This document shows, piece by piece, positions 1 to 64,000 of a stretch of 64,000 nucleotides of DNA. Positions within the stretch are counted from its first letter, which is position 1. Each line of letters begins with the position of its first letter. This DNA comes from Saccharicrinis carchari (lineage in GTDB: Bacteria; Bacteroidota; Bacteroidia; Bacteroidales; Marinilabiliaceae), in the NCBI RefSeq assembly GCF_900182605.1, contig NZ_FXTB01000003.1, positions 434,001-498,000 of the forward strand, written 5' to 3'. The position numbers and the translations under genes are program-made. The notes under the pieces are model-generated. The model saw only the letters and a list, made by a program, of their open reading frames with translations. It had not been told where the DNA came from and made no database searches.

Positions 1-564
1 GCCCCAATGCCTTACTTTGCTCCCCACCATATAATTTTTATTGGCGAAGTTGGTAACGCTATGTGTATAGGTGATTGACGGGCAAAGTAGAAATTGCTCA
101 TTCAGCTTATAGTTACAGCCTATTTCGGCCAGAATCGCAAGATCGATCCTATCCGGCAGGTCCGTATTACGATACGTTACCATCTCCAAATCTTCCACTG
201 AAAAAGTTTTGATTTTTGCAGAAATCAATATGGATGGCACTATCGCGTGGTTTACGTTTAACCTTATCTTTTTTCCAAAAGTATACCCATATTTAAGCGG
301 GATAGACAAGTAACTGTAATTAGAATCTGTTGTTCCTTCTTTTAATGGTTCCCCAATGTTGTTCGTGAAATTAAAATCTTCCTTAAATCCCTTTTGGGCA
401 TAAAGCAATTCAACACCTACATAAAAAACATTTTTTAAAGGATAATCATACGAAAGCCCTCCCACAAATCCATACCTGTTATTCGTCTCGCTTAAGAAGT
501 TTTCAGAATTAGGAACTTTAACCTTGTTGTGTGGCAAGGCTTTTATTTTCCAATGCATTATCAT
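1..564 (-). CDS. Outer-membrane beta-barrel protein, N-terminal part (runs off window)
   Basis: An open frame runs from an ATG at 564 through 188 codons to the window edge without a stop. Its product has alternating aromatic/hydrophobic strands with Gly and Asn turns (for example GFVGGLSYDYP and YVGVELLYAQKGF), which is the look of the PorT/OmpA-like beta-barrel proteins of Bacteroidota; this family call is by pattern only. The start is odd: translation from the ATG gives MIMHWKIKALPHNK, which has no signal peptide, although a barrel must be exported. A stop codon lies four codons upstream. A second frame over 518-646 reads plausibly as protein (LIWFGLGEDDNALENK) but has no start codon. The 5' end may be frameshifted or truncated, so the gene may be a remnant. 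Confidence 0.6.
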   Translation of the reverse strand, partial: MIMHWKIKALPHNKVKVPNSENFLSETNNRYGFVGGLSYDYPLKNVFYVGVELLYAQKGFKEDFNFTNNIGEPLKEGTTDSNYSYLSIPLKYGYTFGKKIRLNVNHAIVPSILISAKIKTFSVEDLEMVTYRNTDLPDRIDLAILAEIGCNYKLNEQFLLCPSITYTHSVTNFANKNYMVGSKVRHWG

Positions 565-650
565 CCTCACCTAAGCCAAACCATATCAAGGTTCTATCAT
601 TAATTGGCTTCTTCTTTGACAAAACTGCCTGTAAATCCCCCTTAAAAAAC

Positions 651-658
651 TAACTTTG
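651..658 (+). promoter_or_regulatory. Possible -7 box of the dnaE promoter
   Basis: TAACTTTG matches the Bacteroidota -7 consensus TAnnTTTG exactly and lies 48 bases before the dnaE ATG. No TTG is present at the expected 17-23 base distance upstream, so the -33 element is weak or absent. Confidence 0.35.
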
Positions 659-706
659 TAAGTTGCTGCTTTAGCCAATATATTGCACATAAATAATTGA
701 TATACA

Positions 707-3700
707 ATGTTTTTAGTATTTGATACCGAAACTACCGGATTACCCAAGAACTGGAAAGCACCCATAAGCGATACGGACAACTGGCCAAGGATGGTGCAGT
801 TGGCATGGCAATGTCACGATGTGAAGGGCAACTTCCTTTTTGCCAAAAACCATGTTATCCAACCCGAAGGATACAATATCCCCGATGACGTGGTGGCCGT
901 GCACGGTATCACTACTGAAATAGCTCATAAGAAAGGTATTCCCCTGAAGGATGCCCTGCTCGACTTTATGGAGGACGTAAAAAAGAGCAAATTGATCATC
1001 GGACACAATATTAGTTTCGATATTAATATTGTGGGCTGCGAGTTGATACGTTGCGGGATGGAAGAAACTCTTTCGCGTGCACCATCGCTTTGTACCATGC
1101 TCGAAAGTAAGGAGTACTGCGACCTAAGACGTATGGGTCAGCTTAAAAATCCAAATCTTACCGAACTACATATTAAACTGTTTGCCGTTCCTTTTGAAGA
1201 AGCGCATAATGCGGCAGCCGATGTGGAATCTACTACCCGCTGCTTCCTGGAGTTGGTTCGCGTGGGGGCTATTACGCCACAAAGATTGCAGATGACTCCG
1301 GCTCAAATTGAGGCATTCCGACTAAATAATCCTGAAATGATTCAATTGGCAGGTGTTGAATATGAATCATTTAAAGTAGATACGCTTGAGCATATCTCGG
1401 TTGCCGATGAAGAGGAGAAACTAAGGCAGGCGGCCAAAAGTGCGGGTAACATACCCTTTGTGCATTTGCATGTACATACGCAGTATTCGATACTCGATGG
1501 TGCCAATAAAACAGCAGTCATCGCTCAAAAAGCCAAGGACGATGGAATGCCTGCCCTGGCTATTACCGACCATGGTGGTATGTTTGGTGTAAAAGAATTT
1601 CATGTGGCATGTTCAAAAGCCGGTATAAAACCCATTATAGGGGTAGAGGCCTATGTTGCTCGCCGCGGACGCTTGCGTAAAGATGATAAAACGGATGCCT
1701 CGGGTTATCACCTCATCCTATTGGCCAAAAACGAAACAGGTTATGTAAATCTTTTAAAATTAACTTCAATAGCACATACCGAAGGATTTTACTATAAACC
1801 ACGTATCGATAAAGAGGTGCTACAAGAACACAGGGAGGGTTTGATAGTAAGCAGTGCCTGTTTGGGTGGAGAGGTTGCGCAGCATATAATGAATGGCAAT
1901 GTGGATAAAGCAAGGGAAACCATCCAATGGTTCAAAAATATTTTTGGCGACGATTATTATTTAGAGGTGATGCGCCATAAAAATGATGATCCGGTGCTGC
2001 GGCGTGATGTGTGGGAAAATCAGGTGAAAGTGAACAAGGTAATACTCGAATTAGGGAAAGAACTGGGCGTAAAAGTAATTGCCACTAACGATTCGCACTT
2101 TACCAATGCCGAGGATGCTGAGGCCCATGACCTGCTGGTTTGCCTAAGCACAGGTCGCGATTTTGACGATCCCACCCGGATGAGATATACCAAGCAAGAG
2201 TGGTTTAAAACAACGGAAGAGATGAACCTTATGTTTGCGGATATCCCTGAGGTGTTGCAAAACACCATTGAAGTAGCGGATAAGGTTGTAGCTTTTGAGC
2301 TGGATCACAAACCGATTATGCCTGATTTTCCTTTACCGGAAGGTTTCGATAGCGAGGCAGATTATCTGCGCCACCTCACCATAGAAGGGGCTAAAAAGAG
2401 ATATGGTGATCCCATACCGCCTGATTATTTGGAGCGCATAAATTTTGAACTCGAAACTATTATTGGCATGGGTTTTCCGGGATACTTCCTTATTACACAG
2501 GACTTTATTAACTGGGCCAAGAGCAACGGCGTACTGGTGGGGCCGGGCAGGGGTTCGGCAGCGGGTGCAGCGGTGGCCTACTGCACCGGCATAACCAATG
2601 TGGATCCCATAAAATATGATTTGCTGTTTGAGCGCTTCCTCAACCCCGATCGTATCTCCATGCCGGATGTGGATATTGATTTTGATGACGATGGACGACA
2701 GGCGGTACTCGATTATGTGACCGATAAATACGGGCACGATAAAGTGGCTCATATCTGTACGTTTGGTACGATGGCCACAAAAAGTTCTATTAAAGATGTA
2801 GCACGGGTATTAAAGCTGGACTTGTCGGAAGCCAACCGCTTGGCAAAGATGGTTCCGGAAGCGCCTAAAATGAATTTTAAAAAGGCTTTTAAGGAGAATC
2901 CGGATTTGGAACTCGAAAAAAATTCCCCGGATCCATTAATTGCCAAAACCATGAAGTTCGCCGAAGCATTGGAAGGCGCAGTGCGGCAAACCGGGGTACA
3001 CGCGTGCGGGGTGCTCATAGGTAAAAACCCGCTCGATCAGCATTTGCCCGTTATGCCCACCAAAGGCGAGGAGCTCTTGACAACACAGTACGATGGTAGG
3101 TTTGTGGAGGACATTGGATTGTTGAAGATGGACTTTCTGGGACTCAAAACCTTGTCCATTTTTAAAGAAGTGCTGGGCAATATCAAGTTATCCAAAGGTA
3201 TAGATGTAGATTTGGAGGCCATACCTATGGACGACGAAAAAACCTTTAAGCTCTTTGGTAACGGCGAAACAACGGCTATATTTCAGTTTGAGTCGCCCGG
3301 TATGAAAAAGCACCTCAAAGCCTTACAGCCCAATCGTTTTGAGGATTTGGTGGCGATGAATGCTCTCTATCGTCCCGGCCCTATGGAGTATATCCCCTCT
3401 TTTATTGCCCGTAAGCACGGACGCGAGGAGATAGCCTACGACCATCCCATGATGGAGTCTTTTTTAAAGGACACCTACGGAATCACGGTTTATCAGGAGC
3501 AGGTGATGCTTCAGAGTCGCGCATTGGGAGGCTTTACCCGTGGCGACTCCGACTCGCTGCGTAAAGCCATGGGTAAAAAGATAATATCCATGATGGATAA
3601 GCTCAAAGTAAAGTTTACCGAGGGTTGTTTGGCCAGTGAGGACTTTATGAAAGGCTGCGAGGGGAATGCCAAAAAACCAACGGATTTAATAGATAAGATT

Positions 3701-4981
3701 TGGCACGACTGGGAGGCTTTTGCCAGTTATGCATTTAATAAATCGCACTCTGTTTGCTATGCCCAAATTGCTTACCAAACGGGTTATTTAAAAGCCCATT
3801 ACCCAGCTGAGTTTATGTCGGGCGTGTTGAGTCGTAACCTCAACGACATAACCAAAATCACGACCTTTATGGAGGAGTGCACCCGTATGGGGCTGGACGT
3901 GCTGGGACCCGACGTGAACGAGAGTTACCGTAAATTTACGGTAAATAAAAGCGGAGCCATCCGCTTTGGCATGGCCGGTGTTAAAGGGGTAGGTGCCGGA
4001 GCCGTAGAAGAGATTATACGTGTGCGCGACCAGGGAGGTCCGTTTAAGGATATATATGATTTTGTAGAACGAGTGAACCTGCAAACGGTAAATAAAAAGA
4101 ACCTCGAGGCGCTGGCGGCAGCGGGTGGCTTCGATGGGTTTACCGATTTACACCGTGCCCAGTATTTTGCCTGTTTACCAGGCGAACAGACCACGTTTGT
4201 GGAGAACCTTGCCCGATACGGTAACTTGTACCAAAACGATAAGGCCATGGCCGCCAACTCACTTTTTGGTGCCGTGGGAGCCAGTGCCGCCATCAGTAAG
4301 CCTGCCGTACCGGTTTGTGAGGAGTTTTCGATATTGGAGAAGTTGGCCCGCGAAAAAGATTTGATAGGTATCTATCTCTCAGCCCATCCCCTTGATATTT
4401 ACAAGTTAGAGATAAATCATTTTTGCACTGCTAAACTGAGCGATCTTGAGGATCTCGAAAAAATGAAAGGGCGCGACATAACGGTGGGGGGTATTGTTAC
4501 GGCTACGCGTTCGGGAATGACCAAAACCGGTAATCCCTTTGGAATCATGACCCTGGAGGATTATACAGGTTCCTTTGAATTTGCTTTTTTTGGTAGAGAT
4601 TACCCCGATTATGCCCAATTTCTGGTTCGGGGTTATTATATTATGGTGAGGGCAAAAGTACAGGAGAAAACCTGGTCGAAGGATGGTGAGCTGGAGGTGA
4701 AGGTGAACAAGATAGAAATGCTGGATGGTGTACGGGAGTCCCGCGTATCGGGCATTAACATTCAAATTCCCTTACAAGCATTGGACGAGGCACTGGTTAC
4801 CGACCTGGCCGAGCTCTCCAATGAAACCAAGGGAAATGTGACGTTAAAATTTTCCATTTACGATAAAGAGGAAGAAAGCCTGCAAACCCAGTTTTATTCG
4901 CGAGGAAGTAAAATTACCTTAACAGACGATATAGTGGATTATCTGGATTCACATCCCGATGTCTCCTTTACCCTGTTTTAA
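707..4981 (+). CDS. dnaE: DNA polymerase III subunit alpha with fused N-terminal DnaQ-like exonuclease
   Basis: Replicative DNA polymerase, 1424 residues, about 200 longer than ordinary DnaE. Residues 1-185 form a DEDDh 3'-5' exonuclease: D6 and E8 in DTET, D105 in GHNISFD, and H167/D172 in HNAAAD. A PHP domain follows from about 250, with HLHVH (253-257), TDH (287-289), E313, H335, C385 and DSH (462-464). The C-family polymerase core has GPGRGSAAG and the catalytic PDVDIDF near 653-659. Helix-hairpin-helix and OB-fold regions make up the C-terminus. The fusion means proofreading can act in cis, and the PHP metal ligands that are degenerate in E. coli DnaE look intact here. The ATG at 707 is required because the exonuclease DTET motif begins at residue 6. 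It is followed by thyA and folA on the same strand. Confidence 0.97.
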   Translation: MFLVFDTETTGLPKNWKAPISDTDNWPRMVQLAWQCHDVKGNFLFAKNHVIQPEGYNIPDDVVAVHGITTEIAHKKGIPLKDALLDFMEDVKKSKLIIGHNISFDINIVGCELIRCGMEETLSRAPSLCTMLESKEYCDLRRMGQLKNPNLTELHIKLFAVPFEEAHNAAADVESTTRCFLELVRVGAITPQRLQMTPAQIEAFRLNNPEMIQLAGVEYESFKVDTLEHISVADEEEKLRQAAKSAGNIPFVHLHVHTQYSILDGANKTAVIAQKAKDDGMPALAITDHGGMFGVKEFHVACSKAGIKPIIGVEAYVARRGRLRKDDKTDASGYHLILLAKNETGYVNLLKLTSIAHTEGFYYKPRIDKEVLQEHREGLIVSSACLGGEVAQHIMNGNVDKARETIQWFKNIFGDDYYLEVMRHKNDDPVLRRDVWENQVKVNKVILELGKELGVKVIATNDSHFTNAEDAEAHDLLVCLSTGRDFDDPTRMRYTKQEWFKTTEEMNLMFADIPEVLQNTIEVADKVVAFELDHKPIMPDFPLPEGFDSEADYLRHLTIEGAKKRYGDPIPPDYLERINFELETIIGMGFPGYFLITQDFINWAKSNGVLVGPGRGSAAGAAVAYCTGITNVDPIKYDLLFERFLNPDRISMPDVDIDFDDDGRQAVLDYVTDKYGHDKVAHICTFGTMATKSSIKDVARVLKLDLSEANRLAKMVPEAPKMNFKKAFKENPDLELEKNSPDPLIAKTMKFAEALEGAVRQTGVHACGVLIGKNPLDQHLPVMPTKGEELLTTQYDGRFVEDIGLLKMDFLGLKTLSIFKEVLGNIKLSKGIDVDLEAIPMDDEKTFKLFGNGETTAIFQFESPGMKKHLKALQPNRFEDLVAMNALYRPGPMEYIPSFIARKHGREEIAYDHPMMESFLKDTYGITVYQEQVMLQSRALGGFTRGDSDSLRKAMGKKIISMMDKLKVKFTEGCLASEDFMKGCEGNAKKPTDLIDKIWHDWEAFASYAFNKSHSVCYAQIAYQTGYLKAHYPAEFMSGVLSRNLNDITKITTFMEECTRMGLDVLGPDVNESYRKFTVNKSGAIRFGMAGVKGVGAGAVEEIIRVRDQGGPFKDIYDFVERVNLQTVNKKNLEALAAAGGFDGFTDLHRAQYFACLPGEQTTFVENLARYGNLYQNDKAMAANSLFGAVGASAAISKPAVPVCEEFSILEKLAREKDLIGIYLSAHPLDIYKLEINHFCTAKLSDLEDLEKMKGRDITVGGIVTATRSGMTKTGNPFGIMTLEDYTGSFEFAFFGRDYPDYAQFLVRGYYIMVRAKVQEKTWSKDGELEVKVNKIEMLDGVRESRVSGINIQIPLQALDEALVTDLAELSNETKGNVTLKFSIYDKEEESLQTQFYSRGSKITLTDDIVDYLDSHPDVSFTLF

Positions 4982-5107
4982 GGCTGTTTTGGCGATAAGC
5001 TAAAATGTTTATAAATATTGCTGTGATCTATTCTCCCATGAGGAATCAGTTTCTTTACATAGAACAAATTTATGAAATTGTAAGATTTTAGTACTCAATT
5101 ATTTTTC

Positions 5108-5115
5108 TAATTTTG
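5108..5115 (+). promoter_or_regulatory. Possible -7 box upstream of thyA
   Basis: TAATTTTG fits TAnnTTTG and sits 47 bases before the thyA start. A TTG at 5078-5080 is 27 bases away, longer than the usual spacing, so the call is tentative. The 180-base dnaE-thyA gap holds nothing else recognisable. Confidence 0.35.
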
Positions 5116-5162
5116 CACAAAATAACAGCATACATTCTCAACATAAATATACATAGAAAATC

Positions 5163-5957
5163 ATGCTTCAATATATTGAATTGTGTCAACGGGTGTTGCA
5201 CGAAGGAGTAGAAAAAGGAGACCGGACAGGTACGGGAACCATTAGTGTTTTTGGCCATCAAATGCGGTTTAATCTGCAAGAGGGCTTTCCACTGGTGACC
5301 ACCAAAAAACTGCATCTTAAATCCATTATCCATGAGCTGATATGGTTTTTGAAGGGCAGTACCAACGTTAAATATCTGCAAGATAACGGTGTGCGTATCT
5401 GGAACGAGTGGGCACGGGAGGATGGTGAGCTGGGGCCTATCTACGGTTATCAGTGGCGCTCGTGGCCTATGGCCAACGGACAATATGTAGATCAGATAAA
5501 GCAGGTTATTGAATCCATAAAAAGTAACCCTGACTCGCGCCGGCATATTGTGAGCGCCTGGAACGTGGGACAGTTGGATGAGATGGAGTTGCCACCTTGT
5601 CATATTCTTTTTCAGTTTTACGTGGCCGACGGTAAATTATCGTGCCAGCTGTATCAACGCAGTGCCGACCTGTTTTTGGGCGTGCCATTTAATATTGCAT
5701 CCTATGCTCTGTTGACTATGATGGTGGCTCAGGTTACCGGATTGCAGTTGGGCGAGTTTGTGCATACGCTGGGCGACGTTCATATTTACAACAACCACAT
5801 TCCACAAGTGGAGTTGCAGGTTTCGCGCGAAACACGTAGCTGGCCCACCATGACGATTAACCCGAATGTAAAATCAATTGACGATTTCACTTTCGACGAC
5901 TTTACATTGAGCAATTACAATCCACATCCACATATTAAAGGAGCCATCTCGGTATAG
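5163..5957 (+). CDS. thyA: Thymidylate synthase
   Basis: Converts dUMP to dTMP with methylene-tetrahydrofolate as methyl donor and reductant, producing dihydrofolate. At 264 residues it has exactly the length of E. coli ThyA. The nucleophile Cys146 lies in PPCHILFQF, the phosphate-binding arginine pair is in DSRRHI (124-129), and the substrate region YQRSAD is present. The C-terminus ends in AISV, close to the normal AIxV tail. folA follows after 72 bases on the same strand, so the dihydrofolate made here can be recycled by its neighbour; the two are probably co-transcribed. Confidence 0.98.
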
Positions 5958-6029
5958 ATAGGAGAGATAAACAAAGCAACATGCTTTCGGAGTGGATCAT
6001 CATATTTTACTCTTTTTCAAAAAAAGTCA

Positions 6030-6527
6030 ATGACAAAAATATCCTTAATAGCGGCTATAGCCGAAATGAATGCCATAGGTCAAAATAATGATTTGTTGGC
6101 GTATATTCCCAACGATTTAAAACGATTTAAAGCCCTTACCTCAAACCATACTATTATTATGGGGCGCAAAACTTTTGATACCCTGCCCAATGGTGCCTTG
6201 CCCAATCGCCGTAACCTTGTAATTTCCCGAAATACAGACCTGCACCTCCCGGATGCCGAAGTAGTGCATTCGCCCGAAGCGGCGCTGGATCTTTGCGACA
6301 ATCAATCCGAGGTGTTTGTAATTGGTGGAGCAACTATCTATGCGGCCTTTTTGCCAAAAGCCGATAAGCTGTACCTTACCTTAATTGATAAATTTTTTAA
6401 TGATGCCGATACTTTTTTCCCTGAATTCGATAAAGCGCAATGGAGGGAAGTGTACAAAGAAAAGATAACAGACGACCACAGGAGCAATTTTAACTATACG
6501 TACATCAATTTGGAGAGGATAAAATAA
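6030..6527 (+). CDS. folA: Dihydrofolate reductase
   Basis: NADPH-dependent reduction of dihydrofolate to tetrahydrofolate, 165 residues, normal for the chromosomal enzyme. Visible motifs are the N-terminal strand ISLIAAIAEMNAIG with the Met20-type loop, the acidic active-site residue D29 in IPNDLKRFK, the cofactor-binding GRKTFDTLP, and the second Rossmann strand with VIGGATIYAAFLP. It sits 72 bases after thyA, the standard functional pair. A hairpin terminator follows at 6573-6602 and tyrS converges from the other strand. Confidence 0.97.
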   Translation: MTKISLIAAIAEMNAIGQNNDLLAYIPNDLKRFKALTSNHTIIMGRKTFDTLPNGALPNRRNLVISRNTDLHLPDAEVVHSPEAALDLCDNQSEVFVIGGATIYAAFLPKADKLYLTLIDKFFNDADTFFPEFDKAQWREVYKEKITDDHRSNFNYTYINLERIK

Positions 6528-6572
6528 ATAGCATTGCACCACAACGCGACACCATTCTGGCAATATAGCAAA

Positions 6573-6602
6573 AAAACCTGTGCCAAAACTGACACAGGTT
6601 TT
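6573..6602. terminator. Hairpin terminator between folA and tyrS
   Basis: A 10-bp perfect stem (AAAACCTGTG / CACAGGTTTT) with a 10-base loop lies between the convergent folA and tyrS genes. The run of A at 6571-6576 gives a T tract when read from the tyrS side, so it can serve both genes. Confidence 0.8.
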
Positions 6603-6688
6603 ACAATGCTTTAGTATAAATAACACACACCGATACAATGCTATGGAGAATTAAAATCACCCCTGCCATTCATATCTACTCTTTGCAC

Positions 6689-7981
6689 CTACTCTGCTAC
6701 CACTACAAAAAAGTTCTTTTTCCCTTTTTGAAACAGTAGGTATTTGTTATTTAAAAGGTAATCTGTTTTAATCAACATTTCGGCATCCGTAATTTTTTCT
6801 TTGTTAATGCTAACACCGCCGCCTTTGATGGTTTTTCGGGCTTCGCCTTTGGAGGGAAATATTTCGGTTTTAATCGCCAACAAATCAAGTACGTCGATAC
6901 CTGCCTTCAGATCGGCGTTGGCGATGTTAAAAATGGGCACCCCTTCAAAAACAGCTAAAAAGGTATCTTCGTCAATCTTTTTTAGTGCATCCATAGTCGA
7001 TTTGCCAAACAATATTTGGCTGGCTTCAACCGAAGCATCATAGGCATCCCGGCCATGTATCATCACGGTAACATCCTCCGCTAATTTTTTTTGTAAGGCA
7101 CGTGCATGGGGTGCCTGGGCATGCTCTTTAACCAAACTAGCTATCTCCTCTTGCGAGAGTAGGGTGAATATCTTTATGTATTTTTCGGCATCGGCATCAG
7201 AGGTGTTCAACCAAAACTGGTAAAACTTATAAGGGCTGGTTCTTGCCGGATCTAACCAAATGTTTCCCGACTCTGTTTTTCCAAACTTTCCACCATCGGC
7301 CTTGGTAATGAGCGGACAGGTAAGGGCAAATGCTTCGCCACCTGTTTTACGCCTAATTAGTTCGGTGCCGGTGGTTATGTTTCCCCATTGATCCGAACCA
7401 CCCATCTGGAGCTTACACCCGTACTCCTGGTACAGATGATGAAAATCGGTAGCCTGCACCAATTGGTAAGTAAACTCGGTAAATGAGAGTCCCACGTTTC
7501 CCTCGCCACTAATTCTTTTTTTTACCGAATCCTTAGCCATCATATAATTAACTGTAAGGTGCTTGCCTATGTCGCGGATAAACCCCAGGAAGGAAAATTC
7601 CTTCATCCAGTCGTAATTGTTAACCATGAGCGCCTGGTTTTTGGTTCCGCTGTTAAAATCCAGGAAACGACTTAATTGTGCTTTAAGGCAGTCCTGATTG
7701 TGACGTAGCGTTTTTTCATCCAGCAGGTTACGCTCATCGGATTTGCCGGACGGATCGCCAATCATGCCGGTTGCACCACCCACTAACACGATGGGCCTGT
7801 GACCTGCCACCTGCAAATGCTTTAGCATCATTACAGACACCAAGTGTCCAATATGGAGCGAATCGGCAGTAGGGTCAATGCCTACGTAGGCCGTAGTTAT
7901 TTCTTTTTGCAGTTGCTCTTCGGTTCCGGGCATCATATCGTGAATCATGCCACGCCATTTCAGTTCCTCAACAAAATTCAT
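6689..7981 (-). CDS. tyrS: Tyrosine--tRNA ligase
   Basis: Class I aminoacyl-tRNA synthetase charging tRNA-Tyr, 430 residues. The HIGH motif is seen as HIGH at 43-46, the KMSKS-type loop as KFGKT near 235-239 as in other bacterial TyrRS, the tyrosine-pocket region contains QLVQATDF and [10 protein letters not shown], and a C-terminal S4 RNA-binding domain contains [11 protein letters not shown]. Start is the ATG at 7981. It is transcribed alone; a promoter-like pair is at 8018-8053. Confidence 0.98.
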
Positions 7982-8017
7982 GGTTATATAATTAATGTTT
8001 TATTTTTTTTGAAGCCA

Positions 8018-8053
8018 CAAAGATAATAAAGTTATATAGTGAAATGGTGCAAA
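8018..8053 (-). promoter_or_regulatory. Probable promoter of tyrS
   Basis: On the minus strand TTTG (8053-8050) is followed after 24 bases by TATCTTTG (8025-8018), an exact TAnnTTTG match 36 bases before the tyrS ATG. The spacing is one base longer than the usual range. The rest of the 194-base gap to the next gene (7982-8175) shows nothing more. Confidence 0.5.
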
Positions 8054-8175
8054 GGGCAAGTGAATATCAGGCCACATAAGCTGGAGGGTGATTTAGCCGT
8101 ATTATTGTTTCTGCAATCGCAGCAATACTCCATGATAGTAAATTACGTAAAGATGTCGCCGGTAGTGGCGTAGTA

Positions 8176-8430
8176 TCAGTCTTTTACTTCTTCGTAATCG
8201 ATATATTCGCCTACATCCGGCGATACTTTTTTCGGGGATTTGTGTTTTTTTTGTATCGTAACCTTTCCCTCCTCGCGTTTTTTTTGTGTTTTAAAACTTT
8301 GTTCTCTTTTGTAGTGATTATTCATTTTATTCATCTGCCGACCCAGCAAAAAAGGAACGATCACCCTGGCTATAAATCGAAACAGATAATAAAACACAAG
8401 AATAAAAAATATTGTCTTCAGTAATCCCAT
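8176..8430 (-). CDS. DUF4834-like small membrane protein
   Basis: A short protein of 84 residues from the ATG at 8430 (MGLLKTIFFIL). One transmembrane helix covers about residues 2-28, and the rest is a basic, Lys-rich cytoplasmic tail ending in an acidic YIDYEEVKD. The layout (helix, RFIxRVIVPFLLGRQ-like segment, charged tail with a terminal DYE motif) matches the DUF4834 family of Bacteroidota, whose function is unknown. A longer start at 8448 (TTG) is rejected because it lies inside the -7 promoter box at 8446-8453. Monocistronic, located between tyrS and the S41 protease gene. Confidence 0.75.
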   Translation of the reverse strand: MGLLKTIFFILVFYYLFRFIARVIVPFLLGRQMNKMNNHYKREQSFKTQKKREEGKVTIQKKHKSPKKVSPDVGEYIDYEEVKD

Positions 8431-8445
8431 AATTTTTTCTTTATA

Positions 8446-8453
8446 CAAAGATA
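8446..8453 (-). promoter_or_regulatory. -7 promoter box of the DUF4834 gene
   Basis: TATCTTTG on the minus strand matches TAnnTTTG exactly, 15 bases upstream of the ATG at 8430. It rules out the upstream TTG at 8448 as start. No clear TTG -33 element is visible. The remaining noncoding stretch 8454-8617 shows no feature. Confidence 0.5.
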
Positions 8454-8617
8454 ATGTTTTCAGCGGATATGAGATTTAACTCGTTTTAAAGCAGCACCAC
8501 CGGAGCACGCCATCCACCAATTACGCTACCCACCTATTTATGTAAGCTTAAAGCGCTTTTTGTAAGAGGAATAAATCGATTTGGTGCTTGCTTTAAATAC
8601 AAATTAATATAACGCAA

Positions 8618-10228
8618 TTACTCCTCTTGCAATCTGGCGATGGCTTCTTTCAGCACTTCGTCAATGCCACCCAAAATGGGGAAGAAGCCTTCGTTATCCA
8701 ACACATTACGAGCAATGTAAGCCTTTAGCTCTACTTCGATCGTGTTTTTGGAAACCTGAAACTGTTCCCTGTTCATTTTAACACCTTCGTTGCCGGCATA
8801 TTGCACAAACTGATTTAGCAATGCTTGCCGGTCTAGGTATGCGCTGAGTTTATCTACTTCTGTATATTGGTCTAATTCATCCCGATGATTGTCGGCGTAC
8901 TCCAATGCAAAACGGTAAATTAAACCATTTTCTCTAACCTTATAATAGTACGGTGTTAGTGCTGTAGTATCGCGCGGCACAAAAAAGTCGGGCATAATAC
9001 CACCCCCTCCATAAACCGTTCGGCCCTCTTTCGTGGTGTATTTTAAGGTGTCGTTTATACTGATGCTATCCTGGTTAAAAAACTCGCCATGTTCAAAGCG
9101 CGACATAATGTCCATATAATACTCCTCGTTTCCGTTGTCGTACGGTTTTTGTATGCTTCTTCCGGATGGGGTGTAATATCTGGCGATGGTCAATCGAAGC
9201 GCCGAACCGTCGGGCAGTGGTATTTGGTTTTGCACCAAGCCCTTACCAAAGGATCTGCGCCCCACCACAATGCCTCTGTCGTTATCCTGAACAGCTCCTG
9301 CAAATATTTCACTGGCCGAGGCCGAAAAATCATCGATTAAAACGGCTACTTCCATATCCTGAAAACTCCCCTTGCCGTTGGCATGAACTTCCTGACGGGG
9401 GTTGGCCTTGCCTTCGGTATATACGATCATATCGCCGGCCTGCAAAAACTCGTTGCATAGGTTAATGGCTACTTCCAAATAACCACCGGAGTTACCGCGG
9501 AAATCAAGAATTACCTTTTTGCTGCCCTGTGCTTTTAGCTTGGCCATGCCGGTCAGGAATTCGCTAAAAGTGTTGGCGGCGAAGCGATTAATTTTTATGT
9601 AACCTATTTCGTCGGTTACCATGTAAGCTACATCTACGCTATACATAGGTATTTTACCTCGTGTTATATCAAATTTCAGCGGTTCTTTTAAATCACGGCG
9701 TATTATGCCCACACTCACCTCAGTACCCATATCGCCACGCAATAAATTAAGCACTGTAGAATTTTCTACACCAACACCTGCTATCAGCGAATCGTTAACA
9801 GTAACTATCCTGTCGCCGGGTAGTATACCCACCTTTTCGGATGGTCCGCCGGATATTACTGATACTACCATAACCGTATCTTTTTGTATGCTGAATTGTA
9901 CGCCGATACCACCAAATCCGCTGGAGAGTTCTTCGTTTACATTTTGTAAATCCTTTTGAGGGATATACACCGTATGCGGGTCCAGTTTTTTTAATAGCTC
10001 CGGAATAATCTGTTCCTCCAGATTTTTGGTATCTACCGTATCTACATATTCCTCCTCTATCAGGTTTAAAATAGCCTCTACCTTATTGGTTTTAGGATAA
10101 ATAACCAAAGGGTTACGCGTACCTGATTTTCCGGGTAAAAGTGCATAACCTATAAATATACCGGCAATTAATACCACCGATAAAACAATGGGGCCCAGAA
10201 TTTGACTTTTTGTGTTGTTATAACTCAT
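8618..10228 (-). CDS. S41 family C-terminal processing peptidase
   Basis: Periplasmic, membrane-anchored serine protease of the CtpA/Tsp type, 536 residues. A single N-terminal transmembrane helix (about 10-32) is followed by a short helical domain, a PDZ domain (about 95-180, carboxylate loop around GFGGIGVQF) and the peptidase fold. The nucleophile lies in FSASASEIF (301-309) and the catalytic Lys is K329 in SFGKGLVQ, giving the Ser-Lys dyad of the family. The C-terminal 100 residues are helical. The dCMP deaminase gene lies 36 bases upstream on the same strand, so the two are likely co-transcribed without an obvious functional link. Confidence 0.93.
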   Translation of the reverse strand: MSYNNTKSQILGPIVLSVVLIAGIFIGYALLPGKSGTRNPLVIYPKTNKVEAILNLIEEEYVDTVDTKNLEEQIIPELLKKLDPHTVYIPQKDLQNVNEELSSGFGGIGVQFSIQKDTVMVVSVISGGPSEKVGILPGDRIVTVNDSLIAGVGVENSTVLNLLRGDMGTEVSVGIIRRDLKEPLKFDITRGKIPMYSVDVAYMVTDEIGYIKINRFAANTFSEFLTGMAKLKAQGSKKVILDFRGNSGGYLEVAINLCNEFLQAGDMIVYTEGKANPRQEVHANGKGSFQDMEVAVLIDDFSASASEIFAGAVQDNDRGIVVGRRSFGKGLVQNQIPLPDGSALRLTIARYYTPSGRSIQKPYDNGNEEYYMDIMSRFEHGEFFNQDSISINDTLKYTTKEGRTVYGGGGIMPDFFVPRDTTALTPYYYKVRENGLIYRFALEYADNHRDELDQYTEVDKLSAYLDRQALLNQFVQYAGNEGVKMNREQFQVSKNTIEVELKAYIARNVLDNEGFFPILGGIDEVLKEAIARLQEE

Positions 10229-10264
10229 ATTTTATGTTTTCAATATCAATAGATACCGTAAGGC

Positions 10265-10705
10265 TTACATTTGGATGTTTACCGTTTGGATATTAGCTCG
10301 CTTTAATAAATTAACACCATCTTCAACGCGATAGTTTTGATTATACACCACCCTTACTATACCGGATTGAATAATAAGCTTGGCACACTCGATGCAGGGC
10401 ATACAGGTAACATATAAAGTTGCCCCTTCCGAACTATTATTGGAACGAGCCACTTTTGTGATGGCATTAGCTTCGGCATGTAGAACGTAGGGTTTGGTGA
10501 TATTGTTCTCATCTTCGCAGTGATTTTCGAAACCCGATGGGGTTCCGTTGTACCCATCGCTGATAATCATCTTCCCTTTTACCAGTAATGCACCTACCTG
10601 TCGTCGTTCACAATAGGAATTTTCGGCCCAGATATGAGCCATTCGCAAATATCTTTTATCCAAAAGAAACTGTTTTTCCTCTGCAGATAATTCTTTTTTG
10701 TTCAT
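10265..10705 (-). CDS. dCMP deaminase / ComEB-like cytidine deaminase
   Basis: Zinc-dependent deamination of dCMP to dUMP, the substrate of ThyA. 146 residues. The zinc and proton-transfer site is HAE at 76-78, and the remaining cysteine ligands are in CMPCIEC at 101-107, the classical HAE...PCxxC signature. GYNGTPSG (51-58) is the nucleotide-binding loop typical of dCMP deaminases. First gene of a two-gene transcript with the S41 protease. dUMP made here joins thyA, folA and the deoxynucleoside kinase of this window in dTTP supply. Confidence 0.94.
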   Translation of the reverse strand: MNKKELSAEEKQFLLDKRYLRMAHIWAENSYCERRQVGALLVKGKMIISDGYNGTPSGFENHCEDENNITKPYVLHAEANAITKVARSNNSSEGATLYVTCMPCIECAKLIIQSGIVRVVYNQNYRVEDGVNLLKRANIQTVNIQM

Positions 10706-10736
10706 TCAAAAAAATAATCATTAAATAATTGAAGCA

Positions 10737-10744
10737 CAAAAATA
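10737..10744 (-). promoter_or_regulatory. Possible -7 box upstream of the dCMP deaminase gene
   Basis: TATTTTTG on the minus strand fits TAnnTTTG, 31 bases before the deaminase ATG and after the CapA-like stop codon. No TTG is found at the right distance upstream. Confidence 0.35.
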
Positions 10745-10763
10745 GCAAAATATCTAAGCACCT

Positions 10764-11867
10764 TTACTTTAAAGGCATTAAATTGAATCCTATCCCTTTG
10801 GGCTGCATCTTACGCTCGAAAGGCATGCTGAAATTACCGTTGGGTTCAATGATTAAACGATGGTTGAGCTCGGGGAAATCCATTTTTGTGAGGTCTTTTA
10901 TTTTATAGATAACAGCTTTGCTGTGGTCGTAGGTCAATGCCACGTTTTTTATCTGTTTAAACGGAATTATTTCACCTTTAACAAACTCGCCCTTTCTGTT
11001 GGTGTATATTTTTAGGATGGGAGTTAATCCATTGGGCCCTGACAGGTTAAATCGCGAGTAGGTAGCAAAATTTCCTAAGCTGTAAATGATAAACCTATTT
11101 TTGTATATTTCCATGGCTCGGGTAATATGAGGACCATGGCCAAATATTATATCCGCACCGGCATCAATCATAGCGTGGGCAAACTCATATACATTACTTC
11201 TGTTTTCGCCGTAGAACACTTCCTTTTCTCGCGTAACATGCTGGTGGTCGGCTCCTTCGGCTCCACCATGAAACGAAATGATAACAATATCGCAATCTTT
11301 TTTTAATTTGCGCACAATGTTAATGGCGCCGGGCAGGTCGTTGATGTCAACCGTACCCCTATTAGGCGAAAATGCGGCCATACCCACCTTTATACCTTTA
11401 ACCCGGATGGTATCGGTGGGTTTATCCAGTAAACCGGCCCAGGCAATATTCATCTTATTCAGATGATAACGCGTGGTTTGCATTCCCAGTTGTCCAAAAT
11501 CGCGTATATGGTTATTGGCGAGGCTTAAAAAGTCGAACCCCATTTCCTTAATAATGGGCGCATAATGTTCCGGCATTTTAAAAGCATAACATTTTGTAGT
11601 GTCCTTGCATTGCTTTACCACCGGTCCCTCATCCAATAAGCAAGCTTCCATATTACCAAATGTTACGTCGGCTTGTTGAAGAAAAGGAATGGCTTCGGAA
11701 ATATAAGGACGGGGATTGTTGTTGGGAGGCAGGTATTCTTTTTTCGGAAAATCGGTGCCTAACATCATATCGCCCACCCCCACAAACGAAATGAGCGTGT
11801 CGTTTTGTGCAGTCATATTCCGGAGCCCTATAGTTATGGCAAAAACTATTACAAGATAGCGTATCAT
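10764..11867 (-). CDS. CapA family protein (PGA synthesis-like metallophosphatase fold)
   Basis: Exported protein of the CapA/PgsA group, which shares a calcineurin-like metallophosphatase fold and is linked to poly-gamma-glutamate synthesis in Bacillus; its role in Bacteroidota is not established. 367 residues from the ATG at 11867, with a signal peptide (MIRYLVIVFAITIGL). Metal-site motifs are GVGDMMLG near the N-terminus, NMEACL, LANNHIRDFG, HGGAEG and GHGPH followed by YSLGNF. A TTG start at 11888 lies inside the -7 box at 11886-11893 and is rejected. No capB/capC genes accompany it, so a capsule function is not supported here. Confidence 0.85.
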   Translation of the reverse strand: MIRYLVIVFAITIGLRNMTAQNDTLISFVGVGDMMLGTDFPKKEYLPPNNNPRPYISEAIPFLQQADVTFGNMEACLLDEGPVVKQCKDTTKCYAFKMPEHYAPIIKEMGFDFLSLANNHIRDFGQLGMQTTRYHLNKMNIAWAGLLDKPTDTIRVKGIKVGMAAFSPNRGTVDINDLPGAINIVRKLKKDCDIVIISFHGGAEGADHQHVTREKEVFYGENRSNVYEFAHAMIDAGADIIFGHGPHITRAMEIYKNRFIIYSLGNFATYSRFNLSGPNGLTPILKIYTNRKGEFVKGEIIPFKQIKNVALTYDHSKAVIYKIKDLTKMDFPELNHRLIIEPNGNFSMPFERKMQPKGIGFNLMPLK

Positions 11868-11885
11868 AAATATTGTAATTTTTGC

Positions 11886-11893
11886 CAAAATTA
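11886..11893 (-). promoter_or_regulatory. -7 promoter box of the CapA-like gene
   Basis: TAATTTTG on the minus strand matches TAnnTTTG exactly and ends 18 bases before the ATG at 11867. It fixes the start of the CapA-like gene at that ATG. Confidence 0.45.
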
Positions 11894-12003
11894 ATAATTT
11901 GGAGGGGATATTTTGCGCTAAGGCAACGAATTGTATTAAAGGCTATCTGTTTATGCTGAAAATATTGATCAGTTTATAGTTTTACGCTATTTAATAAACG
12001 CGG

Positions 12004-12060
12004 GTGCACACAAAAAGGGTGTCATGTACACCATGCTTACTGTATGTTCTTTGTGTGCGC
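12004..12060. other. Nested inverted repeats in the CapA-merR divergent region
   Basis: The 348 bases between the two divergent genes (11889-12236) have no reading frame of note. They contain GCACACAAA (12006-12014) and its complement TTTGTGTGC (12050-12058), with a smaller palindrome GGTGTcatgtACACC nested between. This could be a regulator binding site or a transcript leader fold; nothing more can be said from sequence. Confidence 0.4.
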
Positions 12061-12099
12061 TTCGTGTTCATTGTGGTTATGATTTTATAAAAATTGGCG

Positions 12100-12107
12100 T
12101 ATTTTTG
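12100..12107 (+). promoter_or_regulatory. Possible -7 box upstream of the MerR gene
   Basis: TATTTTTG fits TAnnTTTG. Transcription from here would give a leader of about 120 bases before the ATG at 12237. The nearest TTG (12071-12073) is 26 bases away, longer than normal. Confidence 0.35.
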
Positions 12108-12236
12108 TGTGAGTGAGTAGCAAAAGCTTTAGCTTTGTATCCACCAAAACCATCCTTTATAAACAAAGCATGGCGACAGTTTCCGGATTTTTTGAGCCGT
12201 TGTCATTTAAGTGTAACAGCGAATAAACGTAACAAC

Positions 12237-12587
12237 ATGCCTTACAAAGAACCAAAAATAGAAAAAATGTATTATACTATTGGCGAGGTGGCCAGGATGT
12301 TCGACGTTAAAACATCGCTTATACGTTTTTGGGAAAAGGAATTCGATATTATCAAACCCTTTAAAAATAAAAAGGGAAACCGAATGTTCACACCGGCTGA
12401 TGTGGATAATTTTCACCTGATATTTTATTTGGTAAAAGAAAAGGGCATGACGCTAAAGGGTGCTCAAAAAAAGTTGAAAGACAATAAAGAAGATACAGTA
12501 AATAACTTTGAGGTGATAAAAAAATTAAAGGATATAAGGGTTGTATTAATGGAGTTAAAGGAGAATTTGGAAGGGGATGAAAATTAA
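12237..12587 (+). CDS. MerR family transcriptional regulator
   Basis: Small DNA-binding regulator, 116 residues from the ATG at 12237 (MPYKEPKIEKMYYTIGEVA). The winged-helix domain covers about 11-80, with YYTIGEVARMFDV, the recognition segment TSLIRFWEKEF and the wing NRMFTPADV. A short coiled coil follows and there is no effector domain, as in the MlrA-like short MerR proteins of Bacteroidota. An upstream in-frame ATG at 12135 would add a sequence unlike the family and is not used. It precedes the NIF3 gene by 52 bases and may share its transcript; its target is unknown. Confidence 0.88.
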   Translation: MPYKEPKIEKMYYTIGEVARMFDVKTSLIRFWEKEFDIIKPFKNKKGNRMFTPADVDNFHLIFYLVKEKGMTLKGAQKKLKDNKEDTVNNFEVIKKLKDIRVVLMELKENLEGDEN

Positions 12588-12639
12588 TTAAAAAACCAGG
12601 ATACAACGCTACCTTAACCCCATCATTTAATCGATACTT

Positions 12640-13734
12640 ATGAATGTAAAAAAAGTAACCCAAATACTCGAGGATTTTGCTCCGCTCTCCTTTCAGGAAA
12701 GCTACGACAATGCAGGGCTTATTATCGGCAATAGAAACGCGGAGGTGAGTGGTATTCTGATAACCCTGGACGTTACGGAAGACGTACTTGATGAAGCTAT
12801 TGAATTAGGTTATAACTTTATTCTGGCTCATCATCCGGTGGCCATGGGTGGCCTTAAGCGATTTAACGGCAACAACTACAACGAGCGCATCGTTATCAAA
12901 GCCATTAAAAACGATTTGGCTGTATATGCCGGCCACACTAACGTGGACAGTGTGATGAGCGGGGTAAACGGAAAAATATGCGAAAAAATTGGCTTGGCAG
13001 ATTGTAAAATTTTGGAACCCAAAAAAGGAGAGCTGCTTAAGCTCGTAACTTTTGTGCCACAGGCGCAAGCCAATAGCGTTCGTGCTGCGCTATTTACTGC
13101 GGGAGCAGGCCATATTGGTAATTACGACAGTTGTAGTTTTAATTTAAACGGGCAAGGCACTTTTAGGGGCAATGAAAGCGCTACGCCTTATGCGGGTAAA
13201 AAAGGTGAATTACACAACGAAAATGAAGTAAGGATAGAAACGGTGTTGCCCCAATATTTAAAAAATGGCGTAATACAGGCTTTAAAGCAGGCACATCCCT
13301 ACGAGGAAGTGGCTTACGATATTTATACTTTGCAAAATAGTTACGAGCAGGTGGGATCGGGCATGTACGGCACCTTACCAACAGCCGAAGAAGAACTGGT
13401 GTTTTTAAAACGTATAAAAAAAATATTTGGTGCAGGAGCCATCCGCTATACGCGCCTGTTAAATAAGCCTATAAAAAAAGTAGCCGTTTGCGGAGGAGCA
13501 GGTAGCTTTTTATTAAACCGTGCAAAAAGTGTGGGTGCCGATATTTTTATTAGCGGCGACTTTAAATATCATCAGTTTTCGGATGCCGAAAACCAAATTA
13601 TTATTGCCGATATTGGACATTTTGAGAGCGAACAATTTACTAAAGAAGTTTTTTATGAGTTACTTACAAAAAAAATACCTAATTTTGCGGTTCGTTTATC
13701 TAATGTAAATACAAATCCTATTAAATATTTGTAG
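12640..13734 (+). CDS. NIF3-like dinuclear metal-centre protein (YbgI/YqfO family)
   Basis: Nif3-family hydrolase-like protein, often labelled GTP cyclohydrolase I type 2 homologue; physiological substrate uncertain. 364 residues, the long form: the two Nif3 halves (about 1-125 and 240-364) flank a PII-like insert (about 130-235, with AHPYEEVAYDIY). Metal-binding residues are suggested by ILAHHPVAMGG (residues about 66-76), HTNVDS and the C-terminal DIGHFESEQF. The zinc-ribbon protein gene begins 4 bases after the stop, so the two are certainly co-transcribed, a pairing that is common in this phylum. Confidence 0.92.
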   Translation: MNVKKVTQILEDFAPLSFQESYDNAGLIIGNRNAEVSGILITLDVTEDVLDEAIELGYNFILAHHPVAMGGLKRFNGNNYNERIVIKAIKNDLAVYAGHTNVDSVMSGVNGKICEKIGLADCKILEPKKGELLKLVTFVPQAQANSVRAALFTAGAGHIGNYDSCSFNLNGQGTFRGNESATPYAGKKGELHNENEVRIETVLPQYLKNGVIQALKQAHPYEEVAYDIYTLQNSYEQVGSGMYGTLPTAEEELVFLKRIKKIFGAGAIRYTRLLNKPIKKVAVCGGAGSFLLNRAKSVGADIFISGDFKYHQFSDAENQIIIADIGHFESEQFTKEVFYELLTKKIPNFAVRLSNVNTNPIKYL

Positions 13735-13738
13735 CAGA

Positions 13739-14503
13739 ATGGCAACAAAAAGTAAAAAAGCTGAAATGTCGGTGGAAGAAAAGCTAAAGGCATTGTACGA
13801 TTTGCAAAAAGCGGCAACAGAAGTAGATCAGATAAGAAAATTGAGAGGAGAGCTGCCACTGGAAGTGCAGGATTTGGAAGACGAGATCGAAGGTTTGGAG
13901 ACCCGTATTTCCAATTACGACAACGAAGTGAAGGCCCTTAATAATTCTATTGCAGAAAAAAAGAACGACATTAAGGAATCGGGTGTGCTGATAGCAAAAT
14001 ATGAGGCACAGCAATCCAACGTACGCAATAACCGCGAATTTGATTCTTTGTCGAAAGAAACCGAATTTCAGAAGCTCGAAATTGAGCTGAGCGAAAAAAG
14101 GATAAAAGAGTTTACCGCTGATCTTGCGGCCAAGCAAAGTGTAATTGAATCTTCCAGACAATTACTGGAGGATAGAAAAGCTGATCTGGCCGCCAAAAAG
14201 AAAGAATTGGACGATATTGTATCCGAAACAAAGCAAGACGAGGAGAAAAGACTAAAAAAAATTACACAAATAGAAGATCGCGTTGAGGACAGGTTGCTTA
14301 CTGCCTTCAAACGAATCCGCGCTAACGCGGTTAACGGTCTTGCCGTTGTTCCAGTGGAACGGGATGCTTGTGGGGGTTGTTTTAATAAAATTCCGCCACA
14401 GCGCCAGCTCGATATCAAATCGCGAAAAAAAGTTATTGTTTGCGAATATTGCGGACGCATCCTGGTGGATAATGAAATAGATCAGGATAAGGTGGATGAT
14501 TAA
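13739..14503 (+). CDS. C4-type zinc ribbon coiled-coil protein
   Basis: 254 residues. Residues 10-195 form a long, heptad-rich antiparallel coiled coil (many Glu/Lys, repeated LEDEIEGLE-like units). The C-terminus carries a zinc ribbon with two CxxC pairs, CGGC followed by CEYC, about 30 residues apart. This matches the zf-RING_7/CT398-type family found next to nif3 genes; those proteins are thought to be nucleic-acid or protein adaptors, exact function unknown. Only 4 bases separate it from the NIF3 gene. A strong terminator follows at 14527-14553. Confidence 0.92.
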   Translation: MATKSKKAEMSVEEKLKALYDLQKAATEVDQIRKLRGELPLEVQDLEDEIEGLETRISNYDNEVKALNNSIAEKKNDIKESGVLIAKYEAQQSNVRNNREFDSLSKETEFQKLEIELSEKRIKEFTADLAAKQSVIESSRQLLEDRKADLAAKKKELDDIVSETKQDEEKRLKKITQIEDRVEDRLLTAFKRIRANAVNGLAVVPVERDACGGCFNKIPPQRQLDIKSRKKVIVCEYCGRILVDNEIDQDKVDD

Positions 14504-14526
14504 TCACCGTATATTTAAAGATAATT

Positions 14527-14553
14527 AAAGGCCACTCACGAGTGGCCTTTTTT
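14527..14553 (+). terminator. Rho-independent terminator after the zinc-ribbon gene
   Basis: Ten-bp stem AAAGGCCACT / AGTGGCCTTT with a 4-base loop, followed by a run of T. It closes the merR-nif3-zinc-ribbon transcript. Confidence 0.9.
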
Positions 14554-14588
14554 ATTGCTTATCTTAGCTCAATATTAATAAGCTATCT

Positions 14589-16031
14589 ATGGTACGCGCG
14601 CTACATTTAAAATTACTGCTTGCTTCATGCCTTTTGTGTGCCGTGTCGCACTATGTGTATGCTCAAAAAGTAAATACGGCGTATCAGCAAAACTTATACG
14701 CTGTATTAAATGGAGATAGCGTTCCGAACGATACGCTTGCCATAGCATGTGGCCCGGCTACAAGAGCCTATTTAAAAAATTATCGCCTGTTTTTAAACGC
14801 AATGATACAAGGCGATTCATCCACCGAGTACAGGAATGCGTTTAAGAGCATTAGTGATACCCTGAACAAATATGCGGAAGAGGAGGAAGGCGGATGGGCA
14901 TTTTTGTCGGAGATTTATTTGCAAAAAGGCCTGGTAGAATATAATGCAAACAAACAAAGGGATGCCCTATTTTCGTTTTTTAAAGCCCACCGATATTGGC
15001 AAAAAAGCGAACGTGAGCAGCCTGATTTAGTGTGTAACCTAAAGCTAAGGGGAGTTTTTAATTTGCTGATGAGCAATATGCCACAGCCCTATAAAAGGAT
15101 GGCCGGTTGGATAGGTTTTAGTGGCAACAGCCAGGCCGGCTTTAAAGCATTAAACACTTATTTAAAAGCCAGCAGCTATAAAATAGGGAGCGAACAAGAT
15201 GCCTTGATATATACCGCCTTTAGTTATCTTAAATTTGATATTAACGATACACAAACAGAAAATTTAATACGTAACTGGCAGGATAAAAATTTGGTTCCAC
15301 TGGCACAGTTTGTGCTGACACGTTGCGCATTTAAAATTCGGAAGCCCCAACTCGCACATACTTGGTTTACAGATAGCATTAGCGAAGTTTTTTTACCCAT
15401 GCTGTACCTACAGGGTAAGTATCAAACCCTACGCTTTGATGACCGGGCTGAAAACACGCTTTTAGACTATATTCGTAAAAACACCTCCGGCCACTTTGTG
15501 GCGGATGCACATCGTTATCTCTCGTGGTATTATTTTTTAAAAAACGATACAGCAAATTATAATCAACAGTTAAAACTTATATCCAAGCTGAGCGTTTATC
15601 CAACCTGGGAAGATAAACAGGCTCGTTACGAAAGTAAACTAAGCGAAAGCTACCACAAAGTATTACTTCAATCGCGCATGCTGTTCGATGCCGGAGAGTA
15701 TAAGTCGGCTATTGACACACTTTCCACGCATCAGGAAAGTATAAGTGGCGCAGCACAAAATGTAGAGTTTCAGTATAGGTTGGGTCGATGTTATCAAATG
15801 ATAAAAGACCATAAAAGGGCAATATTTCACTATTCTGAAGCCATTAAAACGGGAGGCAACGATAAAAGGTATTTTGCACCCTACGCCGCCATGCTAGCCG
15901 CCGAATTGTTTTTAGATAAAAATCCGATTACGGCCAAATTTTACCTTAACGAAGCTAAAAGGCTAAATAATGGCGAACACAAGGCCGAAATAGAAAGAAG
16001 GATTGAGCTTTTGCAGGGACAGTTGAAGTAA
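14589..16031 (+). CDS. Exported TPR-repeat protein of unknown role
   Basis: 480 residues with an N-terminal signal peptide (LLLASCLLCAVSHYVYA, cleaved before QKV). The mature part is all helical, with tetratricopeptide-like units most evident near the C-terminus (VEFQYRLGRCYQMIKDHKRAIFHYSEAIK). It would act in the periplasm or at the outer membrane as a protein-interaction scaffold. No enzymatic motif is visible. It has its own transcript after the terminator at 14527-14553 and is followed after 81 bases by the lycopene-cyclase-like gene. Confidence 0.75.
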   Translation: MVRALHLKLLLASCLLCAVSHYVYAQKVNTAYQQNLYAVLNGDSVPNDTLAIACGPATRAYLKNYRLFLNAMIQGDSSTEYRNAFKSISDTLNKYAEEEEGGWAFLSEIYLQKGLVEYNANKQRDALFSFFKAHRYWQKSEREQPDLVCNLKLRGVFNLLMSNMPQPYKRMAGWIGFSGNSQAGFKALNTYLKASSYKIGSEQDALIYTAFSYLKFDINDTQTENLIRNWQDKNLVPLAQFVLTRCAFKIRKPQLAHTWFTDSISEVFLPMLYLQGKYQTLRFDDRAENTLLDYIRKNTSGHFVADAHRYLSWYYFLKNDTANYNQQLKLISKLSVYPTWEDKQARYESKLSESYHKVLLQSRMLFDAGEYKSAIDTLSTHQESISGAAQNVEFQYRLGRCYQMIKDHKRAIFHYSEAIKTGGNDKRYFAPYAAMLAAELFLDKNPITAKFYLNEAKRLNNGEHKAEIERRIELLQGQLK

Positions 16032-16112
16032 TATTGACAAAAGAAAGGAACCCTAATTATACCTGAATTAACTGTTTTAAGCAGATTGTATTGTATATAA
16101 AAAAAAGAGAGG

Positions 16113-17267
16113 ATGCAAGTTGACTATATCATAGCAGGTTCGGGATGCGCAGGCTTAAGTCTTTTGTACCGTATTTTACATGAACCGACCCTTAGACATA
16201 AAAAAATTTTAGTGCTCGATAAAGGGCCAAAAGTACACAACGACCGTACCTGGTGCTACTGGGAAAAAGGGGAGGGCGCATTTGAATCTATTGTGTATCA
16301 TAAGTGGAAGACCTTGCAATTTTTTAGTACCGCTTTTAAAAAACAATTTCCTCTGAAGCATCATCAATATAAAATGATAAGGGGCATTGATTTTTACAAT
16401 TACGTTTTAAACTATGCCGGTGAATTTAAAAATGTGGTATTTAAGTATGAGGACATCCAAAAAATAGACAGTAAAAGCGGATTGCCCTTTGTGCAAACGG
16501 AACAATCGATATACAATGCAAGTTATGTTTTTAATTCCACTGCCTTGTTTCATCCAAAAATAAACACCCGAAACACACTATTGCAACATTTTGAGGGTTG
16601 GGTAATAAAAACCGCGGACAATGTATTTGATCCCGATGTAGGCACCTTGATGGATTTTAGGCTTAAACAGCATGACGGCGCTACATTTATGTATGTGTTA
16701 CCAAGTAAACCCAACGAAGCGCTGGTTGAATATACGCTGTTTAGTCCCGAACGCTTACCCCGGCAGGATTACAAAAAGGCTTTAAAGGAGTATATAAAAG
16801 AAGAATTAAGGATTGACGATTATGAGCTTATACATACCGAGTTTGGCGTTATCCCCATGACACTGGCAAAGTTTAGCCGTCATGCAAAGTCAACACGAAA
16901 CATTGTTAACATAGGCACAGCCGGGGGGTTTACAAAAGCCAGTAGCGGATATACTTTTCAGTTTATACAAGAAAACACTAAATCGATTGTTGATGCACTT
17001 AAAAAGGGCCATCAGCCCAACCTAAAATTGAGCTTACGCGATAAAATTTATCAGTGGTACGACCGTACCCTGCTAGAGGTGCTACTATCGAAAAAAATGA
17101 GTGGCAAAGCAATTTTTTCTATGCTGTTTAAAAAAGTACAGCCCGAACGTATTTTGGTGTTTTTAGGGAATAAGAGCAGCTTTTTAGATGACCTGATTAT
17201 TATGAAAAGCCTGCCTTTTATGCTATTTTTAAAGGCGGGTGTTAGGCAACTCTGGTTTAACAAGTAA
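16113..17267 (+). CDS. Lycopene cyclase family flavoprotein (CrtY/CrtL-like)
   Basis: 384 residues. The N-terminal dinucleotide-binding motif is IIAGSGCAGLSL (6-17), followed by the family hallmark NDRTWCYW (43-50) and, near residue 245, the EFGVIPM segment that corresponds to the catalytic FxEFG-type acidic motif. The family cyclises the psi ends of lycopene to beta rings at the membrane. No phytoene synthase, desaturase or hydroxylase gene is in the window, so either the rest of a carotenoid pathway lies elsewhere or the protein acts on another substrate. Convergent with the HU-like gene across two hairpins. Confidence 0.82.
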   Translation: MQVDYIIAGSGCAGLSLLYRILHEPTLRHKKILVLDKGPKVHNDRTWCYWEKGEGAFESIVYHKWKTLQFFSTAFKKQFPLKHHQYKMIRGIDFYNYVLNYAGEFKNVVFKYEDIQKIDSKSGLPFVQTEQSIYNASYVFNSTALFHPKINTRNTLLQHFEGWVIKTADNVFDPDVGTLMDFRLKQHDGATFMYVLPSKPNEALVEYTLFSPERLPRQDYKKALKEYIKEELRIDDYELIHTEFGVIPMTLAKFSRHAKSTRNIVNIGTAGGFTKASSGYTFQFIQENTKSIVDALKKGHQPNLKLSLRDKIYQWYDRTLLEVLLSKKMSGKAIFSMLFKKVQPERILVFLGNKSSFLDDLIIMKSLPFMLFLKAGVRQLWFNK

Positions 17268-17344
17268 CAATTAGAAGGTAAATAGCTTTTAAAAAAGGCA
17301 TTAAAGAAATAGGTTTTTAAGCCCAAGCTTTGTGCATGAATCCT

Positions 17345-17374
17345 ATAAGCGTAAGATTATAATCCTTTGCTTAT
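17345..17374. repeat. Imperfect inverted repeat upstream of the terminator
   Basis: ATAAGC (17345-17350) and GCTTAT (17369-17374) flank a central GATTATAATC palindrome. It lies directly before the strong hairpin at 17381-17423 and shares its AAGC/GCTT arms, so it may be a duplicated or alternative fold of that terminator. Confidence 0.4.
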
Positions 17375-17380
17375 AAAAAT

Positions 17381-17426
17381 AAATCGAATAAGCATAAAAT
17401 TAATTCCTATGCTTATTCGATTTTTT
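17381..17426. terminator. Strong bidirectional terminator
   Basis: Sixteen-bp perfect stem (17381-17396 with 17408-17423) and an 11-base loop between the convergent lycopene-cyclase-like and HU-like genes. T run on the plus side at 17421-17426 and an A-rich flank on the other side. Confidence 0.9.
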
Positions 17427-17465
17427 AATGTGCTTACAGCTTAACAATGGCTCGGTGAAAAAACT

Positions 17466-17849
17466 TTATGCCTTGACATGAATAAGATTATTGAGCATCT
17501 CTTTTATTTTTTTACCGGGGGTAAAAATTACTTTCGACGACTTAACGCTCGAAGCCTTTACTTCTGCGGCTGTAGCTTCGCCCACGCTGCTGATGCCAAC
17601 CCTAAGACTACCCAAATCGCCCAGACGTACATTTTTGCCGTCTCCCAAAGAGTCAACCATCACATCAACCATGGCGTATAAAACAGCGCGTATATCGGCG
17701 CCGCTCACCGTACTTATTTTTTCAATCCTATTAGTTAAACCCTCTAAGGTAAGATCGCCTTCCATTTTTGCTGAGGCATAAAATTTCTTTTCTCCTCCGC
17801 CGACAACGCCCGGTTGCCCTCTTTCGATAACATTAAATTTAATAGGCAT
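17466..17849 (-). CDS. HU-HIG type DNA-binding protein
   Basis: 127 residues, a histone-like HU/IHF-fold protein of the kind found in Bacteroidota. The start MPIKFNVIERGQPG and the segment GGGEKKFYASAK are typical of this class, with the dimerisation helices (about 35-75) and the beta segment NVRLGDLGSLRVGI before a C-terminal FTPGKKIKEML. It probably bends or coats DNA. Monocistronic. The Rhs-derived region begins just upstream. Confidence 0.88.
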   Translation of the reverse strand: MPIKFNVIERGQPGVVGGGEKKFYASAKMEGDLTLEGLTNRIEKISTVSGADIRAVLYAMVDVMVDSLGDGKNVRLGDLGSLRVGISSVGEATAAEVKASSVKSSKVIFTPGKKIKEMLNNLIHVKA

Positions 17850-17903
17850 ACTTGTTTGTTTTATAGGTTAATAATAATTTACTGTAAGCCTTTGTTAATC
17901 TGT

Positions 17904-18131
17904 TTAATAAAATCGAACATAAGATAATAAATGGATATTAAGCCTAAGTTTGTCATTTTTCATTTTTTTATAAAAAGGTCTTACTAATATGTATAGTAAA
18001 AATTTATTTTCATCATCTAAAAACATACTTATGTTTCCTTTTGATAAACCTTTTTCTTCCCTTAGAAGATTATACATCCAATAAGCTCTTATCGCAGCCA
18101 ACACTCCTGCTAATATTATTAAATTATCCAT
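17904..18131 (-). CDS. Small membrane-associated protein coupled to an Rhs tail fragment
   Basis: 75 residues, with one hydrophobic N-terminal helix (NLIILAGVLAAIRAYWMYNLL) followed by a basic, Lys-rich segment. No family recognised. Its start lies 2 bases after the stop codon of the Rhs C-terminal fragment (18134), so it is translationally linked to it. In polymorphic toxin loci the gene directly after a toxin tip usually encodes the immunity protein; that position is the only evidence for such a role here. The AT-rich composition differs from the neighbouring core genes. Confidence 0.5.
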   Translation of the reverse strand: MDNLIILAGVLAAIRAYWMYNLLREEKGLSKGNISMFLDDENKFLLYILVRPFYKKMKNDKLRLNIHLLSYVRFY

Positions 18132-18133
18132 TT

Positions 18134-18613
18134 TTAATATTTATTATAAGGCCAAACATATGTATTATCAACTCTCATTTCATAAGTATCAGGAGCTATG
18201 GGAAAGTATCCTGATGGAGAATCAATATTTATAAAAATTTTTAAACTTCCACCTAAACCAAAATAGAAATTCAAATCTAAAATATTAATTCTTTCCGTAG
18301 TTGCATTAAGGCCTGCTTTCATATCATACAAGAATATATTACCTCCAATTGCGGCATTTTCTGAAACTAAACTTTTTTCAGCATTTATTGAAAGTGGTCC
18401 TGCCCCTAAAGCACCAGATAGTTTCCAATCTCTTCCATATTGAATTGCCTTGCCGTATTTTCTTCTATTTCCTTGAGACCCTTTTATTAATTCTTTACTT
18501 ATCCCAGCCTTACCTTCATAACCCACTCCAAATAATTTAGCCTTTGTTCCAACAACAGCCCCTGCTTCAACGCTTGCTTCAATATCAAACCAACCCCCTC
18601 CAGATTGGGCAAG
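18134..18613 (-). pseudogene. Displaced Rhs-type C-terminal fragment (orphan tip)
   Basis: The frame is open from a TGA at 18614-18616 to the stop at 18134, about 159 residues, but the first in-frame ATG lies well inside (18526). The residues before it (GGGWFDIEASVEAGAVVG) read as real protein, so coding sequence is missing at the 5' end. The Gly/Ala-rich beta-like sequence (for example LSGALGAGPLSINAEK) resembles tails of Bacteroidota Rhs proteins. It lies downstream of a terminator and of the longer Rhs gene, the arrangement expected for an orphan C-terminal cassette stored for recombination. No catalytic motif is recognised. Confidence 0.55.
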
Positions 18614-18628
18614 TCATCGTAAGTGCTT

Positions 18629-18654
18629 AAAAAGCCCGATTAATCGGGCTTTTA
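18629..18654 (-). terminator. Terminator after the Rhs companion gene
   Basis: AAAAGCCCGATTAATCGGGC plus TTTT is an almost perfect palindrome with T/A-rich ends. It ends the Rhs plus small-protein transcript and separates it from the orphan tail fragment downstream. Confidence 0.85.
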
Positions 18655-18670
18655 TGTTATTCTATTTTGC

Positions 18671-19042
18671 CTATTCTTCTATTCTTTTCCCTAGAATAAA
18701 ATAATAGCACTGATCATCTCTATGAATGAAAATTGAATCTGAGGAAGAATTCTTAACAACATAATCACCTCTTCGGATAAAAACTCCAAGAAACTCATCA
18801 TTATAAGCATAATTATATGAGGATGGTAATTTGAGTTCCCGTCCATTATTTAACTTAACAAATGTCACTCCATTATTCCGTATTTTTACAATTTCTCCTT
18901 TAAACTCAGTTTGTCGTGAAACCATATTATACCTTTTCCATTCTTTTTTTTGAAAATAAATACCTCCAATGGACATAATGATAAAACCTAATAAGATGGC
19001 TATGAGAAATTTTCCTATGTTTTTATTTTTAAATGGTATCAT
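18671..19042 (-). CDS. Small membrane-anchored protein after Rhs gene (candidate immunity protein)
   Basis: 123 residues: a basic start, one transmembrane helix (about 11-28, FLIAILLGFIIMSIGGIYF) and a soluble beta-rich domain (FKGEIVKIRNNG, FVKLNNGREL). No known family recognised. It starts 30 bases after the stop of the Rhs gene on the same strand and is closed by the terminator at 18629-18654, so the two form one transcript. By position it is the candidate cognate immunity or partner protein of the Rhs C-terminus; this is inference. Confidence 0.6.
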   Translation of the reverse strand: MIPFKNKNIGKFLIAILLGFIIMSIGGIYFQKKEWKRYNMVSRQTEFKGEIVKIRNNGVTFVKLNNGRELKLPSSYNYAYNDEFLGVFIRRGDYVVKNSSSDSIFIHRDDQCYYFILGKRIEE

Positions 19043-19072
19043 TTTACAATATAATCTATGTTATAGAATTCA

Positions 19073-20701
19073 TTAAAAACTAAAAAAATTTCCCCAATCA
19101 GTAAAATAATTTGTTTGGCCAACTCCAATGTGTCCAGAAACACCAGGTGGAGAAACTCCCAAGTGAACTGTTTTCCCTATTATATAACCCTTGTTTTCTA
19201 CTGGTGCAATTAAATAGCCACCTCCAACCTCAATCCACCATGATGCCCCTACGCTAAAAGAATAGCTTCTTCCTAAAAAGTCGTTTATTCCCATTTTACT
19301 AACATCCCCAACAAAATAATAAGATGTCAATTGCCAAGATAACCCATAGTCAAGGCCTACCGCATTAATGTAAGGAGGACCAGTTCCTATAGAGGTATAC
19401 CCCTTAGATACACCTGTATCTTTGCCTCTAAGCATTGTCAATTGACCTCCAGCCTGATCATATCCTGCACCATAAACTCCATCAACTGTTAATTCATGAG
19501 ACCATGCATCTGGTGGCATATTTTCTTTCATCCGATAAATTGCAGATGCCCAATGCATTAAATTAACACCCCCACTTGAAGAGGCAACTTCCGTCCCCGA
19601 CATATTTCCATTTGAATACCGAACGGCATATACATGTTGAGATGTTGCATAATTTCTCGATGGTGAGCCTGAAGGAGTGGGTAGTGGTAAATATCCAATC
19701 CCTCTGTCTTGCATCGAATAATAATAGTTTATCATTACACTTCGTTGCCTAAAATATAGATGGTTATCCCATTGATGGTTGCCATACGTCAAATCACTGG
19801 GGCTCAAATACCCACCAACACCTATATAACTATTGGAAACGGCATTACCAAGCGATTGCCCATGATTAATGGTATTGTCCAATATACCCGCAACGTAATT
19901 TACCAAACTTGGAAGTATGAAAAACAACGGATTTTCGCCGCTCGGGTCGGAGTACATCAACGGATTGTTTAAACCATAGGCATATCTGTTATAGTTAAGT
20001 GCATTGCCGGGATATGTAATATGCGGGTCGGGGCTTAAAAACTGGGCTAGCAGCGGGTCGTAAACCCTACCGTTCATATTAATCAACCCAAAGGCATCCA
20101 AATGCTCGTGCATGGTATATCCTCTGTCGGTTAACAATGATGTTCGATTGTCTTTTAATGTCCAGTTTTGTGGGTCGCGTCTGTTGCCCCAAGGGTCGTA
20201 CGCAAACTTTTGTTCGGAGCCATTATAGGTGGCCATATTACCGGATTTATCTGTCAAAGCTATCAACGATCCTTGGTAATCGGTAATTGCATGATACAAT
20301 TTACCAATACCGTTGGTTTCGATGTATAATGCCGTCAATCCATTACCTCCGCTAATATAGTGTACTTTTTTAACTTCTCCGGCTTTATGCTCCTCTTCGT
20401 AATTATTAAAATAGTATCTGGTTAAACCATCCTGTATGCCCCCTGAGTATGAGGCTTTCCTTCTTTGTTCGTCAATACCATATTTAATTACAAGCGATAA
20501 ACTACCTTCAGTTATTTCTTTAACTTTTTTAAAACTGGTATATTCGATGAACTGCTCATCTTCTGAAAAACTCACAGGCTTACCTTCGACAGATGTTATA
20601 GCGTTTGGGCCAAAATTAACGGATTGCGTATTTAGGCCTAAAGCTTTACCTCCTCCTATTTGGATATAAATGTTGGCGTGTATATCCGGAATAAATGCCA
20701 T
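19073..20701 (-). CDS. Rhs-repeat core protein, N-terminally truncated
   Basis: 542 residues. Residues about 130-270 are the conserved Rhs-associated core: DYQGSLIALTDKSGNM, YDPWGNRRDP, MNGRVYDPLLAQFLSPDPHI and NRYAYGLNNPLMYSDPSGE. The last 270 residues are the variable tail, Gly- and Tyr-rich, ending SGHIGVGQTNYFTDWG. Complete Rhs proteins have a signal peptide and over a thousand residues of YD repeats before the core; here only about 130 residues precede it and there is no signal peptide. The 340 bases upstream carry broken protein-like frames. The gene is therefore a truncated remnant that still has an intact core and tail. Confidence 0.8.
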   Translation of the reverse strand: MAFIPDIHANIYIQIGGGKALGLNTQSVNFGPNAITSVEGKPVSFSEDEQFIEYTSFKKVKEITEGSLSLVIKYGIDEQRRKASYSGGIQDGLTRYYFNNYEEEHKAGEVKKVHYISGGNGLTALYIETNGIGKLYHAITDYQGSLIALTDKSGNMATYNGSEQKFAYDPWGNRRDPQNWTLKDNRTSLLTDRGYTMHEHLDAFGLINMNGRVYDPLLAQFLSPDPHITYPGNALNYNRYAYGLNNPLMYSDPSGENPLFFILPSLVNYVAGILDNTINHGQSLGNAVSNSYIGVGGYLSPSDLTYGNHQWDNHLYFRQRSVMINYYYSMQDRGIGYLPLPTPSGSPSRNYATSQHVYAVRYSNGNMSGTEVASSSGGVNLMHWASAIYRMKENMPPDAWSHELTVDGVYGAGYDQAGGQLTMLRGKDTGVSKGYTSIGTGPPYINAVGLDYGLSWQLTSYYFVGDVSKMGINDFLGRSYSFSVGASWWIEVGGGYLIAPVENKGYIIGKTVHLGVSPPGVSGHIGVGQTNYFTDWGNFFSF

Positions 20702-21042
20702 CTACCATATTATCCTCACAATTTAACGGGTATCTTAAATCTGTATCTACTTCCGGTTTTCTTATTTTTGCTTTGGCTTTCCAAAATCTCCTTATGGGGC
20801 TTCTGTAAAAGTTTATATGTGTCCATCCATCCTTACAACTCAAACCCACTCCCAGACCCAATAATAAGGTTTTTTTGAGGTATTTTTACTTCTGTTTTTT
20901 TAAAGGTACGGCCAATCCAGCTTATGTCTTTAAAAGTGAGTTACACACTAAATTTGGGTTCTGAAAAATTAGGATAAATTTCATTTATTTTCGATATACT
21001 TTAATGGTTATTTCAAAAGTTACCTTCTACCGGAAGCTTATT
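20702..21042 (-). other. Degenerate stretch upstream of the Rhs gene
   Basis: No intact gene. On the minus strand two short frames read like protein but are broken by stops: one over about 20720-20850 contains KKTGSRYRFKIPVKL, another over 20646-20861 contains RKPEVDTDLRYPLNCEDN and runs into the Rhs start region in a different frame. This is what decayed coding sequence looks like, and fits loss of the Rhs 5' part. Confidence 0.45.
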
Positions 21043-22614
21043 TTATTTCAAGCTCATTTCAATGGCTTTTAAGGTTTGGTAATCGCTTAGCGAGGCGGAG
21101 AATTTATTTGTAATACCAAACCTTTTTAACACTTCTTTTATAACCCTTGTAGTGGTGAGTTGATAATTTATTTTAGATTTTAGGCCTATGTTTCCCAAGT
21201 AGTCATTAATCTCCTGTTTGCGTTTGTCAGATAGGTAGGGCATGGAAAAATCATTGGAAAGAGGCTCGAAATTATAATTATTGTGGAGGTGCAGGTTCAA
21301 GCGGTTTTTGGTATCATTGAAAAACAAGCTTTGGCCGGGCAGCAGGTCTTTGCTAGCAAAAAACTCGCTGACCCATGCCCGGTTCTTCCTGCGCTCGGGT
21401 GGCAGGTTAAGCATAAGCATAGCGCTTTCATAGTTTAAAAATGGTGTCCAGGCGGGTAGTCCCATCATAGACGGAACCGTAAGTACATAGCTTATTAGTA
21501 CCGCTTTTATCCGCATGGTAATTAGCGGATACAACCTAATATCCTCCATCAGGTAGCTGTATCTATCAATAAACTCCTGCTCGGATCTGAATTCATCCTT
21601 ACATCCGTCTGCTTTGTAATTTATACCATGTGTATAAGCCAAATAATTAAGGTATTGAGGATTGCGGGACAGTGTGTATGTATTTATGCCGGACAGCACA
21701 TCGCCTCCCATGCCACTTATCATGCTTGCCGGCTTATTTTGTAGAATATCGTTTATTTTATGGTAGAATTCAATGTGATACATTCCGTGCAGGTGTGTGC
21801 TAAAGGCATACAAATCGTGCCAATGCCCGGAGTAATGGAAAGCATCTTTTAAATGTATCCGCTCCCAGTGATGCCCTAGTTTTTTCGCTATTTTTTTTGC
21901 TTGCTGTACTTCAAAGCTTTTTTCCTGATTGGCCGAGATACCGTAGGTGTAGTTTTTTACCCTGGATCTATCGTGCATAAAATAGTTGGCAATGCGGGAA
22001 TCGTACCCGCCGGAAGTGGGAATTACGATGTCGCCCACGGTACGCTCTTCACGCTTGCGGCAGTAGTTGTCAAATTTATTCCAAATATCTTGTTCTGATG
22101 CCCCTTTAAATTCATCGATGCGTTTTGCCGGATCTTCCTTTTGAGTAATGCTTAGATCACCCAACTTATAACGTAAGCTCGAATAAAAAGATAGAAAACG
22201 GACTTCTTTAAATATGGTCCGTTCAAAAACACTAAAGCCATATTTTAAATAATCGAACAAGCCTTGCTTGTCTATCGCCTTGTTCTCTCCCAAACACACC
22301 TTAGGAAAAGTAGATACCACGCCTTCTTTACTATTATAATACAGAGGGATACTTTGCAGCCAATCGTTTTCTACAAGCACCTCATCCTGGCAGATATGGA
22401 TGAGTAAATTGTGATCCAGCAAGTTATCCGAAGCAGGAAAACCCATAGAATAAACCCCATTTTTAACCATGCAAGTGTTTAAATCGCCATAATAATACAG
22501 CGAAAGCCAGCCCATGGACAGGTCAAAATCCTTTATTTGAATATTGGGGTTTATTTTGGGGAGATAATTTATTTTGCTCTTTGACAAGATAAACCCCACT
22601 ATTTTAGCGTTCAT
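21043..22614 (-). CDS. Asparagine-synthase-like ATP pyrophosphatase (no glutaminase nucleophile)
   Basis: 523 residues from the ATG at 22614. The C-terminal half is an asparagine-synthase/AANH-type domain with the PP-loop PTSGGYDS (about 199-206), which binds ATP and adenylates a carboxylate, and a later GMGGDVLSG motif. The N-terminal part resembles a class II glutaminase fold but starts MNAK rather than MC, so the catalytic Cys is missing and it must use ammonia or another donor. It lies directly after a flippase gene and near a glycosyltransferase, suggesting amidation of a surface glycan or peptide. An in-frame ATG at 22641 lies upstream of the predicted transcription start and is rejected. 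Confidence 0.8.
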   Translation of the reverse strand: MNAKIVGFILSKSKINYLPKINPNIQIKDFDLSMGWLSLYYYGDLNTCMVKNGVYSMGFPASDNLLDHNLLIHICQDEVLVENDWLQSIPLYYNSKEGVVSTFPKVCLGENKAIDKQGLFDYLKYGFSVFERTIFKEVRFLSFYSSLRYKLGDLSITQKEDPAKRIDEFKGASEQDIWNKFDNYCRKREERTVGDIVIPTSGGYDSRIANYFMHDRSRVKNYTYGISANQEKSFEVQQAKKIAKKLGHHWERIHLKDAFHYSGHWHDLYAFSTHLHGMYHIEFYHKINDILQNKPASMISGMGGDVLSGINTYTLSRNPQYLNYLAYTHGINYKADGCKDEFRSEQEFIDRYSYLMEDIRLYPLITMRIKAVLISYVLTVPSMMGLPAWTPFLNYESAMLMLNLPPERRKNRAWVSEFFASKDLLPGQSLFFNDTKNRLNLHLHNNYNFEPLSNDFSMPYLSDKRKQEINDYLGNIGLKSKINYQLTTTRVIKEVLKRFGITNKFSASLSDYQTLKAIEMSLK

Positions 22615-22630
22615 AACAAATGTGTTTTTG

Positions 22631-22661
22631 CAAAAGTACATTTATAACTCAGTTATATCAA
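22631..22661 (-). promoter_or_regulatory. Promoter of the asparagine-synthase-like gene
   Basis: On the minus strand TTG (22661-22659) is separated by 20 bases from TACTTTTG (22638-22631), an exact match to TTG-N17-23-TAnnTTTG. It overlaps the last codon of the flippase gene and gives a leader of about 10 bases before the ATG at 22614, which decides that start. Confidence 0.75.
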
Positions 22662-24139
22662 AACATTGATTTTATCTGTTTTATACTCCTTATAAAACGA
22701 GTGAGAAACAAAAAAAACACAAATGCCAAAGATACCGTGCCCGACCGAAGAGCCAGATTAAAAATTAAATTCAGGTACTCGTGCATATCATATTCAATAG
22801 TGGGTAAGTAAGATATCAGATACCAGGCAAAAAAACTGCTGACCACAATCTTTAACGAATCAAAAAACAGCACCTTTATTTTTAGTTTGTAGGCAATAAA
22901 GGCCAAGGTAAGCACAACATAAACAAATTTAGCAATAGCTGTAGAAATAGCTGCGCCGTTAATTCCCCATTGCGGTATAAGCAGCAGGTTAAGTGCCAGT
23001 ACCATAATGCCCAGAGCGATGGCTAAGTAAGTGCCCACTTTATAATATTGGGATACACTCAGCGTTACGGCGCCCAAGCCCATAAAACAGTAAAACAAAT
23101 GCGATATGGATATAAAGAACACCACCCATTTCCCTTCGGCGTAGGAAGGGGGTAAAAACCCCAATATTAAATCAATATTTATCCAAATATTAACAAAAAT
23201 GAATGCCCCCATCAATATTTGCGAAAGGCTGCTTTTTTTTAGTAGTACACTTAGCTCCTTATAGTTTTGTTGGTTTAAGAGGCCGGCAATAACCGGAGTG
23301 CCTATTTTGCCCATTGAGCTTCGGGGGATGCGGGTAAGGGCACCAAAATAGTTGGTGATAGAATAGACTCCTGTAGCCTTTAGTCCCAAATAATAGCTAA
23401 TCATATATTTGTCGATGTAGCTGGCCAATATTTCACTTAAGCCGGACAGGATATAGAACAAACCCACGCTGGTTATCTTTTTTAGGTGAGTGGCATAAAC
23501 CGATAACTTGGGCCATTGAAAATTAATATCCCCTTTTTTTACCATAAAAAATAACAAAGCCACAACGGGTATGGCCAAATTTAGGGTGTAAAGTAACATA
23601 AACGTATTAAACGAAATGTAATGGTATAGATATAAAATGCTTAGCACGAGTATCCCAACGCGTACCACAACATCTTTGTATAAATTACCTATAGCCGAGT
23701 TAAACGTGGAAGCACTGAACATATCCACAACAATGAAGGCAAGGGTAAAAAAGGTTAGCGGAAATAAAAGAGGATAATATTGTTGTTGTAAGTGGGTATC
23801 TACTTCTTTGGTAATAAGAAACAAATCGCCCCAAAAATAAAATAATACGGTAAACAATAGGAAACCGATACTGGCAAAAAGAGAAACAAAAATAAAGAAC
23901 GAATTGTGGGCGTTTTTCCTGTTCCGGAATTGCGGGAAAAAGTAAACGATTATACCCGCCGATCCAAGTGACGCGAATTGTGCCGCAATGGCCGAAACGG
24001 TAATAAGTATGTTGATAAGTCCAATCTCTTCTTCCGAAAAAATAATTGGAAAAAGGATAGCAACATTAATGCCGCCCAGGATTACCCCCAAATACGAATA
24101 GATAGCTCCCTTGAATGTTTGCTTGATGATAACGCCCAA
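22658..24139 (-). CDS. Polysaccharide/lipid-linked oligosaccharide flippase (Wzx-like)
   Basis: 493 residues, nearly all hydrophobic, with about 12-14 transmembrane helices. The N-terminus (IIKQTFKGAIYSYLGVILGG) and the internal YIDKYMISYYLG and GINGAAISTAIAKFVY segments are typical of the polysaccharide-biosynthesis branch of the MOP superfamily, which flips lipid-linked glycans across the inner membrane. The only start that keeps the family N-terminus is TTG at 24139; the frame has a stop five codons earlier. The neighbours (asparagine-synthase-like enzyme, divergent glycosyltransferase) support a small surface-glycan cluster. Confidence 0.88.
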   Translation of the reverse strand: MGVIIKQTFKGAIYSYLGVILGGINVAILFPIIFSEEEIGLINILITVSAIAAQFASLGSAGIIVYFFPQFRNRKNAHNSFFIFVSLFASIGFLLFTVLFYFWGDLFLITKEVDTHLQQQYYPLLFPLTFFTLAFIVVDMFSASTFNSAIGNLYKDVVVRVGILVLSILYLYHYISFNTFMLLYTLNLAIPVVALLFFMVKKGDINFQWPKLSVYATHLKKITSVGLFYILSGLSEILASYIDKYMISYYLGLKATGVYSITNYFGALTRIPRSSMGKIGTPVIAGLLNQQNYKELSVLLKKSSLSQILMGAFIFVNIWINIDLILGFLPPSYAEGKWVVFFISISHLFYCFMGLGAVTLSVSQYYKVGTYLAIALGIMVLALNLLLIPQWGINGAAISTAIAKFVYVVLTLAFIAYKLKIKVLFFDSLKIVVSSFFAWYLISYLPTIEYDMHEYLNLIFNLALRSGTVSLAFVFFLFLTRFIRSIKQIKSMF

Positions 24140-24324
24140 TCTGATAAAGATTTAACTGTTATGCAATAATTTTTAGCAAAGAAAGTAATTTTAATGCTTA
24201 TTTGTCCTTCAACAATTATATTTTTACCAGATGAAGCCGGCATGGCCGGAGCAAATAGACAGGCCGTACAAAACGATGATTATAAACTGTGTTGGTTGTC
24301 AGGGCTTTGCTTATTTTTAATCAC

Positions 24325-25251
24325 ATGAAAACTGTCCCCATACTACTTTTTACCTACAACAGGCCGCAGCATACCCGCCTAACGGTTGAAGCGCTGTTAA
24401 AAAACCCCTTGGCGAATCAAAGTCATTTGTATGTTTTTTCGGATGAGGCTAAGAGTCCGGCGGATCGGGAGGCGGTAGATACAGTGCGGGCCTATTTAAA
24501 TCAAATCAAAGGATTTGCAAGTGTTAGCAAAGTATTTCATAAGCAAAATAAAGGTCTGGCTAAAAGCATCATCGAAGGCGTAAGTGAAGTGTTTCAAATA
24601 CACGACAAGGCCATTGTGCTGGAGGACGACCTGGAAACTTCGCCTCACTTTTTACAATTTATGAACGCGGCATTAAATTACTATTCTCCGCAAAAAGTAT
24701 GGAGCATTGCCGGCTATACGCCCAATATAAAAATACCGGATAACTATGTTTACGACAGCTATTTGGTGCATCGTAACTGCAGTTGGGGCTGGGCTACATG
24801 GAAGCAAAATTGGATGAAGGTAGATTGGGAAGTGAAAGACTTTAAAACCTTTTTTACCGACAAAAACCAAAGGTATCAATTTGAACGAGGTGGCAACGAT
24901 TTGTCTGTGATGCTGCTTAAGCAACAAAAACAAATTATTGATTCCTGGTCGGTTCGTTTTAATTATGCGGCCTATAAAAACAACAAACCCAGCGTGTACC
25001 CTACACAGTCTTTCATTAACAACAGGGGGGTAGATGGTAGCGGAACCAACATGAAAAGAAGCGGAAAATATGATTCTGCATTATTTAAAGGTATAAGTGC
25101 CGATTTCAAATTTTGCTCTGATGATGTAGTGCATCCTGCCATTGCCCATCACTTTAAGCAATTTTATAATGTATCCCTGTATCGAAGATTAATCAATGGT
25201 TGCAAAACACAAATGGCGGTGTGGGATTATAAAAAGGGAAATAACTACTAA
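24325..25251 (+). CDS. GT-A fold glycosyltransferase
   Basis: 308 residues from the ATG at 24325 (MKTVPILLFTYNRPQHT). The N-terminal Rossmann-like segment ILLFTYNRP and the metal-binding ED(D) motif in IVLEDDLETSP (near residue 95-105) place it among inverting GT-A enzymes, similar to GlcNAc-transferase-like families. WGWATWK (about 151-157) is a further family hallmark. Acceptor and sugar cannot be told. A start at 24289 would add an unconserved stretch and is not used. Transcribed away from the flippase gene, it probably adds a sugar to the same surface glycan. Confidence 0.85.
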   Translation: MKTVPILLFTYNRPQHTRLTVEALLKNPLANQSHLYVFSDEAKSPADREAVDTVRAYLNQIKGFASVSKVFHKQNKGLAKSIIEGVSEVFQIHDKAIVLEDDLETSPHFLQFMNAALNYYSPQKVWSIAGYTPNIKIPDNYVYDSYLVHRNCSWGWATWKQNWMKVDWEVKDFKTFFTDKNQRYQFERGGNDLSVMLLKQQKQIIDSWSVRFNYAAYKNNKPSVYPTQSFINNRGVDGSGTNMKRSGKYDSALFKGISADFKFCSDDVVHPAIAHHFKQFYNVSLYRRLINGCKTQMAVWDYKKGNNY

Positions 25252-25336
25252 AGCACATAAGCTCTGTTTTTTTCCACAGACCCAAAATATTGCGCATGAT
25301 TCCCTATTAGCCCCCTAATGGAGTCTGTGAAAAGCA

Positions 25337-25369
25337 AAACCCCTTGATTATTAACTAATCAAGGGGTTT
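25337..25369. terminator. Terminator between the glycosyltransferase gene and tRNA-Leu
   Basis: Fourteen-bp perfect stem AAACCCCTTGATTA / TAATCAAGGGGTTT with a 5-base loop. Read on the minus strand it lies 5 bases after the tRNA 3' end and is followed by TTTTGCTTTT, so it ends the tRNA transcript; it may also stop the glycosyltransferase mRNA. Confidence 0.85.
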
Positions 25370-25374
25370 AAATG

Positions 25375-25456
25375 TACCCAGAGCCGGAATCGAACCGGCA
25401 CGGGTTGCCCCACTGGTGTTTGAGACCAGCGCGTCTACCTATTCCGCCATCTGGGC
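25375..25456 (-). tRNA. tRNA-Leu (anticodon CAA)
   Basis: 82-base tRNA on the minus strand. The acceptor stem GCCCAGA pairs with TCTGGGT (terminal G-T), with A as discriminator. The anticodon stem CTGGT/ACCAG encloses CTCAAAC, giving anticodon CAA, which reads UUG. There is a long variable arm (GGGGCAACCC-type stem) as in class II tRNAs, and a T loop TTCGATT. CCA is not encoded. Confidence 0.95.
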
Positions 25457-25594
25457 AAATGTTATCGCTAACATTTTTGCGGTTGCAAATATAGGTAAAA
25501 GGAGCACTTTTGCAAACAAAATAAGCAAATAATCGCACGGGTAGTTTTTAATTGGTTCATAATAAACACTTATCTTGCGAAAAATAAATATTTC

Positions 25595-26266
25595 ATGCAC
25601 CAATTATTAAAAGTCACTACCTATTTATGCTTGTTTGGGATGTTTTTTCAGCCGCTTTGCAAAGCACAAAATAAAGTTTTGTGGGGAGGTGGCGTTTCTG
25701 CACATATACCAACCAATAGTTTAAGTACAAATAATTTTGGTTTTAGGGATGCAGCCGGTACCGGGGGAGGGGCAAATATGGGAACGTTATGGTTTTTTAA
25801 TCCACAGTTGTCGTTGGGTTCCGAGTTGGCCTATTCCTATTTTCCCAGGAACCAAAAAACCTGGAACCAGCAGCGCAGGGGCGATATCAAGGTGAATTAT
25901 CAAATGCTTAACCTGACGGCACAGGGTAACTTTTATCTTAACGAAGGCGGTGCCAGACCGTATTTAGGTGTTGCCTTCGGGTTATATTATTTGCGCAACA
26001 TGGTCAATTTTATTTCCAATTATGTGGGTACTACCAATGATGCCTCGGTAACTTACGTGAGCAATACCTTCCATGCCGGTTTTGGACCCGAGGCAGGCGT
26101 ATTGTTTAAGCGGCAAAAGAACCGATTTGCACACTTAAGCCTGCGTTATACGATAATACCCAACATTGAGGCCGAATATTATCCCGAAAAGCAGGTAACA
26201 ATAAACCCTCACGGTAAGCAAAACCATTGGAGTTTATCGGTAAAAATGTTTTTTGGAAAAAGATAG
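25595..26266 (+). CDS. Outer-membrane beta-barrel protein
   Basis: 223 residues with a signal peptide (LCLFGMFFQPLCKA, cleaved before QNK). The mature protein shows amphipathic strands with Gly/Asn turns, such as VLWGGGVSAHIPTN, LSLGSELAYSYFP and ARPYLGVAFGLYYLRNMV, ending in a strand that finishes with Phe-Phe-Gly-Lys-Arg. This is the OmpA/porin-like barrel family of Bacteroidota, probably 8 strands. Ligand unknown. Monocistronic, convergent with the deoxynucleoside kinase gene. Confidence 0.8.
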   Translation: MHQLLKVTTYLCLFGMFFQPLCKAQNKVLWGGGVSAHIPTNSLSTNNFGFRDAAGTGGGANMGTLWFFNPQLSLGSELAYSYFPRNQKTWNQQRRGDIKVNYQMLNLTAQGNFYLNEGGARPYLGVAFGLYYLRNMVNFISNYVGTTNDASVTYVSNTFHAGFGPEAGVLFKRQKNRFAHLSLRYTIIPNIEAEYYPEKQVTINPHGKQNHWSLSVKMFFGKR

Positions 26267-26300
26267 AATATCTTATTGAACAAGCTATTATCAATCAATA

Positions 26301-26915
26301 TTAAAACAAGCCATTTACATGTACGTCAACCTTGTCGATAATAGTGCTTAGGTCGGTTTTGTTTTTTATAAAATTACACTCATCTACATTAACAATTAAC
26401 ATTTTACCTTGCGTATAGTTTTCTACCCATGCTTCGTAGCGTTCGTTCAAGCGTTTGAGGTAATCCAGGCGAATATTGCTTTCATATTCCCTTCCCCGGC
26501 ATTGTATCTGTTCCACCAGCTTGGGCACTGAAGCTCTAAGGTAAATGAGCAAATCGGGAGCCTGCACCAAGCTGCTCATCAGCTCAAACAGCGAGGTGTA
26601 ATTTTCAAAATCGCGTCTACTCATTAAACCCATATCGTAAAGGTTGGGGGCAAAAATATGAGCATCCTCATAAATTGTTCTATCCTGAATGACCGTTTTA
26701 CCCGTTTTACGGATATTGTTAATTTGCGAAAAACGACTGTTTAAAAAATAGATCTGCAAATTAAAGGCCCATCGTTGCATATCTTCGTAAAAATCGGCCA
26801 AATACGGATTGGTATCCACCTCTTCGTAATGGGCCTGCCATCCGTAATGTTTGGCAAGCAAAGTGCTTAGTGTTGTTTTTCCTGAGCCTATGTTACCGGC
26901 TATGGCTATGTGCAT
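26301..26915 (-). CDS. Deoxynucleoside kinase
   Basis: Phosphorylates deoxynucleosides for salvage (dA/dG/dC kinase family; exact specificity not visible). 204 residues. P-loop GNIGSGKT at 7-14, the substrate EEVDTNP segment (31-37), the catalytic DRTIYED near 78-84 and the LID arginines in QCRGREYE. In Bacteroidota the family commonly occurs next to folate or other small enzymes; here it is alone, upstream of which lies the GH3 gene with a gap of about 75 bases. Confidence 0.93.
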   Translation of the reverse strand: MHIAIAGNIGSGKTTLSTLLAKHYGWQAHYEEVDTNPYLADFYEDMQRWAFNLQIYFLNSRFSQINNIRKTGKTVIQDRTIYEDAHIFAPNLYDMGLMSRRDFENYTSLFELMSSLVQAPDLLIYLRASVPKLVEQIQCRGREYESNIRLDYLKRLNERYEAWVENYTQGKMLIVNVDECNFIKNKTDLSTIIDKVDVHVNGLF

Positions 26916-26989
26916 GATTCGTTTATTTTGGGTTTTGTTGGGTTTAAAGCAATTTTAAAAAACACCGGTATTATAACCGTAAAGAGTAA

Positions 26990-28516
26990 TTAATTTATGG
27001 CCCCGTTTTGGTTGAGCTGTAGGAGTTCGTCCATTAGGTCTCTGTTGTTCGACAGTCGCGGCACCTTATTTTGTCCGCCCAGTTTACCATGTTTTTTAAG
27101 CCAATCAAAAAACAGGTTATTTCGTGCCATCTCTATCTTTGGAGCTTCAAGCGTAATGTTCTTATAGCGTTTGGCTTCGTAGTCGGAGTTTACTTCTTGC
27201 AATCTTTTGTCTAACTCTTCGGCAAAAAGATTTAAATCGTCCGGCTTTTTTTCAAACTCTATTATCCACTGGTGTCGTCCTTTTTCGTCGGTGCTCATGT
27301 ACATGGGTGCCGCCGTGTATTCTTTAATAACCGCATTTGTACGGTTGCAAGCATGTTTGACAGCTCTGTCGGAATTGTCGATAATAACTTCCTCGCCAAA
27401 GGCATTAATAAAATGCTTTGTGCGTCCGGTGATCACTATTTTATGTGGGTGTTTTGAGGTAAATTTAACCGTGTCGCCCAGGGCATATCGCCACAATCCA
27501 CCATTGGTTGATATTACAATGGCGTAGTTGGTTTCCAGTTCAACATCCTCAATAGTTAAAGCTTTAGGATGGGCTTTATCCCATTCATCGATGGGTAAAA
27601 ATTCATAAAAAATTCCGTAATCGAGCATAAGCAACATGGAATGCGAACTGGGGTCGTCCTGGATAGCAAAAAATCCCTCAGAGGCATTGTACGTCTCCAT
27701 GTAGTGCATTTGATCGGAGGGTATCAGTTTTTGATATTGCTCACGGTATGGGTCAAAATTGATGCCTCCGTGAATAAAAAGCTCCAGCTTAGGCCATATT
27801 TCTAATAGATTTTGTTTGCCCGTATGGGCAAGTAAGTGTTTTATCAGCACTAAAAACCAGGATGGTACACCGGTTAAGGAGGTGACGTTTTCGTTGAGTG
27901 TAGCCTCGGTCATTTTAATCAGCTTCTCTTCCCATTTATCCATAAGAGCGATAGACTGGTCCGGAGTGCGGATAAAATCAACCCAGAAGGGTAGGTTGCC
28001 AATTAATATGGCTGACAGGTCGCCGTAAAAGGTATCGTTATTGTATTGATTTAATTGTTGACTACCACCCAAAGTAAGTCCTTTTCCTCTAAACATTTCG
28101 TTTTCGGGATATAGTTCGTTGTATATGGCCAGTACATCTTTACCGCCTCTAAAATGGCAACATTCCAGCGACTCCTTTGAAACGGGGATAAACTTACTTT
28201 TTGAAGAGGTGGTACCGGATGATTTAGCAAACCATTTTATTTCGCCGGGCCACAGTACATTTTTTTCACCATGTTTTACCCTTTCGATTAAAGCTTCGGT
28301 TTGCTCATATTTATGCACGGGAACGCGCTCCTGGTAATCTTTAATGGTTTTTATAGAAGCAAAATCATACTTTTTACCCAGCTCGGTAGCGTTGGCTTTT
28401 TTTACCAATTCCATTAGTTGTTCCTTCTGTACATCTTCGGGGTGAGCCTTAAAGTGGTTGATCTGCGATAACCGGCGGCTGTTTACTAATGATATGATAG
28501 AATTCAATATTGGCAT
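26990..28516 (-). CDS. GH3 family acyl-acid amido synthetase-like protein
   Basis: 508 residues, full-length for the GH3 family, part of the ANL adenylating-enzyme superfamily. In plants GH3 enzymes join auxin or jasmonate to amino acids; the bacterial homologues are uncharacterised. The ATP-binding motif is KSSGTTSSKSK (98-108), a second adenylate motif is around TYNASEGFFAIQ, and the hinge YALGDTVKF followed by TGRTKHFINAFGEE matches the GH3 C-terminal region. The substrate may be an acyl acid of the cell envelope, which is speculation. Probably separately transcribed. Confidence 0.9.
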   Translation of the reverse strand: MPILNSIISLVNSRRLSQINHFKAHPEDVQKEQLMELVKKANATELGKKYDFASIKTIKDYQERVPVHKYEQTEALIERVKHGEKNVLWPGEIKWFAKSSGTTSSKSKFIPVSKESLECCHFRGGKDVLAIYNELYPENEMFRGKGLTLGGSQQLNQYNNDTFYGDLSAILIGNLPFWVDFIRTPDQSIALMDKWEEKLIKMTEATLNENVTSLTGVPSWFLVLIKHLLAHTGKQNLLEIWPKLELFIHGGINFDPYREQYQKLIPSDQMHYMETYNASEGFFAIQDDPSSHSMLLMLDYGIFYEFLPIDEWDKAHPKALTIEDVELETNYAIVISTNGGLWRYALGDTVKFTSKHPHKIVITGRTKHFINAFGEEVIIDNSDRAVKHACNRTNAVIKEYTAAPMYMSTDEKGRHQWIIEFEKKPDDLNLFAEELDKRLQEVNSDYEAKRYKNITLEAPKIEMARNNLFFDWLKKHGKLGGQNKVPRLSNNRDLMDELLQLNQNGAIN

Positions 28517-28629
28517 ACGGTACGGTTTTAAGGGCTAAATATAAAGTATTTTTCCTGAAAAAATAAGATGTACAATAAGGTAATAATAAACCACTGTTTT
28601 GTTATTTTAGCAAAAAATATATCGTGTTG

Positions 28630-29148
28630 ATGAATTATTTCGATATTGTTGTAGGCGTACTCTTAATTATTGCGCTCGTTAAGGGTTTTAAAAATGGTTT
28701 AATTATCGAGTTTGCCGCTCTGGCTGCTCTGGTTTTGGGTGTTTTGGGTGCCATAAAATTCTCCGCTTTTACTGAGGTATGGCTCATGCAATACTGGCAA
28801 AGTGATTATATAAATATTATCGCTTTTTTTATTACTTTTATTGCGATTGTGATAGGCGTGCACCTGTTGGCTAAGCTGGTGGATACCCTGGTTAAGGCGG
28901 TAGCATTGGGATTAGTAAACAGGGTTCTTGGAGCCGTTTTTTCCTTGTTTAAGTATGGCTTTGTTTTAAGTGTTTTATTAGCCGTATTTACTACTTTCGA
29001 CAAAAGCTTTGATTTGCTCCCCGAAAAAACCAGAGAGCGTTCGTATTTGTATCAGCCCCTATCGGAGTTTGCGCCATTCATATTCCCCTATCTTAATTTT
29101 GATGAGAAACCATTGCGTAACAAAGTTGAAGAGATTATCGAGGTGTAG
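28630..29148 (+). CDS. CvpA family membrane protein
   Basis: 172 residues from the ATG at 28630; GTG and TTG codons just before it are less likely starts. Four hydrophobic helices are visible (about 4-25, 28-45, 60-85, 100-120). The start NYFDIVVGVLLIIALVKGF fits the colicin V production protein (CvpA) family, which affects membrane integrity and colicin V release in E. coli; its molecular role is unknown. Divergent from the GH3 gene. Confidence 0.85.
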   Translation: MNYFDIVVGVLLIIALVKGFKNGLIIEFAALAALVLGVLGAIKFSAFTEVWLMQYWQSDYINIIAFFITFIAIVIGVHLLAKLVDTLVKAVALGLVNRVLGAVFSLFKYGFVLSVLLAVFTTFDKSFDLLPEKTRERSYLYQPLSEFAPFIFPYLNFDEKPLRNKVEEIIEV

Positions 29149-29228
29149 GTAGCATTGGATGATGAGGTGCAGTAGGTAGTGCGCGTTTTGTTACAGGGTA
29201 TTATAAAAAACAGACGTAGTTATGTTAT

Positions 29229-30008
29229 TTAGCTGCCTGCACCCTGCGATGCGTTAAGTAGCAGCTTGGCCAGTGATTGTGAGATGGCACCCGGCAGGTC
29301 CATTTGGATCTGCATAAACTCAAGGACTGCCATATGCCATGCACTTAATGTATTTCGTGATTGTATATAGTGGTCGAAGGCAGCATTGGCAATGGTTAGG
29401 GTATGGGTGCCAAAACAACGGAACAAGTGACGAAAGGTATCAGCAGGCAAGTTGGTGTGTTTGTACTGGTCGTATAAGCGATCGATAAAATCGATGAGTT
29501 GTCCCTGACTATACGTAGCACCTAACTGACGGCTAATAAATTGGGTTGTTTGCGAGGAGCTTAACGATGCCGTTGTGCCGGATACTACCTTGTCCTGTTC
29601 GCTAAGATACAGCAGCATTTGCAATAGCAAACTTAGCTTGGTGTAACTGAGTGATTTTAGATGTATAAAATTATCGTTAGCAACCGTAAAAGGTAAGCCG
29701 GCCCATTTTAGCCTTGTGCGCACATGCCAATGCGCCTTGTAAGGCGTTTTTGTGTTGTGCTCCGTAAATACAGTAGGGAACAGGCGTACATATTGTGTTT
29801 GCTGCCGGTACTGCGCTTTTATAGCAGAAATATTAAATTTTGCTGGTATGGGCGCGGTGATGGGCTCTACCGTACAGATAGTTTTTAAGGTTTCTACGAG
29901 ATGATTTTTGTCCTGCAAAGCCGGATTACGTATTTGATCGAGCAAAAAAAACAGCTCGTTTTTGTTTGCAAGCGCATTATCTCTATCAGCAGACCTATGC
30001 TTATGCAC
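29229..30008 (-). CDS. Unknown protein translationally coupled to MlaF
   Basis: 259 residues with GTG start at 30008, which overlaps the last base of the mlaF stop codon, so translation is coupled. No family recognised. The sequence has no signal peptide or membrane helix; it is helical and rich in Gln, Thr and His, with a central leucine-rich stretch (YTKLSLLLQMLLYLSEQDK) and C-terminal helices around FGTHTLTIANAAFDHY. Its base composition is richer in G and C than the adjacent mlaF. Being the third gene of an mlaE-mlaF operon it may serve the lipid transporter, but nothing in the sequence says how. Confidence 0.7.
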   Translation of the reverse strand: MHKHRSADRDNALANKNELFFLLDQIRNPALQDKNHLVETLKTICTVEPITAPIPAKFNISAIKAQYRQQTQYVRLFPTVFTEHNTKTPYKAHWHVRTRLKWAGLPFTVANDNFIHLKSLSYTKLSLLLQMLLYLSEQDKVVSGTTASLSSSQTTQFISRQLGATYSQGQLIDFIDRLYDQYKHTNLPADTFRHLFRCFGTHTLTIANAAFDHYIQSRNTLSAWHMAVLEFMQIQMDLPGAISQSLAKLLLNASQGAGS

Positions 30009-30763
30009 TACTTTTCATTTTTTTTTATCCGTTTAAAAAGTTCTGATGCAAAAACAAAATCATTCAAGCGCTCTTCGCTTGCCGATAGTAAGTCTTCTTT
30101 ATCACCTTCCCAAAGTTTTCGGCCCTCATAAATAAAAATAATCTTTTCGCCAATACCCATAACGGAGTTCATATCGTGGGTGTTAATAATGGTTGTTATT
30201 CCATATTCTTTGGTGATTTCGTAAATGAGATTATCAATTACGATGGATGTTTTGGGATCTAAGCCCGAGTTGGGCTCATCGCAGAACAGATATTTTGGAT
30301 TTAAGGCAATAGCCCGTGCAATGGCAACTCGTTTTTGCATGCCACCACTTATTTCGGAAGGATAAAGATGGTTGACGTTTTCGAGTTTAACCCGCTTTAA
30401 ACAGAAGTTAACCCGTTCGCGTTTTTCCTCTTTGCTTTGTTCTGCGAACATATCTAATGGGAAACGTATATTTTCTTCAACCGTTAAGGAATCGAAAAGT
30501 GCAGAGCCCTGAAAAAGCATGCCTATTTCTTTTCGTATCGATTTTTGGTCGTCAAAGTCCATTTCGGAAAAAACCTTGTCGCTGTAAATAATTTTCCCCG
30601 AGTCGATACTGTGCAATCCAACCATTGTTTTTAACAGTACCGTTTTACCGTGTCCGCTTTGCCCTATAATAAGGTTGGTATGGCCGGTTTGAAATTGGGC
30701 AGACACATCAAAGATAACTTGATTATCACCGAAGCTTTTATTTATATTTTTTATCTCAATCAT
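30008..30763 (-). CDS. ABC transporter ATP-binding protein, MlaF-like
   Basis: 251 residues, the ATPase of an MCE/Mla-type lipid transporter. Walker A GQSGHGKT (34-41), Q-loop MLFQGSALFDSL, signature SGGMQKR, Walker B YLFCDEPNSGLDP and a switch histidine in NTHDMNSV. The altered Walker A (SGHGKT) is typical of MlaF proteins. Its ATG overlaps the mlaE stop codon by 4 bases (ATGA). These proteins drive phospholipid transfer between inner and outer membranes; no MCE-domain (mlaD) gene is found in this window. Confidence 0.93.
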   Translation of the reverse strand: MIEIKNINKSFGDNQVIFDVSAQFQTGHTNLIIGQSGHGKTVLLKTMVGLHSIDSGKIIYSDKVFSEMDFDDQKSIRKEIGMLFQGSALFDSLTVEENIRFPLDMFAEQSKEEKRERVNFCLKRVKLENVNHLYPSEISGGMQKRVAIARAIALNPKYLFCDEPNSGLDPKTSIVIDNLIYEITKEYGITTIINTHDMNSVMGIGEKIIFIYEGRKLWEGDKEDLLSASEERLNDFVFASELFKRIKKNEK

Positions 30764-31500
30764 GCCAATAAAAGCTGGGTTAGTAATAGGTTGAATAATA
30801 ATATTTGGATGCTGCTGACAACAACCGCTCTGGTGCTTGCTGCGCCCACTTCCAGCGAACCGCCATCGACGTAATATCCGTGGTAGGCCGATATAGAAGA
30901 AATGAGAAAGGCAAATACCACAGATTTGATGATCGCATAAAATATATAAAAAGGTTTAAAACCGAACTGTACACCATAAATAAAATCGGCCGATGGTACT
31001 TCGCCTGTAACGGCACCGGCCAGCCAGCCACCAAAAATGCCTATACCCATACTGATAAGCGTAATAAAAGGTATCATGCCTACCAATGCAATTATTTTAG
31101 GGAGTACTAAATAGCTGCTGGAGTTTATGCCCATTATTTCGATAGCATCTATTTGCTCCGAAACGCGCATGCTACCAATCTCGGATGCTATGTTTGAACC
31201 GACTTTACCTGCCAAAATAAGTCCTACAATAGTGGAAGAGAACTCAAGTAACACCGATTCGCGTGCAGCCAGTCCGATGGTATATTTGGGTATGAATACC
31301 AAATCGAGGTTATAAGCCGTTTGTAAGGTAATAACGGCTCCCATAAAAAAAGAGATGATAGATACAATTCCAATGGAACCAACACCGAGGCTATCGGCTT
31401 CCTTAAATACTTGTTTTACAAAGATGCGTAACTTTTCCGGCTTAGAGAACACTCTGTTTAAAAACAGGACGTAACGGCCGAAATGATATAATAAACCCAT
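30760..31500 (-). CDS. MlaE family ABC transporter permease
   Basis: 246 residues, integral membrane permease of the Mla/YrbE family. Several hydrophobic helices and the conserved central region GLILAGKVGSNIASEIG with MRVSEQIDAIEIMG, which is diagnostic for the MlaE family. First gene of the operon with mlaF and the unknown protein; start is ATG at 31500. It forms the inner-membrane part of an MCE lipid transporter. Confidence 0.92.
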   Translation of the reverse strand: MGLLYHFGRYVLFLNRVFSKPEKLRIFVKQVFKEADSLGVGSIGIVSIISFFMGAVITLQTAYNLDLVFIPKYTIGLAARESVLLEFSSTIVGLILAGKVGSNIASEIGSMRVSEQIDAIEIMGINSSSYLVLPKIIALVGMIPFITLISMGIGIFGGWLAGAVTGEVPSADFIYGVQFGFKPFYIFYAIIKSVVFAFLISSISAYHGYYVDGGSLEVGAASTRAVVVSSIQILLFNLLLTQLLLA

Positions 31501-31639
31501 ATGAATTGATTTGGGATAAAAATACTAACTTAATTCAGGGTAAAAAAATTTAAAATAGCTCCTCAATTTTTTTATTGTGAAGCTTTTTGGGTATTTTCAC
31601 CCGAACAATTTAAAAATTAAGGAAACTAAATTATAGGTA

Positions 31640-32725
31640 ATGAATAAAAATACATACTGCGTAATTATGGCAGGCGGAATAGGAAGCCGCTTCTGGCCCA
31701 TTAGTCGCGAGGAAACCCCAAAGCAGTTTCTCGATATTCTGGGAACTGGAAGGACATTGATCCAGCAGACTTTTGATAGATTTAAACCTATTTGTTCCAC
31801 AAAAAACTTTTTGGTAGTAACCAGTATTGAGTACAAACAGATGGTGCTCGATCAACTCCCCGATCTTGCCCCGGAACAAGTTTTAACCGAACCTTTCAGG
31901 CGTAACACAGCACCCTGCATCGCTTATGCTAATGCATGGATTAAAAAACGCGATCCGGAAGCCTCCGTGGTGGTGACACCAGCCGACCACCTTATATTAA
32001 AGCAGGACGAATTTGTAAAGGTAATTTCAAAGGGATTGGATTTTGTTACCGATAACAACTCCCTGTTAACCCTGGGCATTAAGCCGCACCGCCCCGAAAC
32101 AGGTTACGGCTATATTCAGGTTGCCGATAAATCGGCCAATATACTGGGCGAGATAGAGCCGGTAAAAACTTTTACCGAGAAACCGAACCTGGAATTGGCC
32201 AAAGTATTTTTTGAGAGTGGTGAGTTTTTCTGGAATTCAGGTATTTTTATCTGGTCTATTAGAACGGCTGAGGCAGCCTTTAATACTTATCTGCCCGACG
32301 TAAAATTGTTGTTTGATAGTATTGAGGACAAGATAAACACCAAAGACGAGGAAGCGGCCATTAAAAATATTTATTTAGAGTGTGATAACATTTCAATTGA
32401 TTATGGCATAATGGAAAAAGCCGGCAATGTGTGTGTGCTTACCGCCGACTTTGGGTGGAGCGATCTGGGTACCTGGTCGAGTTTATACGAACACTCCAAC
32501 AAAGATGAACATGGTAATGCCATTAATACCGGCAAGGTGCTTACCTACGATGCCAAAAACTGTGTTATCAATCTGCCAGGCGATAAGATGGCCGTAATAC
32601 AAGGGCTGGAAGATTTTATTATAGCGGAATCGAAGAACTGTTTGCTCATTTGCCCTAAGGACAATGAACAACAAATCCGGCAGTTTTCAGCTGATTTAAT
32701 ATCGGAATTCGGAAACGGGGAATAG
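31640..32725 (+). CDS. Mannose-1-phosphate guanylyltransferase
   Basis: Makes GDP-mannose from mannose-1-phosphate and GTP, precursor for mannose, fucose or rhamnose residues in surface glycans. 361 residues, the single-domain form without the phosphomannose isomerase half. The nucleotide-binding loop is MAGGIGSRFWPISRE (from residue 10), with VTPADH (about 113-118), FTEKP and the substrate region WNSGIFIW. Start is the ATG at 31640. A terminator follows at 32911-32940. Confidence 0.93.
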   Translation: MNKNTYCVIMAGGIGSRFWPISREETPKQFLDILGTGRTLIQQTFDRFKPICSTKNFLVVTSIEYKQMVLDQLPDLAPEQVLTEPFRRNTAPCIAYANAWIKKRDPEASVVVTPADHLILKQDEFVKVISKGLDFVTDNNSLLTLGIKPHRPETGYGYIQVADKSANILGEIEPVKTFTEKPNLELAKVFFESGEFFWNSGIFIWSIRTAEAAFNTYLPDVKLLFDSIEDKINTKDEEAAIKNIYLECDNISIDYGIMEKAGNVCVLTADFGWSDLGTWSSLYEHSNKDEHGNAINTGKVLTYDAKNCVINLPGDKMAVIQGLEDFIIAESKNCLLICPKDNEQQIRQFSADLISEFGNGE

Positions 32726-32816
32726 AGTCAAGGCGCTTTAAAAGCTACTAATGCCAATGCCGCCGAATGGCGGATAAAACCTGACCCCATAGTAATACGG
32801 GAGGGGTTGTAAATGT

Positions 32817-32853
32817 TAATTTCTTGTTCCCGCACATCCGGTACAAGAAATTA
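32817..32853. repeat. Inverted repeat downstream of the guanylyltransferase gene
   Basis: Perfect 11-bp arms TAATTTCTTGT and ACAAGAAATTA, separated by 15 bases. It has no T tract and so is not a typical terminator. It lies in the 254-base convergent gap before gldN, ahead of the real terminator at 32911-32940. Confidence 0.5.
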
Positions 32854-32910
32854 GGTGAACTGGTAGTGCGCATAGCTAACAGCTACATTTTTATTCAGTC
32901 CTATATAAAC

Positions 32911-32940
32911 AAAAAAAGGAGCGCTATGCGCTCCTTTTTT
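32911..32940. terminator. Bidirectional terminator between manC-type gene and gldN
   Basis: Thirteen-bp stem (AAAAAAGGAGCGC with GCGCTCCTTTTTT) and a 3-base loop, with a T run on both reading directions. It ends the guanylyltransferase transcript and the gldK-N operon from opposite sides. Confidence 0.92.
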
Positions 32941-32979
32941 ATGAATTTTTTGTTCTCTTACAATAACTTACCATGGGTT

Positions 32980-33831
32980 CTAAAACTCCCACATGTCATG
33001 CTCGAAGTTGAATATTTCTGTTTTAATTCTTTCGGACTCAAGCATGGCTTCCATACCAACGGCATATTTATCAATTCCACGGTTATTGTACACGTTAGAT
33101 TCTCTGGTGATATAACTTCCAAAATACCTTTTCATAAATATATCGTCGAAGGTGCGGCGTTGTGCATCGTTACGTGGGTTAAACACCTCATTGCGGGCAA
33201 ACAGATCGCGTGCTTGCGGGAAATAAACCCAGAAGGTCTGTTTACGGGCCACTTCTTCTGATCCACCTTCACCAGAGGATTTAGAATACTCTCTGATAGG
33301 ACATAATCCTATAATACGAACATCCAGGCGTGAGTAGTTACGGTCGAAGAACCAAACTTCTTTTACCAATATTTGCTTTACTTCTTCGGGGCGCAGCTCA
33401 CCGGTTACTATTTGTTCTGCAAAGGTTCCATCTTCCTGTTTCACTTGCAGGGTGTCGCCAACCGCACCCATTTCGTAAAGCACCTGATCATACGACATTT
33501 CAACTTTAAATTCGTCGTCGTTTTTGGTGGAGTAAGCAGTAAGTCCTTCGTACTGTATGCCATGTATCAATAATTGGATAAGGCTATATCTTCCGTCCAT
33601 TGTATTGATAGGATAGTACAAGGGCAGATTAATTTTTTCGCGCAGATCAATAACCCGCCACACTTTTTTGGCCCACATCACATCCGCCTCTCTTACGTGA
33701 GGGTAGGGGATAGGTTTACGATTTAAAACATGTTCTTTTGGGTATATCCCGTCCAGAACGTTTTGGGCTTTTACGGTAGTAGTTCCTACCATTGCCACTA
33801 ACATGATTATTAAGAAGAACAATTTTTTCAT
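32980..33831 (-). CDS. gldN: Type IX secretion system protein GldN/PorN
   Basis: 283 residues with a signal peptide (LFFLIIMLVAMVGTTTVKA). GldN is a periplasmic ring component that works with the outer-membrane lipoprotein GldK. Recognisable features are the RxPIPYPxVREADVMW start of the mature protein and the long conserved stretch KEVWFFDRNYSRLDVRI with FARNEVFNPRND near the C-terminus. Last gene of the operon porP-gldK-gldL-gldM-gldN; a gap of about 50 bases to gldM. A terminator is at 32911-32940. Confidence 0.96.
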   Translation of the reverse strand: MKKLFFLIIMLVAMVGTTTVKAQNVLDGIYPKEHVLNRKPIPYPHVREADVMWAKKVWRVIDLREKINLPLYYPINTMDGRYSLIQLLIHGIQYEGLTAYSTKNDDEFKVEMSYDQVLYEMGAVGDTLQVKQEDGTFAEQIVTGELRPEEVKQILVKEVWFFDRNYSRLDVRIIGLCPIREYSKSSGEGGSEEVARKQTFWVYFPQARDLFARNEVFNPRNDAQRRTFDDIFMKRYFGSYITRESNVYNNRGIDKYAVGMEAMLESERIKTEIFNFEHDMWEF

Positions 33832-33883
33832 TACTATATTATTTTATGCTGTCTGTTTTAGTGATAACTTATTTTTATAATTA

Positions 33884-35443
33884 TTAATCTACCAAAAATG
33901 TAATTGTACCCAAATCTCGCGTTCCACCCGGGCCGGTAGCTCTAATTTCTTCGATAGATATTTTAGATCCTCTTGGCATTCCTTTTATCAGGTCTTTTTG
34001 CGCGGCAGTAAAGGCAGCGCTGTTGGAGGGTTCATCAACATTATATCCGTTTTTAAGCACCGATACGGTAAAGCGGCTAACTTTATATTCCAATTCAAAA
34101 TCAAAGTCTTTCATTTCGGCAAATACGGCTGTTTGTGCTGTTAATACCTGTTTGGGTATTTTACCCCCAGACTGCCCGGCAACAACCGGAACCGGGTCAG
34201 GTACCCTTTTAATCCGAAATTCCTGCTTACCTATAAACTTCTTTTTTCCTCCTATTTGTGCGCTTACCGTTACCACGGATTTTTTACCTGCTGTTCCGGC
34301 ATTGGGCTTTACTATATAATTACCACCACGCATGCTTCGGCTTACATTGCTCATGCTTACACTCAGGTCCTTCGTGGCCACGCCTGGCACCGAAATAGCC
34401 ACCGGATTTTCCACCCCTTCGTAAAACACGTTCATTTTAATAGGCGAAATCACCGCACTTGGTTTTACAACCTGATACTCTCCTTCTATTGGATATTCAA
34501 TTGTTTCCGATCCATCCGGGGTTGGCATTTCAATATATCCTTTCCACTGATGCTCACCAACACCTTTAGTTTGTTTTAATATACCCTTGCCATCCTTTAT
34601 ATCGTTAATTTTTTTGCCGTTTATTACAATGTTTGGTACTATCGTCGGATCGTAGGCTGCCATGAACAATTCGGCTGTATAAGTTTCGCCTTCGAGTATG
34701 GTGGTTTTATATGGTTTTACCACCTGCATCAGTTTTTCAAACTTATAGGAGTCCTTATTGATATGGGCATAAAGATTAGCTACCATATCTGCCTCTGCGC
34801 TCCTAACATCTCCCTGTATCTTACTCAGCATGGCCATAGATGCTGAAAGGGGGATATGTTCAAATTTAGTGGATTCCCAGGATTTTTTTACATCCTTCTC
34901 GCCCTTTATGTCGTCAGTATTAAACATTTCCTGATAGGCTAAAACAAAGGCGCTATCTGTAACTTCAATCTCTCCTAAGCTCTGAAGTAGCAATTCTTTG
35001 TATTTATTCATTTCGCTTTTAAGCACCTTGCTTCGTTCTCCGCCTTTTTCGGTAATCATTATCTGGGGTGCTATATCCTGATTATCGTGCCCTTTATAAT
35101 TATCAGGTGTAGCTTCGGAGCCTCCTGCTGTTTGTGCCAGCAAAATTTTTAGATCCTGTATATGATTCACCAGGCTATCTGCCGCAGCTTTTATTTCATT
35201 CGCTTTCGCCCAATCCTTACCGGCTTTTTCGCGGTTGTTACTGTAGGCTGTTTCAAACTGATTGTAAAGTACTTCTGTTTTTCGTTCTACGGTTCCTCGT
35301 GATTGATTAAATCCTTCATCGAGAGAAACAAAAGCCTGAAGCAACTCCCCTGACACATTCAACGCGAGCATTGCTGTGAGAAAGAGGTACATCATACCTA
35401 TCATTTTCTGCCGCGGCGTTTCTGGACAATTTCCACCACTCAT
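33884..35443 (-). CDS. gldM: Type IX secretion / gliding motor protein GldM
   Basis: 519 residues. The N-terminus SGGNCPETPRQKMIGMMYLF followed by TAMLALNVSGELLQAF is the single transmembrane helix of GldM, which with GldL forms the proton-driven inner-membrane motor. The rest is a periplasmic chain of beta-rich domains (D1-D4) that reaches the GldKN ring. Full length. gldL lies 33 bases upstream. Confidence 0.96.
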   Translation of the reverse strand: MSGGNCPETPRQKMIGMMYLFLTAMLALNVSGELLQAFVSLDEGFNQSRGTVERKTEVLYNQFETAYSNNREKAGKDWAKANEIKAAADSLVNHIQDLKILLAQTAGGSEATPDNYKGHDNQDIAPQIMITEKGGERSKVLKSEMNKYKELLLQSLGEIEVTDSAFVLAYQEMFNTDDIKGEKDVKKSWESTKFEHIPLSASMAMLSKIQGDVRSAEADMVANLYAHINKDSYKFEKLMQVVKPYKTTILEGETYTAELFMAAYDPTIVPNIVINGKKINDIKDGKGILKQTKGVGEHQWKGYIEMPTPDGSETIEYPIEGEYQVVKPSAVISPIKMNVFYEGVENPVAISVPGVATKDLSVSMSNVSRSMRGGNYIVKPNAGTAGKKSVVTVSAQIGGKKKFIGKQEFRIKRVPDPVPVVAGQSGGKIPKQVLTAQTAVFAEMKDFDFELEYKVSRFTVSVLKNGYNVDEPSNSAAFTAAQKDLIKGMPRGSKISIEEIRATGPGGTRDLGTITFLVD

Positions 35444-35476
35444 ATTCTAGCTTCTTTAAATTTTTACCAATATAAA

Positions 35477-36418
35477 TTAACGGCCTCCGGCATTCATGGC
35501 GCTCAGCATATTTCCGTATATGGTGTTCAATTCACCTACGGTTTTGTTGAGGCTGGATACCTGATCCCTGTAATTTTTCGCCTCCTCAACGGATTGCTTC
35601 AGATAACCGTGTATTTCGCCCAATCCTTGGTTTACATTTTCGGTAGATTGCAACTGTGTTTGTGATCCCTTTAGCTGCAACTCATAGATAGAATTGATTG
35701 ATGCCAGGTTTCCGTTGAGATCGGCTAATTGGTTGTTGTACTTTTTGCTGTTATCCGATATGCCGCTCATTTCCTGCTCCATACTTTTCGACATATTGGC
35801 GTAGGTTTCGATTAATTGCTTGCCCGATTGTGCCATATCGTTAGCCACTTTGGTGCCGGCATGCGAAATGGCATTGGCTGTAGCTGTGTAGGATTGCGTA
35901 AGTGCCTGTGTGGATTCTTCGATCGCTCTGGTAGATTTATCCTGTATATTTCCGAATTTACCTACCGATTCAGATGCGGTTTGTATATTTTTCAGATAGC
36001 TTTGGGTGGCCAAAGATGCATCGCTTAAATCGGCCAGTTGCGAGGAGGTAGTTCCCAGTTTTTTAATTCCGTCTGCCAACTCCGTTACCGTTTGTTGATC
36101 GATATTTCCGGTTTGGATAAGCGCTTGCAGCTCACTTCCGCCACCGCCACCTCCACCGTGATGCGCCGCTTTGGGTTCTAAACCTACCAATTCGGGATAA
36201 ACCAGACTCCAATCCGGCATTTCATGTGGTGGCTCAAAGGCCGACAGTGCAAAAATGATTGCTTCGGTGCCTAATCCTGCGATAAGCATATATGACGCTC
36301 CCGGCAAATGAAGTATTTTCCATAAGGCTCCAAGTATAACTACTGAAGCCCCTAAGCCATACACCTTACCCATTACCTTTTTATATCCCGGGCTTTCAAC
36401 AAATTCCGTTATGCTCAT
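35477..36418 (-). CDS. gldL: Type IX secretion / gliding motor protein GldL
   Basis: 313 residues. Two N-terminal transmembrane helices (about 20-37 and 42-60), the second with the buried glutamate E52 in GLGTEAII, equivalent to the proton-path glutamate of GldL. A glycine-run linker (GGGGGGG after HH, near 92-100) leads to a long coiled-coil cytoplasmic tail rich in Ser, Gln and Asn. With GldM it couples proton flow to rotation and to secretion. gldK lies about 80 bases upstream. Confidence 0.96.
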   Translation of the reverse strand: MSITEFVESPGYKKVMGKVYGLGASVVILGALWKILHLPGASYMLIAGLGTEAIIFALSAFEPPHEMPDWSLVYPELVGLEPKAAHHGGGGGGGSELQALIQTGNIDQQTVTELADGIKKLGTTSSQLADLSDASLATQSYLKNIQTASESVGKFGNIQDKSTRAIEESTQALTQSYTATANAISHAGTKVANDMAQSGKQLIETYANMSKSMEQEMSGISDNSKKYNNQLADLNGNLASINSIYELQLKGSQTQLQSTENVNQGLGEIHGYLKQSVEEAKNYRDQVSSLNKTVGELNTIYGNMLSAMNAGGR

Positions 36419-36497
36419 AATTGTATTGTGTTAATCTGTTTCTTACTCAAAGTTTACGAATAGTTTAGTTAAGATGAATTGATTTCGTTATCAATTT

Positions 36498-37826
36498 TTA
36501 GTCCCCAATATAATCTCTCACACATCTGAAACCGATAAACGATTTAGCGGAATCTTGATATTCGTAGGTGCGGGTACCGCATTGTAAGTAGTATCCCACA
36601 TCTTTCCATGATCCACCACGTATCACTTTTCGTTTCATTACATGTGGATCGTCGGGCAGTGCATTGTATTTGTAGTCGGGGTTAAAATCGTGCGTAAAAC
36701 TATAAGCCGACTCATCAAAGGCTCCGGATGTCCACTCAGCCACGTTACCGGACATATCGAACAAACCAAAATCGTTGGGTGCATAGGATGCCACTGCCAT
36801 GGTTGTGTTGCCACCGTCGTCGGCATATCGGCCCCTAAGTGGTTTAAAGTTGGCCAGGAAGCATCCTTTATCGTTGCGTGTATAAAGTCCACCCCAAGGG
36901 TACATTTGATTTTCTAAACCACCCCGGGCAGCATATTCCCACTCTGCTTCGGTGGGTAAGCGATATTCCATCACTTCAGCCTCTCCTTTGTTTCGCAGAA
37001 AGTTGTTCATCAATCTTGAACGCCAAATGGTAAAGGCGGTAGCTTGCTTAAAGGTTACGCCCACCACGGGATATTCGTAGAAACCAACGTGCCAAAAATA
37101 TTTTTCTGTCCAGGGCTCATTGAATGAATAGGTAAAATCGGCAATCCAGCACAAAGTATCGGGATATACGTTTACATTATCTTTCATTATAAAGTTAGAA
37201 CGGTCGCTAATGGCTGATTCCTCACCTTTTTGATCATAGGTAACCCCTTCGTACTGTTTGGTTTCAAAATTATAACGATTGGTTTTTTTTGCCGCTTGTT
37301 GCATATCCACCCATTCGTACTCATAGGTTAACTTGCGGGAATCAATTTCCTTTCTGCGGAAAAATCTTTCGTTTTCCGGTAAAAACATTTCTTCCAACAC
37401 CTCGGCATACTCCTCGTTGTCCCATTCCAGTCTTGCATCCCAATCCAGTATAGGCGGATCCAGTTCGTTACCTAACAGATCTTCTGTTATCACGAATTCT
37501 TCAAACTGCTCGCCTAAGAGCTGACGTGCGATAGAATCGCGCACCCAGTGAATAAACTGGCGATATTCGCTGTTGGTTATTTCCGTTTCGTCCATCCAAA
37601 AAGAACGGATAGAAACTGTTTTTGACTGTGCGGTCATGGACCAGGCAGCATCCTGATCGTTAGGCCCCATGTTAAAACTTCCTTGCGGAATAAATAACAT
37701 GCCATATGGATCCGGTTCGTAAAAGGTACCCTTTAGAGGTACGCCGGTAAGTTCGCCTCCTCCAGAATTACTACATCCGCTTAAGATAGTGACAACGATG
37801 ACACTAAGAGCTAGTACTTTCTTCAT
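36498..37826 (-). CDS. gldK: Type IX secretion lipoprotein GldK/PorK
   Basis: 442 residues. Lipoprotein signal with the lipobox LSGC (Cys18), followed by a formylglycine-generating-enzyme-like (FGE/sulfatase-modifying) domain: GSFNMGPND, EWEYAARGG, GNVAEWTSGAFDE and RKVIRGGSWKD. Full length for the family. In the complex it forms a periplasmic ring with GldN under the outer membrane. It has no known catalytic role despite the FGE fold. Confidence 0.95.
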   Translation of the reverse strand: MKKVLALSVIVVTILSGCSNSGGGELTGVPLKGTFYEPDPYGMLFIPQGSFNMGPNDQDAAWSMTAQSKTVSIRSFWMDETEITNSEYRQFIHWVRDSIARQLLGEQFEEFVITEDLLGNELDPPILDWDARLEWDNEEYAEVLEEMFLPENERFFRRKEIDSRKLTYEYEWVDMQQAAKKTNRYNFETKQYEGVTYDQKGEESAISDRSNFIMKDNVNVYPDTLCWIADFTYSFNEPWTEKYFWHVGFYEYPVVGVTFKQATAFTIWRSRLMNNFLRNKGEAEVMEYRLPTEAEWEYAARGGLENQMYPWGGLYTRNDKGCFLANFKPLRGRYADDGGNTTMAVASYAPNDFGLFDMSGNVAEWTSGAFDESAYSFTHDFNPDYKYNALPDDPHVMKRKVIRGGSWKDVGYYLQCGTRTYEYQDSAKSFIGFRCVRDYIGD

Positions 37827-37866
37827 AATATTTCAGACTATCGGTATTTTATAATTGTGTTCTCTA

Positions 37867-38814
37867 TCATAAATATCTAACGCTTTTATAGCGTTTTGTT
37901 CTTTTCTCGAAATTAATATCCAGGTTGTATCCTACCATTATTTCGTGTGTCCCCCCGTTTCCGGTTGCGGCAATAGCCGATGTGCTTATATCATAACTGT
38001 AGCCAAATTTAACGCCGTTTTTCATTTCTATGCCAGCCAGCAATACAATAGCATCCTGATAACGATAGGTCAGTCCGCCCCAATATCTTCCTCTGTATTT
38101 TACCAGTGCATTAATATCAAGCTGTATGCTTCTTCTGTCTGTTTTAAAGAAGAACGAAGGTAAAAATTCGTATGCCGTATCTTCTATTTTATGCTTATAC
38201 CCTCCAAGTAGGTAAAATGTTCCAGTTGTTTTAAAATTAAATTCATTTTTATAGTTCGCTTCGGGACTATTGATGTGTGATAAGGAGGCTCCTGCGTAAA
38301 ACTTTTTACTATTGTAATACACCCCTAAACCTGCATCAAAGGCCGAACCCGATTGATCTGTTAACGGAATGTTTCCGTCGGTGGCATCGTAAACATCGCC
38401 TTTAAGATTATCCAGATTCCACATTGCTTTTAAACTTTGATTTAGCAATCCGGCATTTACTCCCAGCGATAGACTTCCTTTGTCAAGCTCCCATTTTACT
38501 GCATAAGTTAAATGCATCGACAGATTGGTAAAATTCCCTATTTCGTCGTTTAAAATGTTAAGCCCCAATCCGGCATCTATTCCCATGAATTTGATTGGCA
38601 TATCGCCACTAAAAACCGTTGTTTTTATGGCCATGTTGCCTCTCCACTGATTTCTGTTTAAGGCCACCAGATTTATCCCTTCGTTTGCACCGGCAAACGC
38701 CGGGTTAACGGCAAGTTTGTTAAACATATTTTGGCTGAACTGCGGATCGTATTGCGAATTAACATGGAACGCAGCCGCGCAAAATATAACAAAAATCAGA
38801 ATTCTCCTAAACAT
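37867..38814 (-). CDS. PorP/SprF family type IX secretion outer-membrane protein
   Basis: 315 residues, signal peptide (ILIFVIFCAAAFHVNSQ) followed by YDPQFSQNMFNKLAVNPAFAG, the start signature of the PorP/SprF family, then a beta barrel with NRNQWRG and an alternating pattern to the end. These proteins act with secreted SprB-type adhesins or anchor T9SS substrates. It heads the gld operon, 40 bases before gldK. Confidence 0.93.
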   Translation of the reverse strand: MFRRILIFVIFCAAAFHVNSQYDPQFSQNMFNKLAVNPAFAGANEGINLVALNRNQWRGNMAIKTTVFSGDMPIKFMGIDAGLGLNILNDEIGNFTNLSMHLTYAVKWELDKGSLSLGVNAGLLNQSLKAMWNLDNLKGDVYDATDGNIPLTDQSGSAFDAGLGVYYNSKKFYAGASLSHINSPEANYKNEFNFKTTGTFYLLGGYKHKIEDTAYEFLPSFFFKTDRRSIQLDINALVKYRGRYWGGLTYRYQDAIVLLAGIEMKNGVKFGYSYDISTSAIAATGNGGTHEIMVGYNLDINFEKRTKRYKSVRYL

Positions 38815-39001
38815 TTGGTTCAGTTATAAAAAACTCAAAGAACGCCTGTTTTATTTGGATTGCCCATCTTGTTAATGTTGTGTTCGTTAAAACTTAAACA
38901 CATAACATTTTGTGCTCATAAAACTGGGTTCGTATACTTTATTTTATTTATAAAGGTTTCGTTTTTATTCGTTAAACATGTTAATTTTACAAAAAGCTGT
39001 T

Positions 39002-40165
39002 TTATCCTTGGTTTTGTTTTTTATAGAACTTCCACCATTTATCGGGTAACTCACCGCTTTGTGCCTTCAAATAATCTTTTTTACTACAAGCCAGTAATTT
39101 TATCCCGTTTTTCCATGGTACTTCAATCCACCATCTATTGTTCAATCTGTTTGAATAGAAACGTATATGAACGTCAAAATCGTGTAAATGAACCACAGAA
39201 ATTTTATACTCCTGCATGTGCTCTTTGGGTATCTCCCTTGTATACTGGGACTTAGCATCTAAAAAATGCCAAATTATTTCTGCGCAGAGCATGCTTCCTT
39301 TGCCCGTTTTATCAATTGTAGGGTTGTATTCGCTTAAGCAAAATGCTTTTGAAGTAGCTCCGGCACCTGCATACCAGGCCAATTGACAAGCTTCGTATCC
39401 GGTAAAACCGTTTATATTAATATTTGAATAATAGGGCAAATAGCTTTGCTGTATAGCGCCTACATCAAAACAAAACAATTCGGCATCGCGACAAAACGGT
39501 TCGGCACAATCTATGTTTTCGCCTCTTAATTCTTTTAACCGCACACATTCCCATCCCAGCCGGTTCATTTTACTTACCTGGCTTTCGCCCAAAAGATAGT
39601 TTTGTGCACCTAGTATGTTCAATTCAAATATATCTTTATTGTAATGTGCACCCAGTTCGGATAAAAAGGTGTGTGCGCTAAAATCGGTTCCGTTATGGCA
39701 AAAGTCGAGTTTTGCATCTACGATGGTTACAGATAAATCATTTTTATCCCTGGCCAATCCTTTTGTTAGCGGCAGCACGTAATCCTGTCCCCCTCCCACA
39801 AGGAGCATGCACAGCCCTGAAGCGCTTAATAATTGTGTTACTTCGGCAAGGGCAAAATACCTGTCATTTAAAGTTTTACCTTTCAGGTTGCCCAGATCCA
39901 CAATCTGAATATCTCTGCTTGTTTTCCGTAAGGCCGATAAGCTATCTCTTATGGTACTTACGGCCTGACTGCAGCCTTGGTTTTGTGGCGCATTTTTATC
40001 ATCTGCCAATCCCACAATAGCTACCTCAAATTTTTTAAGATCGTTGAAGTCCCAGCCATCTGCTATACCATATACGATTTGATTGCCCAAGGTATCTTCC
40101 AACGGCATTAATTGGTTGATTACTTTGGCAGGTGTTACGGTTTCGAAAAAATCACTAAGCTGCAC
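39002..40165 (-). CDS. Arginase/formimidoylglutamase-fold protein with degenerate metal site
   Basis: 387 residues with the ureohydrolase (arginase/HutG) fold. The dinuclear Mn site is altered: the GGDHS motif is GGGQD (124-128), DAHxD is DAKLD (150-154), and DxDxxDP is DVGAIQQ (234-240), so three of the six normal ligands (His, His, Asp) are replaced. The later SEYNP segment (278-282) still resembles the family's EvNP. It is therefore probably a pseudoenzyme. The C-terminal 80 residues (rich in Trp, Lys and Tyr) extend beyond usual arginases. Gene order topA - this gene - porP - gldK suggests a conserved neighbourhood with the secretion locus; a role there is inference. Confidence 0.85.
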   Translation of the reverse strand: MQLSDFFETVTPAKVINQLMPLEDTLGNQIVYGIADGWDFNDLKKFEVAIVGLADDKNAPQNQGCSQAVSTIRDSLSALRKTSRDIQIVDLGNLKGKTLNDRYFALAEVTQLLSASGLCMLLVGGGQDYVLPLTKGLARDKNDLSVTIVDAKLDFCHNGTDFSAHTFLSELGAHYNKDIFELNILGAQNYLLGESQVSKMNRLGWECVRLKELRGENIDCAEPFCRDAELFCFDVGAIQQSYLPYYSNININGFTGYEACQLAWYAGAGATSKAFCLSEYNPTIDKTGKGSMLCAEIIWHFLDAKSQYTREIPKEHMQEYKISVVHLHDFDVHIRFYSNRLNNRWWIEVPWKNGIKLLACSKKDYLKAQSGELPDKWWKFYKKQNQG

Positions 40166-40183
40166 AATCTTTACTTTTGGATG

Positions 40184-42631
40184 TTACTTTTTGGTAGCCT
40201 TTTTGGCAGCCGTTTTTTTTGTTGCTTTTGTCGAAGTTTTTTTAGCGCTTGTTTTTTTGGCAGCGGTTTTTTTAGCCGGGGCTTTTTTGCCGGTTTTTTT
40301 ACCACCTTCTTTAATCAACTTCTGACAGTCCTCCAGGGTAAGTGCCTTGGGATCGGTGTCCTTGGGTATCTTATAATTCTTTTTTTGGTAAGAAATATAA
40401 GGACCAAAGCGCCCGTTTAAAACCTGTATTTCCGGATCTTCCTCAAAGCTTTTGATATGCTTTTCCTTGTCGGCTTTTCTTTTTTCTTTGATCAGCTCAA
40501 TAGCTCTGTCAAGTTCAATTTCCAAGGGGTCGTCGATTCCTTTCTTTAAGGATACAAATTTGCCGTCGTGTCGGACGTATGGCCCGAACCGGCCTATGCC
40601 TACAACTACTTTTTTGTCTTCAAAAAGTCCTAAGTCGCGGGGAAGGTCGAACAAGCGCAAGGCCTGCTCAAGGGTGATTGTTTCCAGATGCTGGCCTTTT
40701 TGTAGCGAGGCAAATTTGGGTTTCTCTACCTCTTCATCGTCGCTGCTCTCACCCATTTGAGCCATGGGGCCATAACGACCAATTTTTACCAATACCGGTT
40801 TTCCGGTTTTGGGGTCGTTACCCAGCTGGCGTTCACCCGTATTGCGTTCAGAGTTTTCAAGGGTTTCCTCAACCTGCTGATGAAAGCTTTGATAGAACTC
40901 GTCGATAGACTCGTTCCAAACCACTTTGCCCATGGATATTTCGTCGAACTCCATTTCTACCTTCGCCGTAAAATCGTAGCTAAAGATATTGGGGAAGTAC
41001 TTCATCAAAAAATCATTGACCACCATGCCTATATCGGTGGGGAAGAGTTTGTTGCGCTCGGCACCACTTATTTCGGTTTTTTCCTGACTTACAAGGGCAT
41101 CGTCTTTTAGCGCTATATACCGGTAATTCCTTTTTATCCCCTCGCGCTCTTCCTTCACCACATAACCCCGGTTCTGTATGGTAGAAATGGTGGGTGCATA
41201 CGTAGAAGGACGGCCTATACCCAGGTCTTCCAGCTTTTTAACAAGTGATGCTTCGGAGTAGCGGGGCGGTTTTTGGCTCCATCGTTCACGTGCCTCTATC
41301 ACATTATAGGAAAGCTTATCGCCCACCTTCATCGGTGGTAATAATCCAGCATCTTCTTCCTCATCGTTATCGCCCTCATTTTCTGAAGATTGAAGATATA
41401 CTTTCAGAAAGCCGTCGAACTTGATTACCTCGCCATTGGCTACAAAATGTTCTTTTACTCCATCGGCTTTTATTTGTACTGTGGTTTTCTCCAGTTGGGC
41501 ATCGCTCATTTGCGAGGCGATGGTGCGTTTCCAGATGAGGTCGTATAGCTTTTGTTCCTGTTGCGAACCGCTCACCCCGGGTTTGCTTAGGTCGGTAGGC
41601 CGTATGGCTTCGTGCGCTTCCTGTGCGCCTTTGCTCTTGGTATGGTACTTTCGTATTTTCAGATACGCTTCGCCCATATTTGATGTAATTTGTTCGCTTG
41701 CCATTTTAAGGGCTGTGTCGGATAAGTTAACCGAATCGGTACGCATGTAGGTTATCTTACCCCCCTCGTACAGCTTCTGTGCTACTGACATGGTTTGTCC
41801 TACTGAAAAACCGAGCTTTCGGCTAGCCTCCTGCTGCAGGGTAGACGTAGTAAAAGGAGCTGCCGGAGATTTTTTTAAGGGCTTTTTGCTAACATCGCTA
41901 ACGCTAAAGTTGGCTCCCTTACAACTTTCTAAAAAAGATGTTGTTTCTTCAGGGCTCTTAAATCGCTTCGGTAATTCGGCTTTTATTTCCGTTATTTTAC
42001 CATCGTCATTGGTAATGGTAAATACCGCGGTTACACGGTAGGATGATTCGGGTTTAAAGGCAAATATTTCCCTTTCGCGTTCCACGATTAATCTTACGGT
42101 AACCGATTGCACGCGACCCGCAGAAAGCGAGGGTTTTACCTTTTTCCATAGCACGGGCGAAAGTTCAAAACCCACCAGCCTGTCCAATACGCGTCGGGCT
42201 TGTTGTGCATTTACCAAATTGATATTTATATCGCGGGGATTTTCCACTGCCTTAAGTATGGCAGGTTTTGTTATCTCGTGAAATACAATGCGTTTTGTAT
42301 TTTCGGGTGTTAAGCCTAATTCTTCGTACAGGTGCCACGCAATGGCTTCTCCTTCGCGGTCTTCATCCGAAGCCAGCCAAACCGTTTCAGCATCCTTGGC
42401 CAGTTTCTTTAATTCTTTTACCACCTCCTTTTTATCGTCGGAAACCACATAATGCGGTTTGTAGTTATTGGCAACATCAACACCATAATCCTTTTTGGCC
42501 AAATCGCGTATATGCCCGTAGCTCGATTTCACTAAAAAATCCTTTCCCAGGAATTTTTCAATGGTCTTTGCCTTGGCGGGAGACTCCACAATTACCAAAT
42601 TTTTTTCGCTTGCACTACTTTTTTTTGCCAT
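40184..42631 (-). CDS. topA: DNA topoisomerase I
   Basis: Type IA topoisomerase that relaxes negative supercoils, 815 residues. Toprim domain at the N-terminus (NLVIVESPAKAKTIEKFLG), with SDEDREGEAIAWHL acidic triad, the catalytic Tyr295 in ITYMRTDS, and C-terminal repeats of GRFGPYVxxDGKFVSL type in place of zinc fingers. The last 45 residues are a Lys/Ala/Thr-rich tail (KKTAAKKTSAKK-like repeats) that probably binds DNA non-specifically. It ends 19 bases before the start of the arginase-fold gene and is probably co-transcribed. Confidence 0.97.
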   Translation of the reverse strand: MAKKSSASEKNLVIVESPAKAKTIEKFLGKDFLVKSSYGHIRDLAKKDYGVDVANNYKPHYVVSDDKKEVVKELKKLAKDAETVWLASDEDREGEAIAWHLYEELGLTPENTKRIVFHEITKPAILKAVENPRDININLVNAQQARRVLDRLVGFELSPVLWKKVKPSLSAGRVQSVTVRLIVEREREIFAFKPESSYRVTAVFTITNDDGKITEIKAELPKRFKSPEETTSFLESCKGANFSVSDVSKKPLKKSPAAPFTTSTLQQEASRKLGFSVGQTMSVAQKLYEGGKITYMRTDSVNLSDTALKMASEQITSNMGEAYLKIRKYHTKSKGAQEAHEAIRPTDLSKPGVSGSQQEQKLYDLIWKRTIASQMSDAQLEKTTVQIKADGVKEHFVANGEVIKFDGFLKVYLQSSENEGDNDEEEDAGLLPPMKVGDKLSYNVIEARERWSQKPPRYSEASLVKKLEDLGIGRPSTYAPTISTIQNRGYVVKEEREGIKRNYRYIALKDDALVSQEKTEISGAERNKLFPTDIGMVVNDFLMKYFPNIFSYDFTAKVEMEFDEISMGKVVWNESIDEFYQSFHQQVEETLENSERNTGERQLGNDPKTGKPVLVKIGRYGPMAQMGESSDDEEVEKPKFASLQKGQHLETITLEQALRLFDLPRDLGLFEDKKVVVGIGRFGPYVRHDGKFVSLKKGIDDPLEIELDRAIELIKEKRKADKEKHIKSFEEDPEIQVLNGRFGPYISYQKKNYKIPKDTDPKALTLEDCQKLIKEGGKKTGKKAPAKKTAAKKTSAKKTSTKATKKTAAKKATKK

Positions 42632-42830
42632 CTACTCTGATCTTATATCGTTTAATTCCTTTTTTCTCAAAAAAATCTGATTTGTTTTATCAAATTGATT
42701 ATTTATCAAGGAATTATTTATACGGGTTATTTTAAAGGCGTCAAATTTATAAAATAATCCTTACAATACTAAAAGGGTGATGTAAAGTAAAAATACTATT
42801 TTTACGCCATAAAAATCAACATACAACATT

Positions 42831-45191
42831 ATGAGTTCAAACAGCAAAGGTGTAGGCAGGTTTCTAAGATGGTTTTGGGGCAGTATATTATTAGGCTTAC
42901 TTTTCGTATTCCTGTTGTTTTTATTGATAGCTAAAGGCTATTTGGGTATTATGCCTTCATTTGAGGAGCTGGAAAATCCCAAAAGCAATTTGGCCAGTCA
43001 GGTTATTTCAGAAGACCACAAGATATTGGGTAATTTTGCCATTGAAAACAGGACTTACGTTGATTATTCCGATCTATCGCCCAATATTGTAAATGCACTT
43101 ATAGCCACGGAAGACTTGCGTTTTTATGATCACTCGGGGATAGACCCCCGCGGATTGGCAAGGGTGGTTTTTCGCACCCTAATACTTGGCGACAAAGGCT
43201 CCGGAGGGGGGAGTACCATCACACAGCAGTTGGCCAAACTGTTATTCCACGAGCCCGCAAAAAATATATGGGAAAGAGGCTTGCAAAAGCTTAACGAATG
43301 GGTGATTGCGGTTAAGTTGGAGCGTAGCTACACCAAAAACGAAATATTAACCATGTATTTGAATAAGGTGGGATATATTTACGATGCCTACGGTATTCAA
43401 TCGGCAGCACAAACATTTTTTGCGGCCACTACAGACTCCATAAAAATAGAGGAAGCGGCAGTATTGGTGGGCATGCTCAAAAATCCGTCTCTTTTTAACC
43501 CTGTCCGACGGAAAGATACCACTGAATTTAGACGTAACGTGGTTTTAAATCAGATGCGCAAGGCACAGCATATAAGTGATTCCGAATACGATTCGCTTAA
43601 AAATATACCACTAACGCTAAAGTTTGCCCGTAGGGATCATAAGGAAGGTGTAGCCCCTTATTTTCGCGAACACATTCGTCTTACCCTTACGGCCAGGAAA
43701 CCCGAAAGAGAAAATTATCCCTCGTATTTGAACGATAAATTTATTGCCGACAGCATTGAATGGGAAAACAACCCTATCTATGGTTTTATAAACAAAACGC
43801 TGCAGCCCGATGGATCACGCTACAATATTTATAGCGATGGTTTAAAAATATACAGCACCGTTAACTATAAAATGCAAACCTATGCCGAGAATGCGGTGAA
43901 GGAACACTTAGCCAATGATTTGCAGAAAGCGTTTTTTAAAGAAAAAAAAGGACGTGCACGCGCACCCTTTACCAATAAAATAACACAGGAGCAATACGAA
44001 GGTATTATAAACAGAGCCATCCGCAATTCCGATAGATACCGGAACATGCAAAAGGAAGGAATAGACCGCGATTCAATAATGGAATCGTTTAAAATTCCGG
44101 TGCCTATGAAGGTGTTTACCTGGGATGGCGAACGCGACACGATACTAACTCCGTTAGACAGTATCATACATCTTAAATATTATTTGAGGGCCAGCTTTTT
44201 TTCCATCGACCCCAATAGCGGCCATGTGAAAGCCTATGTGGGAGGACCCAATTTTAAATATTTTATGTATGACATGGTATCTCAGGGTAAGCGGCAAGTG
44301 GGATCCACCATCAAGCCTTTGGTATATACCCTGGCCATGCAAGAAGGGCATACGCCTTGCGATTTGGTACCAAACATACCGCAAACATTTGTGCTCCCCG
44401 ACGGAAAGACCTGGACGCCACGAGACGACGGCAGGCGCCGTAAAGGCGAGATGGTGACCCTTAAGTGGGGGCTGGCCAACTCCAATAATAACATTTCGGC
44501 ATGGGTGATGAAGCAATATAATCCGAAAGCTGTGGCCGATATGATACACGAGTTGGGAATACTGAGTCCCATTGATCCCGTACCCTCGCTATGTTTAGGT
44601 ACTCCGGATTTTTCGTTGAATGAAATGGTAAGTGCCTACAGTACTTTTGTTAACAAGGGTGTTCGCATTGAACCCCTGATGATTTCGAGGATAGAGGATC
44701 GGTACGGCAATGTAATTGCCCAGTTTAGTCCCAATAAAAAAGAAGTGATAAGCGAACAGACAGCTTATCTAATGTTAAACTTGCTGCAGGGGGTTGTAAA
44801 TAGGGGAACCGGTATACGTTTGCGCTACACATATAATTTTACCGGGCAAATGGGAGGCAAAACCGGCACTTCGCAAAACCACTCCGATGGCTGGTTTATT
44901 GGTGTAACACCTAACTTGGTAAGCGGTGTATGGGTGGGTGGCGAAGACAGGGATATCCATTTTGATGGTATACGCATGGGGCAAGGGGCTAATATGGCCT
45001 TGCCTATATGGGCCTTATATATGAAGCAGGTTTATGCCGATGATTCGCTGGCCATAACGGAGGAGGATGTTTTTGAGGAGCCTGTTAACTTTAATATATC
45101 GCTGGATTGCAGCGACGACATAAAAACCAGCATTGAAGGGGAAGAGGTTGAAGAGGAGTATGTCAATGGCACGGAGGAAGAGTTTATGTAG
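42831..45191 (+). CDS. Class A penicillin-binding protein (PBP1A)
   Basis: Bifunctional cell-wall synthase, 786 residues. One N-terminal transmembrane helix (about 16-36), then a GT51 glycosyltransferase with the catalytic E94 in ATEDLRFYDHSG and GGSTITQQL, followed by a transpeptidase with the SxxK nucleophile Ser492 in GSTIKP, SNNN around residue 552 and KTGTSQN near 680. It polymerises and crosslinks peptidoglycan. Divergent from topA over a 199-base gap. Terminator at 45199-45237. Confidence 0.96.
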   Translation: MSSNSKGVGRFLRWFWGSILLGLLFVFLLFLLIAKGYLGIMPSFEELENPKSNLASQVISEDHKILGNFAIENRTYVDYSDLSPNIVNALIATEDLRFYDHSGIDPRGLARVVFRTLILGDKGSGGGSTITQQLAKLLFHEPAKNIWERGLQKLNEWVIAVKLERSYTKNEILTMYLNKVGYIYDAYGIQSAAQTFFAATTDSIKIEEAAVLVGMLKNPSLFNPVRRKDTTEFRRNVVLNQMRKAQHISDSEYDSLKNIPLTLKFARRDHKEGVAPYFREHIRLTLTARKPERENYPSYLNDKFIADSIEWENNPIYGFINKTLQPDGSRYNIYSDGLKIYSTVNYKMQTYAENAVKEHLANDLQKAFFKEKKGRARAPFTNKITQEQYEGIINRAIRNSDRYRNMQKEGIDRDSIMESFKIPVPMKVFTWDGERDTILTPLDSIIHLKYYLRASFFSIDPNSGHVKAYVGGPNFKYFMYDMVSQGKRQVGSTIKPLVYTLAMQEGHTPCDLVPNIPQTFVLPDGKTWTPRDDGRRRKGEMVTLKWGLANSNNNISAWVMKQYNPKAVADMIHELGILSPIDPVPSLCLGTPDFSLNEMVSAYSTFVNKGVRIEPLMISRIEDRYGNVIAQFSPNKKEVISEQTAYLMLNLLQGVVNRGTGIRLRYTYNFTGQMGGKTGTSQNHSDGWFIGVTPNLVSGVWVGGEDRDIHFDGIRMGQGANMALPIWALYMKQVYADDSLAITEEDVFEEPVNFNISLDCSDDIKTSIEGEEVEEEYVNGTEEEFM

Positions 45192-45198
45192 TGGTAAG

Positions 45199-45237
45199 AA
45201 ACGAGGGTTTCGTTTTAAACGAAGCTCTCGTTTTTTT
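45199..45237 (+). terminator. Terminator of the PBP1A gene
   Basis: Two stacked stems (AAACGAG with CTCGTTT, TTCGTTT with AAACGAA) and a closing T run of seven, 8 bases after the PBP stop codon. Confidence 0.8.
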
Positions 45238-45276
45238 AAGCAAAGTCTCTTAGTTTCTTGCAGCTAACAATCAAAA

Positions 45277-45480
45277 ACCAAAGGGCATCGCTCCAGGCGA
45301 TACCCCGGGTTAAAATACGAGCCCGTACTTCCCCTTGTTCTCAGGAACAAAGGGAAGAACCATTTACATATTACTTGCAATTTGTAAGTTACGTCAAAAT
45401 GTTTTTTGACTTTTGAGACAGCCCCTTGGTTGTTTTGGTTAGGTTTTCACCAAGGGCATCTACGCTGAGCGATACCCTTG
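45277..45480. repeat. REP-like palindromic repeat cluster between PBP1A and radA
   Basis: Two related hairpins, 45277-45305 and 45449-45477, both start ACCAA(A)GGGCATC and end GCGATACCC, and fold as GGG-C-ATCGC-loop-GCGAT-A-CCC in the first and CAAGGG-...-CGCtgaGCG-...-CCCTTG in the second. Between them is a third hairpin at 45328-45357 (CTTCCCCTTGTTC / GAACAAAGGGAAG, one mismatch, 4-base loop). Further arms CCCTTGGT (45423-45430) and ACCAAGGG (45449-45456) are present. The last hairpin touches the radA stop codon. The arrangement resembles REP/BIME elements; no transposase is in the window. Confidence 0.65.
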
Positions 45481-45481
45481 C

Positions 45482-46849
45482 TTACGCAAACAACAGCTTA
45501 AAAGCCTCTTCGAGTTTACTTACTTGTGTTATTTGTATATCGTATTTAGCCAAATGGGGCCCTTTGGTAAATTTGGGTATGATTATTTGCTCGAAGCCTA
45601 ATTTAGCGGCTTCTCCTATCCTTTGCTCAATCCGTGTCACAGGCCGTATCTCGCCCGACAGGCCTACTTCGCCAGCCATGCAAATTTTTTGCGTTAACGG
45701 TATGTCGATGTTGGAGGAGAGAATAGCCGACACAACGGCCAAGTCGATAGAGGGATCGTTTACTTTGATTCCGCCGGCAATATTCAGGAACACATCTTTA
45801 ACGGCCAGTTTAAAACCTGCTCTTTTCTCCAATACGGCCAGTAGCATGTTCAATCTCCGCAAATCGAAACCGGTGGCTGAACGCTGCGGGGTGCCGTAGG
45901 CAGCCGTGCTCACCAAAGCCTGTGTTTCTATTAAAAAAGGCCTCATCCCTTCGATGGCGGCAGAAATGGCCACTCCGCTCAAATTATCGTGGTGGTAGGA
46001 GAGGAGTAGCTCCGAGGGGTTGGCTACTTCGCGCAAACCATCACCCAACATTTCAAAAATGCCTATCTCGGCTGTTGATCCAAACCTGTTTTTTATGGAG
46101 CGGAGAATGCGGTACATGTGGTTCCTGTCTCCCTCAAACTGAAGCACCACATCAACCATGTGCTCTAACACTTTTGGCCCGGCTAAATTACCTTCTTTGT
46201 TGATATGTCCTATTAACACAACGGGCAAATTAGTTTCTTTGGCTACACGTAATATGGCGCCTGTGCATTCCCTGATTTGCGAAACGCTGCCGGGCAACGA
46301 TTCAATGCTTTCGCTGCTCAGGGTTTGTATAGAGTCGATAACCAATAAATCGGGTTTTACACTTTTAATATGACCCATTATTTTTTCCAGTGAGGTTTCG
46401 CTCACCACCAAACAGTTTTCGTTACCCTTATGTATCCTATCGGCTCTGAGCTTTATTTGTTGCGGACTTTCCTCGCCCGAAACGTAGAGCACTTTTTGAG
46501 TGCCGATGCGTAAGGCCATCTGAAGGACCAATGTGGATTTTCCAATACCCGGCTCGCCACCTACCAAAATCATGGATCCCGGCACCATACCACCACCCAG
46601 CACTCTGTCGAGTTCAATGTTGGAGGTGTTTATACGGGGCAAATCCGAAACAGGGACTTCATTGATGTAAATTGGCTTTGAAGCGCTGGTGTCAAAAAAA
46701 TCATGGACTATGCCCGATTTTGAAGGGGATTTATGCACCAACTCCTCAACAAAGGTATTCCATTGACCACAGGCATTGCACTTGCCAACCCACTTGGGCG
46801 AATCGGTACCGCAGTTTTGACAAACAAAAACAGATTTGGTTTTGGCCAT
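45482..46849 (-). CDS. radA: DNA repair protein RadA
   Basis: 455 residues, RecA-like ATPase and branch-migration protein in recombinational repair. N-terminal C4 zinc finger with Cys at 10, 13, 24 and 27, a RecA core with Walker A GEPGIGKST near 98-106 and the RadA-specific KNRFG motif, and a C-terminal Lon-protease-like domain without the catalytic pair. The gene is monocistronic in appearance. Confidence 0.96.
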   Translation of the reverse strand: MAKTKSVFVCQNCGTDSPKWVGKCNACGQWNTFVEELVHKSPSKSGIVHDFFDTSASKPIYINEVPVSDLPRINTSNIELDRVLGGGMVPGSMILVGGEPGIGKSTLVLQMALRIGTQKVLYVSGEESPQQIKLRADRIHKGNENCLVVSETSLEKIMGHIKSVKPDLLVIDSIQTLSSESIESLPGSVSQIRECTGAILRVAKETNLPVVLIGHINKEGNLAGPKVLEHMVDVVLQFEGDRNHMYRILRSIKNRFGSTAEIGIFEMLGDGLREVANPSELLLSYHHDNLSGVAISAAIEGMRPFLIETQALVSTAAYGTPQRSATGFDLRRLNMLLAVLEKRAGFKLAVKDVFLNIAGGIKVNDPSIDLAVVSAILSSNIDIPLTQKICMAGEVGLSGEIRPVTRIEQRIGEAAKLGFEQIIIPKFTKGPHLAKYDIQITQVSKLEEAFKLLFA

Positions 46850-46965
46850 ATGTTTAAAATTAAAAGATCAGAAATAAACAGATTAGTTGCTTCTTTGTTA
46901 AAATAAACTGGAGTGAAATAACCGGGCGTTAATGGCCTGTTTATTAACAGGCAGGGCGTACGCTG

Positions 46966-47472
46966 TTAGTTATTAATTGTTCCCGGATTACTTAATTTTC
47001 CGATAATATCTGTCGTTGAAAAACCCGCTACAAATTCAATGGTTTCTACAGATCCTCCTTTTTGCATAACAATATCATAGCCCACAATATCCTCGGCCTT
47101 GTAATCGGCTCCCTTAACCAGCACATCGGGCTGTATAGCTTTAATTAACTCGTAAGGGGTGTCTTCATCAAAAGGCACTACTAAATCGATAAATTCAAAG
47201 GCAGCTAAAATAGTAGCTCGGCTATGCTCATCCACAACTGGACGTGTGGGCCCTTTTATGCGTTTTACCGATGCATCGGTATTTAAACCCAATACCAAGC
47301 GGTTGCCCTTTTGGGCTGCAGCCGACAAATATTCAACATGTCCACGGTGCACAATGTCAAAGCATCCATTAGTAAAAACTACCTTTTGCCTGTTTTCCTG
47401 CCACTGCTGCACTATTTCAACAGCTTGTGCAGATGAAACTATTTTTGTTTTAAACGATCTGTCTGTTCTCAT
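46966..47472 (-). CDS. RfaE2-like heptose-1-phosphate adenylyltransferase
   Basis: 168 residues from the ATG at 47472; a GTG at 47481 in the same frame is adjacent to a terminator T run and is less likely. Cytidylyltransferase-fold enzyme with TNGCFDIVHRGHVEYL (HxGH nucleotide-binding motif), and the C-terminal VKGADYKAEDIVG region. It matches the stand-alone second domain of HldE, which adenylates D-glycero-beta-manno-heptose-1-phosphate for ADP-heptose synthesis. The kinase half is not adjacent. The hairpin at 47482-47505 sits in its leader. Confidence 0.88.
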   Translation of the reverse strand: MRTDRSFKTKIVSSAQAVEIVQQWQENRQKVVFTNGCFDIVHRGHVEYLSAAAQKGNRLVLGLNTDASVKRIKGPTRPVVDEHSRATILAAFEFIDLVVPFDEDTPYELIKAIQPDVLVKGADYKAEDIVGYDIVMQKGGSVETIEFVAGFSTTDIIGKLSNPGTINN

Positions 47473-47481
47473 TTTTATCAC

Positions 47482-47505
47482 AAAAAAACCCCGGAAAAAC
47501 CGGGG
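47482..47505 (-). terminator. Terminator hairpin after panD, in the leader of rfaE2
   Basis: Stem CCCCGG / CCGGGG with a 5-base loop, followed on the minus strand by seven T. It is a classical Rho-independent terminator 22 bases after the panD stop. The rfaE2 ATG lies only 10 bases beyond it, so rfaE2 would rely on read-through or a promoter inside the hairpin. Confidence 0.85.
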
Positions 47506-47527
47506 CTATTTAAATTATCAGTTGTGT

Positions 47528-47878
47528 TTACACCAGTTTATTTGTTTCGGTATCCGGAAACACAAATCGGGGTTTAAACTGTTTGGCCTCTTCAAAGGGC
47601 ATGGAGGCATAAGTAATAATAATCACAATATCGCCTACCGCCACTTTTCGGGCAGCGGCACCATTAAGGCATATCACGCCCGAACCGCGTTCGCCTTTAA
47701 TTACATAGGTCTCTATGCGTTCGCCGTTGTTATTATTTACTACCTGCACTTTTTCGTTCTCTATAATGTTGGCCTCATCCATCAAATCTTCGTCAATGGT
47801 AATGCTGCCCACATAATTGAGGTTGGCTTCGGTAACCGAAACATTGTGCAGTTTAGACTTTACAACTTCAATGTGCAT
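47528..47878 (-). CDS. panD: Aspartate 1-decarboxylase
   Basis: Makes beta-alanine from aspartate for pantothenate. 116 residues from the second ATG (47878). From it the self-cleavage site is Gly24-Ser25 (YVGSI), the same numbering as E. coli PanD, which supports this start. An ATG at 47881 would overlap the panC stop as ATGA. Motifs [17 protein letters not shown] are typical. Downstream of panC and closed by the terminator at 47482-47505. Confidence 0.95.
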
Positions 47879-48729
47879 CATAAAAGTTTTTTGTAAATCA
47901 AATTATCAATCAATCTTACTTTATCCGCAAATACTGCTATGCAGCCTACAATATAATCACTTTGGCTCCATTTATCAAGTGTTTGCAGTGTGTCACCATC
48001 CACAATATTAAAATACTCTACATTTAACAGGGCGGACTTATTAATGTTTTCGACCACAAAATTAACAACTTCTTTTATATTTTTAGTGTTCATCAGCGGT
48101 TTTGATTCCATTAATACCTTTGAAATTAAAGGAGCAGCTTTCCGTTGTTCGTAGTTGAGCCTTGCATTGCGCGAGCTGAGGGCTAAACCATCTTTTTCTC
48201 TAATTATTTCGCCGGCTATTATCTCTACCGGATAATTAAGCATTTTTGTCATGGCTTTAATAATGGCCAATTGCTGAAAGTCCTTTTCGCCAAAAAAAGC
48301 CTTGTCGGGCTGCACCAGGTCAAAAAATCGGCTTACTACCTGTGCCACCCCATTAAAATGTCCGGGTCTGAATTCACCTTCCATCACCTTGTCAAGCATG
48401 CCAAAGTCAAATGTTCTGGTATCTTTATTTGGGTACACCTGGTTAACTGATGGATGATACAAAATATTGCAAGCTGTGCTATTTAATAACAAGGTATCCT
48501 CGTCAATGGTTCGCGGATAATTTTTCAGGTCGTCAGGGTTATTGAACTGATTGGGGTTTACAAAAATACTTACAACCACAATATCTGTACAAGTGGCTGC
48601 TTTATTTATTAAACTTAAATGGCCTTGGTGCAAGGCGCCCATGGTTGGCACAAAGCCAATTGTTAGGCCTTCCTCCTTATGTTTGCCTACCATTTTTTTA
48701 AGCTCTTCTGACTTAGTAACGATTTCCAT
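47878..48729 (-). CDS. panC: Pantothenate synthetase
   Basis: Joins pantoate and beta-alanine with ATP. 283 residues from the ATG at 48729; an in-frame TTG just before it is not needed. The ATP-binding [12 protein letters not shown] (HxGH), FVNPNQF and EKDFQQL are visible, as is SSRNARL (KMSKS-equivalent). It ends in a TGA overlapping the panD start. The pair supplies two consecutive steps of the coenzyme A pathway. Divergent from the GT5-like gene. Confidence 0.96.
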
Positions 48730-48732
48730 CAA

Positions 48733-49052
48733 TCTAAAATTTGTTTCTCAATGAATGGTCTTTTCCGTTTTTTCCACCATGCAAGCATCCTTTCCATCAT
48801 TCTATTGTATATTTAAGCACAGGCAAAATAAGATGTGGGGTTAAGATAAATACATGAATACCACTGACCTTTTTATCTTCTTAAAAAAAAACGCACAAAG
48901 TAAATAATAATAATGCTACAATAAAAGCACATAAACCCTATTACATAAGAATATATGAACTGAGAGAGGTGAAATTAACAATAAAACATATGTTTTAGAT
49001 TTGATTTAGAGCCTTAAGTACCACGGTGTATATTTAATATAAAATGCTGTCG
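48733..49052. other. Intergenic region between panC and the GT5-like gene
   Basis: About 320 bases of AT-rich divergent regulatory DNA. There are no reading frames of note, no RNA gene and no repeat. A TTATTTTG-like element for panC is weak. Confidence 0.5.
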
Positions 49053-49083
49053 TTGTTTGAGAACAATATTTTTGCTAATTTTG
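49053..49083 (+). promoter_or_regulatory. Promoter of the GT5-like / DUF4270 operon
   Basis: TTG (49053-49055), 20 bases, TAATTTTG (49076-49083): a perfect TTG-N17-23-TAnnTTTG match ending 43 bases before the start codon. A second TATTTTTG box overlaps at 49067-49074. Confidence 0.75.
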
Positions 49084-49126
49084 TGCTCTGTTACAGTTTT
49101 CACAAAGCAATTATCATCAACAAAAT

Positions 49127-49939
49127 ATGAAGGAAAAAACAAAGGTTTTATTTATTTCCCAGGAAATCACGCCCTACCTTCCGGAAACATCGATGTCGAA
49201 AATAGGTCGGTTCTTACCCCAGGGCATTCAGGAAAAGGGAAAAGAAATAAGGACGTTTATGCCACGTTTTGGCTGTATCAACGAGCGCAGAAACCAACTA
49301 CATGAAGTGATCCGACTTTCGGGAATGAATTTAATAATTGACGACACAGATCATCCGTTAATTATTAAAGTAGCATCGATACAAGCTGCTCGAATGCAAG
49401 TTTACTTTATCGACAACGAGGATTACTTTCACAGAAAGCATATATTCGTAGGAAAGGATGGAGAGGAGTTTAAAGATAATGACGAACGAGCCATATTTTT
49501 TGCCCGAGGCGTTTTGGAAACTACAAAAAAGCTGAGGTGGGCACCCAACATTATCCACTGCCACGGATGGTTTACAGGATTAGTGCCTCTGATAATAAAA
49601 AAGGCCATGAACGAAGATCCGCATTTTGCCAAATCGAAGTTGGTTTATAGCATATATAACGACGATTTTAAAAGTACTTTCTCTGATACATTCCCTGAGA
49701 AGTTTGCAATGGAAGGTATCGAAAAAAGTGATTATGCCGGTTTGACACCCTTTAATTATGAGAACCTGAGCAAATTGGCTATCAACTTTAGCGACGGAAT
49801 CATTGAAGGTCATCCAGATGCCAATAAGAATATCACTGATTATGCTAAGGCCTCCGGCAAGCCATTTTTAAAATATCACGACGAAGAAACTTATATTGAT
49901 GCCTATAATAAGTTCTACGACGAATTGATGAACAAATAA
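49127..49939 (+). CDS. Half-length glycogen/starch synthase-like protein (GT5 N-terminal domain)
   Basis: 270 residues, about half of a normal GlgA (around 480). It corresponds to the N-terminal Rossmann domain of GT5 enzymes: VLFISQEITPYLPETSM, MPRFGCINERR, PNIIHCHGWFTGLVPLI (the HGWHTG-like motif) and SIYNDDF. The C-terminal GT-B domain with the donor-site E-x7-E motif is missing, and the usual K-x-G-G-L ADP-glucose motif reads KIGRF. It is therefore unlikely to be an active glycogen synthase. DUF4270 starts 18 bases after its stop, so the two are co-transcribed. Confidence 0.85.
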   Translation: MKEKTKVLFISQEITPYLPETSMSKIGRFLPQGIQEKGKEIRTFMPRFGCINERRNQLHEVIRLSGMNLIIDDTDHPLIIKVASIQAARMQVYFIDNEDYFHRKHIFVGKDGEEFKDNDERAIFFARGVLETTKKLRWAPNIIHCHGWFTGLVPLIIKKAMNEDPHFAKSKLVYSIYNDDFKSTFSDTFPEKFAMEGIEKSDYAGLTPFNYENLSKLAINFSDGIIEGHPDANKNITDYAKASGKPFLKYHDEETYIDAYNKFYDELMNK

Positions 49940-49957
49940 TCCTTTAAAACTTTACAA

Positions 49958-51448
49958 GTGCGGATACGAAATACCATTTACTTGCGAGCAGAGAAAATGC
50001 TTGCGCTTGGCCTAATTATGCTAGTTGCTTGGTCGTGCGAAGATAAGCCGGCCGAAATAGGAGCAGAAATATTCGGTGGTAATCTGATAGATACCAGAAT
50101 TTCCATTTCATCAGGCGACACCATTAGGGCTACCAATACCTCCGCTTTTGGGAAGGTTGACTTTAACGCGATAAATTACTTGATGATTGGGGAGTACAAC
50201 GACTCTGTTTACGGAAGCATCAGTGCAGGGTTTGCAAGTGAATTTTCGCTGGGCAACACCCTTGATGATACGGTGAAATTAAATTATAACGAGGATTATG
50301 AGTATCTGGGAACCGAACTGAGGTTGCAGTACACTAACAACTCATGGATAGGTGACACCCTGGCTAAACAAAAAGTAACGGTGTACCGATTGCAGGAAAG
50401 ATTAGATCCTGACATGGATTATCATTCGGATTTTGACCCTTTACCACTTTGCTACCCTGCGCCCATAGGAACCGATACATTTGAAATTAAAAACGGTGCC
50501 CGAGACACTTTGTGGCAAACGGCAAATTATGTGCATAATATTGCTATCGCTATTGATGATGCAGTTGGTTTAGAGCTGTTTGAGGCGGATTCGGCTATCA
50601 TAACCAATTCAGAAAGCTTTAAAAACCTGTTTAAAGGTGTTTATGTAACTGCCGAAAAGATAGATGACAGAATTGGATCGGTACTCCGCATTCCGTATAC
50701 CGCGGAGTCGAACCTATCGCAGCAGTTGGCCGTTATTATCAGGCGTAGGAATATTTTGACAGACGCGGACGGCCAGGAAAGTATTGCCTATGATACTATT
50801 CCTAAACTATATCCTATAAACAAGGAAGCTACGAAGACTATCCGTTATACCCACGACTATACCAATACAAATATTGATTTTACAGGTGAAAATAATGTAG
50901 ATAAAATATATGTACAGGGTATGGGAGGCACAAGGGGTAAAATTAATATTACGGATGCTTTTATTTCTAAATGGAAAGAGATACTGCCTTCTCCGGACGA
51001 GGATTTAAATGGTCCTATAACCAGTGTTGCCTCGGTTGAATTGAGCTTTTATCTGGATACGCTCGCAGATAAAAATTATAAAGATAATTTACCGGAGGCA
51101 CTAAACCTTTATGTTTTAAATAGCAATGGTAATTTTGTGCCACCATCATTTGACCTTAACCTAAGCAATACCAATGTGCCCGTTTTTACAGGCGGAAAAG
51201 GTGCCAATACCGAAAGTGGTGATATAAAGTATACCTTTAGCATGCAAACTGGTTTTTTTGAAGAGTTTATCCATCCGCAGATTTCGGGCAATAGTCAAAA
51301 AAAATATCAGGAGTTTTACCTGGGTATTCCTGCGCCTGAGTTTAACTTTAACCGTGTTGTTCTGCATGGTATGAACATTGAAAAAGTAAATTCGGACGAA
51401 ACGCTAAAGTCATCTAACCTGGCCGTGAGGTATGTGGTAGTTGATTGA
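49958..51448 (+). CDS. DUF4270 lipoprotein
   Basis: 496 residues. GTG start at 49958, which provides the positively charged n-region (MRIRNTIYLRAEK) needed ahead of the hydrophobic stretch and the lipobox AWSC; a later ATG at 49997 would leave no charged residues. The mature protein begins CEDKPAEIGAE and is beta-rich, ending in a VRYVVVD-like strand. DUF4270 is a family of surface or periplasmic lipoproteins of Bacteroidota, function unknown. It forms an operon with the GT5-like gene and is closed by a terminator at 51558-51594. Confidence 0.88.
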   Translation: MRIRNTIYLRAEKMLALGLIMLVAWSCEDKPAEIGAEIFGGNLIDTRISISSGDTIRATNTSAFGKVDFNAINYLMIGEYNDSVYGSISAGFASEFSLGNTLDDTVKLNYNEDYEYLGTELRLQYTNNSWIGDTLAKQKVTVYRLQERLDPDMDYHSDFDPLPLCYPAPIGTDTFEIKNGARDTLWQTANYVHNIAIAIDDAVGLELFEADSAIITNSESFKNLFKGVYVTAEKIDDRIGSVLRIPYTAESNLSQQLAVIIRRRNILTDADGQESIAYDTIPKLYPINKEATKTIRYTHDYTNTNIDFTGENNVDKIYVQGMGGTRGKINITDAFISKWKEILPSPDEDLNGPITSVASVELSFYLDTLADKNYKDNLPEALNLYVLNSNGNFVPPSFDLNLSNTNVPVFTGGKGANTESGDIKYTFSMQTGFFEEFIHPQISGNSQKKYQEFYLGIPAPEFNFNRVVLHGMNIEKVNSDETLKSSNLAVRYVVVD

Positions 51449-51557
51449 TAGAGGCAAGGCAGGCAGAGAGAATTTCATAAAAACAAAGTTGAATAGCTAT
51501 CTGTATGCGCATGCCAAATCGAGACGTAACACCCAAATACTTATCCGATAGAAATTA

Positions 51558-51594
51558 AAAAAACTGCCCTCATTAAATGTGGGCAGTTTTTTTA
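51558..51594 (+). terminator. Terminator after the DUF4270 gene
   Basis: Twelve-bp stem (AAAAAACTGCCC with GGGCAGTTTTTT), 11-base loop with an internal CAT/ATG pair, followed by further T. Confidence 0.9.
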
Positions 51595-51673
51595 TGCTCA
51601 AATATTTCTTAGGCCATTTAATTTGTTTTCTTATTTTTACTCTTTCATAAAACCAAATCAACAATTTTGCGCG

Positions 51674-53632
51674 ATGTTGTACAGAAACTTAAGAGAGGAA
51701 GAAATAGTTTTACTGAAAAAACAGAATTGCCGTTCCCTTGATGGATGGGATAAAATACAGGTGACGGATAATTTCATAGCATCAAACATTAAGGATGTTG
51801 TTTTTTCGGGCATCAATTGTTTGGGTTTGTTTACCGAGCGAATAAATTTACCTTCCGGGGTTTCCGATATGGCTGGAATTTATAATGCCCATATTCACAA
51901 CTGCATTGTTAATGACCAGTGCTTCATTAAAAATATAGGCACATCTGTTTCAAATTACTTTGTGGGCGAAGGTGCAATTATTCAAAATGTAGCTACCTTA
52001 ATTGTGGAAGGTGAAAGCAGCTTTGGAAACGGAATTGAAGTTGCAGCCATCAACGAAGGTGGGGGCAGAGAAGTACTCATGTACGATGAGCTATCGGTGC
52101 ATACAGCTTATATGATGGCATTTTATCGGTACCGCCCGAAATTAATTACGAGCCTACAACAGTCTATCCGTAGTTATGTAAATAGAGTGAGCTCATCGCA
52201 AGGAAGAATTGGTGAAAAAGCCGTGCTTGTTAACTGCGGAAATCTTAAGAATATTATTGTGGGTAATTCGGCACATCTTAGTGGGGTTACGCTATTAAAT
52301 AATGGATCCGTTAATAGTTCTGCGGAGGCACCTGTTTACATAGGTGAAGGCGTAAATGCCCAAAATTTTATTGTTTCGTCGGGTTCAAGGGTCAGCGATG
52401 GGGTATACTTAAGGCAATGTTTTGTGGGGCAGGGCTGTGAAATAAGTAATTCGTTTACCGCTGATAATTCGCTGTTCTTTTCGAACAGTCAATGTTTGCA
52501 GGGAGAGGCGTGTAGTATATTTGCCGGTCCCTATACGGTTACACACCATAAGTCGACCTTACTGATTGCAGGATATTATTCTTTTTTTAATGCCGGCAGC
52601 GGAACCAACCAAAGCAACCATATGTATAAGCTGGGGCCCGTTCACCAGGGCACAATTGAGCGAGGGGGACGCACAGGAAGTAATGCTTATGTACTTTGGC
52701 CTGCGCAAATAGGTGCCTTTACCATGTTGTTAGGCAATCATTACAGTAACACAGACACCACCTCACTTCCTTTTTCGTATCTAATCGAAGATAATGGTAA
52801 AAGTGTTTTGATACCCGGTCAAAATCTGTTTAATGTAGGTACTGTCCGCGATGTTAAAAAATGGCCTAATCGTGATAACCGAAAGGGAACGCATCGTCTG
52901 GATTATTTGGTAAAGGATGCGCTAAACCCATATACCATCGATAAAATAACTGAAGGCATACGCGTGTTAGAAGAGCTTAGGCAAAAAGTAAAAGCCGAAG
53001 CCAGACATATCATGTATAAGAACATTCAAATGTCGCCTTCCTCTATCCAAAGGGGAATTAAGCTTTACGAACAGGCTTTGATTAAATATGTGGGCGATGT
53101 GTTAGTTGAATTGTTGGAGAGGGATGATTTTTTAAGCAAGAGAGCTGATTTTTCTCCGGATAACCATGTGTGGCTCGATGTGGCCGGATTAATTGTTAAT
53201 AGCGCGTCTTTAGAAAATTGGATGGGTGCAGTGGAAGGGAATAAAATTGAGATTAACCAATGGAACAGCTTTTTTAAAAGTGAGGCCGAAGCATATCCGA
53301 GCTTAAAACAAGCACACGCACTGCAAATACTTCAAAGCTACTTTAGTATCGATATTGCATCGTGTGGAAGCACAGAAATTATTAATTTTCTGGAAAGGTG
53401 GATAGATAGTAACAATAAAATTAAAAGTGCTATCCTATTGGATGCCAAAAAAGAGTTTAACGTAAAAAGTAAAACGGGCTACGGTAGAGATGGGGAACAT
53501 ATAATGAAGGATATTGATTTTGAGGCGATACGTGGAACAATGAGCGCTAATTCTTTTGTTCAAGAAATTGAGTTGGAATACGAAAAGGACAATCAAAAAG
53601 CTCGCCAGCTTATTGCGAGACTGGGTCGATAA
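51674..53632 (+). CDS. DUF4954 family protein with left-handed beta-helix repeats
   Basis: 652 residues from the ATG at 51674 (MLYRNLREEEIVLLKKQNC), the typical family start; an upstream ATG at 51623 adds unrelated sequence. Residues about 50-350 contain hexapeptide-like repeats (GAIIQN, GNSAHLSG, GEGVNAQNFIV), as in left-handed beta-helix acyltransferases and nucleotidyltransferases. The C-terminal 250 residues are helical. DUF4954 proteins occur widely in Bacteroidota, function unknown; an acyl- or sugar-nucleotide transferase role is a guess from the fold. Monocistronic, 131 bases before glmS. Confidence 0.85.
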   Translation: MLYRNLREEEIVLLKKQNCRSLDGWDKIQVTDNFIASNIKDVVFSGINCLGLFTERINLPSGVSDMAGIYNAHIHNCIVNDQCFIKNIGTSVSNYFVGEGAIIQNVATLIVEGESSFGNGIEVAAINEGGGREVLMYDELSVHTAYMMAFYRYRPKLITSLQQSIRSYVNRVSSSQGRIGEKAVLVNCGNLKNIIVGNSAHLSGVTLLNNGSVNSSAEAPVYIGEGVNAQNFIVSSGSRVSDGVYLRQCFVGQGCEISNSFTADNSLFFSNSQCLQGEACSIFAGPYTVTHHKSTLLIAGYYSFFNAGSGTNQSNHMYKLGPVHQGTIERGGRTGSNAYVLWPAQIGAFTMLLGNHYSNTDTTSLPFSYLIEDNGKSVLIPGQNLFNVGTVRDVKKWPNRDNRKGTHRLDYLVKDALNPYTIDKITEGIRVLEELRQKVKAEARHIMYKNIQMSPSSIQRGIKLYEQALIKYVGDVLVELLERDDFLSKRADFSPDNHVWLDVAGLIVNSASLENWMGAVEGNKIEINQWNSFFKSEAEAYPSLKQAHALQILQSYFSIDIASCGSTEIINFLERWIDSNNKIKSAILLDAKKEFNVKSKTGYGRDGEHIMKDIDFEAIRGTMSANSFVQEIELEYEKDNQKARQLIARLGR

Positions 53633-53763
53633 TAATACGTGAATATGGCTGCATACTTGTCATAGTTTTTAGTGTGCTTAAGAGTGGCATATTTTGAGAG
53701 TTGATTTTACGAGTATAAAACTCGGGATATGCTTTTGTATAGATTTAAAATAAAGTATTTGTT

Positions 53764-55599
53764 ATGTGCGGAATAGTTGCCTATGTAGGAGATAAAATGG
53801 CCTACCCGATTTTAATTAAAGGCTTACAACGATTAGAATATAGAGGATACGACTCGGCGGGTATTGCCTTGTTAAACTCGGGCATTCATACCTATAAATG
53901 TCTGGGAAAAGTAAATGATCTGGAAATGCATGCCAAGGGAGAACCTTTGTCGGGCACCATTGGTATGGGGCATACGCGCTGGGCCACACACGGCGAACCG
54001 AGCGACGCAAATGCACATCCACACACTTCTATGAATGGCAAATTTACGCTCGTACATAACGGTATTATCGAAAACTATGCGCATCTCAAAAAAGAACTTG
54101 AGCTGCGAGGGTACCAGTTTCGGAGCGATACAGACACCGAAGTGCTGGTCAATTTAATTGAAAATATCTATTTAGAGCAAAACGTATGTGCCGAAATAGC
54201 CGTACGGCTTGCTTTATCGAAAGTTGTGGGTGCATACGGTCTGGTCATTTCCTGTGCCGATGAACAAAACCAGTTGATAGCGGCACGTAAAGGAAGCCCG
54301 TTGGTAATAGGTGTTGGCGATAAGGAATACTACCTTGGCTCAGATGCATCGCCCATTATAGAGTACACCGATAGGGTGATTTACCTGAACGACGAGGACG
54401 TTGCCATTATTACTAAAGATGATTTGGTGTTAAAAAACATTCAAAACGATGCCTTAAAACCCAAAATACAAAAAATTGAACTTACTATCGACAAGATAAA
54501 TAAGGGAGATTATGAGCATTATATGCTCAAAGAAATTCACGAGCAGCCTACTTCTATTGGAGATACGTTTAGAGGAAGGATAGCTATCGATAAATCAAAA
54601 ATATTTTTGGGCGGCATTACCGATGTTATGCCTAAATTAACGCAGGCTAAACGAATTATTATAGCGGCCTGTGGCACCTCGTGGCATGCCGCCATGGTTG
54701 GCGAGTATCTTTTTGAAGAGTTCGCGCGCTTGCCGGTTGAAGTGGAATATGCATCGGAGTTTAGATACAGAAACCCGGTGATAACGCCTGACGATGTGCT
54801 GATAGCCATTTCGCAAAGTGGCGAAACGGCCGATACGCTGGCGGCGATAAAAATGGCCAAGGAAAAAGGCGCTACTATACTGGGCATATGCAATGTAGTA
54901 GGTTCTTCAATTCCCCGCGAAACGGATGCCGGCGTATATACTCATGCAGGACCCGAGATTGGTGTGGCATCAACCAAAGCCTTCACCTCACAGGTTACCG
55001 TTTTAGCCATGATGGCTTTTATGCTGGGACGTAAACGTGGCTCCATGTACGATCAACTATACAAAGAGCTGATACAGGAACTCACACTGGTGCCCGAAAA
55101 AATTGTTTCCATACTCAAATCGGAATCCTATATCAAAGAAATAGCCGAGAAGTACAAGGATGCTACCAACTCTTTGTATTTGGGTAGAGGTTACCTTTTT
55201 CCGGTAGCTTTGGAAGGCGCCTTAAAGCTAAAGGAAATTTCGTACATACATGCCGAGGGCTATCCCGCAGCCGAGATGAAACATGGCCCAATTGCCCTTA
55301 TCGATGAAAATATGCCTGTATTTGTTTTGGCTACCAAGGATAAATCATACGAAAAAATTGTTAGCAACATACAGGAGGTGAAGGCGCGTAGTGGTAAAGT
55401 AATTGCCATTGTAACTGAAGGAGACGAAACCATCAAACAACTGGCGGATCATGTGATTGAGGTGCCCGATTCGCACGAAGCAATAGCCCCGTTACTGACC
55501 GTGGTGCCGTTGCAAATAATTTCGTATTATATTGCTGTTATGCGAGGCTGTAACGTGGATCAGCCAAGGAATTTGGCTAAGTCTGTTACGGTAGAATAA
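53764..55599 (+). CDS. glmS: Glutamine--fructose-6-phosphate aminotransferase
   Basis: Makes glucosamine-6-phosphate for peptidoglycan and LPS. 611 residues. N-terminal class II glutaminase with the nucleophile Cys2 (MCGIVAYVG), a conserved HTRWATHG at about 70-77, two SIS domains with CGTSWHAA and SQSGETADTL, and the C-terminal LAKSVTVE. No glmS ribozyme-like leader is visible upstream, consistent with the phylum. Confidence 0.97.
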   Translation: MCGIVAYVGDKMAYPILIKGLQRLEYRGYDSAGIALLNSGIHTYKCLGKVNDLEMHAKGEPLSGTIGMGHTRWATHGEPSDANAHPHTSMNGKFTLVHNGIIENYAHLKKELELRGYQFRSDTDTEVLVNLIENIYLEQNVCAEIAVRLALSKVVGAYGLVISCADEQNQLIAARKGSPLVIGVGDKEYYLGSDASPIIEYTDRVIYLNDEDVAIITKDDLVLKNIQNDALKPKIQKIELTIDKINKGDYEHYMLKEIHEQPTSIGDTFRGRIAIDKSKIFLGGITDVMPKLTQAKRIIIAACGTSWHAAMVGEYLFEEFARLPVEVEYASEFRYRNPVITPDDVLIAISQSGETADTLAAIKMAKEKGATILGICNVVGSSIPRETDAGVYTHAGPEIGVASTKAFTSQVTVLAMMAFMLGRKRGSMYDQLYKELIQELTLVPEKIVSILKSESYIKEIAEKYKDATNSLYLGRGYLFPVALEGALKLKEISYIHAEGYPAAEMKHGPIALIDENMPVFVLATKDKSYEKIVSNIQEVKARSGKVIAIVTEGDETIKQLADHVIEVPDSHEAIAPLLTVVPLQIISYYIAVMRGCNVDQPRNLAKSVTVE

Positions 55600-55997
55600 G
55601 TGACTTAATTCGGATGGCTTAACAATTGCGAACAGGCAGGAGTAGTAGGTTCAGGAAGGGAATTTCTTTACCTACTTCTTCAATAAGGGGTATGCGATTT
55701 GGTTTTTTTCCGTACGTATTGGTTAGTATTATAATTTAATGGCCTGCTTATTCCCGCGCTATCGCACGCATATAAAAGAGGCATTGTAGTCCGTAAAGAA
55801 TTATTAAAAGGCAACAATTAAATTAAGTGGTACAAAACCGGAAAGAGATGGGAATGCCGGTGCAAGCTTAGATAAAAAAACACTTACAAAGCTGACGATA
55901 CCTTATAAATTCTATCTTTTAATCACGAGTAGGTAGCCATTTTTATTTTTGCTTCCTCAACGCATACGATTATATTGTACGTTTCAAAAGTAATTTT
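55600..55997 (+). other. Intergenic region between glmS and the CPBP gene
   Basis: About 400 bases without a gene. A TATTTTTG box at 55944-55951 could be the -7 element of the CPBP gene, and AGTAGGT (55644-55650) with ACCTACT (55670-55676) forms a weak hairpin without a T tract. Nothing else is recognisable. Confidence 0.4.
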
Positions 55998-56918
55998 GTG
56001 AAGAAATATTTTTATAGTACCACACCCTTGCAGCAGCTTTTGCTCCTTATCATTTTAACCCTCTCGTTGTGGATTTTAATTTCCGTGTTTGCTATAGCGG
56101 TGGCTGTTTTATTTTGGGGTTCCGAAGTGCTAAGCAATATGAATGTTTTAATGGCCAATAGCACGTTTTTAAAGTTCTTTCAGGTATTTCAGAGCATCGG
56201 TTTATTTATTCTTCCTCCTGTTTTTTTTGAGTGGCTCACCAAGGGTGTGTTTTTACCCCGGCACAGGACTTTAGGAAAAAATACGGGAATTTATTTGATT
56301 CTTTCGGTGTTGGTAGTTGTGGCCGCTCAGCCTTTTATTACTTTTTTGGGTGTTATAAACCATGCATTGGTTTTGCCCGACTACCTGGCAAACCTGGAAG
56401 AATGGATGCGCCAAAAGGAAGCCGCCGCACAACAAATTACTGAAATATTTTTAGTTAGCACCCATTGGTCGCACCACATTATTAACGTTGTTATTATTGC
56501 TGTTTTACCGGCCATAGGGGAGGAACTCATGTTCAGAGGTGCCCTGCAGCGGGTATTTCATGCTATTTTTAAAAATGTGCATTGGGCGGTGTTTTTTACT
56601 GCTGCGCTTTTTAGTGCCATCCATATTCAATTTTTTGGATTTTTACCACGTTTTGTTTTAGGGTTGATATTTGGTTATTTGATGGTTTTTAGTGGTAATA
56701 TATGGCTGCCCATATTGGCGCATTTTACCAACAACTTTATGGCTTTTTTGGTGTATCAATGGTATATGAGCGATAATCAGACTGCAAGCAATCCTTTAGA
56801 AGCGGGTAGTGAATACCCTGATGTTTTTTGGGTTGTTACAAGTGCTGTAGTGATAACACTAAGCTTGTTGTTATGCAAACGATTAAATAACAAGGTTGCT
56901 TCCGAAGCGCAAAGGTAA
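55998..56918 (+). CDS. CPBP family intramembrane metalloprotease
   Basis: 306 residues, GTG start at 55998 (KKYFYSTTPLQQLL). Seven to eight hydrophobic helices. The Abi/CAAX-protease signature is complete: EE in IGEELMFRGALQ (about 174-185), FxxxH in FSAIHIQFF and HxxxN in LAHFTNNF. These intramembrane glutamic-type proteases process membrane proteins; the substrate is unknown. It converges with the unknown helical gene at 56932, 13 bases away. Confidence 0.92.
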   Translation: MKKYFYSTTPLQQLLLLIILTLSLWILISVFAIAVAVLFWGSEVLSNMNVLMANSTFLKFFQVFQSIGLFILPPVFFEWLTKGVFLPRHRTLGKNTGIYLILSVLVVVAAQPFITFLGVINHALVLPDYLANLEEWMRQKEAAAQQITEIFLVSTHWSHHIINVVIIAVLPAIGEELMFRGALQRVFHAIFKNVHWAVFFTAALFSAIHIQFFGFLPRFVLGLIFGYLMVFSGNIWLPILAHFTNNFMAFLVYQWYMSDNQTASNPLEAGSEYPDVFWVVTSAVVITLSLLLCKRLNNKVASEAQR

Positions 56919-56931
56919 ATGCTGCATCAAT

Positions 56932-57633
56932 TTATTCAGGTTTTACCTTTTCATCGGAGCGGGTAACATATACAACGCCATATTCCGTACAAGCCTGTCT
57001 TTTTTCGGTAGGGTTTAAATGATTGTAATTCTCCTCTACCCCGTTCCATAGCTTTACAATAAGCACATCTACATTGTCGCGCATTTGCTGTACTTTTTCG
57101 TGCATTTTTTGTGTTGTACCCACTAAGTCTTTATGATTGTTGTAGTATTCCAGAAATTTCTCAAACTTAATGCGTACCATGGCTATTGAAGGGTTGTAAA
57201 TTCGCGATCCACCTTCCATGGTGCGTTTCTGTTCACCCTCTATTATGCGTTTCCCCCATATCATTAGTTGTTGCTCTGTGCTAAGGTCAGGTACGGTTTT
57301 ATCGTTGATCGAGAGGCCAAAATATTTGCGTACAGCAGGCTTCATTTCGTTACGGATGATACAAAAATTCAATACCTGAATAAAATGCGAAACGTACAGC
57401 CGAGCCGCTTTAAAATGTTCTAGCATTTGTTTACTGCAGGTAATTTGCCGTTCCTTACTGTAATTATATTGCGATACGGCTTGCTCAAACTGAGGCAATA
57501 CGCCTTGAATTTTGTGGTAGAGCTTTTGCGCATATGCAATATTATACGGATAGTTGGCCTTACCTTTCTCAAAGGCAGCCTTTAGGGCGCGTAATCGAGC
57601 CATATCTGTATTGGGCAGACGTCTGTACGGCAT
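56932..57633 (-). CDS. Helical protein of unknown function
   Basis: 233 residues, all helical and rich in Lys, Gln and Tyr, with no signal peptide and no membrane segment. Likely two four-helix modules (about 10-100 and 120-210). The proline-rich start PYRRLPNTDMARLRAL resembles a family of Bacteroidota hypothetical proteins, but no function is known. Transcribed alone from about 57650, just after the sdhCAB terminator. Confidence 0.75.
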   Translation of the reverse strand: MPYRRLPNTDMARLRALKAAFEKGKANYPYNIAYAQKLYHKIQGVLPQFEQAVSQYNYSKERQITCSKQMLEHFKAARLYVSHFIQVLNFCIIRNEMKPAVRKYFGLSINDKTVPDLSTEQQLMIWGKRIIEGEQKRTMEGGSRIYNPSIAMVRIKFEKFLEYYNNHKDLVGTTQKMHEKVQQMRDNVDVLIVKLWNGVEENYNHLNPTEKRQACTEYGVVYVTRSDEKVKPE

Positions 57634-57737
57634 TCAAAACATTTTAGTGGTGAAGCATTGGCATCTAAATTAGATAAAAATATAAGTAACTGCAAATCAT
57701 ATTATAATACTATGAATGGGAGCCGTTGATAAAATAA

Positions 57738-57770
57738 AAACGGCCACTCTGAAAATCAAAGTGGCCGTTT
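57738..57770 (-). terminator. Terminator of the sdhCAB operon
   Basis: Eleven-bp stem AAACGGCCACT / AGTGGCCGTTT with an 11-base loop, T-rich on the minus side, 28 bases after the sdhB stop codon. Confidence 0.88.
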
Positions 57771-57797
57771 AATATTTACATACGCAGGATGCGTAGT

Positions 57798-58553
57798 TTA
57801 GTCTTTTAGCTTGGCACTCAAATACTCACGGTTTAGCCTGGCTATGTTAGCTATAGATATACCTTTAGGGCATTCTACTTCGCAGGCACCGGTGTTGGTA
57901 CAGTTACCAAAGCCCAGCTCATCCATTTTACTTACCATGGCTTTGGCGCGTCGGGCGGCCTCTACTTTACCTTGTGGTAAAAGAGCCAGGTGGCTCACTT
58001 TTGCCGAAACAAACAACATGGCCGATCCGTTTTTGCATGCAGCCACGCAGGCACCACAACCAATACAGGACGCTGCATCCATCGCTTCGTCGGCATCGTG
58101 CTTAGGAATGGGTATTGCATTGGCATCGGGTACCCCTCCGGTACTTACCGAAGTATAACCGCCCGCAGCAATTATTTCGTCGAATCCGTTGCGGTTTACA
58201 ATTAAATCTTTAATTACCGGGAATCCGGCCGAACGCCACGGTTCAATGGTAATGGTTTCACCATCTTTAAACCTGCGCATGTGTAACTGGCAAGTAGTGA
58301 TATCGTCGTCCGGTCCGTGTGGGCGACCGTTTATGTATAAGGAACACATTCCGCAGATACCTTCGCGGCAATCGTGGTCAAAAGCAACCGGTTCTTTATC
58401 TTCGTTGATGAGCTGTTCATTCAGTATGTCCATCATTTCAAGAAATGAGGAATCGGGCGATACTGTATCTAAATGGTATGTCTCAAAACGACCTTTATCT
58501 TTTGCATCGTTCTGACGCCAAATTTTTAGATCTAAACTTATATTATTATCCAT
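57798..58553 (-). CDS. sdhB: Succinate dehydrogenase / fumarate reductase iron-sulfur subunit
   Basis: 251 residues. Carries three iron-sulfur clusters: CREGICGMC (61-69) with a later Cys for [2Fe-2S], [14 protein letters not shown] for the [4Fe-4S], and [14 protein letters not shown] completing the [3Fe-4S] and [4Fe-4S] sites. Passes electrons between SdhA and the cytochrome b. Last gene of sdhCAB, 41 bases after sdhA. The order C-A-B and the single-b-subunit form are those of the Wolinella/Bacteroides type enzyme, which can work in either direction. Confidence 0.96.
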
Positions 58554-58594
58554 TTTTCTCTGTTTAACTATTGTACCTCAATTAACTCACACCC

Positions 58595-60532
58595 TTATTT
58601 ATAGTTTCGCTGAGCGATTTTAACTACATCAAAGGTAAGGTCTTCTTTATGCATCACAGGTGCTTTTTCTTCGCCCTGATATTCCCAGCAAGCGGTATAA
58701 GCAAACTTATCGTCCTGGCGTAAAGCTTCTCCTTCCTCTGTTTGGTATTCCTCACGGAAGTGTCCTCCACATGATTCTTCGCGTTGGAGTGCATCTCGTG
58801 CCATCAAATCGCCAATGTTGATAAAATCGGCCAGACGTGATGCCTTCTCCAGTTCCACGTTCATGCCTTCACCTGTTCCGGGTATCTTCACATTAGACCA
58901 GAATTCCTTTTTAATCTCGGCAATTTTTTCGATGGCGTGCTCCAACCCTTTTTTGTTACGAGCCATACCCACAAAGTCCCACATTACCAGGCCAAGCTCT
59001 TTGTGTAAGCTATCGACAGAGCGCTTACCTTTAACGGCCAGTAATTTTTCGAATTTGGCTTTAATTGCGTTTTCGGCCTCCACAAATTCTTTTTCTTCAC
59101 CCGTCATCCTTGGTGTACGTATATCATCGGCCAAGTAATTTTGTACCGTGTAAGGCAATACAAAATACCCATCAGCCAAACCTTGCATCAGCGCAGAGGC
59201 TCCAAGACGGTTGGCACCATGATCTGAGAAGTTAGCTTCTCCGGCGGCAAATAGTCCGGGTACGGTGGTTTGCAATTCGTAATCCACCCAGATACCACCC
59301 ATGGTGTAATGGATGGCAGGGTATATCATCATAGGTGTATCGTAAGGGTTGTCGTCAACAATTTTTTCGTACATCTGAAACAGGTTTCCATACCGTGCAC
59401 GAATGGTGTCTTCCCCTAATCGTTCAATAGCCTCTTTAAAATCAAGGTAAACGGCTAATCCGGTGGACCCTACGCCAAAACCGGCATCGCATCTTTCCTT
59501 AGCAGCACGAGAGGCAACATCGCGGGGTACCAGGTTACCAAAGGCAGGATATCTTCTTTCCAGGTAATAATCCCTGTCCTCTTCCTTTATGTCTGTCGGC
59601 TTAAGCTTATTGGCTCGTATAGCTTCTGCATCTTCTTTCTTTTTGGGTACCCAGATGCGTCCGTCGTTACGCAATGATTCGGACATTAAAGTCAGTTTCG
59701 ATTGAAATTCGCCATGTACAGGAATACAGGTGGGATGAATTTGTGCCATACAAGGGTTGGCAAAAACAGCTCCTTTTTCGTAGGCTTTAATGGCTGCCGA
59801 TCCGTTAGATCCCATAGCGTTGGTACTTAGGAAGAAGGTGTTTCCGTATCCTCCTGTGGCTAAAATTACGGCATGAGCAAAGTGACGGGTGAACTCACCG
59901 GTAACCAGGTTGCGGGCAATAACACCGCGTGCTTTGCCATCTACAACTACAATGTCAACAATTTCGGTGCGGGTGTGTAAATCTACACTACCTGCATTAA
60001 CCTGACGCATCAACGCTTGGTAGGCTCCTATCAAAAGTTGCTGTCCTGTTTGTCCTCTGGCATAAAAAGTACGGCTTACCTGCGATCCTCCAAAAGAGCG
60101 GTTGTCGAGCAAGCCACCGTATTCGCGAGCAAAAGGTACGCCTTGAGCCACGCATTGATCGATGATGTCGTTACTTACTTGTGCCAAGCGGTAAACGTTG
60201 GCTTCGCGGGCGCGGTAGTCACCTCCTTTAATGGTATCGTAAAATAAACGGTGTACCGAATCGCCGTCGTTGGGATAGTTTTTGGCGGCGTTAATTCCAC
60301 CCTGGGCAGCAATAGAGTGTGCTCTGCGCGGAGAATCCTGGATGGTAAAGTTTTTTACTTTAAAACCCATTTCGCCTAAAGAAGCAGCAGCCGAAGCGCC
60401 TGCCAATCCGGTTCCTACAACGATTATATCCAGATTTCGCTTGTTTGCGGGGTTAACCAATTTTTGGTTATGCTTATAATTTTCCCATTTTTGAGCCAAT
60501 GGCCCTTCGGGTATCCTTGAATCTAACTTCAT
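58595..60532 (-). CDS. sdhA: Succinate dehydrogenase / fumarate reductase flavoprotein subunit
   Basis: 645 residues. Contains the FAD Rossmann motif [12 protein letters not shown] (38-49), the covalent FAD ligand His72 in [12 protein letters not shown], the catalytic-region HPTCIPVHG and the C-terminal flavoprotein domain. Interconverts succinate and fumarate. It lies 21 bases after sdhC and 41 before sdhB. Length and motifs are complete. Confidence 0.97.
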
Positions 60533-60553
60533 ATCTCAACTATTATTAATGGA

Positions 60554-61255
60554 TTAAGATTGAAAAAATAAAAACTGTCCTACGGCGATGATGGAGAATC
60601 CGATGCCTACGGCCCATGCGAAGATTATACCTATAATGGTTAATCTCTTACGCCAAATATTGTTGCTGGCACCAAGAGTTTGAAATGCCGACCAAAAACC
60701 ATGAGTAAGATGCAGCGCTAAACCTAAAGAGCCCAACACATAAAAAATCACCACCCATAATTGTGAAAAAGTAGCATTGACTAATGCGTAGGCATTTACC
60801 ACCTGTGTTTTTACACCTGCGATGTCAATAACAGTTTCCGCTAAAAGTGGGTCACCGGTAATTTTCATCTTAACCCAGAATTGCCATACGTGAACTACCA
60901 GAAATGCAAAGATTGTAAGGCCAAGCACCCACATGTTTTTTGAGGCCCACATTACATCGGTTGTTTTGTTACCGGAGCTGTACTTATCGCTTCCGCGGGC
61001 TTTATTGTTTTGGGCAGTTATTAAGCTACCATAAAGTATGTGCACAAAAAAACCAAGCCCTAATATAGGTTCCATAATTCTAATTAAAGGGTTGGTACCC
61101 ATAAAATGAGCTGCCGCATTAAATGTATCTCCGCCGTCGCACAATAAAAGCAAAGAATTCACCGCAAGGTGTATCACCAAAAAGGTAATTAAAAAAAGCC
61201 CTGATAAGCTCATCAGTAACTTCTTCCCAATCGAGGAACAAAATAAATTACTCAT
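60554..61255 (-). CDS. sdhC: Succinate dehydrogenase / fumarate reductase cytochrome b subunit
   Basis: 233 residues with five transmembrane helices, the single-subunit di-heme anchor of the Wolinella/Bacteroides type (no sdhD). Histidine heme ligands are in LVIHLAVNS and FLVVHVWQFW and near the third to fifth helices. It exchanges electrons with menaquinone. First gene of the operon; the promoter is at 61309-61338. Confidence 0.93.
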   Translation of the reverse strand: MSNLFCSSIGKKLLMSLSGLFLITFLVIHLAVNSLLLLCDGGDTFNAAAHFMGTNPLIRIMEPILGLGFFVHILYGSLITAQNNKARGSDKYSSGNKTTDVMWASKNMWVLGLTIFAFLVVHVWQFWVKMKITGDPLLAETVIDIAGVKTQVVNAYALVNATFSQLWVVIFYVLGSLGLALHLTHGFWSAFQTLGASNNIWRKRLTIIGIIFAWAVGIGFSIIAVGQFLFFQS

Positions 61256-61308
61256 ACAGTTTTATATTTAAATCTCTAAATTATTTTAATAATTGGCATT
61301 TATGCCTG

Positions 61309-61338
61309 CAAAGATAATTTGTTAACGGTGTTTTACAA
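61309..61338 (-). promoter_or_regulatory. Promoter of the sdhCAB operon
   Basis: On the minus strand TTG (61338-61336), 19 bases, TATCTTTG (61316-61309): a perfect TTG-N17-23-TAnnTTTG match. It ends 53 bases before the sdhC ATG. Confidence 0.8.
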
Positions 61339-61459
61339 TGGGAATAAAGAAATAAATCTCTATTTAAAATCCTTCTAATTATGTGTTGCTAACGTTTTAC
61401 ATTCATTATTTTTTGACTTTGGTATGTGTTTAATAGTAAAATTACATAAGGCAATATGG

Positions 61460-61486
61460 CCTGGTACATTTTTTAATGTTGCCAGG
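61460..61486. repeat. Hairpin in the sdhC-frr divergent region
   Basis: CCTGG-t-ACATT (61460-61470) pairs with AATGT-tg-CCAGG (61475-61486), 10 bp with a bulge. It lies between the two divergent promoters in the 420-base gap 61256-61677, so it could be an operator. Nothing else is evident in this gap. Confidence 0.35.
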
Positions 61487-61589
61487 TTCTGTTAGCATAC
61501 CATTAATGCGGCAACGCTCCATTTTTATGGCTTACCTAAATCTAAATTACGCACTTAAAGTTACTCTTTTTAATTTAAGCAAAGTTTTA

Positions 61590-61597
61590 TATTTTTG
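61590..61597 (+). promoter_or_regulatory. Possible -7 box upstream of frr
   Basis: TATTTTTG fits TAnnTTTG, 80 bases before the frr ATG. No good TTG partner upstream. Confidence 0.35.
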
Positions 61598-61677
61598 TCT
61601 TAAAGTTATCAGATAGCTATTCGTGTGCTAATGTTAGCTCAAATTTATAAAATAAACGCAGCAAAATACACTATCCC

Positions 61678-62241
61678 ATGACCGAAGAAATTGAATTATT
61701 AATGGATGTGACCAAAGAGAAGATGGACAAAACCATTGAACATTTGGATCACCAACTAATTAAGGTTAGAGCTGGAAAGGCCAACCCCGGTATGTTGGAG
61801 GGCATTATGGTTGATTATTACGGATCGATGACTCCCTTGCAACAAGTGGCCAATATAAATACCCCGGATCCCCGAACAATAGTTATACAGCCTTGGGAAA
61901 AAGCAATGATTGTTCCGATTGAAAAAGCTATTATGTTGGCCAATTTAGGCCTTAACCCGGAAAACAATGGGGAGTTGGTGCGCATTAATGTGCCACCACT
62001 GACTGAGGAGCGGCGCAAAGATTTAGTGAAGCAGGTTAAAAGAGAAGCCGAAGAGGCGCGTATCAGTCTGCGAAATTTACGACGTGAGGCCAACGATGAA
62101 TTAAAAAAGATGCTCAAGGACGGCTTGCCCGAAGATATGGAAAAGGATGCTGTGGCAGATGTGCAAAAGCTTACTGACTCTTATTCGGATATTATAGAAG
62201 AACGTATCAAGGCCAAGGAAAAGGATATATTAACCATATAG
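61678..62241 (+). CDS. frr: Ribosome recycling factor
   Basis: 187 residues, normal for the family. Releases the mRNA and splits post-termination ribosomes together with EF-G. The three-helix bundle, with VRAGKANPGMLE near 31-42, the two-domain hinge around DYYGSMTPLQQ and NLRREANDELKKMLKDG, is clearly recognisable. Start is the ATG at 61678. A strong terminator follows and converges with aroK. The usual neighbour pyrH (UMP kinase) is not in this window. Confidence 0.97.
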   Translation: MTEEIELLMDVTKEKMDKTIEHLDHQLIKVRAGKANPGMLEGIMVDYYGSMTPLQQVANINTPDPRTIVIQPWEKAMIVPIEKAIMLANLGLNPENNGELVRINVPPLTEERRKDLVKQVKREAEEARISLRNLRREANDELKKMLKDGLPEDMEKDAVADVQKLTDSYSDIIEERIKAKEKDILTI

Positions 62242-62252
62242 GTGATGCTTAA

Positions 62253-62290
62253 AAAAAAGGGTTTTATCCGAAATGATAAAACCCTTTTTT
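62253..62290. terminator. Bidirectional terminator between frr and aroK
   Basis: Sixteen-bp perfect stem (62253-62268 with 62275-62290), 6-base loop, with A and T runs at the ends so that it serves both convergent genes. Confidence 0.92.
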
Positions 62291-62304
62291 ACTTCGTTTA
62301 ATCC

Positions 62305-62820
62305 CTAACTATGCTTTGCTATTGCCTTCACAAAATCTACTATTTTCCAATTTTCGGCATCGGCAATTAGCTTTGCCTTAAGATAGTATGGCTCTCTTTG
62401 CGATAATTTATGCTTAATAAAGTTGAGGAGCTCTATCCCTTGCATTCCCGATATCAACGGTCGCTGTGTTTTAGAAGTTTGTAGCCGTTGGTAAATCACC
62501 TCGGGTCGCAGTTGCAGGTAAATTGTTAATCCGCTGTTGTTCATCACTTCCATGTTATCAAAAAAGCAGGGTGTCCCTCCACCAGCTCCAATAATAACCT
62601 TTTCAAAAGAACTTACCTCATTAAGGCACATAGCTTCAATTTGCCGGAAACCTTGTTCTCCTTTTTCATCAAAAATTTGAGCAATGGTTTTATGGAATTT
62701 GTTCTCGATAAAATGATCCAGATCCAAAAAAGTCCATCCTTCCATGGTATCGGCAAGCCACCGTCCCAACGTTGACTTGCCGCTGCCCATAAATCCTATC
62801 AAGTAAACCCTTTGTGTCAT
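62305..62820 (-). CDS. aroK: Shikimate kinase
   Basis: Phosphorylates shikimate at O3 in aromatic amino-acid synthesis. 171 residues. P-loop GFMGSGKST (9-17), the shikimate-binding DLDHFIE (33-39) and FRQIE (58-62), the GAGGGTP hinge (78-84), and QRPL in the lid region. Monocistronic, convergent with frr across the terminator at 62253-62290. Confidence 0.95.
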   Translation of the reverse strand: MTQRVYLIGFMGSGKSTLGRWLADTMEGWTFLDLDHFIENKFHKTIAQIFDEKGEQGFRQIEAMCLNEVSSFEKVIIGAGGGTPCFFDNMEVMNNSGLTIYLQLRPEVIYQRLQTSKTQRPLISGMQGIELLNFIKHKLSQREPYYLKAKLIADAENWKIVDFVKAIAKHS

Positions 62821-62932
62821 GTTTATATTTTTAGCTAATAGGCAATAGAGCTAAAACAAAAGAAGGAGATAGATGCAAGGGGTAAAGGTTACTTTTTCCT
62901 TATATCTATTTATTCTTAATAACTCTTTACCC

Positions 62933-64000
62933 TTAAAACAACGACATCTGATCTTTGTCACTATCGTTCTTATGCTCATCTGTTTTCTCTTCAGGCTCTT
63001 CAATTTCTTCGGGCTCCGGTTTGGTAATAATAGGTTCCAGCTCGTTAATTTTGGAAACCTGATAGGTCGTCAACCTTTTTCCTCTTGCTTTAACACTCTT
63101 TACCCCGATAAACTCATCTACTTCAACAATCATCTTATCCCGATTCTTATCATCGCCACCAAATTTCACCTCTAAACGGGGATAATCTACTGTAGTAACC
63201 TGCACAGGGTACGACTTGCTATTTTCACCGATAAAGCTCAATGGCTTGGTGGATGGCTCCAGTTGAAAGCGTTTTAAATAGAAAAACTTTTGGTCAGCAT
63301 CATAATAGGCTACTGACCATACCTTGTCGGCTTTAAATTTTTCAATAATAAGGATATTGTCTTCGTAATGGTTGGTGAGGTCGAACCCGGTATGGTAAAA
63401 CTGGCCGTCTTTGGTGATTACCAAAATAAGGTCGTCGGCATGGAACTCGCCCAAATAATCGCCTCTGTTGTCGGAGTTCAGGCGGAGTACATCTTTGTCG
63501 AACCATATTTTTCGCCCGCCCAGCGTTGAGCCTCCTTTTTTGCGTAGACTAACCTTTTGTACGGTATGTTTTGTGAGTATGTTGCCAATGGCACTGCGCC
63601 CTTTTATGGCAAGATCGGCCATGTCGTAGTCAAAAACCACGTTACGCATCCGCGCTTTTGGTTTCAGCGTTACTTTGAGTACCTCGGCCTCACCATTGGG
63701 GTTTACGCTAAAGTAAATTACATCCGACCCCTTGGTGCCTTTGGTAATATTATATTCCCTGTCGCGGGTAATACCGGTAACAGCAAAGCGCTTAACATAT
63801 ACCGGACCGGATTTTCCATCGCGGTATACCGCATTGTAAATGGTTCGTTTGTCGGCTTTTTTAAATACCGCCAGGTGCATTACTCCTTTGCCAATAAAAG
63901 CTTTATCGCTTACCTTGGTTATGAGGTAACGACCATCTTTGTAGAAAATAATAATATCGTCTATGTCGGAGCAATCGCAAACAAACTCATCACGACGTAG
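62933..64000 (-). CDS. parC: DNA topoisomerase IV / gyrase subunit A, C-terminal part (runs off window)
   Basis: The frame continues to the right edge. The visible 355 residues are the C-terminal end: the first residues LRRDEFVCDCSDIDDII and KDGRYLITKVSDKAFIGKG are beta-pinwheel repeats of the ParC/GyrA C-terminal domain, which wraps DNA and gives the enzyme its supercoil preference. Several further repeats of this kind follow. The last 40 residues are acidic and end EPEEIEEPEEKTDEHKNDS-type, without a GyrA-box, so ParC is preferred over GyrA; the catalytic tyrosine is outside the window. Confidence 0.85.
   Translation of the reverse strand, partial: LRRDEFVCDCSDIDDIIIFYKDGRYLITKVSDKAFIGKGVMHLAVFKKADKRTIYNAVYRDGKSGPVYVKRFAVTGITRDREYNITKGTKGSDVIYFSVNPNGEAEVLKVTLKPKARMRNVVFDYDMADLAIKGRSAIGNILTKHTVQKVSLRKKGGSTLGGRKIWFDKDVLRLNSDNRGDYLGEFHADDLILVITKDGQFYHTGFDLTNHYEDNILIIEKFKADKVWSVAYYDADQKFFYLKRFQLEPSTKPLSFIGENSKSYPVQVTTVDYPRLEVKFGGDDKNRDKMIVEVDEFIGVKSVKARGKRLTTYQVSKINELEPIITKPEPEEIEEPEEKTDEHKNDSDKDQMSLF

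Follow-up and report, generated by a model that had tools for sequence, protein, structure and literature searches.

Why does a gene resembling an arginase lie beside the core genes of the type IX secretion system (T9SS), and is its product still an enzyme? The question is raised by a gene at 39002..40165, on the minus strand, in a 64,000-nucleotide stretch of the Saccharicrinis carchari genome, which we call the window. It encodes a protein of 387 amino acids and starts with GTG, where close homologues have ATG at the same start position. An earlier note on this DNA had proposed that the product is a non-catalytic arginase-fold protein, tied to secretion or to some other role.

The protein is a ureohydrolase by descent

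Residues 47-301 match the Pfam Arginase family PF00491 (1.8e-15; 57.6 bits against a cut-off of 22; profile positions 2-277 of 280), and this whole-domain profile match places the protein in the ureohydrolase superfamily. Its closest solved relatives are formimidoylglutamases, and its closest sequence family is HutG (TIGR01227; PDB 3m1r, 4mxr), with which it has a domain in common over residues 44-302. The hutG model is the top NCBIfam family for the window protein and matches all 24 family members scanned; no family-specific NCBIfam model was matched by these 24. The window protein, the only one of the 24 for which a bit score against the cut-off was recorded, reaches 61.9 bits where the curated threshold is 229. 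The hutG name is therefore unearned, which supports the earlier note's view that annotation as formimidoylglutamase would be wrong. Members of the window family further differ from HutG in lacking the site B metal ligands and in carrying a C-terminal extension, both described below.

An AlphaFold model, run with four sequences, was weak (pLDDT 54) and was used for topology only; its top Foldseek matches are ureohydrolases, with a best E value of 4e-7 and TM-scores of 0.33-0.57. The hydropathy of the window protein suggests no signal peptide, hydrophobic N-terminus or membrane segment and, given that it has neither of the latter two, it should be cytosolic.

The same genome encodes a second ureohydrolase (G000:C6:188900-189637; L189:5266-6267), which keeps all six metal ligands and is also below the hutG cut-off. 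Its gene is next to one for a DoeB-like deacetylase, with a group A6 [FeFe] hydrogenase nearby; the neighbours that were scanned included no hut gene.

Metal site B is lost throughout the family

To survey the metal ligands we collected homologues from about 120 genomes covering many families, together with loci returned by searches. This gave 145 distinct sequences with the C-terminal extension, and 149 after four more divergent members were added; these sequences are relatives, and the counts given here are not counts of independent events.

In arginase, metal site A is formed by H101, D124, D128 and D232, and site B by H126, D124, D232 and D234. The window protein has Q, D, K, D, D, G where arginase has H, D, H, D, D, D, and the claim that three of the six manganese ligands are replaced is correct. 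Those kept are D150 (39716..39718, minus strand, like the other residue positions given here) and D234 (39464..39466), equivalent to the bridging ligands D124 and D232 of both sites, and D154 (39704..39706), equivalent to D128 of site A. Aspartate is found at these positions in 137, 131 and 125 of the 145 sequences respectively, and they rank 26, 36 and 59 of 387 in conservation. The replaced ligands are H101 of site A, by Q127 (39785..39787; Q in 107 of 145, H in 15, N in 7, E in 6); H126 of site B, by K152 (39710..39712; R in 38, K in 33, H in only 6); and D234 of site B, by G236 (39458..39460; S in 90, G in 23, N in 14, D in only 2). The active-site glutamate, E277 in arginase, is kept as E279 (39329..39331; E in 112 of 145). 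The earlier pairing of the motifs GGDHS and GGGQD captured a genuine ligand loss, but was loose, since the ligand histidine aligns to Q127, and it left the strand unstated.

Not all of these replacements carry the same weight. Asparagine occupies the H101 position in the T. cruzi formiminoglutamase (PDB 4myn is titled 'N114H variant'), and three of our loci (L173, L174 and L176) read NDHDDD, with the other five ligands intact. Because asparagine is natural at this position in otherwise complete enzymes, Q127 is weak evidence of metal loss; judging by the alignment, it is the two losses in site B, rather than the change of H101 to glutamine, that matter.

Not one of the 149 extended homologues has the six ligands of the binuclear cluster that mark an active ureohydrolase. 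The maximum is four, reached by 18 sequences; no member has a complete site B (D, H, D, D), and 120 have a complete site A (Q, H, N or E, followed by D, D, D). By the same procedure, 11 of 16 non-extended ureohydrolases of the phylum have six ligands and the other 5 have five, all 16 reading HDHDDD, NDHDDD or a single-substitution variant. A maximum-likelihood tree was built from 54 sequences with the extension and 16 canonical ones; it is unrooted and has some deep long branches, and in it a single branch divides the two groups with 100/100 support. Full-length matches to the family occur only in class Bacteroidia, where 275 of 295 genomes have a family match; proteins from other classes of the phylum match to about position 300. 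On our best reading, this is an orthologous family spanning the class and derived from a formimidoylglutamase-like ureohydrolase.

The dN/dS of the window gene against L003 and L004 is about 0.17, and values among close relatives range from 0.09 to 0.17, the window-L005 value resting on a near-saturated dS. The family is under purifying selection. The class-wide ligand pattern and the low dN/dS rule out decay in a single genome, or a pseudogene. One family member elsewhere (G057:C1:921217-922353), from a genome of one contig, matches in three pieces and contains in-frame stops; it is either a pseudogene or the product of sequencing errors.

The earlier note had suggested checking in close homologues whether the ligand losses are fixed or the ligands persist at this locus. 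The losses are fixed, and with both ureohydrolase descent and a ligand loss fixed in a lineage under selection, the protein is by its sequence a probable arginase-fold pseudoenzyme. As metal site B is lost, no di-manganese centre is possible, and we regard it as secure, on the strength of the alignment, that the canonical binuclear manganese centre cannot form in this family. There would then be no such centre to activate water, and the protein is very probably not a guanidino hydrolase. The description 'non-catalytic' is apt to that extent. The change of H101 to glutamine is not by itself disabling, and with the site A acids so strongly conserved the protein may still bind metal; a one-metal site or a ligand-binding pocket is possible from the residues retained.

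A conserved C-terminal extension

The C-terminus had been described as non-standard, and so it is. Residues ~312-383 (~72 amino acids; 39017..39232, minus strand) lie outside the arginase domain, and few parts of the protein are better conserved. The conserved residues are F336, R344-W345-W346, C360, D364-Y365, P374 and W377-W378, of which F336, W345, W346, C360, D364, Y365 and P374 are each kept in at least 138 of 145 sequences. The weak AlphaFold model tentatively predicts four strands and two helices for this region. A comparison of residues ~312-383 with Pfam gave no credible family match, and on that search we rejected the idea that the extension is a known domain.

In four loci (L185, L186, L187 and L188, from genomes G202, G565, G569 and G061) the extension is present and its tryptophan pair mostly kept, while the ligand set is almost wholly eroded. 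This pattern in the sequences suggests that selection acts more strongly on the extension than on the former active site.

Gene order at the locus

Gaps and family matches confirm the claim that the gene sits between topA and porP-gldKLMN. Directly upstream, across 18 bp, is topA (40184..42631); 187 bp downstream is a porP/sprF-family gene (37867..38814; TIGR03519, 242 bits), followed by gldK/porK (36498..37826; TIGR03525, 592 bits), gldL/porL (35477..36418; TIGR03513, 193.5 bits), gldM/porM (33884..35443; TIGR03517, 384 bits) and gldN/porN (32983..33843 as a stop-to-stop frame; TIGR03523, 214.7 bits), with all seven genes on the minus strand.

Among 124 loci across the class, topA is adjacent in 93, and 69 have a same-strand gldK no more than 6 kb away, these 69 coming from many families and establishing genetic linkage to the core T9SS genes. 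The order topA, arginase-like gene, (porP), gldK is found in 67 loci; topA alone in 26, of which 21 have at least 3.5 kb of downstream DNA in which to look; gldK alone in 2; and neither nearby in 29. The neighbourhood survey that had been suggested thus reveals a conserved order, but not a universal linkage to gldK. The pairing with topA is tighter than that with the T9SS genes, and many of the loci with topA alone may share one ancestral break. Scanning around the gene for promoters and terminators, including the Bacteroidetes-type promoter pattern, gave no more than expected by chance. The gene is probably co-transcribed with topA.

Other neighbours recur. The commonest where topA and gldK are both absent nearby is an opposite-strand gene resembling an NAD-dependent epimerase; it lies upstream, at a distance of one to three genes, in 12 of the 29 lone loci (L053, L063, L072, L082, L087, L093, L096, L097, L103, L105, L111 and L112). 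In the window, a PBP1A-family gene (42831-45191) is divergent from topA; 24 of the 124 loci have a homologue close to topA, and in 41 a miaB-like gene occupies a similar place.

Co-occurrence with the T9SS

GldK scores above its cut-off in 273 of the 295 genomes of the class. In a survey of 149 genomes of the order, counting as an orthologue any protein above 150 bits to the family profile, the orthologue is present in 104 of 137 GldK-positive genomes and in 0 of 12 GldK-negative genomes (Fisher p 2e-7, ignoring relatedness). The other 33 GldK-positive genomes, a quarter of the total, are without the gene.

In the other direction, genome G256 (99% complete) carries an intact family member (G256:C32:92748-93911), and in it GldK, GldM and SprA were not detected and there is one Por_Secre_tail match. 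SprA is also not found in its sister G040, making the SprA item weak. It is possible that G256 has lost the T9SS and retained the gene. Three further genomes that appear GldK-negative (G059, G155 and G255) were left out as counter-examples: because each has at least 150 Por_Secre_tail matches, we take them to have a T9SS, and the missing GldK is probably an assembly gap. G425, which we counted as GldK-negative, has 98 such matches and probably has a T9SS too. We rejected GldB (TIGR03514) as a discriminator of gliding, as it is near-universal and matches even G032, which is without GldK and SprA.

The 33 genomes and G256 rule out a strict T9SS phylogenetic profile. The proposed tie to secretion thus draws support from gene order and co-occurrence, but both have clear exceptions and the link is positional only. 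Our leading specific guess is that the protein takes part in assembling or regulating the T9SS, a tentative idea to which we give well under an even chance, given the GldK-positive genomes without the gene, G256, the 29 loci with neither neighbour and the 26 with topA only. The T9SS core (PorPKLMN/GldKLMN) is a direct and often conserved same-strand neighbour; the window protein, predicted to be cytosolic and absent from that quarter of GldK-positive genomes, is not a demonstrated component of it.

Alternatively, the protein may have a housekeeping role connected with topA or with general physiology, and its gene may have inherited its T9SS neighbours by accident. When the order breaks up, it is topA that stays beside the gene (26 loci) far more often than gldK (2), the gene is closer to topA (18 bp) than to porP (187 bp), it is kept in G256, and 12 of the 29 lone loci place it near the epimerase-like gene. 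However, preservation of the T9SS neighbourhood in 69 loci from many families, and absence of the gene from 12 of 12 GldK-negative genomes of the order, make us consider this explanation unlikely, if deserving of serious attention.

What the protein may do

The best reading of these results, and one that we hold to be on balance probable, is that the family consists of cytosolic, non-hydrolytic binding or adaptor proteins. Such a role fits because the catalytic centre has been lost, selection is strong and a new conserved domain is present. In outline, the protein would have kept the acidic cluster of site A and the active-site glutamate while gaining the C-terminal domain; the former active site would be a pocket that is either rigid or holds a ligand, and partners would bind at the surface of the C-terminal domain, which has a conserved patch rich in Trp and Cys.

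Intact site A in 120 of 149 members appears to exceed the need of a purely structural pseudoenzyme, and mononuclear chemistry is possible on that basis. This leads to the idea of a remodelled enzyme or small-molecule sensor, in which site A (Q, H or N with three Asp) holds one metal ion, or a cationic or guanidino ligand occupies the acidic pocket with no metal present. The high conservation ranks of D150, D234 and D154, the retention of E279, and the occurrence of amide residues at the H101 position of complete enzymes are all consistent with it. We nevertheless think it distinctly doubtful, as 71 of 149 members carry K or R at the H126 position, which would bring a positive charge to the place of the second metal, and the acids too are lost in several lineages (L185-L188). 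We know of no mononuclear site A ureohydrolase.

Combining the binding or adaptor role with the T9SS link, the protein might be a Bacteroidia-specific sensor or adaptor, its arginase pocket, with site A kept, binding a metal or cationic metabolite and its C-terminal domain controlling assembly or expression of the T9SS core, so linking metabolic state to secretion and gliding; we regard this fuller proposal as improbable.

The earlier note held that a non-catalytic arginase fold would be new. In that general form the claim fails: arginase-fold pseudoenzymes are a known kind. MetCb (MfmB), a metal-free subunit of metformin hydrolase, is the characterised example of such a fold functioning without metal, but it needs an active partner; between three and five of the six ligands are changed in its clade, and its extended C-terminus lies at the subunit interface (PMC11271267). 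MetCb thus resembles the window protein in its fold, its changed ligands and its extended C-terminus (the C-terminal parts being likened by description), but it is paired with active MetCa in one operon, whereas the window protein is unpaired and some genomes with the family are without a canonical partner. A second case, as far as its citation in PMC11271267 goes, is TbARG, a T. brucei arginase-like protein with the arginase fold and without the binuclear manganese cluster. It has that combination in common with the window family and is not known to have such a gene neighbourhood. TbARG is eukaryotic and of a lineage not known to be related.

The MetCb precedent, and the presence of canonical ureohydrolases in most sampled genomes, might point to an obligate partner of an active ureohydrolase in the same cell, but this is very improbable: no canonical ureohydrolase is among the recurring neighbour families, and in 5 of 55 genomes the orthologue is the sole PF00491 protein, which rules out an obligate heteromer as a general rule. 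Just as improbable is a formimidoylglutamase or arginase functional despite its substitutions, which would accord with its best known relatives and with the retained site A and glutamate, but not with loss of site B in 149 of 149 members or the wide margin below the hutG cut-off.

Significance

In the openly licensed literature we found no relevant paper connecting arginase or formimidoylglutamase with gldK or the T9SS. Nor does that literature appear to describe a family spread across a whole class that retains site A but not site B, carries a new C-terminal domain and has a conserved position by the T9SS core; description elsewhere is possible. The protein is conserved class-wide and usually lies in one of the best-studied loci of the class, yet work on the T9SS and gliding appears to have passed it over on account of its likeness to a metabolic enzyme. 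What is probably a helper without enzymatic activity is misnamed in databases, and this systematic error of annotation can be corrected. A site-A-only arginase fold is useful for studies of pseudoenzyme evolution. Should the protein act on the T9SS, a cytosolic factor of that system would have been missed until now; should it not, the C-terminal domain is still new and the protein still found across the class.
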